28,453 nucleotides of DNA from a virus, in IMG/VR virus record IMGVR_UViG_3300043410_002471, positions 1 through 28,453 of that record; one strand, given 5' to 3'. Both the position numbers and the translations under genes were made by a program. The stretch's first letter is position 1, and the number at the start of each line of letters is the position of its first letter. This document shows positions 1 to 28,453 of the stretch, piece after piece. Under the pieces are notes generated by a model. It saw nothing but the letters and a program-made list of their open reading frames with translations. It was not told the DNA's origin and did no database searches.

Positions 1-237
1 CATTGGATTGGCTGTCATGAACAAAGTGTTTGCCAAGGTGATTACTGTACCCTGCACAATCGCTCAAACCATCCTATGAGACATATGCCACAATCATTTA
101 GATTTGATAGAATGATTATGGAAAGAATTTGTGAGCATGGAGTTGGTCATCCAGATCCAGATGAGTTTAGAATTCGTAATGGTGAAGATGATGGTGTTCA
201 TGGGTGTGACATGTGTTGCGGAGGGTATTACCATTAA
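1..237 (+). CDS. Cys/His-rich small protein, 5' partial
   Basis: The frame is open from base 1 to a TAA at 235-237 (78 residues), so the true start lies outside the window. It carries CHEQSVCQGDYC, an HN-R-NHPMRHMP stretch, ICEHGVGHPDPDE and a terminal HGCDMCCGG. The spaced Cys and His pairs suggest one or two zinc sites. I recall proteins with GHPDP plus CDxCC near the C-terminus as conserved hypotheticals in actinophages, but no function is known to me. It is the first of a run of overlapping small plus-strand genes; the next frame begins inside its 3' end. The frame is well supported, the role is not. Confidence 0.72.
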   Translation, partial: HWIGCHEQSVCQGDYCTLHNRSNHPMRHMPQSFRFDRMIMERICEHGVGHPDPDEFRIRNGEDDGVHGCDMCCGGYYH

Positions 238-382
238 AAGAAACCATGAAGGTGAGTGTTGTGATGCATGTATGCAGGATCCAGCATATTTAACAAAAAC
301 GCTTGGGTATGACATTTGCTGTCATTTTCAATTACAAAAAGAATATGAGGAATTTGTGGATGAAGATGAACGACTTACCTAA
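200..382 (+). CDS. small Cys-rich protein, start uncertain
   Basis: The C-terminal part (RNHEGECCDACMQDP, then GYDICCHF and an acidic tail) looks like a real Cys-rich microprotein, overlapped by the genes on both sides. The start is unclear. ATG 200 and GTG 206 have poor ribosome binding sites. A perfect GGAGGG at 220-225 lies 7 nt before an in-frame ATT at 233, whose ATTAA overlaps the upstream stop; that would give a 49-residue protein with a rare ATT start. Function unknown; a zinc-binding role is inferred only from the Cys pairs. Confidence 0.5.
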   Translation: MGVTCVAEGITIKRNHEGECCDACMQDPAYLTKTLGYDICCHFQLQKEYEEFVDEDERLT

Positions 383-557
383 ACACCTATTTGACAATAT
401 CACTCAAAAAGGATATGATTGGGGTATAGTATGTGTAGAACATAAAAGACATATACCTTGCAGGCCTTGTTTATATCAATCCCCTGCGACAATTCCATAT
501 TCAGAACAAGATGAAGATATTAAAATAGTTAGAGATTATCAAAGGAACAACTTATGA
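360..557 (+). CDS. small protein with CVEH/CRPC motif
   Basis: A 65-residue protein. The start at ATG 360 is preferred because GAGG at 347-350 lies 9 nt upstream; ATG 366 is an alternative. The core reads GIVCVEHKRHIPCRPC, a Cys/His arrangement compatible with one zinc ion, followed by an acidic linker. It overlaps the gene before it, and its TGA overlaps the next ATG (ATGA), so translation is probably coupled. No family recognised. Confidence 0.62.
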   Translation: MKMNDLPKHLFDNITQKGYDWGIVCVEHKRHIPCRPCLYQSPATIPYSEQDEDIKIVRDYQRNNL

Positions 558-799
558 CAATAATTACATATACGCCAAAACAACTGTATGACGCTTGGTA
601 CGACCTGTTTGAAAAGAATAAATGGCTTATTGGTCTAAAGTGTACTGGCATTTGTAAGAATGTTTTTTGCTGCCATATTGATGTTCCTGATTGGGGAGTA
701 GTAGATGCAGCACAAAGAATTCTTTTTTTACTTGGAAAAGATTATCATGTTGATACTATTTCACCAAACCTAGAAGATTATAAGGATAATGGCAATTAA
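554..799 (+). CDS. hypothetical 81-aa protein
   Basis: Starts at ATG 554, overlapping the previous stop, with AAAGGAAC about 8-14 nt upstream as ribosome binding site. The protein is mixed in composition: a YDAWYDLFEKNKWLIGL segment, then CTGICKNVFCCH, and a VVDAAQRILFLL helix. The C-x3-C-x3-CC-H cluster may bind metal. Its 3' end overlaps the next gene by 11 nt. I do not recognise the family; the gene call rests on tight packing and the good ribosome binding site. Confidence 0.65.
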   Translation: MTIITYTPKQLYDAWYDLFEKNKWLIGLKCTGICKNVFCCHIDVPDWGVVDAAQRILFLLGKDYHVDTISPNLEDYKDNGN

Positions 800-1019
800 A
801 AAAGCATTACGTTCTGAAACATGTTTAAAAAAAATAAACTATTCAGCACAAAAAGATGCTCTAAAAGCAATAGAAAGATGTTGGAGAATTGGTAAATGGA
901 AAAGCAAGAAGGGTCGTCCTTTGTCTGCTTACAAATGTAATGAGTGTGATCAATGGCATACAACAAGTCAGGGTCCTAGAAATGGTAGATTGGTAATTAA
1001 AAATGATAGACAAAATTGA
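789..1019 (+). CDS. small basic zinc-ribbon-like protein
   Basis: A 76-residue, lysine-rich protein. Residues 48-57 read YKCNECDQWH followed by TTSQG, a CxxC-x2-WHxTS pattern that I know from small phage and actinobacterial zinc-knuckle proteins. The N-terminal half is basic with an upstream Cys, which suits nucleic-acid contact (inference). It starts inside the preceding gene and ends 17 nt inside the following one, so it sits in a translationally coupled cluster. Confidence 0.66.
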   Translation: MAIKKALRSETCLKKINYSAQKDALKAIERCWRIGKWKSKKGRPLSAYKCNECDQWHTTSQGPRNGRLVIKNDRQN

Positions 1020-1257
1020 ATGGCCTGAAGATCAATTAGATTACTCCGACAATGTAACTATTAAGATTACTAAGGTTAAGTTTGCTAATGAGTTTACACA
1101 TTGGGAAGCAGATTTGTCTTTTGCTGAAGATGGTTTCTATTGTTCATGTACCGCCCCAACAATGGAGGGGGCAGTTGACGAAGTAATGAATTACCTGTAT
1201 GATAGTGTATATGAATGGACAAAGGATGATGCAAATGGAATTAGGCCTACTTCTTAG
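1003..1257 (+). CDS. hypothetical 84-aa protein
   Basis: Starts at ATG 1003 inside the preceding gene. Alternating beta-like segments (VTIKITKVKF, HWEADLSF, GFYCSC) are followed by a helix, GAVDEVMNYLYDSVYEW. This resembles the small alpha/beta proteins common in phage early regions, but no family is recognised. It overlaps the next gene by about 23 nt. Confidence 0.62.
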   Translation: MIDKIEWPEDQLDYSDNVTIKITKVKFANEFTHWEADLSFAEDGFYCSCTAPTMEGAVDEVMNYLYDSVYEWTKDDANGIRPTS

Positions 1258-1744
1258 CAATACCCCAGTACAACAGTATGAGGCTGATTGGGCTAGTGAT
1301 GGGCTTCATATGATTGCTGAAGTTATTGCTGAATTCCGTGGAAATAGGTACGATCAGTATGGCTGGAGTAATCTTCTTACATCAAATGCTGGTCAGCCTG
1401 AGTATGTCAATGATGTCTTTGAGATGCGTACATATTGTTGGTGTGATTCTGGTTGGGATGAGGATTATACTGGTCCTCATGCAAAAGGATGTCCTCCAAA
1501 CTTTGTTTATAAAAAGAACGGCTTAATTATCAATTGGTATAAGCATGCTTCTCGTGGTATTACTTCTAATATGGAATATCCAGGGGCTAAAAACTGGTTT
1601 AAGGCTGTTGCAACGTGCATTGAAAGTGTTAAAGAGCATACCAACCCTAGAGAGTATTGCGACCATATGTTTGTTACCCCAGAAAATAAGGCTAAAGGTA
1701 TTTGTGGTAGGTGTGGAATATCTTTTGACGAGTGGCATGGATGA
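1235..1744 (+). CDS. hypothetical Cys-rich protein, 169 aa
   Basis: The start at ATG 1235 is chosen because AAAGGATG sits about 8 nt upstream; earlier in-frame ATGs lack spacing. The middle contains YCWCDSGWDEDYTGPHAKGCPPNF, two Cys pairs with a His, and the C-terminus has YCDHMF...CGRCGISFDEWH, a second CxxC site with flanking Cys-x2-His. Two small zinc sites around a central Trp-rich domain are likely. No enzyme motif is visible. It ends in an ATGA overlap with the next gene. Confidence 0.66.
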   Translation: MELGLLLSNTPVQQYEADWASDGLHMIAEVIAEFRGNRYDQYGWSNLLTSNAGQPEYVNDVFEMRTYCWCDSGWDEDYTGPHAKGCPPNFVYKKNGLIINWYKHASRGITSNMEYPGAKNWFKAVATCIESVKEHTNPREYCDHMFVTPENKAKGICGRCGISFDEWHG

Positions 1745-1923
1745 ACGATAACGAAATAATTAATGAGTTATTAAAAGTTATCTTACAAGACCATGTAAAT
1801 ATAAGAAAATGGCTATATGGACATAACACTCATTTTGGCATGTCTCCAGATGAAATGATCAAAGCAGGAAGATCAAAAGAAGTTATATCTTATTTAGTGT
1901 ATCAAATTGAAGGGCCATACTAA
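1741..1923 (+). CDS. hypothetical 60-aa protein
   Basis: Starts at ATG 1741, which overlaps the previous stop (ATGA). The product is helical (NEIINELLKVILQDHVNIRKWLYG) and then carries FGMSPDEMIKAGRSKEVISYLVYQ. Its own stop overlaps the next ATG as TAATG. No family recognised; the coupling on both sides supports it as a gene. Confidence 0.66.
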   Translation: MNDNEIINELLKVILQDHVNIRKWLYGHNTHFGMSPDEMIKAGRSKEVISYLVYQIEGPY

Positions 1924-2048
1924 TGAAAGAACCTAAGATTATGTCCATGGATTGGCGTAGCCTTGGCTATTGGCCTGTGTGGAAAGATGGAAAGAAAGTA
2001 TGGGTGCCTAAAGATGATCAATCATTCAGTGAAACATCAGAGAACTAA
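1923..2048 (+). CDS. 41-aa microprotein
   Basis: Starts in a TAATG junction with the preceding gene, with GAAGGG 8 nt upstream as ribosome binding site. The 41 residues include DWRSLGYWPVWKDGKKVWVP, rich in Trp, and an acidic/Ser C-terminus. It partly overlaps the 5' end of the next gene. No known family; small size, good ribosome binding site and coupling support it. Confidence 0.55.
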   Translation: MKEPKIMSMDWRSLGYWPVWKDGKKVWVPKDDQSFSETSEN

Positions 2049-2328
2049 GATTATTCCATTACGATGGATAGGAAATATCTGTGGAGAATTTGCAGGCAAC
2101 CATCTAGTTAAGTGTGTTAATATGGATGAAGATGAAGAGTATGGTTGGCGTTATAAGTACCACGCAAAAATGTGGAAATATCTTAATAAGCCTTACGAAC
2201 TATGGGGTACATACTATATTATCGATATGGATGCATGGAGAGAAGATTTAGACAGGATGAAGATAGATATGTCTGGTCCTGGCTGGGACGACTATGATGA
2301 GGATGGTGTACCATATTGGGAGAAATGA
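2014..2328 (+). CDS. hypothetical acidic protein, 104 aa from this start
   Basis: The frame is open from 1963; ATG 1987, ATG 2014 and GTG 2029 are possible starts and none has a strong ribosome binding site. The body (PLRWIGNICGEFAGNHLVKC, RYKYHAKMWKYLNKPYELWGTYY, then an acidic GWDDYDEDGVPYW tail) reminds me of small actinophage hypotheticals with a WGTYxxID segment. It is the last gene before the promoter at 2339-2347, so it likely closes this mini-operon. Confidence 0.6.
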   Translation: MINHSVKHQRTKIIPLRWIGNICGEFAGNHLVKCVNMDEDEEYGWRYKYHAKMWKYLNKPYELWGTYYIIDMDAWREDLDRMKIDMSGPGWDDYDEDGVPYWEK

Positions 2329-2338
2329 CCCAAAACTT

Positions 2339-2347
2339 TGATATAAT
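2339..2347 (+). promoter_or_regulatory. extended -10 promoter, leaderless type
   Basis: TGATATAAT, with 6 nt between the hexamer and ATG 2354. A transcript starting 7 nt after the hexamer would begin at the A of the start codon. No ribosome binding site precedes the ATG. Confidence 0.7.
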
Positions 2348-2353
2348 TTTTTT

Positions 2354-3091
2354 ATGAATAATGTTAAATCACTATTCCCAGATAAAACATATGAGATTAT
2401 GCCATATGCTCTCGAAGAACTTGACCCCTTTAAAACCGAAGATGGATTTACCAAAAAGTACGGCACTGGCGTAGATAATATTAGAGTTGTTGAAAACTTT
2501 TTGTCTAATGAAGAATGCGATAAGTTAATTGCTTTTACTGATCATTATAAAGTTTGGTCTGAAAGAGATCATTGCTACCCGCTTCACATGGCTGAAGACT
2601 TTGACTCTAGACCAATTATGTCTAAGTGGTATCACAATGAAATGAATGTTTTGGGGCCAAGGATGGTTGAGGCTGCACAAAATGCATGGAATGAACAACT
2701 AACTAGACATAACGACTGTATGTTAGTAGTTAATCAAATTGGCTCATATCACAAACCACATACAGATATCTTAGATATTCATTATGAAAACAATAATCCA
2801 TATGCAGATAAAGGACCATCAGTAGAAGATCAAACCAAACTATTTAAAAATATGTGGAGTGGTCATCTATCTATTCTTGTTTATCTAAATGATGATTATG
2901 GTCGTGGAGAGTTATACTTCCCACAGCATGATTTTTGGATCAAACCCAAGAAGGGTTCTCTCGTTACATTTCCTGGTAGTTTGCATTATGTTCATGGTGT
3001 AACTACAGTAGAAGATAAGATTAGATATACTTTGTCTCAGTGGGCTAAGTTTGATTATTTAAATTCAGAATATAGACCAGCAAACATTTGA
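2354..3091 (+). CDS. 2OG-Fe(II) oxygenase, prolyl-4-hydroxylase-like
   Basis: A 245-residue member of the 2-oxoglutarate/Fe(II) dioxygenase fold. The iron triad is visible: HTD at residues 136-138, the distal His in HYVHGVTTV (214), and the 2OG-binding Arg in RYTLSQW (224). Between them lie the usual strands LSILVYLNDDY, GELYFPQ and GSLVTFPG. Such enzymes hydroxylate protein side chains, nucleobases or small molecules; the substrate is not readable here. Residues 1-120 are a variable region. It is driven by its own TATAAT element 6 nt upstream, and is one of six such enzymes in the window. Confidence 0.9.
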   Translation: MNNVKSLFPDKTYEIMPYALEELDPFKTEDGFTKKYGTGVDNIRVVENFLSNEECDKLIAFTDHYKVWSERDHCYPLHMAEDFDSRPIMSKWYHNEMNVLGPRMVEAAQNAWNEQLTRHNDCMLVVNQIGSYHKPHTDILDIHYENNNPYADKGPSVEDQTKLFKNMWSGHLSILVYLNDDYGRGELYFPQHDFWIKPKKGSLVTFPGSLHYVHGVTTVEDKIRYTLSQWAKFDYLNSEYRPANI

Positions 3092-3116
3092 CATACCCTG
3101 CCAAATATGGGATAAT
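3088..3116 (+). promoter_or_regulatory. full sigma70-type promoter, leaderless
   Basis: TTGACA (3088-3093), a 17-nt spacer, then GATAAT (3111-3116) with a TGG extended -10, and 6 nt to ATG 3123. The -35 box overlaps the stop of the oxygenase gene. Confidence 0.75.
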
Positions 3117-3122
3117 AGATAT

Positions 3123-3227
3123 ATGGCTCAGCGAGTAGTAATTTGTCCAACATGTAAAAAAGAACTAGAAGTACGCTCAGGCATATTTGCTCACCAAACA
3201 CTATACAGACACATGAAAGCACACTAA
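3123..3227 (+). CDS. 34-aa C2H2-type zinc-finger microprotein
   Basis: Translates to 34 residues with CPTC at 8-11 and HQTLYRHMKAH at the C-terminus. Cys8, Cys11, His30 and His34 reproduce a C2H2 spacing, with His24 as an alternative ligand, and TLYRHMKAH closely resembles the helix end of a classical finger. It may be a single-finger DNA- or RNA-binding peptide (inference). A near-consensus promoter starts exactly at its ATG, and its TAA overlaps the next ATG (TAATG). Confidence 0.65.
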   Translation: MAQRVVICPTCKKELEVRSGIFAHQTLYRHMKAH

Positions 3228-3721
3228 TGCAAACATTTTTACCTTCAAGCAATTTTCTTACCTCTGCACAAATATTAGACTCAAAGCGTCTTAATAAGCA
3301 GATTCTAGAGGGATATCAGATACTTAATGTATTATCTGGTCAATCTCCTACTGGTGCATGGCGTAACCATCCCGCCGTAAAAATGTGGAGGGGACACGAA
3401 CTGTCGCTTCATCTATACGTTAAAGCAATGATTCATGAGGCTAAATTACGTGGTATTAAGACAGACAAGAATGAGTCAAATATTCAGGCTTTGTTTACTA
3501 AGGTTGGAGAATCCTGGGGCCAAGGCCTGCCAAATTGGTTCTTTGATGAGTCTAAGTTACGCAGAGTAGTCACTACACATAAAGCAAATCTATTTAGAAA
3601 AGATCCAATCTTTTATGCAGAGTTTGAGTCGTCTACAAAAAGCCCTTACAATGAACCATGTTGCCCAACATGTAAATATTATTGGGTTACTCACGTAGAA
3701 AGTAAAGAAAATGTTTTGTGA
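3227..3721 (+). CDS. pyrimidine-dimer DNA glycosylase-like protein
   Basis: A 164-residue protein with hallmarks of the Pyr_excise (T4 endonuclease V/DenV-like) family as found in actinophages: N-terminal TFLPSSNFLTSAQILDSKRL-NKQ, then GAWRNHPAVKMWRGHE, HEAKLRGIKTD and THKANLFRKDPIFY. Family members cleave the glycosyl bond at UV-induced cyclobutane dimers and nick the backbone. An extra C-terminal CCPTCKYYW adds a possible zinc knuckle. It is coupled by TAATG to the C2H2 microprotein upstream and overlaps the next gene by 11 nt. The family assignment is from motif memory, so UV repair is likely but unproven. Confidence 0.72.
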   Translation: MQTFLPSSNFLTSAQILDSKRLNKQILEGYQILNVLSGQSPTGAWRNHPAVKMWRGHELSLHLYVKAMIHEAKLRGIKTDKNESNIQALFTKVGESWGQGLPNWFFDESKLRRVVTTHKANLFRKDPIFYAEFESSTKSPYNEPCCPTCKYYWVTHVESKENVL

Positions 3722-3866
3722 TCATGTTTATAATAACAGAGATGAAGATATTTGTTCTCTTTGTGGCAAGCCAACTCATAAAATAAATTGGGAAGAACAG
3801 CACGAATACCATAGAAAGTGGATTGCAGAGGGTAAGGCTACACTACAGGGTTGGTGGTCCATCTAA
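3711..3866 (+). CDS. 51-aa zinc-binding microprotein
   Basis: ATG 3711 lies inside the 3' end of the glycosylase-like gene. The product starts MFCDHVYNNRDEDICSLCGK and continues PTHKINWEEQHEYH, giving Cys3, His5, Cys15, Cys18 and His23 as likely ligands. The Trp-rich end (GWWSI) is followed at once by the next promoter. No specific family is named; small CDH...CxxCG proteins are common in actinophages. Confidence 0.62.
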   Translation: MFCDHVYNNRDEDICSLCGKPTHKINWEEQHEYHRKWIAEGKATLQGWWSI

Positions 3867-3876
3867 ATAAGGTTTA

Positions 3877-3885
3877 TGCTATAAT
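3877..3885 (+). promoter_or_regulatory. extended -10 promoter, leaderless type
   Basis: TGCTATAAT with 6 nt to ATG 3892; no ribosome binding site lies between. It overlaps no upstream coding sequence. Confidence 0.7.
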
Positions 3886-3891
3886 CTTATT

Positions 3892-4023
3892 ATGATGGAT
3901 GCAAAGAAAAAATGTCATTATTGTGAGCAAGAGGGTGAGTATACCCAGTTAGTTGGCGATGAGCCAAATTATTTTATGTCTCTTGTTTGTAAAAAGCATT
4001 TAGAGATGGACCTTATTTCATAA
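3892..4023 (+). CDS. 43-aa treble-clef-like zinc microprotein
   Basis: MMDAKKKCHYCEQEGEY... has CHYC at residues 8-11 and CKKH at 33-36, the CxxC/CxxH spacing of a small zinc site. The stop overlaps the next ATG in TAATG. Leaderless-type promoter directly upstream. Function unknown. Confidence 0.62.
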   Translation: MMDAKKKCHYCEQEGEYTQLVGDEPNYFMSLVCKKHLEMDLIS

Positions 4024-4160
4024 TGCTAACCTATCTTAAAACATGTATATGTGGTAAAACATTGCCATATGAAACAGATTCAGACAAAATGTTTTTCGAT
4101 AGATACCACTCCGATTGCACAGACGACACATCAGCACTTGACACAGAAGGGTTTTACTAA
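4023..4160 (+). CDS. 45-aa Cys microprotein
   Basis: Begins in a TAATG junction. The sequence LKTCICGKTLPYETDSDK then MFFDRYHSDC shows CxCG, and a His-x2-Cys, another possible single zinc site. It has an acidic C-terminus. It sits between two well-supported genes; no family recognised. Confidence 0.58.
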   Translation: MLTYLKTCICGKTLPYETDSDKMFFDRYHSDCTDDTSALDTEGFY

Positions 4161-4161
4161 G

Positions 4162-4671
4162 ATGAATTTACAACTTGTATCTTATCCAAGTTTAGCAAAA
4201 AATATTGCAGAAGCGCATATTGAACAAAGAATTCAAGTGCCACACGTACCACTAAAGTTTAATACCAATGAATCAGATACTCAAAAAGTTGCAATTGTTG
4301 AAGATCCAAAATCTGCTATCTCTAAGGCCCAAGATAAACCAGAATTGCAACTGTTTGTTTCTTTGTATAATGCAACAATTAAAGAAGCCTTGGAGTCTAC
4401 ATATATTTATAAAGCAGAAGATGTAGTAAATAAGACAGATAATTTTATTATTGATTTGTTTGATCGACTCAATCTAGATGACTTAAACTATAAAACAAAA
4501 ACTGGAAGAGAATCATTACGTGATGATGTAATTAATAAGAAAGATGTTTTTGTGCACAAGTTTGTTGCAGAAGGAAATAGCGAAGAGCAATTGATTAATT
4601 TAGATAATTATAATCTAGAAGAATCTTGGAACTTGTACAATCAGGCTATGGCAAAAGCAATTATTGTCTAA
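4162..4671 (+). CDS. hypothetical protein, 169 aa
   Basis: ATG 4162 follows the previous stop by one base, with AGAAGGG about 11 nt upstream. The protein is mostly charged and helical: an N-terminal HIEQRIQVPHVPLKF linker, ISKAQDKPELQLFVSLYNAT, a polar middle with repeated D/N-rich turns, and a C-terminal EESWNLYNQAMAKAIIV. No catalytic motif or membrane segment is seen. It ends convergently, overlapping the minus-strand methyltransferase by 11 nt, with no obvious terminator between them. Confidence 0.7.
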   Translation: MNLQLVSYPSLAKNIAEAHIEQRIQVPHVPLKFNTNESDTQKVAIVEDPKSAISKAQDKPELQLFVSLYNATIKEALESTYIYKAEDVVNKTDNFIIDLFDRLNLDDLNYKTKTGRESLRDDVINKKDVFVHKFVAEGNSEEQLINLDNYNLEESWNLYNQAMAKAIIV

Positions 4672-5272
4672 CTTTTCTTAAAATAACATCACACATCATA
4701 CGGTCTTCTAGTATAATTCCAGATATCTCCCAATCAATATTGTTATTTAAAAAATTATTAACTGCTGCAATTACCCCGTAGGGCCCATGATTTGGATCGC
4801 CAATATACACGTAATCATTAACAACAATGACGCCTACATCATTTATCAGTTCTTTAGCATTTTCAATGTCTTGCGAAACTTCTTCATAACTATGTCCAGC
4901 ATCAATATAAATTAAATCAAAATCAAAATCTCTTTGATCTTTCTCTAAAATAATTTGAGGTAAAACTTCTTGACTTTTTCCACTTAAAATCTTTACATTT
5001 TTATTTGCAAATCTTTTAGTAACAAAATCTAAGTTTTCACCCTCTCTAAACCTGAGATTGTTTTCTCCTCTTTGAAAGATAGAATCAGACTGCTCCCAAG
5101 TGTCAACTAAATACAATATGGCTGGTTGGGCTGAATCATACATATGTTCAGCAAAATCTCCAGCAGAAACACCAACTTCCATTATATTTAATTTAGTAGG
5201 TAGTTTACTGGCCCATTCCCATCTATTATTATAGATCTTAGCATTATTTAGTTGAGACTGTTTTATAGGCAT
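4661..5272 (-). CDS. class I SAM methyltransferase (Methyltransf_24-like)
   Basis: A 203-residue Rossmann methyltransferase. Motif I is LNIMEVGVSAGDFAEHMY (about residues 28-45), an acidic residue ends strand 2 (YLVDTW), and DFDLIYIDAGHSYEEVSQDI is the conserved post-motif II segment of the family. GVIVVNDYVYI follows. Substrates of this group are usually sugars or small molecules. The N-terminal QSQLNNAKIYNN and the core align by eye with the methyltransferase at 8165-8863, so the two are paralogues. It starts 7 nt after a TGATATACT element and has no ribosome binding site. Confidence 0.85.
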   Translation of the reverse strand: MPIKQSQLNNAKIYNNRWEWASKLPTKLNIMEVGVSAGDFAEHMYDSAQPAILYLVDTWEQSDSIFQRGENNLRFREGENLDFVTKRFANKNVKILSGKSQEVLPQIILEKDQRDFDFDLIYIDAGHSYEEVSQDIENAKELINDVGVIVVNDYVYIGDPNHGPYGVIAAVNNFLNNNIDWEISGIILEDRMMCDVILRKVRQ

Positions 5273-5279
5273 GACAATA

Positions 5280-5288
5280 AGTATATCA
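5280..5288 (-). promoter_or_regulatory. extended -10 promoter, leaderless type
   Basis: On the minus strand, TGATATACT with 7 nt to the ATG at 5272. It lies in the 34-bp divergent gap with the nuclease-like gene. Confidence 0.62.
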
Positions 5289-5290
5289 TG

Positions 5291-5299
5291 TGGTACTAT
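5291..5299 (+). promoter_or_regulatory. extended -10 promoter, leaderless type
   Basis: TGGTACTAT with 7 nt to ATG 5307. It faces away from the minus-strand promoter only a few bases to its left. Confidence 0.5.
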
Positions 5300-5306
5300 T
5301 GTGTAT

Positions 5307-5729
5307 ATGAACTTTCAGTCTGAATCTAAAAAATCAGGGGATGCATTTGAAGATGTTGTCTATCTTGATCTGTTGTCCCGTGGTTTTGTTGACATAGATA
5401 AAAATGTATACATGAAAGGAACTGGATGTGAAGTTGACTTTGTAGCCAAAGGCAATCGTTATGAATACATTGAGTGCAAGGGTGGCAATCATGGGGATAA
5501 TAAGCGTCCAGGCGCAAAAAGGACAGATAACGTAAAAAAGGCTGTGGCAAACGGAAGTATTATGAAGAGGGTATACGAAACAATGTATTACGTAGTATAC
5601 TTTTCAGATACCCCAGAGCCAGGATCATATTCAGATGAAATGCTTAATTTAGCATTAAAGTATAATATTATTGATGAAGTAAGATATCTTAATCCATTAA
5701 GTAGTTTGGATCATCAGTTAGCCAAATAG
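5307..5729 (+). CDS. PD-(D/E)XK-type nuclease-like protein
   Basis: A 140-residue protein with the order expected of a small restriction-endonuclease fold: SKKSGDAFEDVVYLDLLSRGF (helix with Glu), GTGCEVDFVAKG (Asp at the strand end) and YEYIECKGGNHG (the E-x-K strand). The end is NIIDEVRYLNPL. Known relatives are phage endonucleases, resolvases and Cas4/RecB-like nucleases. The start at ATG 5307 is chosen for the -10 element 7 nt upstream; an earlier ATG at 5271 would overlap the divergent gene. It ends convergently, overlapping the next minus-strand gene by 41 nt. Confidence 0.75.
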   Translation: MNFQSESKKSGDAFEDVVYLDLLSRGFVDIDKNVYMKGTGCEVDFVAKGNRYEYIECKGGNHGDNKRPGAKRTDNVKKAVANGSIMKRVYETMYYVVYFSDTPEPGSYSDEMLNLALKYNIIDEVRYLNPLSSLDHQLAK

Positions 5730-6240
5730 GAATAGCATATCTATTTTGCTCAACCAACTTTACTCCATGCAAAGACTCATTGCTTCTACATTCAAATAAA
5801 ACTAAGTCTCCAGCCTCTGGCTTAATTTCAATATCTAATTTAGGAAAGTAAATCTCTCCTCCGCTTTGCTGAGTGTTAAGATAAACAACCCCACTATGAC
5901 AATATTGCATATTCATCCCACCGTCTGTATCTTTATGTGGTTTTATTTTTGATCCAGCAGTTTGTTTTGAAAGCCAAAGTGTAGATAGATATATTTTTTT
6001 ATCGTAGTCAAATAAAATTTGGGCCAATTTTGCAGCCTTATCTCCGTACGACCTTACCATTTTTCCAAAGTCTCCCAAGATATTTAAAGATTCCTGTGAG
6101 CCATTAAATTTATCTATACCAAAACGCATTATTTTTCTGGTAGACTGAACATCGTGTTCAGAATCAAATATATCTAATTTATTAATGATTTGCTCAATAT
6201 GATCTTGAGAAATAAAGTTTTTTATTACGTATACAGACAC
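5689..6240 (-). CDS. 2OG-Fe(II) oxygenase
   Basis: A 183-residue dioxygenase if started at GTG 6240, which lies 6 nt after a perfect TGCTATAAT; an ATG at 6288 would give 16 unlikely extra residues that span the promoter. The triad is HKD at residues 102-104, the distal His in SLHGVKLV (158) and Arg in NRYAIPIW (167), with GGEIYFPKLDIEIKPEAGDLVLFE, the typical double-stranded helix core, split between them. Residues 5-20 (VIKNFISQDHIEQIIN) match the N-terminal helix of phage P4H-like enzymes. Substrate unknown. It is divergent from a Cys-rich microprotein gene. Confidence 0.88.
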   Translation of the reverse strand: MSVYVIKNFISQDHIEQIINKLDIFDSEHDVQSTRKIMRFGIDKFNGSQESLNILGDFGKMVRSYGDKAAKLAQILFDYDKKIYLSTLWLSKQTAGSKIKPHKDTDGGMNMQYCHSGVVYLNTQQSGGEIYFPKLDIEIKPEAGDLVLFECRSNESLHGVKLVEQNRYAIPIWLTDDPNYLMD

Positions 6241-6246
6241 TTTACA

Positions 6247-6255
6247 ATTATAGCA
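6247..6255 (-). promoter_or_regulatory. extended -10 promoter with leaderless GTG
   Basis: On the minus strand, TGCTATAAT followed by 6 nt and GTG 6240. It shares a 35-bp gap with the divergent promoter at 6261-6269. Confidence 0.68.
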
Positions 6256-6260
6256 TGGTC

Positions 6261-6269
6261 TGGTATACT
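6261..6269 (+). promoter_or_regulatory. extended -10 promoter, leaderless type
   Basis: TGGTATACT with 6 nt to ATG 6276. It probably also reads into the first tRNAs, since the microprotein stop lies inside the tRNA-Arg 5' end. Confidence 0.62.
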
Positions 6270-6275
6270 TAATAT

Positions 6276-6443
6276 ATGGTAAAAACAATGTTTGAATTTG
6301 GCATCATGCTTTTGAAACAAAAGGCATGTAGGCACAAAGAGACATCACAGTCTTCTTGTCCTTTCACAATGAGAACATATACCAATTGCATCAAATGCGG
6401 TAAAAGAATTAAGGCAGTTAGCAATATTAATCTGCCCCTATAA
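6276..6443 (+). CDS. 55-aa Cys-rich microprotein
   Basis: MVKTMFEFGIMLLKQKACRH... includes KACRHKETSQSSCPF and TNCIKCGKRIKAV, two Cys pairs plus a His, so probably a small zinc ribbon. Its stop TAA lies within the acceptor stem of tRNA-Arg, a 10-nt overlap. Leaderless-type promoter at 6261-6269. Function unknown. Confidence 0.55.
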   Translation: MVKTMFEFGIMLLKQKACRHKETSQSSCPFTMRTYTNCIKCGKRIKAVSNINLPL

Positions 6444-6506
6444 CTCAGTGGATAGAGTCAACGGTTTCTACCCGTTTGGTCGGAGGTTCGATTCCTTCTA
6501 GGGGTA
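6434..6506 (+). tRNA. tRNA-Arg(TCT)
   Basis: Acceptor GCCCCTA/TAGGGGT (G1-U72 wobble), anticodon stem AACGG/CCGTT with loop TTTCTAC, T-loop TTCGATT, discriminator A. No encoded CCA. It reads AGA codons, which are frequent in these genes. Confidence 0.9.
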
Positions 6507-6521
6507 CTACAATTTAATATT

Positions 6522-6598
6522 GGTCACGTAGTTCAGTTGGTTAGAACGCCACCCTGTCACGGTGGAGGTCGAGGGTTCGAGTCCCTTCGTGATCGCCA
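6522..6598 (+). tRNA. tRNA-Asp(GTC)
   Basis: Acceptor GGTCACG/CGTGATC, anticodon stem CCACC/GGTGG with loop CTGTCAC, T-stem GAGGG/CCCTT, discriminator G and an encoded CCA. Confidence 0.93.
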
Positions 6599-6599
6599 A

Positions 6600-6671
6600 G
6601 TCTCCATCGTCTATCGGTTAGGACTCCAGATTTTCAATCTGGCAAGGCGGGTTCAACTCCCGCTGGAGATA
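6600..6671 (+). tRNA. tRNA-Glu(TTC)
   Basis: Acceptor GTCTCCA/TGGAGAT, anticodon stem CCAGA/TCTGG with loop TTTTCAA, T-loop TTCAACT. No encoded CCA; one base separates it from the CCA of tRNA-Asp. Confidence 0.92.
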
Positions 6672-6852
6672 CGGTGTAGTGACTAACACTCGTGGACTAC
6701 CGACGTGAAGAGGGTGGTGTAGGGGCTATACGCTGAAACGTATACATGCACTAACCTTGCATGTGAGGAACGGATTCCTCGTGGTTGCTACTACTCGTAG
6801 GTAGTCAGGTATAGAGTCAGATTAGGGTGGGTTAGTCTCCACTGCTAATCAT
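6672..6852 (+). ncRNA. structured RNA segment of unknown family
   Basis: No ORF and no complete tRNA fits here, yet hairpins follow one another: TATACG/CGTATA with loop CTGAAA (near 6731-6748), CATGCA/TGCATG with loop CTAACCT (6746-6764), GAGGAA/TTCCTC with tetraloop CGGA (about 6766-6781), and GATTAG/CTAATC enclosing GTGG/CCAC (about 6820-6850). The first and second anticodon-like loops do not sit in a cloverleaf. It could be a stand-alone ncRNA, the 5' part of one large RNA continuing at 7050-7290, or a processing spacer. Confidence 0.4.
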
Positions 6853-6923
6853 GCGAATGTTGCATAATGGTAGTGCACCTTCCTTCCAAGTAGGTTGTGC
6901 CAGTTCGATTCTGGTCATTCGCT
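6853..6923 (+). tRNA. tRNA-Gly(TCC), copy 1
   Basis: Acceptor GCGAATG/CATTCGC, D-stem GCA/TGC, anticodon stem CCTTC/GTAGG with one T-T mismatch, loop CTTCCAA, T-loop TTCGATT, discriminator T. No CCA. Confidence 0.88.
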
Positions 6924-6931
6924 CAAAGTTG

Positions 6932-6940
6932 TGATATAAT
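6932..6940 (+). promoter_or_regulatory. extended -10 promoter inside tRNA cluster
   Basis: TGATATAAT. A transcript would start near 6947 and run through a CCTAATC/GATTAGG hairpin (6952-6972), tRNA-Trp and the structured region to the terminator at 7240-7289. Confidence 0.55.
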
Positions 6941-6978
6941 AATTATTACAACCCTAATCACTAGTGGATTAGGTTCTT

Positions 6979-7049
6979 ATCGCATAAGTGTTACGGTAGC
7001 ACAACGGCTTCCAAACCCGTTGGACGAGGTTCGATTCCTTGATGCGGTG
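6979..7049 (+). tRNA. tRNA-Trp(CCA)
   Basis: Acceptor ATCGCAT/ATGCGGT with one T-G pair, anticodon arm ACGGC/CCCGT (C31-C39 mismatch) with loop TTCCAAA, T-loop TTCGATT, discriminator G as usual for bacterial tRNA-Trp. It lacks an encoded CCA. Confidence 0.85.
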
Positions 7050-7290
7050 CAAACAAGACTACGACGGTAGGCTTGGAGTATGCCAGAACGAAGCGTTTGT
7101 CAGCAAGCGTGAGATTGGGCAGGTGGCCCTAACGGGTAAGGTTAGTAACCTAAACATTTGGCAGGACTAAAGCGTATATCATACATTGATATTGTTGACT
7201 TGTCCTTGATGGTAAAAGGCAATCCATCTACTCACAACTAAAAACTATTGCAGGGGTTCCCTAAGTTGAAGCGAATGCAATAGTTTTTTG
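7050..7290 (+). ncRNA. structured RNA region ending at a terminator
   Basis: A 240-nt non-coding stretch between tRNA-Trp and tRNA-Gly. Visible elements: CAAAC/GTTTG (5 bp) enclosing GGC/GCC; TTGGGC/GCCCTAA with loop AGGTG; AGGTT/AACCT with a 3-nt loop; GATGG/CCATC; and the final terminator stem. The sequence is G-rich compared with neighbouring coding DNA, as structured RNAs in AT-rich genomes usually are. Large phage RNAs such as GOLLD are known near or around tRNA genes, so that family is a candidate, but I cannot confirm it by eye. Confidence 0.45.
7240..7289 (+). terminator. intrinsic terminator within tRNA cluster
   Basis: Stem AAAAACTATTGCA (7240-7252) pairs with TGCAATAGTTTTT (7276-7288) around a 23-nt loop, followed by a T-run of six. 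It lies 7 nt before tRNA-Gly copy 2, so the later tRNAs need read-through or their own promoter. Confidence 0.75.
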
Positions 7291-7295
7291 GTTTT

Positions 7296-7369
7296 GCGGA
7301 TGTTGAATATTGGTAGTGCCTCTGCCTTCCAAGCAGAAGGGATGAGTTCGATTCTCATCATCCGCTCCA
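7296..7369 (+). tRNA. tRNA-Gly(TCC), copy 2
   Basis: Acceptor GCGGATG/CATCCGC, anticodon stem TCTGC/GCAGA with loop CTTCCAA, T-stem ATGAG/CTCAT, discriminator T with encoded CCA. The D-stem (GAA/TGC) is weak compared with copy 1. Confidence 0.88.
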
Positions 7370-7370
7370 A

Positions 7371-7444
7371 AGTGGTATGGCTCAATTGGTTAGAGCACCT
7401 GTCTGATACACAGGAGATTCTTGGTTCAATTCCAAGTACCACTA
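7371..7444 (+). tRNA. tRNA-Ile(GAT)
   Basis: Acceptor AGTGGTA/TACCACT, anticodon stem CCTGT/ACAGG with loop CTGATAC, T-stem CTTGG/CCAAG, discriminator A, no CCA. Confidence 0.92.
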
Positions 7445-7448
7445 CTAA

Positions 7449-7520
7449 ACCTGTATAGCATAATGGTTGTGCGCTTCCCTCATAAGGAAGAGTGTATTGG
7501 TTCAATTCCAATTGCAGGTA
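7449..7520 (+). tRNA. tRNA with CAT anticodon (Met or lysidine-Ile)
   Basis: Acceptor ACCTGTA/TGCAGGT (A1-T72 pair), anticodon stem CTTCC/GGAAG with loop CTCATAA, T-stem ATTGG/CCAAT. The initiator marks (1-72 mismatch, three G-C pairs next to the loop) are absent, so it is an elongator Met or a CAT-Ile tRNA. Confidence 0.88.
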
Positions 7521-7521
7521 C

Positions 7522-7607
7522 GGAAGATTGGCAGAGTGGCCGAATGTAACGGTTTGCTAAATCGTAGATCGCAAGATCCACAGGTTCGAATCCTGTATCT
7601 TCCGCCA
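7522..7607 (+). tRNA. tRNA-Ser(GCT)
   Basis: Acceptor GGAAGAT/ATCTTCC, anticodon stem ACGGT/ATCGT with loop TTGCTAA, a long class II variable arm (GATC...GATC), T-stem ACAGG/CCTGT, discriminator G and encoded CCA. Confidence 0.93.
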
Positions 7608-7608
7608 G

Positions 7609-7682
7609 GCTCTAATAGTCCAATTGGTAGAGGCGCATGTCTTAGGAACATGATGTTGTAGGTTCAAGTCCTACTTAGAGCA
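7609..7682 (+). tRNA. tRNA-Leu(TAG) with short variable arm
   Basis: Acceptor GCTCTAA/TTAGAGC, anticodon stem CATGT/ACATG with loop CTTAGGA, T-stem GTAGG/CCTAC, discriminator A, no CCA. The anticodon TAG reads CTA, but the variable loop is only about five bases, so the long arm typical of bacterial tRNA-Leu is missing. The D-stem is weak. Confidence 0.8.
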
Positions 7683-7686
7683 CTAA

Positions 7687-7759
7687 GCCCCTGTAACCCA
7701 GCGGTAGAGGTAGTGGACTTAAAATTCATTCAGCGTTGGTTCAAATCCAACCAGGGGTA
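7687..7759 (+). tRNA. tRNA-Leu(TAA) with short variable arm
   Basis: Acceptor GCCCCTG/CAGGGGT, D-stem ACC/GGT, anticodon stem GTGGA/TTCAT with loop CTTAAAA, T-stem GTTGG/CCAAC, discriminator A. It reads TTA. As in the neighbouring TAG tRNA, the variable loop is class I length. Confidence 0.8.
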
Positions 7760-7791
7760 CGTGGTACACTTAGATTAAGGAAAGAGGAAAA

Positions 7792-8007
7792 ATGAATAAA
7801 GGGAATATTGTTAAAATTTTATCTGGAGATAACTCTGGAAAGGCTGCAGAAGTTGTAGAAGTTAAAGAAACTGAAGTTACAATTAAACTTCTCAATAGTG
7901 AAGATACGTATGTTGTTAAGCCAGAAGAAGTAAAGAGAAAGAAATTGTGCGTTTGTGGATTGTCAAAAGATTATCCATTCTGTGATGGATCCCACGCATC
8001 TGGTTGA
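7792..8007 (+). CDS. KOW-like domain fused to CDGSH iron-sulfur motif
   Basis: A 71-residue protein with AAGAGGAAAA as ribosome binding site. Residues 3-48 (KGNIVKILSGDNSGKAAEVV and the following strands) look like a KOW/SH3-type barrel found in ribosomal and NusG proteins. Residues 52-71 read KKLCVCGLSKDYPFCDGSH: the C-x-C...P-x-C-D-G-S-H signature that binds a labile 2Fe-2S cluster through three Cys and one His. CDGSH proteins sense redox or iron or transfer clusters. This pairing suggests a redox-sensitive RNA- or ribosome-binding factor, which is inference. It sits directly after the tRNA cluster. Confidence 0.8.
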   Translation: MNKGNIVKILSGDNSGKAAEVVEVKETEVTIKLLNSEDTYVVKPEEVKRKKLCVCGLSKDYPFCDGSHASG

Positions 8008-8010
8008 AAT

Positions 8011-8184
8011 ATGGACTATGATTCTTTAAAAAAAGAAATAAATAATATTCTTTTTGAAGAAGGTAAACATGTAGGTATTCATAAACTTTATAATAATAAT
8101 TTTATTATTGATATAGATTATGAAAAAATATCCAATTTAATTATTGAAACCATAAAGGAACATAATGCCAAGACGTCCAACTAG
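8011..8184 (+). CDS. 57-aa helical microprotein
   Basis: ATG 8011 lies three bases after the CDGSH gene. The product (SLKKEINNILFEEGKHVGIH, then NNFIIDIDYEKISNLIIET) is Ile/Asn/Lys-rich with two helices and a strand pair. It ends 20 nt inside the methyltransferase gene. No family recognised. Confidence 0.5.
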   Translation: MDYDSLKKEINNILFEEGKHVGIHKLYNNNFIIDIDYEKISNLIIETIKEHNAKTSN

Positions 8185-8863
8185 AATGTTAAACCGAGAT
8201 GAAATTAAAGAATTTTCTTTAGATGAGATAGAAGATTCTCCAAAAATTAATCAGGCACAACTTGATAATGCAAGGCTATTTTCTAGCAGAGAAGAATATG
8301 CCAAGTCATTGCCTAAAGGATTAAGATATTTAGAATTTGGTGTGGCATGGGGATATTCTGCTCAGTTGTTTATTGATGCTTCTAGCGCATCTCATGGACT
8401 GCTAGTTGATCTATATAATCAAGATTTAAAGTGTTGGTCATGGAGAAAGTTTGGTTCTTGTCAATGTCAGGGAATGAAGCATGAACTTTTATATACGCCA
8501 GAAAATCACCAACAATACATTATTGATAAGTTTAGTTATCATCCTAGCATTACTACTATGAAAGGTGATGCTTTAAATATAGTAAAGCAATTAAATAATA
8601 AATATGATTTTATTTATATTGACATTAGTAATGATAGAATTCAAACACGAGAACTTCTACGAGATTCTGCAAAACTAATTGATGTGAATGGAATTATTGG
8701 GCTGAATGATTATTTAATTTATGATGGTGTCATTGAAGATCAGCCTTACGGTACCTTCCAAACTGTAAATGAGTTTCTATCATTAAATCCAAACTGGGAA
8801 GTAGATGCTATTGCCCTACATAACCTAGGGTTTTATGATATTTATATTAGAAAGGTAAAATAG
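8165..8863 (+). CDS. class I SAM methyltransferase, paralogue of 4661-5272
   Basis: A 232-residue protein with AAGGAACATA before ATG 8165. After a 30-residue N-terminal extension, INQAQLDNARLFSSREEYA and RYLEFGVAWGYSAQLF (motif I) match the positions of QSQLNNAKIYNNRWEWA and MEVGVSAGDFAEHM in the minus-strand paralogue. KYDFIYIDISNDRIQTRELL and IIGLNDYLIYDG complete the core, and both end in an IRKV-type sequence. Between them is an insertion with CWSWRKFGSCQCQG, absent from the other copy. It likely methylates a sugar or small molecule and precedes two oxygenases and a carbamoyltransferase. Confidence 0.84.
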   Translation: MPRRPTRMLNRDEIKEFSLDEIEDSPKINQAQLDNARLFSSREEYAKSLPKGLRYLEFGVAWGYSAQLFIDASSASHGLLVDLYNQDLKCWSWRKFGSCQCQGMKHELLYTPENHQQYIIDKFSYHPSITTMKGDALNIVKQLNNKYDFIYIDISNDRIQTRELLRDSAKLIDVNGIIGLNDYLIYDGVIEDQPYGTFQTVNEFLSLNPNWEVDAIALHNLGFYDIYIRKVK

Positions 8864-8869
8864 CCTTAG

Positions 8870-8878
8870 TGCTATAAT
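8870..8878 (+). promoter_or_regulatory. extended -10 promoter, leaderless type
   Basis: TGCTATAAT with 6 nt to ATG 8885; drives the oxygenase-oxygenase-carbamoyltransferase operon. Confidence 0.7.
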
Positions 8879-8884
8879 AGATAT

Positions 8885-9478
8885 ATGCATAGAATACACG
8901 TGGTCGAAAACTTTATTACCCCAGAAGATGCTGCAACATTAATTAAAGAACAGCACAATCCTTCTGAAGTTAATCCATATCCTTCATACTATTCAGATAG
9001 ATATGGTGGTACATCGCTTCCATACAACAAAACAGTTATGGATATTATGATTAAATATGGCAAGATAGCAAATGAAAAGCACAGAGAACTTAATGGTTTT
9101 GTTAATGATATTTATGTTTTTAAGGGTTTTGGATCTCACTGGGCAACAGGTACAAAAGGTGATCTTCATATTGATGCACAGGGTCCAGAACCATGGATTG
9201 AGTTTAGTACAGTAATATACCTAAATCATGAATCGGAATATGATGGTGGGGTTATCTATTTCCCAAATCAGGATTTTTATTATAAGCCAAAGCAATATTC
9301 TGCAGTATTTTTTCCAAGTGCTGGAACAGAATACATTCATGGGATAACAACTGTTAGTCGTGGAGATAGGTACACAGCACTATTTATGCATACAAGTTTG
9401 CCAGATCATGTGGATCCAGATTTTCATCCTGGTCTAAATCATTGGAAAGCAAAGGAGTACCCACTTGCACGAGTTTGA
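8885..9478 (+). CDS. 2OG-Fe(II) oxygenase
   Basis: A 197-residue dioxygenase. HID at residues 95-97, the distal His in YIHGITTV (152) and Arg in DRYTALF (162) form the Fe/2OG site, with FSTVIYLN, GGVIYFPNQDF and SAVFFPSAG as barrel strands. Residues 1-20 (RIHVVENFITPEDAATLI) are the N-terminal strand-helix seen in several of these enzymes. It begins six bases after a TATAAT and overlaps the next gene, which starts at TTG 9465 inside its 3' end. Substrate unknown. Confidence 0.9.
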   Translation: MHRIHVVENFITPEDAATLIKEQHNPSEVNPYPSYYSDRYGGTSLPYNKTVMDIMIKYGKIANEKHRELNGFVNDIYVFKGFGSHWATGTKGDLHIDAQGPEPWIEFSTVIYLNHESEYDGGVIYFPNQDFYYKPKQYSAVFFPSAGTEYIHGITTVSRGDRYTALFMHTSLPDHVDPDFHPGLNHWKAKEYPLARV

Positions 9479-10133
9479 TGTTGAGGTATTAGACCTTGGT
9501 CTTGTTTATTATACTAATGTAATCAAGGAACCACAAAAACTAATTGAAGAAATTGAATCTTTAGATGCCAAATATAAAGAAGATAACAAGTCTGAACTTA
9601 CAGCAGTAAAGCCTTGGATTGCTTGGACATATGGAGAAGGAGATAATAAACTTATGTTTTGTTGGCAAAAGTTTATTCCACAAGTAAAGGATCTTAGTCC
9701 AAAAGATATCTATTATCATGAACAGGCAAGTATTTCTTCTAAACTATTTGGTGCTTTAGATGCAACATTAAAGCATTACACAACAGAACTTTATCCGTTT
9801 GCCGAAAAAAATATTAAATCTAGAGAGCATACAATGCATCTTTTAAGATATGATGAAAGTGGACATTTGCCTGCACACCAAGATCAGGGAATTAGCAGTC
9901 GTGTTCTTTCTGTTCTTCTATATTTAAACGATGACTATGAGGGAGGGGAGATTGAGTTTATGCATTCCAAACTAAAGTTTAAGCCTAAAGCAGGCAGCGT
10001 ACTATTCTTCCCATCTAACTTCCTATATGTTCACGAGGTTTATCCTGTTACTAAAGGTCCTAGATATGCCCTTCCAAATTGGTATCACAATATACCTTTT
10101 GAAATAAAGAGAGATTCAAACGGCGACGAATGA
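9465..10133 (+). CDS. 2OG-Fe(II) oxygenase, TTG start
   Basis: A 222-residue dioxygenase with HQD at 138-140, the distal His in YVHEVYPV (190) and Arg in PRYALPNW (200). LSVLLYLNDDYEGGEIEFMH and GSVLFFPSNF are typical core strands. The TTG start at 9465 is supported by AAAGGAG at 9451-9457, exactly 7 nt upstream, and no ATG lies near. Its TGA overlaps the ATG of the carbamoyltransferase (ATGA), so the two are co-translated. The pair suggests hydroxylation that creates an OH for carbamoyl transfer, an inference from order only. Confidence 0.9.
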   Translation: MHEFDVEVLDLGLVYYTNVIKEPQKLIEEIESLDAKYKEDNKSELTAVKPWIAWTYGEGDNKLMFCWQKFIPQVKDLSPKDIYYHEQASISSKLFGALDATLKHYTTELYPFAEKNIKSREHTMHLLRYDESGHLPAHQDQGISSRVLSVLLYLNDDYEGGEIEFMHSKLKFKPKAGSVLFFPSNFLYVHEVYPVTKGPRYALPNWYHNIPFEIKRDSNGDE

Positions 10134-11569
10134 TAATTCTTGGTGTTAATGAAACTACTCATGATGCTGCTGTAACTGTAATCAAAGACGGTGAAATACT
10201 TTTTGCTGGACATGCAGAACGATATAGTAAGCAAAAAAATGATTGGTACACCAATGATCAACTTTTAGATGAAGCGCTATCATATGGTAAACCAAACCAA
10301 ATTGCTTACTATGAATATCGCTGGCTTAAAAAATTAAGAATCGCAACACGTGGTGGTTTTGGTGGGGGAAAGCCAAATTATTTAAATAGAAAAGACCTCA
10401 AATGGATTCCAACTACACAGTTTAGTCACCATGAATCACATGCAGCAGCAGGATATTACACAAGTAAGTTTCAGGATGCTGTAGTTGTAGTTTTGGACGC
10501 AATTGGAGAATATAATACTTCTACAATTTGGGTAGGAGAAGGATCAAATCTAAAGATAGTTAAAAAGCATAATTATCCTTTTAGTTTTGGACTTTTTTAT
10601 TCAGCATTTACGCAACTTCTTGGACTAATGCCAAACCAAGAAGAATACATTATGATGGGAATGGCTGGATATGGAAATCCAGAAGTTTATTTCAAAGATG
10701 TAAATAATTATTTTCCATCAATCAATGATCAAAAGTATAACTTTCACAAAGGAATAATTGATTGGCCATATAAGATTTATAATGATCAAGATAAATTTGA
10801 TATTGCTGCAGCCGTTCAAAAAGTTTATGAAATAAGACTACTAGAGTTTATGCAATATGCAAAATCAATAACCAATAAAGACAACCTTGTTTTTATGGGT
10901 GGTTGTGCATTAAATAGCAAAGCCAATACATTGCTTTGGGATTTGTTTGAAGATGTTTGGATTATGCCAAATCCAGGAGATGCGGGAAGTTCTTTAGGTG
11001 CTGCTGCTGCACTTTATGGCTCTCATATTAATTGGAAAAATCCTTATCTAGGGTATGACTTGGGTGGAAAATACCCAGTTGATGAAATTTTAAATGAAAT
11101 TATTCAAAATAAAGTTTGTGCAGTAGCAACTGGTAAGGCAGAGTTTGGTCCAAGAGCACTTGGAAATAGAAGTATTCTGGCTGATCCTAGAGATCCAAAC
11201 ATTAAAGATAAAGTAAATCTAATTAAACAAAGAGAATTGTTTAGACCATTTGCTCCAGTGGTTATGGCGGAACACGCCTCTGAGTGGTTTGAAATGGATT
11301 ATGAATCTCCTTATATGCAATATACCCCAAAGTGCCTTAAACCCGCTCTGGTGCCCTCTGTGGTGCATGTTGATGGCACGTCTCGTGTGCAAACTGTCAC
11401 AAAAGAACAACATCCAGGATTATATGATTTATTGGATAAATTTTATAAAATAACAGGTGTTCCAATTCTATTGAATACAAGTCTTAATATTAAAGGTCAA
11501 CCTTTGCTTAATGATGAAAACGATATTGGATTATGGGAAAAAACTTATAATCAAAAAATAATTAGATAG
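10130..11569 (+). CDS. NodU/TobZ-type O-carbamoyltransferase
   Basis: A 479-residue protein. The N-terminal Kae1-like half starts IILGVNETTHDAAVTVIKDG and has SHHESHAAAGYY (residues 99-110, metal-binding His residues), DAIGEYNTSTIW and the GLMPNQEEYIMMGMAGYG segment. The C-terminal domain shows EFGPRALGNRSILADPRD, FRPFAPVV and ILLNTSLNIKGQPLL. These enzymes make carbamoyl-adenylate from carbamoyl phosphate and ATP and pass it to a hydroxyl. It ends shortly after the LNTS motif, a length I associate with phage homologues, not a truncation. It ends convergently with the RsmI-like gene (8-nt overlap). Confidence 0.92.
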   Translation: MIILGVNETTHDAAVTVIKDGEILFAGHAERYSKQKNDWYTNDQLLDEALSYGKPNQIAYYEYRWLKKLRIATRGGFGGGKPNYLNRKDLKWIPTTQFSHHESHAAAGYYTSKFQDAVVVVLDAIGEYNTSTIWVGEGSNLKIVKKHNYPFSFGLFYSAFTQLLGLMPNQEEYIMMGMAGYGNPEVYFKDVNNYFPSINDQKYNFHKGIIDWPYKIYNDQDKFDIAAAVQKVYEIRLLEFMQYAKSITNKDNLVFMGGCALNSKANTLLWDLFEDVWIMPNPGDAGSSLGAAAALYGSHINWKNPYLGYDLGGKYPVDEILNEIIQNKVCAVATGKAEFGPRALGNRSILADPRDPNIKDKVNLIKQRELFRPFAPVVMAEHASEWFEMDYESPYMQYTPKCLKPALVPSVVHVDGTSRVQTVTKEQHPGLYDLLDKFYKITGVPILLNTSLNIKGQPLLNDENDIGLWEKTYNQKIIR

Positions 11570-12341
11570 GCATGTTGCCATTTTTTTGATCTATAACAAT
11601 CGTTATTTGATCCAAAACATTTCGTTCATTTGTAAAAAAATAATCTTTAAGATATTTTAATGTTCCTCTTACAACACGTTCATTTGGTTTTGTTAGGTTA
11701 TAACATAAAGCAGCATGTCTGTCAGATCCAAAAATATCTACTGCGTCTTCTAAAAATTCTGGTATCTCATTATTAAAAATTAATGGCTCTCCTGCTCCTG
11801 CAGCATGTGCCATATTCCTAAGAACAAGCACAAGTGGTGTATGTAAATTGGCTCTTTTTGTCATAAAAATTATTTTATCTTTTCTTTCATAGGGTAAAAA
11901 GGAATCAAAAGTAAAATTATGCATTGTTCCTGTGACGGCTACTGCTGCAATAGCAACTGAGGGCCCAGGAGTTGAAGTGATTTCAATACCCTGCTCAATT
12001 GCTTTGCCAACTATATGCGATCCTGGATCAGCAATGCCTGGCATCCCCTCATCTGAAATAATATAAACATCTTCTCCATTATTTAATAAGTCTAGTATTT
12101 TTTGCATGTTTTGTAGTTCATATGGCGTTCCAGATGGTTCGCCAGCAGTTGATTGAAATTCAATAGATATGATATTTGCGTCAGATCTAGGGTTACCAAC
12201 ATGCTTCCATATATGCTCAAATGCTTCTTGTCTTTCAATTACTAAATTTTTAGCAGTTGTTACATACTGCTTTGCTCTTTCTGAAATATCTTCCCAATTG
12301 CCAATAGGAAGGCCTACCAAGTATAATTTGCCCTTTGTCAT
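11562..12341 (-). CDS. RsmI-like tetrapyrrole-methylase-family methyltransferase
   Basis: A 259-residue protein. KLYLVGLPIGNWEDISERAKQ matches the N-terminal LYxVxTPIGNxEDI of RsmI, and VYIISDEGMPGIADPGSHIV matches the ISDAGTPGISDPG motif that forms the SAM site; TSTPGPSVAIAAVAVTG follows as in the family. Cellular RsmI 2'-O-methylates C1402 of 16S rRNA. The C-terminal half is divergent, so the phage enzyme may act on another substrate. Its ATG lies in a TAATG junction with a Lys-rich micro-ORF. Confidence 0.85.
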   Translation of the reverse strand: MTKGKLYLVGLPIGNWEDISERAKQYVTTAKNLVIERQEAFEHIWKHVGNPRSDANIISIEFQSTAGEPSGTPYELQNMQKILDLLNNGEDVYIISDEGMPGIADPGSHIVGKAIEQGIEITSTPGPSVAIAAVAVTGTMHNFTFDSFLPYERKDKIIFMTKRANLHTPLVLVLRNMAHAAGAGEPLIFNNEIPEFLEDAVDIFGSDRHAALCYNLTKPNERVVRGTLKYLKDYFFTNERNVLDQITIVIDQKNGNMPI

Positions 12342-12430
12342 TAGTAAATATATTTTCTTGGCTTGTTTAACTTTTTTAATGCCTTTTTTACTTTATAGTT
12401 TTTATAAATATTTTTAATGAATTTAATCAT
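12341..12430 (-). CDS. 29-aa Lys-rich micro-ORF
   Basis: ATG 12430 lies within the stop region of the SGNH-like gene (ATGATTAA), and its TAA overlaps the RsmI-like ATG (TAATG). The peptide starts MIKFIKNIYKNYKVKKALKK and is strongly basic and helical. Precise coupling at both ends argues for a gene; length and low complexity argue for caution. It could bind RNA or serve only as a translational bridge. Confidence 0.5.
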   Translation of the reverse strand: MIKFIKNIYKNYKVKKALKKLNKPRKYIY

Positions 12431-13475
12431 TTTTTAACAATCCTTCGTTTATGAGCGCTTGCTTGAAAATAGAAAGCCAGTGTGTGTGATGAATATATCC
12501 ATCGTGACCATCTCGTGCCTCTATTGCATCTTCTCTATCTAATAAATCATAATACTTATTTAAAATTTCCTCTTTGGTTGGATCTTTTATTTCAATAAAA
12601 CTTTCTTCAAACAACCCAGAGTTTTTAATATTATCATTTTCCCATTGATCCCAAGTAGACCAAATAATTTTTGTTCCAATTGCCTTGCAGTATTCAGTAA
12701 AAAGTTTCCATGTCATAGCCCAAACAGGGAAAACATTTCTGTGAAACTCTAAATCTTCAACTTTATTAATTTTTTCTTGCCAAGGATTAAGTTGATATAA
12801 TTCCCAACCAACAAAATTATTATTGCCATTATCCACCCATCTAAATCCTCTTAGTAAATTGGGATGTAAGACAAAAAGATAATCTGGTGCACCATATGTA
12901 TCAACATAAACTCTAAAATTATTTAATATTTTTTGCCAACCTGTGCCAGATCTACCAAGATTAAAATAACCAGATGTTTTGTGTTCTTTTGCTATATCCT
13001 GATATAAGCGATATGACCAAGTTTCTTCAATATTTTGTCCAATTCCTTCTGTATTAGAGCAACCACTAAATACAATATGTAATCCGTCATGATTTTTAGT
13101 AAACTGGTCACATCTAAACCATTGATCGTTATATCGATACTCTACTTTTCGATGTGCTGATTCTTTACGAACAAGGTCTACTGGAACAATATCCAGGACA
13201 TGATATCCATCAATATTCCTATAGTTATAATTTATATTTACGTCTTTTCTTAATTGAAAATTACCGATTAGAGAATTATCTGTATTATTCATTCGGTCAA
13301 TTATCGGCATTGAATTTCCTGGAGCATAAGACCAGGTTTGATCTAACAGATTTAACTGTAAACTATCAAATGCCCCTTTTGGAATATTCCAAGTAGTATC
13401 TGTTCCTCTATCTTTAGGATTAATTATTTTATTACCTTTTGTTATGTAATTAAAATTATTTTCGTTATGATTCAT
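12423..13475 (-). CDS. SGNH/GDSL-like hydrolase
   Basis: A 350-residue protein with AAAGG upstream of the ATG. Around residue 135, HIVFSGCSNTEGIG fits block I of SGNH hydrolases (nucleophile Ser in G-x-S), GYFNLGRSGTGW fits the block II Gly, DYLFVLHPN fits block III (Asn), and the C-terminal GHDGYIHHTHWLSIF carries a D-x-x-H-like block V. Such enzymes add or remove acetyl groups on sugars or lipids. The N-terminal 130 residues are not recognisable. No signal peptide, so it acts inside the cell or on the virion. Confidence 0.68.
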   Translation of the reverse strand: MNHNENNFNYITKGNKIINPKDRGTDTTWNIPKGAFDSLQLNLLDQTWSYAPGNSMPIIDRMNNTDNSLIGNFQLRKDVNINYNYRNIDGYHVLDIVPVDLVRKESAHRKVEYRYNDQWFRCDQFTKNHDGLHIVFSGCSNTEGIGQNIEETWSYRLYQDIAKEHKTSGYFNLGRSGTGWQKILNNFRVYVDTYGAPDYLFVLHPNLLRGFRWVDNGNNNFVGWELYQLNPWQEKINKVEDLEFHRNVFPVWAMTWKLFTEYCKAIGTKIIWSTWDQWENDNIKNSGLFEESFIEIKDPTKEEILNKYYDLLDREDAIEARDGHDGYIHHTHWLSIFKQALINEGLLKND

Positions 13476-13480
13476 AACTA

Positions 13481-13630
13481 CTACCTTTCTGATTTTGGCT
13501 TTAACTGATTCTTATGAACTACAAAATAACGCTCAATTCTGGATTTAATTGTACCATCTTTTCGCATTTTGACAATCCAACCATCTTTAATTTGTGTATC
13601 ATTAAAGGCATATCTTTTTGGCTTAGGCAT
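13481..13630 (-). CDS. 49-aa basic microprotein
   Basis: MPKPKRYAFNDTQIKDGWIV... is Lys/Arg-rich with a strand pattern (GWIVKMRKDGTIKSRIERYF). Its ATG overlaps the stop of the upstream gene by 8 nt. Its TAG falls just before the ATG of the SGNH-like gene. No family recognised; a nucleic-acid or structural role is possible. Confidence 0.6.
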   Translation of the reverse strand: MPKPKRYAFNDTQIKDGWIVKMRKDGTIKSRIERYFVVHKNQLKPKSER

Positions 13631-14159
13631 CTTCACTCCATCTTATTGTTTGTTTAGTTACTAACTTTGCTGCAGTATTTAAATCAAATACATGCTTTCC
13701 AAGTTCACCATTACATTTTGGACATGCTGCACATGTTGTATTTGACATCATGCAATCTTCACATCCACACCCGCTATAATCTGGATTTTGATAAGTTGGT
13801 GTAGGCATCATAATATTATCTTCTGATTTGCCAAAAGGAGATCCAGACCAAATATCTACACCAGGCTTATTATGAATCTTTTTTGGTTGTGTTTGTCTTG
13901 GTTGGTTGAGCATGTATTGTGGTTTTTTCATTCCAATACCGTTTGGTGTTGCTGCAATTGGATCCGTTACAGTTGGATTATAGGCAACATCCAGCGGTGT
14001 TTCTGATTTTGAAGCATCTGGAACATTTGCATATAGTGCACCAAGTTGTGCAGTCGCTTCTGATTCCGTTGAATGACACCCAACAACTTTTCCAGTATCT
14101 GTTACTACTGGAAATCCAGAACATCCATTAGAGCCCTTAGATCCAATGTGGTATGGCAT
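13623..14159 (-). CDS. phage protein with GCSGFPVV/GCH motif and Cys-rich tail
   Basis: Start at ATG 14159 in a TAATG junction with the Dps-like gene, giving 178 residues. The first 45 residues (GSKGSNGCSGFPVVTD, GKVVGCHSTESEATAQL, GALYANV) form a small unit I recall at the ends of actinophage head-region proteins. A Pro/Asn-rich linker follows, then CGCEDC, TTCAACPKC, three closely spaced Cys pairs that could hold a zinc cluster. The C-terminus (FDLNTAAKLVTKQTIRW) is helical. Its role is unknown. Confidence 0.68.
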   Translation of the reverse strand: MPYHIGSKGSNGCSGFPVVTDTGKVVGCHSTESEATAQLGALYANVPDASKSETPLDVAYNPTVTDPIAATPNGIGMKKPQYMLNQPRQTQPKKIHNKPGVDIWSGSPFGKSEDNIMMPTPTYQNPDYSGCGCEDCMMSNTTCAACPKCNGELGKHVFDLNTAAKLVTKQTIRWSEDA

Positions 14160-14608
14160 TAGTCTGACTCTACCTGTTTTAGTGATGCAGATAACATCCA
14201 GTGCCATCGTTGGTGCATATCCATGCGTTCTGCAAAAAAGTTTGCAAGTGCATGCTGTCTATTAGATGTAGCAATTTCAACAGCATCCATTAGTTTTGCC
14301 AAGACCATATCATTTGCCATCAACAAATCTGCTGACATCATCATTGGATCTGAGGTTACTTCTGGCTCACCAATTTCATTTAGTTGAATAAATCTAGAAA
14401 GTTTAAATGGAGCATACGCATCTAGTTTTCTTAGCCACTCAGCATAGATATCTGTTGCTGACTCATAATCTTCATATATATCTTTAAATAACTCATGATA
14501 CTGGGCAAAATCATCGCCCTCAACATTCCAATGATAACCATGAGATTTTAACTTTAGTGTAATATTATCTGCAAGCAGTACTTTTAGTAGGTCAATTAAA
14601 TCTATCAC
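14159..14608 (-). CDS. Dps-like ferritin
   Basis: A 149-residue four-helix protein starting at GTG 14608, six bases after TGGTATAAT. KSHGYHWNVEGDDFAQYHE is the Dps ferroxidase segment (HxxHWN), followed by FKDIYEDYESATDIYAEWLRKL with acidic iron ligands; AERMDMHQRWHWML is the fourth helix. Dps proteins oxidise Fe(II), store iron and shield DNA. In a phage this could limit Fenton damage, and the window also holds six Fe(II)-dependent oxygenases and a CDGSH protein. It is coupled to the Cys-rich protein downstream. Confidence 0.9.
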   Translation of the reverse strand: MIDLIDLLKVLLADNITLKLKSHGYHWNVEGDDFAQYHELFKDIYEDYESATDIYAEWLRKLDAYAPFKLSRFIQLNEIGEPEVTSDPMMMSADLLMANDMVLAKLMDAVEIATSNRQHALANFFAERMDMHQRWHWMLSASLKQVESD

Positions 14609-14614
14609 CTATTT

Positions 14615-14623
14615 ATTATACCA
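14615..14623 (-). promoter_or_regulatory. extended -10 promoter with leaderless GTG
   Basis: On the minus strand, TGGTATAAT followed by 6 nt and the Dps GTG. It sits between tRNA-Gln and the Dps gene. Confidence 0.68.
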
Positions 14624-14631
14624 TCTCTTTG

Positions 14632-14702
14632 CTTCCCATCATGGATTCGAACCACGATTCTCGCCTCCAAAGGGCGATGTCTTGCCGTTAGACGAATGGG
14701 AA
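14632..14702 (-). tRNA. tRNA-Gln(TTG)
   Basis: On the minus strand: acceptor TTCCCAT/ATGGGAA, anticodon stem TCGCC/GGCGA with loop CTTTGGA, T-loop TTCGAAT, discriminator G, no CCA. It lies one base from tRNA-Ile(TAT). Confidence 0.92.
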
Positions 14703-14703
14703 A

Positions 14704-14780
14704 TGGTAGGGCAGGTGGGACTTGAACCCACGACAACCACCTTATAAGAGTGGTGCTCTAACCAACTGAACTACTGCCCT
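14704..14780 (-). tRNA. tRNA-Ile(TAT)
   Basis: On the minus strand: acceptor AGGGCAG/CTGCCCT, anticodon stem CCACT/GGTGG with loop CTTATAA, T-stem CGTGG/CCACC with loop GTTCAAG-like, discriminator A and encoded CCA. It reads ATA directly; most bacteria use a lysidine CAT tRNA for this codon. Confidence 0.92.
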
Positions 14781-14914
14781 TTGTTAGTACACCAAATTTT
14801 ATTGTCTGGTAATTCTTGGTGATTCTCCCAAAAATCAGCATCGTTTGAATCATCGAGGCATTTATTACAAATCTTTACCCCGTATTGATCTCCATTAAAA
14901 AAATCAGACCTCAT
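14771..14914 (-). CDS. 47-aa CxxC microprotein
   Basis: MRSDFFNGDQYGVKICNKCL... has one CNKC pair and a C-terminal WC. Its ATG lies in a TAATG junction with the upstream membrane peptide gene, and its stop overlaps the 5' end of tRNA-Ile by 10 nt. No family recognised; it is part of the window's crop of small zinc-like peptides. Confidence 0.55.
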   Translation of the reverse strand: MRSDFFNGDQYGVKICNKCLDDSNDADFWENHQELPDNKIWCTNKGQ

Positions 14915-15003
14915 TAGTCTTGGTCTACTTTATATGTCATTGCAACATAACATGCAACATATCCCATTATAAAAGCAGGGATAAGAAATAGTGAATGTAT
15001 CAT
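14914..15003 (-). CDS. 29-aa single-pass membrane peptide
   Basis: AAAGGAGAG lies just before ATG 15003. The peptide (HSLFLIPAFIMGYVACYVAM and a short charged tail) is one membrane helix. TATACT and TATTAT -10 candidates lie at about 15020-15035. It is translationally coupled to the CxxC microprotein. Function unknown; small phage membrane peptides may aid lysis or superinfection exclusion. Confidence 0.55.
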   Translation of the reverse strand: MIHSLFLIPAFIMGYVACYVAMTYKVDQD

Positions 15004-15042
15004 AACTCTCCTTTGTTCTATAATAAGTATACAGTAAAAGAT

Positions 15043-15309
15043 CTAAGCAGTCAACCTATTATGCGTTCTAATTCTGTGACAATTTGCACAAACAACTTCA
15101 CATTTTTCTATTTCTTTTGCAATTGCTTTCCAAGAAAACCCATCATGGATCATTCTAGAAACATTGTATTTTTTATCTCTTATATGATCAAAATCTAAAA
15201 CAATATGGTTTTTAGCACCACAATCAACGCAGCCAGAATCCTCTTTTATCTTAGCAAGTTTTCTTTTATACTCTTGCTTATTTCTGTGTTCTAACTCTTT
15301 GTTAGTCAT
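15043..15309 (-). CDS. HNH endonuclease
   Basis: Start at ATG 15309, seven bases after TATAAT; 88 residues. The compact HNH core is present: CVDCGAKNHIVLDFDHI (first Cys pair, catalytic His in DFDH), then CEVVCANCHRIRTHNR (second Cys pair, His). The N-terminal ELEHRNKQEYKRKLAKIKE is a basic helix. It may be a free-standing homing-type nuclease or a small phage HNH; no flanking intron is visible. Confidence 0.88.
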   Translation of the reverse strand: MTNKELEHRNKQEYKRKLAKIKEDSGCVDCGAKNHIVLDFDHIRDKKYNVSRMIHDGFSWKAIAKEIEKCEVVCANCHRIRTHNRLTA

Positions 15310-15316
15310 TGATATT

Positions 15317-15322
15317 ATTATA
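15317..15322 (-). promoter_or_regulatory. -10 promoter, leaderless type
   Basis: On the minus strand, TATAAT with 7 nt to ATG 15309. It is preceded by CGG, so it lacks the TG extension the other leaderless promoters have. Confidence 0.58.
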
Positions 15323-15325
15323 CCG

Positions 15326-15455
15326 CAAAATATTAAGAGCCCCACGCAGGCGATTCAAGCACTATGGCCCAGGTCGTATATAGAATAGGTAACTAATCCA
15401 TCCCAAGGTCCTGCGTGAGGCATACCAGTACTTTAACGTCGCTGTCTCCCCCGAC
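15326..15455 (-). ncRNA. candidate structured ncRNA with 12-bp closing stem
   Basis: No ORF fits between the Hsp20 stop and the HNH promoter. On the minus strand a TATAAT (15462-15467) places a start at G15455, the usual 7 nt downstream. The RNA begins with a GTCG/CGAC hairpin. GCCTCACGCAGG (15421-15410) then pairs over 12 bp, with one T-G, with CCTGCGTGGGGC (15350-15339), enclosing 59 nt. A T-rich run (TCTTAATATTTT) follows, possibly a terminator. The GC-rich composition stands out from the AT-rich neighbours. No Rfam family recognised. Confidence 0.5.
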
Positions 15456-15467
15456 AATTATATTATA

Positions 15468-15896
15468 CTACTTGATTTCAATTGTTTTAGGCTTTTTCTC
15501 TTCTGGAACTTCACGCTTTACTACAACATAAAGCATTCCATCTACGAGATCAGCAGAGTTAACAAACATATACTCACCAAGAGCAAATGTACGGGTAAAC
15601 TTTCTACCAGCAATGCCCTTATGCAAATATTCTTCAACATCTTCTGGACGCTCACCCTTAATGATAAGTGATCCATCATGCTCTGTAATTGTGATTGAAT
15701 GCTTGTTGTAGCCTGCAACTGCAAGTTCTACGACAAAGGTATCTTCATCAATCTTACGAACATTGTATGGCGGAAAGCCAGATTGATTGGTTGTTGTGTT
15801 TGTTAATCGGTTAAACATTCTATCAAATCCAATAAAGAATGGATCGTTTAACCATGTTGGCCCTAGGCCATTTTCTTGCATAGTAATATAACTCAT
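15468..15896 (-). CDS. Hsp20 small heat-shock protein (IbpA-like)
   Basis: A 142-residue alpha-crystallin protein. The N-terminal arm contains FFIGFDRMFNRL, as in IbpA; the core runs from FPPYNVRKIDEDTFVVELAV through GSLIIKGER and FTRTFALGEY to DGMLYVVVKREVPEE; a C-terminal KTIEIK supplies the I-x-I/V-like anchor. These ATP-independent chaperones hold unfolding proteins. AAAGGGG lies 6 nt before the ATG. It has its own promoter at 15953-15961 and a 50-nt leader. Confidence 0.93.
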   Translation of the reverse strand: MSYITMQENGLGPTWLNDPFFIGFDRMFNRLTNTTTNQSGFPPYNVRKIDEDTFVVELAVAGYNKHSITITEHDGSLIIKGERPEDVEEYLHKGIAGRKFTRTFALGEYMFVNSADLVDGMLYVVVKREVPEEKKPKTIEIK

Positions 15897-15952
15897 TTTA
15901 TTCCCCTTTCAAGCGAATAATTTAATTTACCCCCCAGTGGGCAGGTAATATA

Positions 15953-15961
15953 ATTATATCA
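15953..15961 (-). promoter_or_regulatory. extended -10 promoter of hsp20 with 50-nt leader
   Basis: On the minus strand, TGATATAAT overlaps the stop codon of the sulfotransferase gene. A start at A15946 gives a 50-nt leader with a CCC...GGG segment and a TTATTC/GAATAA hairpin that places the ribosome binding site in its loop. Confidence 0.6.
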
Positions 15962-16661
15962 TAAGTTGGTTATATGTCCAATTCCCATCATTGGGGGATG
16001 GGTTATAGGTCTCCATGTCATAATCTGGGAATAATTTTGCTGCTTCATTTGCTATTTCTTTACAAAAAATTGTTTTCCATAAATCTGGATCTCCTAAAAA
16101 TACAATACCATCATTATATTTTTTTCTACTTTTTTCTATGTCCTTTAAAATGACCTTGGCTCCAACATAATCCTCTAAACGTGCAAGTTCTTTTGTATCT
16201 CCTAAAACCATCTTATCAAAACTAAAGATTTCCCCGTGCTTTCCCCATTCCTTAGTTATTTTTCTATATCTTAAAAATTGTTTACTATTTAAATAATTTA
16301 AAAAATCCTCGGAATTTGGAGACATACCAATTAATTTATTGCAATCAAAAGAATCTACTTCTGGCCAATCTGGTTTGAATCCACGATTATACATAAACAA
16401 AATAGACAAAGCCTGACCAAGAGGATGTCTTTCTGTTGTAATAATTTTTTGGTTTTTTGCAAAATCAAATAATTCTGGATATTCGTTATGAACATGTATT
16501 CCAACAACAGGATTTTGTCTTGATTTAATGACTGGATGAGTCCAGAAATCTTCAGAGTATTTTGTAAATCTAGCACTATGAGATTTTGTAGCAAAAGCAA
16601 TTGAATCTACGAGTAAATGTGTCCCGCACCTAGGCGGTGTCGATATAAAAAAACCAGGCAT
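15954..16661 (-). CDS. sulfotransferase-like protein
   Basis: A 235-residue P-loop-type protein. GFFISTPPRCGTHLL (residues 3-17) is the 5'-phosphosulfate-binding loop of PAPS sulfotransferases, and KIITTERHPLGQALSILF supplies the Arg/Ser segment (3'-phosphate site). ARLEDYVGA and the FPDYD end fit the family's C-terminus. Such enzymes move sulfate from PAPS to a hydroxyl or amine on glycans or small molecules. It starts leaderlessly, 6 nt after TGGTATACT, divergent from an oxygenase. An APS-kinase-like gene at 24066-24827 could supply PAPS (inference). Confidence 0.82.
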   Translation of the reverse strand: MPGFFISTPPRCGTHLLVDSIAFATKSHSARFTKYSEDFWTHPVIKSRQNPVVGIHVHNEYPELFDFAKNQKIITTERHPLGQALSILFMYNRGFKPDWPEVDSFDCNKLIGMSPNSEDFLNYLNSKQFLRYRKITKEWGKHGEIFSFDKMVLGDTKELARLEDYVGAKVILKDIEKSRKKYNDGIVFLGDPDLWKTIFCKEIANEAAKLFPDYDMETYNPSPNDGNWTYNQLMI

Positions 16662-16667
16662 AGTACA

Positions 16668-16676
16668 AGTATACCA
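16668..16676 (-). promoter_or_regulatory. extended -10 promoter, leaderless type
   Basis: On the minus strand, TGGTATACT with 6 nt to ATG 16661. Confidence 0.66.
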
Positions 16677-16687
16677 GTAAACACCTA

Positions 16688-16696
16688 TGGTATAAT
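16688..16696 (+). promoter_or_regulatory. extended -10 promoter of oxygenase
   Basis: TGGTATAAT. A start near 16703 leaves about 15 nt of leader that holds AAAGGA before ATG 16718, so this one is not leaderless. Confidence 0.62.
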
Positions 16697-16717
16697 TATT
16701 ATGAGCAAAGGAAAATT

Positions 16718-17425
16718 ATGGACCAACAGAGAATAGAAAACGCAGCAAGAGGCGTAACCGTTGATCAAAACGGAAATGAGTTTAAGTTTACATCTCCATT
16801 TCCAGGAATGCATATATATGATAATATTTGGCCAAACTCAATGGATTTTTTTAATCAAACATTGACAAAAGAGTTTTGGAACAATAATTCAGACAAGCCT
16901 GGATACAAGAAATGGGTTAGAGAAGATTTTTTTGACGATATTGAATATACAAGAGAAAATGGTAAACAGTCAGATACCTGTTGGGTTTATAATTATCCAG
17001 ATGCTAATGAGGCCTTTTCTGGTCCAGTAAATTCATATTTGTATCACTGGAATTTAGATCCAAAAAGTAGAGAAAGTTTAAGAATTTCAAGATTCTCTAA
17101 TGGAGAATTTTTCGGTGCACACTCCGATGATACATTGGCTACACCAAGAACAGTATCCATGGTCTACTATCCTAATGATGATTATGAAGGTGGAGAGTTA
17201 GAGTTTATTCATTTTGGTGTAACTATTAAACCAAAGGCAAATCAACTTTTTATATTTCCCTCAGCATATTCTTATGAACATAAAATTTTAGAAATTAAAA
17301 GTGGAAATCCAAGATGGACAGTTGTATCATTTTTATATTTTGGAGATCAGCAAGAAACAGATAATAGACGTAAAGGCTTAGACTTTCCTTATAAGCCAAT
17401 TTTTACTGATTTGTTTAAGATATAA
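16718..17425 (+). CDS. 2OG-Fe(II) oxygenase
   Basis: A 235-residue dioxygenase with AAAGGA before the ATG. HSD at residues 135-137, the distal His in SYEHKILEI (188) and Arg in NPRWTVVSF (199) make the active site; VSMVYYPNDDYEGGELEF and NQLFIFPSAY are core strands. It is the only plus-strand gene between two long minus-strand blocks, divergent from the sulfotransferase and closed by a strong bidirectional terminator. Substrate unknown; the pairing hints that sulfation may follow hydroxylation. Confidence 0.9.
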   Translation: MDQQRIENAARGVTVDQNGNEFKFTSPFPGMHIYDNIWPNSMDFFNQTLTKEFWNNNSDKPGYKKWVREDFFDDIEYTRENGKQSDTCWVYNYPDANEAFSGPVNSYLYHWNLDPKSRESLRISRFSNGEFFGAHSDDTLATPRTVSMVYYPNDDYEGGELEFIHFGVTIKPKANQLFIFPSAYSYEHKILEIKSGNPRWTVVSFLYFGDQQETDNRRKGLDFPYKPIFTDLFKI

Positions 17426-17466
17426 AAAAATAGGCTAAAAGATTTATACCTAATAGCCTATTTTTT
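17425..17466. terminator. bidirectional intrinsic terminator
   Basis: AAAAAATAGGCTA (17425-17437) pairs perfectly with TAGCCTATTTTTT (17454-17466). Each strand has a T-run after the stem, so it ends both the plus-strand oxygenase and the long minus-strand array. Confidence 0.9.
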
Positions 17467-17472
17467 ATAGTC

Positions 17473-17751
17473 TTACTTCTTTGTTGTATTAGCCTTCTTT
17501 GCAGCCTTCTTTACAGGCTTCTTAACCTTTACATTTGACAATGCAGCAGCAACATCTGCTTCTGCTGGCATCTTTCCAAATGCCTTATCATTAGGATTAA
17601 GTGCTCGTAGAGCAACTGGTGCAATAGCACCAACCAAAGAATATGCTAATGTAGCAGGATCTGTTACGCCAGACATGTACATAGCAATACCTGCAGCAAG
17701 TGCTGATCGTCCATAAGACGCAAGCATAGCCTTAATTTGTTCTGTTGTCAT
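17473..17751 (-). CDS. holin-like membrane protein
   Basis: A 92-residue protein with a perfect AGGAGGT ribosome binding site. Two hydrophobic segments (SALAAGIAMYMSGV and TLAYSLVGAIAPVALRAL) are followed by NPNDKAFGK and a Lys/Ala-rich tail (VKKPVKKAAKK). This is the layout of actinophage holins or holin-like proteins, with a short N-terminus, two helices and a basic cytoplasmic tail. It is the last gene of the minus-strand array; a promoter within the XapX gene could raise its level. Holin function is inferred. Confidence 0.66.
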   Translation of the reverse strand: MTTEQIKAMLASYGRSALAAGIAMYMSGVTDPATLAYSLVGAIAPVALRALNPNDKAFGKMPAEADVAAALSNVKVKKPVKKAAKKANTTKK

Positions 17752-17760
17752 TTTTACCTC

Positions 17761-17919
17761 CTAGGATATGACTCTCATTAGTATAGCATAGCCAGACCAC
17801 AATCCAACAATTCCTGCAACTCCCGCAAAAACTGGTGGTGCTGGTACTGGCAATTTGAATGCAGCAAATACTATTCCGCATCCAAAACCTGTTAGTGTTG
17901 ATAAAATAATATCTTTCAT
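17761..17919 (-). CDS. XapX-domain membrane protein
   Basis: A 52-residue protein, MKDIILSTLTGFGCGIVFAA..., with FKLPVPAPPVFAGVAGIVG, the KLPVPAPPxxxGxxGIxG signature of the XapX domain, inside two hydrophobic helices. Its ATG overlaps the preceding stop (ATGA). XapX proteins are small membrane proteins of unknown function, sometimes linked to xanthosine or nucleotide-metabolism loci. Its neighbour is the holin-like gene. Confidence 0.75.
   Translation of the reverse strand: MKDIILSTLTGFGCGIVFAAFKLPVPAPPVFAGVAGIVGLWSGYAILMRVIS
17780..17788 (-). promoter_or_regulatory. extended -10 promoter for the holin-like gene
   Basis: On the minus strand, TGCTATACT lies inside the XapX coding region. 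A start at 17773 gives a 22-nt leader with AGGAGG before ATG 17751. Confidence 0.45.
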
Positions 17920-18332
17920 TGTATAAAATCTTCCTTTGGTAGTAGTTGTTTTAATTCATCTATTGCATTTGAAAGTGTATCTAATTGAGTTTTATATGGC
18001 TCAATCTCCATCGAAGTAAACTCTCTATGATATTTAATAGTATGTTCTGTATCATCTAAAACTTTTTTAATACTTTGCTGAACATTTTCAATATACTCAA
18101 AAGCCCAATCACGAGAATCACTGATAAATTTAACAAACCCATCATTTTTATCTGAGGCAAGTTTTTCTTTTTGGTCTAACAAATTTTTTAAAATAGCAAG
18201 TTCTTGCGTAACTCTAATCAACTCTACTTTAATTTTTTTATTTTGAATACCTTGTATAAGTAGTTTGGTTAAGATCAATACAAAAGTCATAATAAAAACT
18301 GTAAATGATATCAGTGATACATTGTTAATCAT
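17916..18332 (-). CDS. membrane-anchored coiled-coil protein
   Basis: ATG 18332 follows AAGGTGG; a GTG at 18341 is an alternative. One N-terminal membrane helix (SLISFTVFIMTFVLILTKLL) leads to a long heptad-patterned region (VELIRVTQELAILKNLLDQK, later TQLDTLSNAIDELKQLL). The orientation resembles i-spanin-like or other inner-membrane coiled-coil phage proteins. It is next to holin-like genes, but actinobacteria lack a Gram-negative outer membrane, so a spanin role is doubtful. Confidence 0.65.
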   Translation of the reverse strand: MINNVSLISFTVFIMTFVLILTKLLIQGIQNKKIKVELIRVTQELAILKNLLDQKEKLASDKNDGFVKFISDSRDWAFEYIENVQQSIKKVLDDTEHTIKYHREFTSMEIEPYKTQLDTLSNAIDELKQLLPKEDFIQ

Positions 18333-18567
18333 CTTTTCCACCTTCTCTAACTAGCAATACTATTGCACCATTATCTTCTAAAGCCTTCTTTGCACGTACC
18401 ATGTATTCAACTGCACGTATCTTGTCTTCTCCAGTTAACCTCATAAAGTTTATCTCACTTGCTCTTAGTGTAATAAAATGATCCTCATCAATTACATCTA
18501 AGACAAATCCATCTGGACAAAAATGAGAAACAGACTTAAAAGCCCTTCTCATTGAATCAGTATACAT
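18325..18567 (-). CDS. hypothetical 80-aa protein
   Basis: AAAGGATC precedes the ATG. The protein has FVLDVIDEDHFITLRASEINF (strands) then GEDKIRAVEYMVRAKKALED (helix) and IVLLVREGG, a small alpha/beta unit. Both ends overlap neighbours (11 nt with the GDPD-like gene). No family recognised. Confidence 0.68.
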   Translation of the reverse strand: MYTDSMRRAFKSVSHFCPDGFVLDVIDEDHFITLRASEINFMRLTGEDKIRAVEYMVRAKKALEDNGAIVLLVREGGKDD

Positions 18568-19015
18568 TTTGATCCTTTACCAATAAACCAACATAATCAC
18601 TACATAACCCATATATCGTATCATAATCTACTCCAGAAGTCAAATCTACATCGACTAAAATTGAGTTTGGTCCAGTATTTTTATTGGGATAGGTCCAAAT
18701 ATATCCACTACTGGTCATTGTGTATGCATCTTCTTCATGCCAGAAAAAATTACAAAACTTAAAGTTTTTTGACATTAAGTCTAATGCCTCAAAATTTTTA
18801 CAATGAAACCAAGCAGAATTTCTAAGGTCTACAACAAAAAATGGATCCACTCCATATATTGGTTCATCGTGTCCTAAATAGAAATTGCCACGGTTAGCCC
18901 AAATATCTATCTCAACCTCAAAACCTAGTTCGATAGCATTTAAAATATAGTCTGGGTTATTTTCTAAATCCTGATTTGGACCATAAACATTACCTCTATG
19001 TGCTATTTTAATCAT
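18557..19015 (-). CDS. short GDPD/PI-PLC-like phosphodiesterase
   Basis: A 152-residue protein with GAGGT upstream. IAHRGNVYGPNQDLENNPDY (HRG and Glu/Asn), GFEVEIDIWA (E-x-D metal ligands) and FYLGHDEPIYG (His) match the N-terminal half of glycerophosphodiester phosphodiesterases. The family is usually about 240 residues or more, so the second half of the barrel is missing or minimal. It may trim glycerol- or sugar-phosphate groups. It is embedded between the HAD-nucleotidyltransferase and small genes in one operon. Confidence 0.75.
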   Translation of the reverse strand: MIKIAHRGNVYGPNQDLENNPDYILNAIELGFEVEIDIWANRGNFYLGHDEPIYGVDPFFVVDLRNSAWFHCKNFEALDLMSKNFKFCNFFWHEEDAYTMTSSGYIWTYPNKNTGPNSILVDVDLTSGVDYDTIYGLCSDYVGLLVKDQNVY

Positions 19016-20375
19016 GGCTACCTCTATTGTTTAGATAATAATTTAAGTCTTCTGGCGTACCCACTCCCCACATGCGCTCAACATCATGGGTTAATATTTT
19101 TTGATTGTCTCCAATAGCCTCATTAAAAATTGGACAAATGTAAAACTCATTGTTAGTTTTTATATTCTTTGCTATCATTTGCTCTGCATATTTAACAAAG
19201 TTTTTTCCATGTTTCCAATAATAAATTCCAACTGTAGCAATATCGCTAATTGGTTTTTTTTCAGCAACCTCCAAAACATGTCCAACTGAATTTATTTTTG
19301 CATAAGACCATTTTGGATGAGTAGATTTAAAAGTAACAATCCCACCATCGGCATTTTTAGTTATCATTTCATATAAGAAACTACGACTACTCCAATCAAC
19401 TACCTGATCAGAATTAGCAATTATAAGCGGCTTATCGTTATCAATAAATTCCTTTGCCATTAATGCCGTAACTGCAGCACCTTCTGTCAAACCACTAACT
19501 TGAACAATATTGCAATTTGGTGTAATCCTGTTTAACATATATTGAAGTTCATATTTTTCATAGTGCTCTTGTTGTACAATATAAGTAAAATTAGCCTTGA
19601 TATTAAGATTGTCTACTACGACCTGAATCATAGGCTTTCCATCAATGTCAATTAAAGGTTTTGGAAAAGAGTACCCAGCATCCCTAAACCTGCTTCCAAG
19701 CCCTGCCATAGGGATTAAAACATTAAGATTATCATCTTCCCAAACTATATTTGTTTCCAGCAGTGATTGGATCGCTTTTTCAATTTTATCTGTGTTTAAG
19801 TCTTGTCTATCAACAATGTCTATCAATCTTGCCTTACTATCTCTAACTGCTAATTTTCCAACAATGCTATCTTCAAAAATAATTGTTGTATCTGGAACAG
19901 CATTTAAAAAAGACATTGCTTTCCAGTACATCTCTGGATGTGGTTTTGGATGGATTACATCTTCATTGCTAACAATACAGTCAACCATATCAAAAATACC
20001 TAATCTTGTTAAACAAGTATCAACTGTCTGCTTAATACTATTACTTGCTACGGCAATCTTAATACCATTGTCTCTAATTCTCTGAAAATATTCTTTTAAC
20101 TTAATATCTTTAATAATATTATTAAAAAGTAATAAGGTTTTTTCTTGCTTTGATTGCCATATTTGATCATAGAGAGCCTTATCCAAACCCTTTTGTTTTG
20201 TTAAAAGTTCTAATTTTACCTTGGTTGGTAGACCCTCATATATCTCTGCTTGCTCGTTTTCTGTAATGATAAATTTTTCATCAAATTCTTTTAAAGCCAA
20301 ATTTAATGCGTCAAAATGCAAAAGTTTGCTATCAATAAGTACGCCATCGAGATCAAATATAATAAGTTTATTCAC
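19008..20375 (-). CDS. HAD phosphatase fused to sugar nucleotidyltransferase
   Basis: A 455-residue fusion starting at GTG 20375, with AGAGG 7 nt upstream. Residues 3-200 form a HAD phosphatase: LIIFDLDGVLIDSK (DxD), IAVASNSIK (motif II), HPKPHPEMYW (Lys) and IIFEDSIVG (motif IV). Residues 225-450 form a nucleotidyltransferase: NVLIPMAGLGSRFRDAGYSF then PKPLIDIDGKPMI, with IIANSDQVVDW as the metal-binding Asp strand. It would activate and dephosphorylate a sugar phosphate. The GT61 gene directly upstream could use the product. Confidence 0.88.
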   Translation of the reverse strand: MNKLIIFDLDGVLIDSKLLHFDALNLALKEFDEKFIITENEQAEIYEGLPTKVKLELLTKQKGLDKALYDQIWQSKQEKTLLLFNNIIKDIKLKEYFQRIRDNGIKIAVASNSIKQTVDTCLTRLGIFDMVDCIVSNEDVIHPKPHPEMYWKAMSFLNAVPDTTIIFEDSIVGKLAVRDSKARLIDIVDRQDLNTDKIEKAIQSLLETNIVWEDDNLNVLIPMAGLGSRFRDAGYSFPKPLIDIDGKPMIQVVVDNLNIKANFTYIVQQEHYEKYELQYMLNRITPNCNIVQVSGLTEGAAVTALMAKEFIDNDKPLIIANSDQVVDWSSRSFLYEMITKNADGGIVTFKSTHPKWSYAKINSVGHVLEVAEKKPISDIATVGIYYWKHGKNFVKYAEQMIAKNIKTNNEFYICPIFNEAIGDNQKILTHDVERMWGVGTPEDLNYYLNNRGSHD

Positions 20376-21315
20376 TGATAAACCTCTTCAAATCACTATC
20401 TGATTCTATTATGTCAATCAGATCCTTAGACTTTCTCATACTTGGGATAGAAACATATTTATGAAACTTAGCAAACGAAATTCCATGATAAACATCGTGG
20501 ACTGATTCAGTACCGCCAACAACAAGGGGGACTGTCAACTCAATTACTTTGCTATTTTTTGGCATAAAAACACAGTTAACAATAGCAGCACTAGTCACCG
20601 ACGCTATAGTTTTTACTGTACTAAAAAATTTAATTTGATCTTCCATATTGGTAAAATCTTCAGGATATACAACTTCAAACCCCATAGATATAAAATAGTT
20701 GGCCAATAGATCCTCATCATCTAGTCTTTCATCATCTTGAAAGTTAAAATTAGATGGATTTTCATTTGCAAAGAAAGCCTCTTTAGACCTATTTGTTTTA
20801 AATTTTTTACGACTTAAAAATACTTTTCTAGTTGCTGGATCATTTGACAGAAATGGGGAAAGTTCTTTAGAAATATTATGAACAGAAGAAACCAACAATG
20901 GATACTCTTTAAAATATTTAAAATTATTAATTAATAACGGTCTTTCCATACTAATTTGTACTGTAATAAATTTAACACCCTTATTTTCTAGCAATTTTAT
21001 AAATAAATGCCATGCAGGTTCCGTAACAGTATTAGTATGCTCAAGATTAATTATAAAAAGTGTATCTTTGTTTTTATAAAATTCTTGTAATATAATAGAA
21101 AAGGTGTCAAAAATTAAATGAAAAAACTCTACCCTTCCTCTAACAAAAACCTTGGGCTCATCTGATATAAATTCATATCTTTCATTGGCTCTATTCCAAA
21201 TTTCATTTGCAACATATCCTGGTGCATAAAATATAATATCTCCACCTTGGAAGGCAAGCACTTTTTCACTTGGATAAAATATTCCATTTTGTTCTTTTTT
21301 ATATAAAAAGGTCAT
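20368..21315 (-). CDS. GT61-family glycosyltransferase
   Basis: A 315-residue protein with AGGAAC upstream. The C-terminal half carries the GT61/DUF563 pattern: RKVFLSRKK, DDEDLLANYFISMGFEVVYP, then EDFTNMEDQIKFFSTVKTIA, and SAAIVNCVFMPKNSKVIEL. Most relatives transfer sugars from nucleotide donors in surface polysaccharide or glycoprotein synthesis. It overlaps the HAD-nucleotidyltransferase gene by 8 nt, so the two are a functional pair. Acceptor unknown. Confidence 0.85.
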   Translation of the reverse strand: MTFLYKKEQNGIFYPSEKVLAFQGGDIIFYAPGYVANEIWNRANERYEFISDEPKVFVRGRVEFFHLIFDTFSIILQEFYKNKDTLFIINLEHTNTVTEPAWHLFIKLLENKGVKFITVQISMERPLLINNFKYFKEYPLLVSSVHNISKELSPFLSNDPATRKVFLSRKKFKTNRSKEAFFANENPSNFNFQDDERLDDEDLLANYFISMGFEVVYPEDFTNMEDQIKFFSTVKTIASVTSAAIVNCVFMPKNSKVIELTVPLVVGGTESVHDVYHGISFAKFHKYVSIPSMRKSKDLIDIIESDSDLKRFISE

Positions 21316-21336
21316 AGTTGTTCCTATAAAATAAAT

Positions 21337-21621
21337 TTACTTATCCATCGTCAAATATTGCCAAGTAGATGCCCACTTGACTTTATCCTTGTGTCGATTA
21401 AACTCCCTTGAAATTTGTCCATTCTCTAAGTATACACCACCCCAGATACCCCATTCCTTTGAAGTAATTCCAACAGCAAAACATGTCTTACTTACTGGAC
21501 ATTCAGAACAAAGTTTATCTATTGCTGGTCTTAATAATTCATCTTCTTCGTATGTATCAAAAAATAAATTAGTATCGTAACCTAGACACGAGCCATGATC
21601 TTTCCACTCTTGTCTACTCAT
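21337..21621 (-). CDS. WhiB-family iron-sulfur transcription regulator
   Basis: A 94-residue protein with Cys12, Cys38, Cys41 and Cys47 (C-x25-CxxC-x5-C) and GIWGG at 58-62, the two diagnostic features of Wbl proteins. They hold a 4Fe-4S cluster and bind the sigma-A factor of actinobacteria. Phage Wbl proteins can repress host whiB genes or block septation. This is the strongest sign of an actinobacterial host. Confidence 0.93.
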   Translation of the reverse strand: MSRQEWKDHGSCLGYDTNLFFDTYEEDELLRPAIDKLCSECPVSKTCFAVGITSKEWGIWGGVYLENGQISREFNRHKDKVKWASTWQYLTMDK

Positions 21622-21624
21622 GGC

Positions 21625-21834
21625 TTACTCAGCAAACTTTGCGGGGATATTCCATCCACTCTTGCCTGGCTCATAGCGATTCTGCAAGTGCCACTTAGAG
21701 TTAATAAACGCTCCATTCTTGGAGGTCCTACCCTTTTCTGATGGAAAAGAATTGACCACAGTCCAACCATCCCAAGACAAACTTCTATTCTTCTTAACAA
21801 TCTGTTCCATTGTTTCTAAATCTTTTACAATCAT
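21625..21834 (-). CDS. conserved 69-aa actinophage hypothetical
   Basis: Start at ATG 21834 with AAGGAG upstream. The sequence SWDGWTVVNSFPSEKGRTSK, then NGAFINSKWHLQ, and GKSGWNIPAKF has a pattern I recall from actinophage hypotheticals (GWxVV, NGxF, GWxIP). No function is known. It partly overlaps nothing downstream; WhiB follows 3 nt later. Confidence 0.72.
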   Translation of the reverse strand: MIVKDLETMEQIVKKNRSLSWDGWTVVNSFPSEKGRTSKNGAFINSKWHLQNRYEPGKSGWNIPAKFAE

Positions 21835-21844
21835 TTTTTTCTCC

Positions 21845-22195
21845 TTAGTATCTAAAAATTCCAACTTCAATATTATTATTTTCTGCAACTTCAACCAGTG
21901 AGGAAACTCTTTCCTTTGGTTGACTCAAAAAAGCAAAGTAGTTAAAAGACTGAATATTTTCTTCAATCCAACTTGGCGGTACTTTATATAATTTAACCTT
22001 TTTACCACGCAACTTTAATCCACGTTCAGACAGATTAACAAATTCAGAGGCCATAGAGTTAATCTTCATAGGCCCTGCTGTATAAATGCTAATTTGGCTG
22101 TCATCGGCAGGCATGTTAGACATGGCAACTGCCATGGCCCTTAAGAAAACATTGTAGTCGCTAAAACTACTAGTTCCCTGAACCCCCACTATCAT
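21845..22195 (-). CDS. SLOG/Rossmann-like small protein
   Basis: Start at ATG 22195 with GGGA upstream; 116 residues. MIVGVQGTSSFSDYNVFLRA... opens a Rossmann-like fold (strand, GxxGT-like turn, helix), then QISIYTAGPMKINSMASEF and a VKLYKVPPSWIEEN segment, ending IEVGIFRY. This resembles YspA/SLOG-type proteins that bind nucleotides or sugar nucleotides. The assignment is tentative. Confidence 0.6.
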   Translation of the reverse strand: MIVGVQGTSSFSDYNVFLRAMAVAMSNMPADDSQISIYTAGPMKINSMASEFVNLSERGLKLRGKKVKLYKVPPSWIEENIQSFNYFAFLSQPKERVSSLVEVAENNNIEVGIFRY

Positions 22196-22592
22196 CTTTA
22201 TTCCCATCTCTTAATTGATCAATTATGAACAACATCTTATCTAATTGTACCTTATTCATATGTGTTGTGTCAACTGCTGTTGTGGTATCTTTATCAACCC
22301 CACCTTCACCAATTTTAGCAGTATAGAAAACATTGTCCTTAATCCAAAACGCATCTTCTCCCACTATCACAACTTTTATATTAGTTTTATTAAAATGTTT
22401 AACTGCTTGAGATTCACCACGCTCTTTTTTAAAAAGCATTGGATCAAGAAATGGGTGAACTAGGTGATGAATTGTGCTTTGTCTATAAATATACGGACTA
22501 AGACGGCTATTATTTTGCATGTTCTTAAAAAATATTTTGCCCATAATAAAAATAGCAAAAAATGTAATTAAAGAACCCAAAAACATTTGCAT
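22170..22592 (-). CDS. N-terminally membrane-anchored protein
   Basis: Start at ATG 22592, 5-6 nt after GAGGTGA; GTG 22601 or ATG 22598 are alternatives. One membrane helix (FLGSLITFFAIFIMGKIFF) precedes a soluble domain: HLVHPFLDPMLFKKERGE, IKVVIVGEDAFWIKDNVFY, and a DTTHMNKVQLDKMLFIIDQL helix. The C-terminus is Gly/Ser/Asp-rich. No family recognised. Confidence 0.66.
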   Translation of the reverse strand: MQMFLGSLITFFAIFIMGKIFFKNMQNNSRLSPYIYRQSTIHHLVHPFLDPMLFKKERGESQAVKHFNKTNIKVVIVGEDAFWIKDNVFYTAKIGEGGVDKDTTTAVDTTHMNKVQLDKMLFIIDQLRDGNKDDSGGSGN

Positions 22593-22610
22593 GCTCATCA
22601 CCTCAACACC

Positions 22611-22619
22611 ATTATATCA
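22611..22619 (-). promoter_or_regulatory. extended -10 promoter
   Basis: On the minus strand, TGATATAAT. The predicted start at 22604 lies 12 nt before ATG 22592, leaving only the ribosome binding site as leader. Confidence 0.58.
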
Positions 22620-22946
22620 GTTTTGTAGCATTATTCTAATGATCTCTTTTAATGTAGTTTTTTTCTGATCATCTAAACCGTCTACATCTGGAGCACTAAA
22701 TGCTTTAGGTGTTAGTGTAACTTTAGGATTTTCTTCTGTTGGATCAACATCTACAAAACCCTCTTCCCAAAGCCCCATCAGTTCATCACGAAACATTGAT
22801 TGTTGTGCCTCATACAACTCTGGACTAAGTTCTTTTAATTTTGGTGTAAATTTATAAAGAATTTCCCCACTAGCAATATCTACAGCAGCAACCTCAATAG
22901 CACCATTTAATATCAAACTCTCAATAAAATCATCTTCATTCAGCAT
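22617..22946 (-). CDS. hypothetical protein, tandem paralogue A
   Basis: A 109-residue protein with GGAGAATTA before the ATG. FIESLILNGAIEVAAVDIAS then GEILYKFTPKLKELSPELY mirrors the next gene's LLLQGAIEVSGFDPSS and GETLYSITDKLESVSPDMY. A C-terminal extension (VDVDPTEENPKVTLTPKAF) makes it longer than its sister. Its function is unknown. Confidence 0.7.
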   Translation of the reverse strand: MLNEDDFIESLILNGAIEVAAVDIASGEILYKFTPKLKELSPELYEAQQSMFRDELMGLWEEGFVDVDPTEENPKVTLTPKAFSAPDVDGLDDQKKTTLKEIIRIMLQN

Positions 22947-23166
22947 TAATTCTCCATTGCATTATTTTTGGTCCAGCATCAATCATCTCATACATGTTTG
23001 ATAAAAATACTGAACGAATATCACTATACATATCTGGCGAAACACTTTCTAGTTTGTCTGTTATAGAATATAGGGTTTCTCCAGAACTGGGATCAAAACC
23101 AGAAACCTCAATTGCACCCTGCAACAAAAGGTGTTCTAGCATTGCCTGTGTCTTTATACTATTCAT
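22936..23166 (-). CDS. hypothetical protein, tandem paralogue B
   Basis: Start at ATG 23166, which overlaps the thioredoxin stop; 76 residues. It shares the LxLxGAIEV...SGExLY...KLexxSP core with the downstream gene, so the pair arose by duplication. It could be a small oligomeric or tail-associated protein, but nothing in the sequence proves this. Confidence 0.7.
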   Translation of the reverse strand: MNSIKTQAMLEHLLLQGAIEVSGFDPSSGETLYSITDKLESVSPDMYSDIRSVFLSNMYEMIDAGPKIMQWRINAE

Positions 23167-23413
23167 CTGAAACAAATTCTAAAAATTGTTCTCTTGTTTT
23201 GGCACCATTCATACGCTTTACCTCACGACCATCGTTGAGTAAGATATAGGTAGGAATTGATTTTATTGCAAATTTTTGAACAAGTTCTGTTTCAGAATCT
23301 GCATCTACAAAAACAAAATCAATAATTCCATCACGCTTTAAATCTTCTGCGACAGGACGTGTACGCTGACATGGATTGCACCATTCGGCTGTAAAGTAGA
23401 GTACGTGGCTCAT
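23159..23413 (-). CDS. thioredoxin-like protein
   Basis: An 84-residue thioredoxin fold: VLYFTAEWCNPCQRTRPVAE (active site WCNPC), then FVFVDADSETELVQKFAIKS, and IPTYILLNDGREVKRMNG with the cis-Pro. At 84 residues it is shorter than cellular thioredoxins (about 105). It starts in an ATGA overlap with the SNase gene. It may reduce phage or host ribonucleotide reductase or other Cys proteins. Confidence 0.92.
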   Translation of the reverse strand: MSHVLYFTAEWCNPCQRTRPVAEDLKRDGIIDFVFVDADSETELVQKFAIKSIPTYILLNDGREVKRMNGAKTREQFLEFVSDE

Positions 23414-23817
23414 TTCCCAGACTTCTTTCTAGCCTTTGCAAGAGCATCAAAATCTTTAACCTTAGTATCTCCAAGATATCCCCACGCATATCCATCTTCA
23501 ATCATTATATCGTTTAGAGATATGGTATTTCCATCTACATATACCCAGCCCAAAATGCGACCATATTTTTCAGATGAGTCCATCTTTTCAGTCTTAATAA
23601 CAACAGACTTAGCATCCTTAAGATGCTTTTTTAGATACTCCTTAGCCTCAAGACCAAGTGCTTTCTCAGCAAGATCTTTTGTACGAGACTCAGGAGTATC
23701 GATACCCGCCAGTCTTACACGAGATGCAAATAGGATATCAAACCCCAAATCAATGAGTACGTCAATGGTATCTCCATCTACAACGTTCTCTACTTTTCTT
23801 ACATAGTATTCATACAT
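23410..23817 (-). CDS. SNase-like nuclease (thermonuclease family)
   Basis: Start at ATG 23817, in a TAATG junction with GGGGGAG upstream; 135 residues. VENVVDGDTIDVLID, SRVRLAGIDTPESRT (Arg and Glu), KYGRILGWVYVDG (second Arg) and LNDIMIEDGYAWGYLG are the family motifs, so the catalytic Arg-Glu-Arg set is intact. There is no signal peptide, so it acts inside the cell, for example on host DNA, or is packaged. Confidence 0.9.
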   Translation of the reverse strand: MYEYYVRKVENVVDGDTIDVLIDLGFDILFASRVRLAGIDTPESRTKDLAEKALGLEAKEYLKKHLKDAKSVVIKTEKMDSSEKYGRILGWVYVDGNTISLNDIMIEDGYAWGYLGDTKVKDFDALAKARKKSGK

Positions 23818-24020
23818 TATTTTCTCCCCCATTTAACTTTATTCCAACCACGCTCATGGAAATAATAAAGAATTGTTTTTGTAAATACCTCAAAACTTGC
23901 AATTGCACTTGCCGTTACTGGCTCTTTGGTTATAACCCATGATATTACAAAAGTATCTGCCGTACCAATAATACGCCAAGTAATTGCCTTTAATGCTGAT
24001 CTCTGTTTAGTTACATTCAT
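23817..24020 (-). CDS. DUF2061 membrane protein, copy 1
   Basis: ATG 24020 follows GGAG by 8 nt; 67 residues. ALKAITWRIIGTADTFVISW, then an FEVFTKTILYYFHERGWNKV helix, match the DUF2061 signature (KxxTWRxxGxxDT and TKxxLYYxHERxW). Two membrane helices. Function unknown. Confidence 0.82.
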   Translation of the reverse strand: MNVTKQRSALKAITWRIIGTADTFVISWVITKEPVTASAIASFEVFTKTILYYFHERGWNKVKWGRK

Positions 24021-24109
24021 GATGGCCACTCCATATTATTATCTTTTGTAACAAAATCCCAAACCTTAGATGCCCATTTCTTTACGTTTTTGCGTAGCCG
24101 ATATAGCAT
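24017..24109 (-). CDS. 30-aa micro-ORF overlapping the kinase fusion gene
   Basis: ATG 24109 lies inside the 3' end of the kinase-nucleotidyltransferase gene, in another frame. The peptide MLYRLRKNVKKWASKVWDFV... is amphipathic and basic, and its TGA overlaps the next ATG (ATGA). There is no clear ribosome binding site, so it may only be a chance frame filling the 45-nt gap. Confidence 0.32.
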   Translation of the reverse strand: MLYRLRKNVKKWASKVWDFVTKDNNMEWPS

Positions 24110-24827
24110 GAATGTCTGCCCCCAAATCTACTTGTTCAATCTTATATCCTACATCACGACCATAAACAATATTGGTAATGTTTGGAAGACGCAAAACCAT
24201 TGCACCATCCATGAATTCATCCTTGGCAATATATTCTTTTACCTGATCAAACTTAAGAGGATCTTTTTCGCTTGTGTTATATGTATTGCGTACACCAAGT
24301 AGAACCTGATCTGTTCTCTTTCCAGCCTCAACATAAAGAGCATGATGTCCCTCATGCCATGGTTGGTAGCGACCAAGCATTAGTGTTGTAGGTGCAGACC
24401 AGTCATGTAAATTAAACTGATTAATAATTATTGATGCCTTTTCATTTGGATCCCATTCATGGCTTATAAAAGCAATATCATAATTTGTTGGCATTTCAAA
24501 CATCTTATTGGTATCTTCAAATCTTCCTTCTTCAATTGTATTCATGAATACTAAAATATCTGGTTTACCAAATGCTGCACGAGTAAGTTCTGTTGGGCAA
24601 ATAAAATCAACAATGACTGGAGCCACTCCTTGCTTTGAAATTAGACGAGCCATCTCCCCCATACGTCTTGCTTGCTCAATCCTGTCTTCAGGACTAAATC
24701 CTAGGTCTGAGTTTACTGTTGCACGAACTTCATCAGCATTTAAATGAACTGCATTAATTCTTTCTTTTAAGGCTTTAGCCAACTCTGTCTTTCCAGAACC
24801 AGGTAGGCCCATAATTTGAATTATCAT
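24066..24827 (-). CDS. APS-kinase-like P-loop domain fused to NMNAT-like domain
   Basis: A 253-residue fusion with AAGGAGTT upstream. Residues 1-140 form a P-loop kinase: IIQIMGLPGSGKTELAKAL (Walker A at 7-14), LNADEVRATVNSDLGFSPED (APS-kinase DxVR-like motif), and VIVDFICPTELTR. Residues 147-253 form a nucleotidyltransferase: LMLGRYQPWHEGHHALY (HxGH at 158-161) and HAISATQKRKEMGI (ISxTxxR). This resembles NMN or pantetheine-phosphate adenylyltransferases. The real substrates are uncertain; PAPS or NAD metabolism are possible. Confidence 0.86.
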   Translation of the reverse strand: MIIQIMGLPGSGKTELAKALKERINAVHLNADEVRATVNSDLGFSPEDRIEQARRMGEMARLISKQGVAPVIVDFICPTELTRAAFGKPDILVFMNTIEEGRFEDTNKMFEMPTNYDIAFISHEWDPNEKASIIINQFNLHDWSAPTTLMLGRYQPWHEGHHALYVEAGKRTDQVLLGVRNTYNTSEKDPLKFDQVKEYIAKDEFMDGAMVLRLPNITNIVYGRDVGYKIEQVDLGADIHAISATQKRKEMGI

Positions 24828-25369
24828 TCCAACTCCTTATTTGGCATTATATCTATGATCAAATGAATTCTATCTTTGTTACTTTTATTATACACTGAAT
24901 GTGGTCTATTATTATTAATTTCCCAGCATTCTCCATATTTCATATTTATTGGCTCACTACCAACTAGGAAAGAAACCTCGTCAGCAGTGATAATTGGTAT
25001 ATGATGTCTTCTAATTTTTGATAAATATTTTCCATTATCAATATGACTTGGGATTCTACTTCCAGCCCTAAGTTTAGTAATCAAAACTTCTCCATGTATA
25101 CCGTCATGAATCTGCTCCAATTCTTTAACAATTGGCAATAATAAACTAATTAACTCGTCATTATCGGATTCTTTTGTTACAGAAAATGGTTCGCTATCTG
25201 GATTCCAATAAATAGAGGATTCAAAAACTGGATAATATTTAGAATATACTCCATCTACAGGTTCCTCATAAAACCATGCTTCTTCGTTTGCAGAAACAAT
25301 TTTTGATATCTCAGATATATCGTATGTCTTTATATATTTAAAATTAAAATTTTCTGCAAGTTTGGACAT
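24824..25369 (-). CDS. aspartyl/asparaginyl beta-hydroxylase-like oxygenase
   Basis: A 181-residue protein with AGGA before the ATG. ITKLRAGSRIPSHIDNGKYL, RRHHIPIITADEVSFLVG, GECWEINNNRPHSVYNKS and DRIHLIIDI match the Asp_Arg_Hydrox family. HID lies at 109-111, the distal His at 157 and the 2OG-binding Arg at 167. Family members hydroxylate Asp/Asn side chains or amino-acid derivatives. It sits between the intact and the P-loop-less kinase genes, overlapping the intact one by 4 nt. Confidence 0.88.
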   Translation of the reverse strand: MSKLAENFNFKYIKTYDISEISKIVSANEEAWFYEEPVDGVYSKYYPVFESSIYWNPDSEPFSVTKESDNDELISLLLPIVKELEQIHDGIHGEVLITKLRAGSRIPSHIDNGKYLSKIRRHHIPIITADEVSFLVGSEPINMKYGECWEINNNRPHSVYNKSNKDRIHLIIDIMPNKELE

Positions 25370-25371
25370 GG

Positions 25372-25887
25372 TTAGTCCTGTCGATATTGAATCACATAAT
25401 CTTTCATTTTTTCATTAAAAGATTGCAATATGAAATCAACTGTTTCTGAAACAGAGTCCGCATTTTTGATAATAAGATCATAGTCGTTGTCTGATGGCTC
25501 TTCCCAATAGTCTAATCTTTGCATCTCGTTTTGACTATGGTCATCAACATTGTGAACTACACGCTCTAGATATCCTGGCAATAAATGAAATTGATCATGA
25601 GGAATTGTATCTACATATACTGAAAAATCTGGAACCTGTCGTCCACCTTCAATACGATACTGTTCACGGGCTTCTGCTGTAGCAAAGAAGCCACTTGTAA
25701 TGATATGCCCACGATTATTGCGATCATATACCTTAGCAACAACACGTAGCCAACGTGCCTGTTGTGGCTGTGTGTGGCCCATTGGAAGATCTTTACTGTC
25801 TAGATACCAAGCATCGATACGGCTTGCTAACTCCCTACCTAATTTTTCACGGGTATCAGCATCCATACCCATTAACTGAATAATCAA
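25372..25887 (-). CDS. P-loop-less paralogue of the APS-kinase-like domain
   Basis: A 171-residue protein starting at TTG 25887, with GAGGAGA upstream. It begins IIQLMGMDADTREKLGRELA where the neighbour has IIQIMGLPGSGKTELAKALK: the same register with the Walker A residues gone. SRIDAWYLDSKDL lines up with ERINAVHLNADEV. The later HIITSGFFATAEAREQYR and VDTIPHD segments match a kinase lid/base region. It should not bind ATP in the usual way, so a regulatory or substrate-binding role is possible. Confidence 0.75.
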   Translation of the reverse strand: MIIQLMGMDADTREKLGRELASRIDAWYLDSKDLPMGHTQPQQARWLRVVAKVYDRNNRGHIITSGFFATAEAREQYRIEGGRQVPDFSVYVDTIPHDQFHLLPGYLERVVHNVDDHSQNEMQRLDYWEEPSDNDYDLIIKNADSVSETVDFILQSFNEKMKDYVIQYRQD

Positions 25888-25888
25888 A

Positions 25889-26122
25889 TTAGTTCTCCTC
25901 TATTCTAGATCTTTCATCAATAATTGTAATTGCAAATTTCATCATCTTGTCATATCCAACAGCATTATCCATAATTGAATTATAGTGGTGTCCACAAAAA
26001 TCTAATGATCCATTAAGACCAGTAACACGAACTAATGCAGCAGCACTACAAGCATCACAACGGTCTTGTGCGGTTAGTTGCCATTCTTTAGTTGCCGAAG
26101 GATGTTCCATCATTGTATTCAT
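25889..26122 (-). CDS. DUF7455 small zinc protein
   Basis: A 77-residue protein. WQLTAQDRCDACSAAALVRV and LDFCGHHYNSIMDNA match the LTAxDRCDxCGAxAxVRV...LxFCGHH pattern of DUF7455, widespread in actinobacteria and their phages. CxxC plus CxHH form a probable zinc site. Function unknown. Confidence 0.86.
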   Translation of the reverse strand: MNTMMEHPSATKEWQLTAQDRCDACSAAALVRVTGLNGSLDFCGHHYNSIMDNAVGYDKMMKFAITIIDERSRIEEN

Positions 26123-26128
26123 AGTATA

Positions 26129-26314
26129 CTACTTCTTTCTATTGTCTGTTGAATAAAATCCAGATCCATTTAGAATGAACCCTGCATTCAAGTATACACG
26201 GACTAACGGCTTATTGCAAGTCTCACACGTATACCCTGGATCATCTTCAGACATAGGCCTAACCTTTGTATATCGTTTAGCACATGACATACAATCATAG
26301 TCATACGATGGCAT
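26129..26314 (-). CDS. FmdB-type zinc-ribbon protein
   Basis: Start at ATG 26314 in a TAATG junction; 61 residues. MPSYDYDCMSCAKRYTKVRP... and YTCETCNKPLVRVYLNAGF with GSGFYSTD match the FmdB/CxxC_CxxC_SSSS zinc-ribbon family. An upstream in-frame ATG at 26344 would lie inside the Lys-rich microprotein gene. Transcription-regulator names for this family rest on FmdB itself; here only the zinc ribbon is clear. Confidence 0.85.
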   Translation of the reverse strand: MPSYDYDCMSCAKRYTKVRPMSEDDPGYTCETCNKPLVRVYLNAGFILNGSGFYSTDNRKK

Positions 26315-26421
26315 TACTTCTTCTTCTTTGCTTTTACTGTCCAAATTGGTGCATTAAGATTATCTCCGCCCCACTCATAACCAAGAACTTTAACTACAAA
26401 CTTAATAATTTTGATACGCAT
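26314..26421 (-). CDS. 35-aa microprotein with Lys tail
   Basis: ATG 26421 and TAA 26314 each overlap neighbours as TAATG. MRIKIIKFVVKVLGYEWGGD... ends in a KAKKKK tail. An amphipathic strand or helix with a charged tail; function unknown. The exact coupling on both sides makes it a likely gene. Confidence 0.62.
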   Translation of the reverse strand: MRIKIIKFVVKVLGYEWGGDNLNAPIWTVKAKKKK

Positions 26422-26621
26422 TATTTTACTCCTTTACCAAACTTTGCCCAAATTCTTTCATGAAGGAAATATCCAAGCGCTTCCCAACCAATATAAAGAA
26501 GTGCACCAAGACTAGCGTACTCCCACTCACCAGTAAAGATATAAATAACTCCAGCAACTCCAACAAGGTGAAAAGTTTCCCAACTTGCTGTCTTTAGTAG
26601 TGTTCTTCTAGTTGACTCCAC
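26421..26621 (-). CDS. DUF2061-like membrane protein, copy 2
   Basis: A 66-residue protein: STRRTLLKTASWETFHLVGV, then LLYIGWEALGYFLHERIW, match the helix pair and HERxW of DUF2061 copy 1 at 23817-24020, though the first helix differs more. It lies directly after the endolysin gene (TAA/ATG gap of one base), so it may take part in lysis, a placement-based guess. Confidence 0.74.
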   Translation of the reverse strand: MESTRRTLLKTASWETFHLVGVAGVIYIFTGEWEYASLGALLYIGWEALGYFLHERIWAKFGKGVK

Positions 26622-27407
26622 TTACTTAACTCCCTTTAGTCGACGAAATGTTTCTTCATCAACAACGCCTGTTGGCTTGATTTTTTCTTTTGTTTGAAAA
26701 GCCTTAACAGCCTTCTCAGTTCCTGGACCAAAGTCACCGTCCGCATTAATTTTAAGTAAAGCCTGAACATTCTTAACGGCCTGACCCTTTGCACCCTTTT
26801 TAATTGGTTTAAAGAGTTTAACTGCTGGTACATCAACGCCTTGTGATTTTGCAACTTCTGCAAGAGCCACCTTCTTTTCTTCAAGTGTTTTAACTTCTTG
26901 TGTTGGAGCATCTGGATAATCAACTACTCCATACCCTGCAATAAATACTGGAAGTCCCTTCTTGTTTGGACCATATGCACGAAGTTTCTTTGCACACTCT
27001 CCACCATTTGACTGAGATCCTTTCTTTCCGTCTGCAGATGTATTTCCTTCAATACACCAAGCGGTTCCATCACCATTGTCCTTTAATACCCAGCCAACGT
27101 GATCAATGTCTCTTCCGCCTGGAAAATCAAAATAAACTACCCATCCTGGCTGTGGCTTGTTATTCTTAACTGGAACCCACTTGCCAGCCTTCTTAAATGC
27201 TGCTACACCTGCTGGTGTATAAACTGTATTTGGAACCTTTACGCCAGCCTGATTTGCTGACCAATTTACAAATGAACCACACCAAGGCAAAAAGTTTGCT
27301 TTTGTATATGCCCCATACTTTGTTTCATTATCTTTTGGACCTTCTACGGTTCCAACTTCTTTCTGAATAATTTCTAAAAGAAGTTCTCTTGTTCCCTTAT
27401 TAGCCAT
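26622..27407 (-). CDS. endolysin: CHAP domain plus peptidoglycan-binding domain
   Basis: A 261-residue lysin with AGGAGG 6 nt before the ATG. Residues 8-165 form a CHAP domain: LPWCGSFVNWSANQ (Cys43), RDIDHVGWVLKD (His103) and AWCIEGNTSA (Glu120/Asn122). A Lys/Ala linker leads to residues 197-260, a PG_binding_1 repeat (GAKGQAVKNVQALLKINADG then FGPGTEKAVKAFQTKEKI). CHAP enzymes cut peptide or amide bonds in peptidoglycan. It has no signal peptide, so it needs the holin. Confidence 0.94.
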   Translation of the reverse strand: MANKGTRELLLEIIQKEVGTVEGPKDNETKYGAYTKANFLPWCGSFVNWSANQAGVKVPNTVYTPAGVAAFKKAGKWVPVKNNKPQPGWVVYFDFPGGRDIDHVGWVLKDNGDGTAWCIEGNTSADGKKGSQSNGGECAKKLRAYGPNKKGLPVFIAGYGVVDYPDAPTQEVKTLEEKKVALAEVAKSQGVDVPAVKLFKPIKKGAKGQAVKNVQALLKINADGDFGPGTEKAVKAFQTKEKIKPTGVVDEETFRRLKGVK

Positions 27408-27432
27408 GTTATCCTCCTATAGAATACATCTA

Positions 27433-27441
27433 ATTATACCA
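27433..27441 (-). promoter_or_regulatory. extended -10 promoter of the endolysin gene
   Basis: On the minus strand, TGGTATAAT lies just after tRNA-Asn. The predicted start at 27426 gives a 19-nt leader with AGGAGG. Confidence 0.66.
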
Positions 27442-27445
27442 TTTG

Positions 27446-27518
27446 CTGGACTGGCAGGTCTCGATCCTGCGACATCTCGATTAACAGTCGAGTGTTCTAC
27501 CAACTGAACTACAGTCCA
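27446..27518 (-). tRNA. tRNA-Asn(GTT)
   Basis: On the minus strand: acceptor TGGACTG/CAGTCCA, anticodon stem CTCGA/TCGAG with loop CTGTTAA, T-stem GCAGG/CCTGC with unusual loop ATCGAGA, discriminator G, no CCA. It lies between the subtilase and endolysin genes. Confidence 0.92.
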
Positions 27519-27541
27519 TAGTCCCGTACTATGGAAGTACG
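27518..27541 (-). other. two mutually exclusive hairpins at the subtilase stop
   Basis: On the minus strand, CCCGTACT/AGTACGGG (8 bp, loop TCCAT) and CCATAGT/ACTATGG (7 bp, loop ACGGG) share bases and cannot both form. The subtilase stop codon lies in this stretch and tRNA-Asn starts at its end. It may protect or mark the mRNA end, or direct tRNA 5' processing. Confidence 0.5.
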
Positions 27542-28311
27542 GGCACAACCTTGTCTACAAATCCACCAGTAGCAACCCATTTTGCAGCAGTTGCTGCAGT
27601 TGCAGATGATGTTGTTTGTGGAATTAATGCGTTTGTAGACCACTTTATTGTTCCAGCATATGAGCATATTACAGAAGGCAATGATCCAATATAATCTGTA
27701 TTTGCATCTGATGTTGCTTGTGTATAGTTATTGGCAGTAACAGAGGCTGAATCAGTAATACATGCTGGATAATCTACAGGAGCAGTTTTACCCTTGTTAC
27801 CAGTAGAAATAAAAACTGGAATCCCCTTATTTTTTAATTCAGAAATCAAGGATCTAATCTGAGCATCTGCTCCAACTACGCCACCATAGTTAGCAGTGTT
27901 AGTTGATGAAGGAGAGCAGGTCTTTGTTCCATTAAAAAATCTAGAAAAGGAAACTGCTCCAACTGTAGACGCATTGCTATTAACCCACCTCAAAGCCTCA
28001 ATAAAGTTACCAGCATTAACATCTGATGTTGGAGTTGCTGCAGATCTTAGTGCAATAATTTTAATAGTAGAAGATTGCTTCTTTGCAACTTCAATCATTG
28101 CATTTCCGTGATTTGTATTATCACTTACTGAGGTAGATGGCTTTGCTGTTGTTGAACAATTAATGGTTGGAGCGCAAACAATATTTGCTCCCACTGCACG
28201 TGAATCAAAATAACTATCAATAATAACAAGCGACTTTTCATCTGCTGCTTGTGATTGAACTGGTACTACAACTGAAAGCAATACTGTTATTACTGCTACG
28301 ACTTTCTTCAT
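27529..28311 (-). CDS. secreted subtilisin-like (S8) protease
   Basis: Start at ATG 28311 with AAAAGGAATAAA upstream; 260 residues. The N-terminus (KKVVAVITVLLSVVVPVQSQAA) is a Sec signal peptide. The catalytic set is visible: Asp32 in VIIDSYFD, His68 in NHGNAMIEVA, Asn172 in FISTGNKG (oxyanion) and Ser235 in TTSSATAA. The Asp/His/Ser motifs are less canonical than in cellular subtilisins (no GTSMAxP), so activity is probable but not certain. Six Cys could form disulfides. A phage-encoded secreted protease next to the endolysin might act on surface proteins; that is inference. Confidence 0.8.
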   Translation of the reverse strand: MKKVVAVITVLLSVVVPVQSQAADEKSLVIIDSYFDSRAVGANIVCAPTINCSTTAKPSTSVSDNTNHGNAMIEVAKKQSSTIKIIALRSAATPTSDVNAGNFIEALRWVNSNASTVGAVSFSRFFNGTKTCSPSSTNTANYGGVVGADAQIRSLISELKNKGIPVFISTGNKGKTAPVDYPACITDSASVTANNYTQATSDANTDYIGSLPSVICSYAGTIKWSTNALIPQTTSSATAATAAKWVATGGFVDKVVPVLP

Positions 28312-28329
28312 TTTATTCCTTTTCATTTT

Positions 28330-28453
28330 TTACGATATCATCAATCTGACGACATGACAACATGGGTCGCCCCCTGCGTCCCACTCTTCTAACTCTTCCT
28401 CACCCATATATTCGTATCCACCGTCATGTGTATTGCAATATGGAGGAGTAATC
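28330..28453 (-). CDS. small Cys-rich actinophage protein, 5' partial
   Basis: The frame is open from the window edge to TAA at 28330-28332 and gives 40 complete residues. PPYCNTHDGGYEYMGEEELE then EWDAGGDPCCHVVRL match a pattern I recall from actinophage hypotheticals (EEWDAGGDPCxHVVR). Cys/His pairs suggest a zinc site. Its start lies beyond the window. Confidence 0.7.
   Translation of the reverse strand, partial: ITPPYCNTHDGGYEYMGEEELEEWDAGGDPCCHVVRLMIS

Follow-up and report, generated by a model that had tools for sequence, protein, structure and literature searches.

Directly behind a cluster of tRNA genes in a phage genome lies a short open reading frame whose product appears to combine an SH3/KOW-like N-terminus with a CDGSH iron-sulfur motif. 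What kind of protein is this, what might it dock on, and does its position speak for a role in translation? We address these questions using a 28,453-nt stretch of viral DNA (IMG/VR record IMGVR_UViG_3300043410_002471; hereafter, the window) together with related viral loci. We refer to the gene and its family as KC.

KC encodes a two-part protein

The open reading frame at 7792–8007 (+ strand) is a real gene with a two-part architecture. Its 71 codons, beginning with ATG, translate to MNKGNIVKILSGDNSGKAAEVVEVKETEVTIKLLNSEDTYVVKPEEVKRKKLCVCGLSKDYPFCDGSHASG; a Shine-Dalgarno-like GAGG (7784–7787, +) is found 4 nt upstream of the start codon, and purine-rich AGG/GGAG stretches likewise precede the KC homologues. 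The Pfam KOW profile matches residues 3–31 with 24.7 bits (cut-off 22.3) and zf-CDGSH matches residues 31–69 with 40.5 bits (cut-off 29.5; E = 3.4e-10). Both halves of the fusion described by the first-pass annotation are therefore above their cut-offs.

Three segments can be delineated. Residues 1–47 (7792–7932, +) correspond to the barrel, as judged from AF2 strands and a Foldseek match to Spt5 KOW, and carry a net charge of about −3. They are followed by a basic linker, KRKKL (residues 48–52; 7933–7947, +), in which K48 and K51 are invariant in all 14 family members. Residues 53–68 (CVCGLSKDYPFCDGSH; 7948–7995, +) constitute the CDGSH [2Fe-2S] motif, with C53, C55, C64, and H68 as putative ligands; this motif is an exact fit to the CDGSH consensus PhiCXCXX(S/T)XXXPPhiCDG(S/T/A)H (PMC3174974). 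No good model for KC was present in PHROGs, NCBIfam, or PADLOC, with no match to the anti-phage defence models of the latter.

KC is conserved among uncultured phages

We assembled the family by searching with the neighboring oxygenase, which gave 53 related viral loci, followed by six-frame motif scans and alignment-based searches. This recovered 13 distinct homologues beyond the window protein, all from uncultured phage contigs, most of which are fragments. The relatives share 30–55% identity with the window protein (14-member alignment A3). Ten residues are invariant in all 14 proteins (K48, K51, C53, C55, P62, C64, D65, G66, S67, and H68), all four ligand residues among them, while S58 is replaced by alanine in one member. 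Values of dN/dS range from 0.016 to 0.2 (Nei-Gojobori method; pairs with unsaturated dS), and the family appears to be under purifying selection. With 14 members, retained ligands, and dN/dS of 0.02–0.2, a chance open reading frame is ruled out.

The two halves are not equally recognizable across the family. In the alignment scan, the zf-CDGSH profile matches all 14 members, compared to four of 14 for the KOW profile at E ≤ 1; no KOW match above cut-off was found in the genomes of the relatives. In the cultured-phage collection, tblastn with whole KC gave no significant match, and a barrel consensus searched at E ≤ 10 gave no homologue, the top match being an annotated uL24. Of 215 confirmed genome loci, the 80 best-scoring ones all encode ordinary CDGSH proteins lacking the barrel; the idea that KC is a plain host-type CDGSH gene acquired by a phage is thus unsupported. 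Nor did we find a relevant paper describing a CDGSH motif joined to a KOW domain, in agreement with the earlier remark that no characterized protein of this architecture was known to its author.

The gene whiB, which encodes an Fe-S regulator in actinobacteria, exceeded its cut-off in each of the 14 near-complete relatives tested and is present in the window at 21337–21621. Among 14 control genomes, it was matched only in Corynebacterium. Because whiB occurs in every near-complete relative, the hosts of the KC phages are probably actinobacteria; a freshwater study likewise used whiB to call actinophages (PMC6802176). KC is a conserved gene family shared by a set of uncultured phages that probably infect actinobacteria.

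The N-terminal region is predicted to form an SH3/KOW-like barrel

Structure prediction returned the SH3-like N-terminal barrel anticipated by the first-pass annotation, both for the window protein and for its most divergent relative. The AF2 model of the former (alignment A2) has a mean pLDDT of 89.8, exceeding 90 over the barrel, and contains five strands (residues 6–9, 18–24, 29–33, 39–42, and 47–49); the latter, modeled with alignment A4, has the same five strands at a pLDDT of 86.5. In Foldseek searches, the window model best matched Spt5 KOW domains (1.1–1.3 Å), archaeal Spt5, NusG, and ribosomal KOW proteins, as well as small phage proteins that include KOW-domain proteins of Streptomyces phages. 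For the divergent member, the first matches were Tudor and PWWP barrels, with DSIF KOW6-KOW7 among them; one further match was PetP, which is SH3-like and belongs to the cytochrome b6f complex. Since KOW domains are only some of the matches to the divergent barrel, "SH3/KOW-like" seems a safer label than "KOW".

In its five-stranded SH3-like barrel, KC resembles the KOW domains (PF00467) found in Spt5/NusG and in ribosomal proteins, uL24 among them, with an rmsd of about 1.1–1.3 Å to Spt5 KOW; it differs from them in other respects. The barrel is acidic, its net charge lying between −2 and −6, and only the linker is basic (+2 to +5). The glycine of the KOW motif is present in the window protein, L007, L008, L179, and L181, and is another residue or a gap in the remaining members. 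Finally, KC has neither an NGN domain nor ribosomal-protein extensions. Membership of the uL24 and Spt5 families was rejected, with scores far below both equivalog cut-offs (17.2 bits against 53.7 for uL24; 15.9 bits against 69.95 for the NCBIfam Spt5 profile). Among the closest counterparts are KOW-only proteins from actinobacterial phages, such as those of Streptomyces phages Yaboi and Gilson (BFVD), which resemble the KC barrel and are matched by fold rather than by tblastn; these proteins stand alone at 53–59 residues and are too short to bear a CDGSH tail.

Such a fold would be compatible with a transcription accessory protein, in which a NusG/Spt5-like barrel targets RNA polymerase or Rho, perhaps to aid antitermination of the long untranslated tRNA array next to KC, and the Fe-S module serves as a sensor or second contact. 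This possibility accords with the Foldseek results for the window model, led by Spt5 KOW domains, archaeal Spt5, and NusG, and with the location of KC directly after long tRNA runs in several members. It is very unlikely, however, given the missing NGN domain and the low Spt5 score, a divergent barrel that is equally Tudor/PWWP-like, and some members (L061 and L178) in which KC is not beside tRNAs.

KC retains the CDGSH ligand residues on a predicted different scaffold

Seven types of CDGSH protein (Pfam PF09360) were defined by Lin et al. (2011; PMC3174974). According to that study, the CDGSH iron-sulfur module depends on a beta-sandwich that includes an N-strand and a P motif (GP-Phi-x-Phi). 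The solved structures it describes share a paired, [2Fe-2S]-binding module, carried by a beta-sandwich that has a lid-proline. KC shares with CISD/NEET proteins the pattern C-x-C-x2-S-x3-P-x-C-D-G-S-H, its four ligands invariant in the 14 members, but has an SH3/KOW-like barrel in the place where the beta-sandwich dimerization module would be. No GP form of the lid-proline motif was found in any of the 14 sequences; three GS forms were seen, at non-equivalent places. KC has a single motif with only two to four residues beyond its histidine, too few to accommodate the C-terminal strand that is usually present. The Phi1 position before the first cysteine is leucine in six members and R, A, K, N, or S in the others, and AF2 places a short strand at residues 47–49. 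Because KC lacks the GP-Phi-x-Phi motif and the C-terminal strand of known folds, the family fits none of the seven described types. It also has no counterpart among the bacterial CDGSH fusion partners named by Sengupta et al. (Fer4_19, Glu_synthase, Ferritin-like, and Rieske_2; PMC5859297), none of which is a KOW domain. On this evidence, KC has the ligand motif of a CDGSH protein on a predicted different scaffold: the family keeps every cluster ligand, drops the CDGSH scaffold, and has a KOW-type barrel instead.

It is conceivable that the C-x-C-x8-C...H arrangement binds zinc, in the manner of a SEC-C-type tail, or is a purely structural knuckle, making KC a nucleic-acid- or protein-binding adaptor that performs no redox chemistry. 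The C-x-C-x8-C spacing is like that of SEC-C tails, there are weak matches to a SWIM/SEC-C model and to a SecA tail peptide, the beta-sandwich context of known CDGSH proteins is absent, and a basic linker precedes the motif. We nevertheless regard this as quite improbable: the CDGSH consensus positions P62, D65, G66, S67, and H68 are invariant, zf-CDGSH scores 40.5 bits with SEC-C absent from the Pfam scan at E ≤ 10, and the solved CDGSH structures described by Lin et al. bind [2Fe-2S] (PMC3174974).

A separate, small CDGSH-only open reading frame (MSCSCGFSRNYPECDGTHK...) was observed in the related phage L185 at about 5613–5809 (−), where it adjoins the tRNA array. Like KC, it places a CDGSH-type motif (CDGTH) beside a tRNA array; unlike KC, its motif is N-terminal, has no barrel in front, and leads into about 45 residues of a different sequence.

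The tRNA-array junction is a variable site

A run of tRNA genes (Gly-Ile-Met-Ser-Leu-Leu; ARAGORN) spans 7296–7760 (+) of the window. The last of these, tRNA-Leu (7687–7760), ends 31 nt upstream of the KC start codon, in line with the position right after the tRNA cluster that was originally reported. KC and the tRNA array directly adjoin in eight of the 14 members (window, L007, L008, L060, L064, L179, L181, and L073, the tRNAs being downstream of KC in L073). At least one gene separates them in L004, L005, L010, L058, and L178, and in L061 KC is away from any tRNA array.

KC is present in seven of the 14 near-complete relatives (≥80 kb). Given its absence from the other seven, it is an accessory gene that phage translation can do without. 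Two relatives without KC, L188 and L193, have a tRNA-Arg followed by a 28-nt gap and then the methyltransferase gene, i.e., the same junction minus KC. The edge of the array is occupied by hsp20 in L187 and L192, and hsp20, methyltransferase, and oxygenase genes are also found at the junction in relatives. The junction is thus a site of variable gene content, and adjacency to tRNAs therefore shows where KC resides rather than what it does. Accordingly, we rejected this adjacency as proof of a function in translation, considering the KC-free junction of L188 and L193 and hsp20 elsewhere. The earlier suggestion that the location hints at translation control is weakly supported: the adjacency recurs in eight of 14 members, but KC is dispensable, the junction variable, the barrel acidic, the KOW signature confined to four of 14 members, and the divergent barrel matched as well by Tudor/PWWP as by KOW folds.

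Comparison with the methyltransferase suggests that KC has been exchanged or repeatedly gained across lineages, because its identity to the window copy does not track that of the methyltransferase (38% for KC and 76% for the methyltransferase in L179; 45% and 52% in L060).

KC neighbors include modification and redox genes

In the window, KC heads a same-strand run that continues with a 57-residue open reading frame, a methyltransferase, two 2OG-Fe(II) oxygenases, and a Nol-like carbamoyltransferase. The 57-residue frame (8011–8184, +) matched nothing in Pfam or PHROG and, by tblastn, occurs in relatives elsewhere, not adjoining KC. The methyltransferase (8165–8863, +) is a class I SAM enzyme (Methyltransf_24), a frequent neighbor of KC by synteny, and had no match in the cultured-phage collection. 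An 8-nt overlap between KC and the start of the methyltransferase gene is seen in L004, L007, and L008; in L005 and L010 the two genes abut. A strict partnership between the two is ruled out, since 13 of the 14 near-complete relatives (≥80 kb) encode the methyltransferase regardless of KC. The oxygenases and carbamoyltransferase, assigned using Pfam and PHROGs, occupy 8885–11569 (+). Genes for thioredoxin and a ferritin-like protein are also present in the window.

These surroundings bear on the possibility that KC is a small electron or cluster/iron carrier, the barrel docking on phage redox enzymes rather than RNA machinery and the cluster supplying electrons, iron, or [2Fe-2S], for example to keep the numerous 2OG-Fe(II) oxygenases active or in support of WhiB. 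The same-strand run with the methyltransferase, oxygenases, and carbamoyltransferase is in keeping with it, as are the overlapping or abutting methyltransferase gene in five other members and the nearby thioredoxin and ferritin-like genes. So too are the acidic barrel, which is expected of a protein-docking surface, and the PetP match of the divergent member. Cluster transfer by oxidized NEET proteins is also documented (PMC8463382). In the other direction, L060 and L064 keep KC without adjoining oxygenases, and many relatives have the oxygenases and carbamoyltransferase in loci that lack KC. 2OG oxygenases are not known to require a CDGSH donor. We consider a carrier role a real but somewhat unlikely possibility.

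Several further features of this region merit description. The window holds a dense set of modification genes within 28 kb, comprising oxygenases, the Nol-like carbamoyltransferase, and two Methyltransf_24 enzymes. Four 2OG-Fe(II) oxygenases are Pfam-supported (2354–3091, 5689–6288, 8885–9478, and 9465–10133), and a fifth oxygenase-like frame at 16718–17425 was judged by eye. At 11562–12341 (−) lies a member of the tetrapyrrole-methylase family (PF00590) that resembles the rRNA methylase RsmI and has no PHROG; the L058–L067 members contain two related copies of such a methylase near KC, with an RsmI-like gene convergent and just downstream of it. A HAD phosphatase-nucleotidyltransferase fusion is encoded as a single 455-residue phage protein at 19008–20375 (−).

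KC may act as a docked redox or iron switch

The reading we prefer, with a probability of about one in three, is that KC is a docked redox or iron switch, its barrel on the ribosome or polymerase and its labile [2Fe-2S] module responsive. KC would be a small two-module accessory protein of uncultured actinophages, in which residues 1–47 provide an SH3/KOW-like docking module and residues 53–68 a minimal CDGSH module that may hold a labile [2Fe-2S] cluster through C53, C55, C64, and H68. Because known CDGSH modules are paired and KC has one copy without a beta-sandwich of its own, it would presumably pair as a homodimer to hold the cluster. In the likeliest mode, the barrel and basic linker would position the cluster on a large machine, either the host's or the phage's. 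As KOW barrels normally sit on the ribosome or RNA polymerase, these two are the leading candidate partners, and a redox partner is another option. Gain, loss, or reduction of the cluster could then alter docking or pairing, and KC would thereby report the iron or redox state during infection. NEET-type clusters are described as transferable when oxidized and as staying bound when reduced (PMC8463382).

We count in favor of the docked switch both Pfam profiles, the invariant residues, dN/dS, the AF2 barrels, and the Spt5, NusG, and ribosomal fold matches, together with the tRNA-edge position in eight of 14 members, the convergent RsmI-like gene, the NEET cluster transfer (PMC8463382), and whiB. 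Against it, the acidic barrel does not favor RNA contact except via the linker; the KOW profile is matched in only four of 14 members and the KOW glycine is not conserved; KC is absent from seven of 14 near-complete relatives and the edge of the tRNA array is variable; and KC lacks the P motif, and apparently a clear N-strand context, both needed by known CDGSH folds. The probability left over from the switch, carrier, zinc-adaptor, and transcription-accessory explanations goes to something else.

A more far-reaching claim would treat KC as a new structural CDGSH class that has an SH3/KOW barrel instead of the beta-sandwich and that serves infecting actinophages as an iron- or redox-responsive factor docked on the ribosome or RNA polymerase of the host; we consider this unlikely. 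If the cluster is held, the CDGSH module would be graftable onto a different fold. If the partner of the barrel is the ribosome or RNA polymerase, KC would be a sensor of redox state or iron, made by the phage and seated on the central machinery of uncultured actinobacteria.

RNA elements beside the tRNA array

A full-length match to the manA RNA (RF01745) was observed at 7057–7238 (+), with 46.8 bits (gathering score 55.2) and an E-value of 2e-10. It lies within the tRNA array rather than upstream of a coding gene, and 16 related contigs gave no match. Since published manA RNAs come from cyanophages, gamma-proteobacteria, and marine metagenomes (PMC2864571), a manA-like copy in a probable actinophage is unusual. 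Immediately after it and before tRNA-Gly, a long, near-perfect hairpin with a terminal T run (AAAAACTATTGCA ... TGCAATAGTTTTTT; 7241–7291, +) resembles the terminator of an independent RNA unit.
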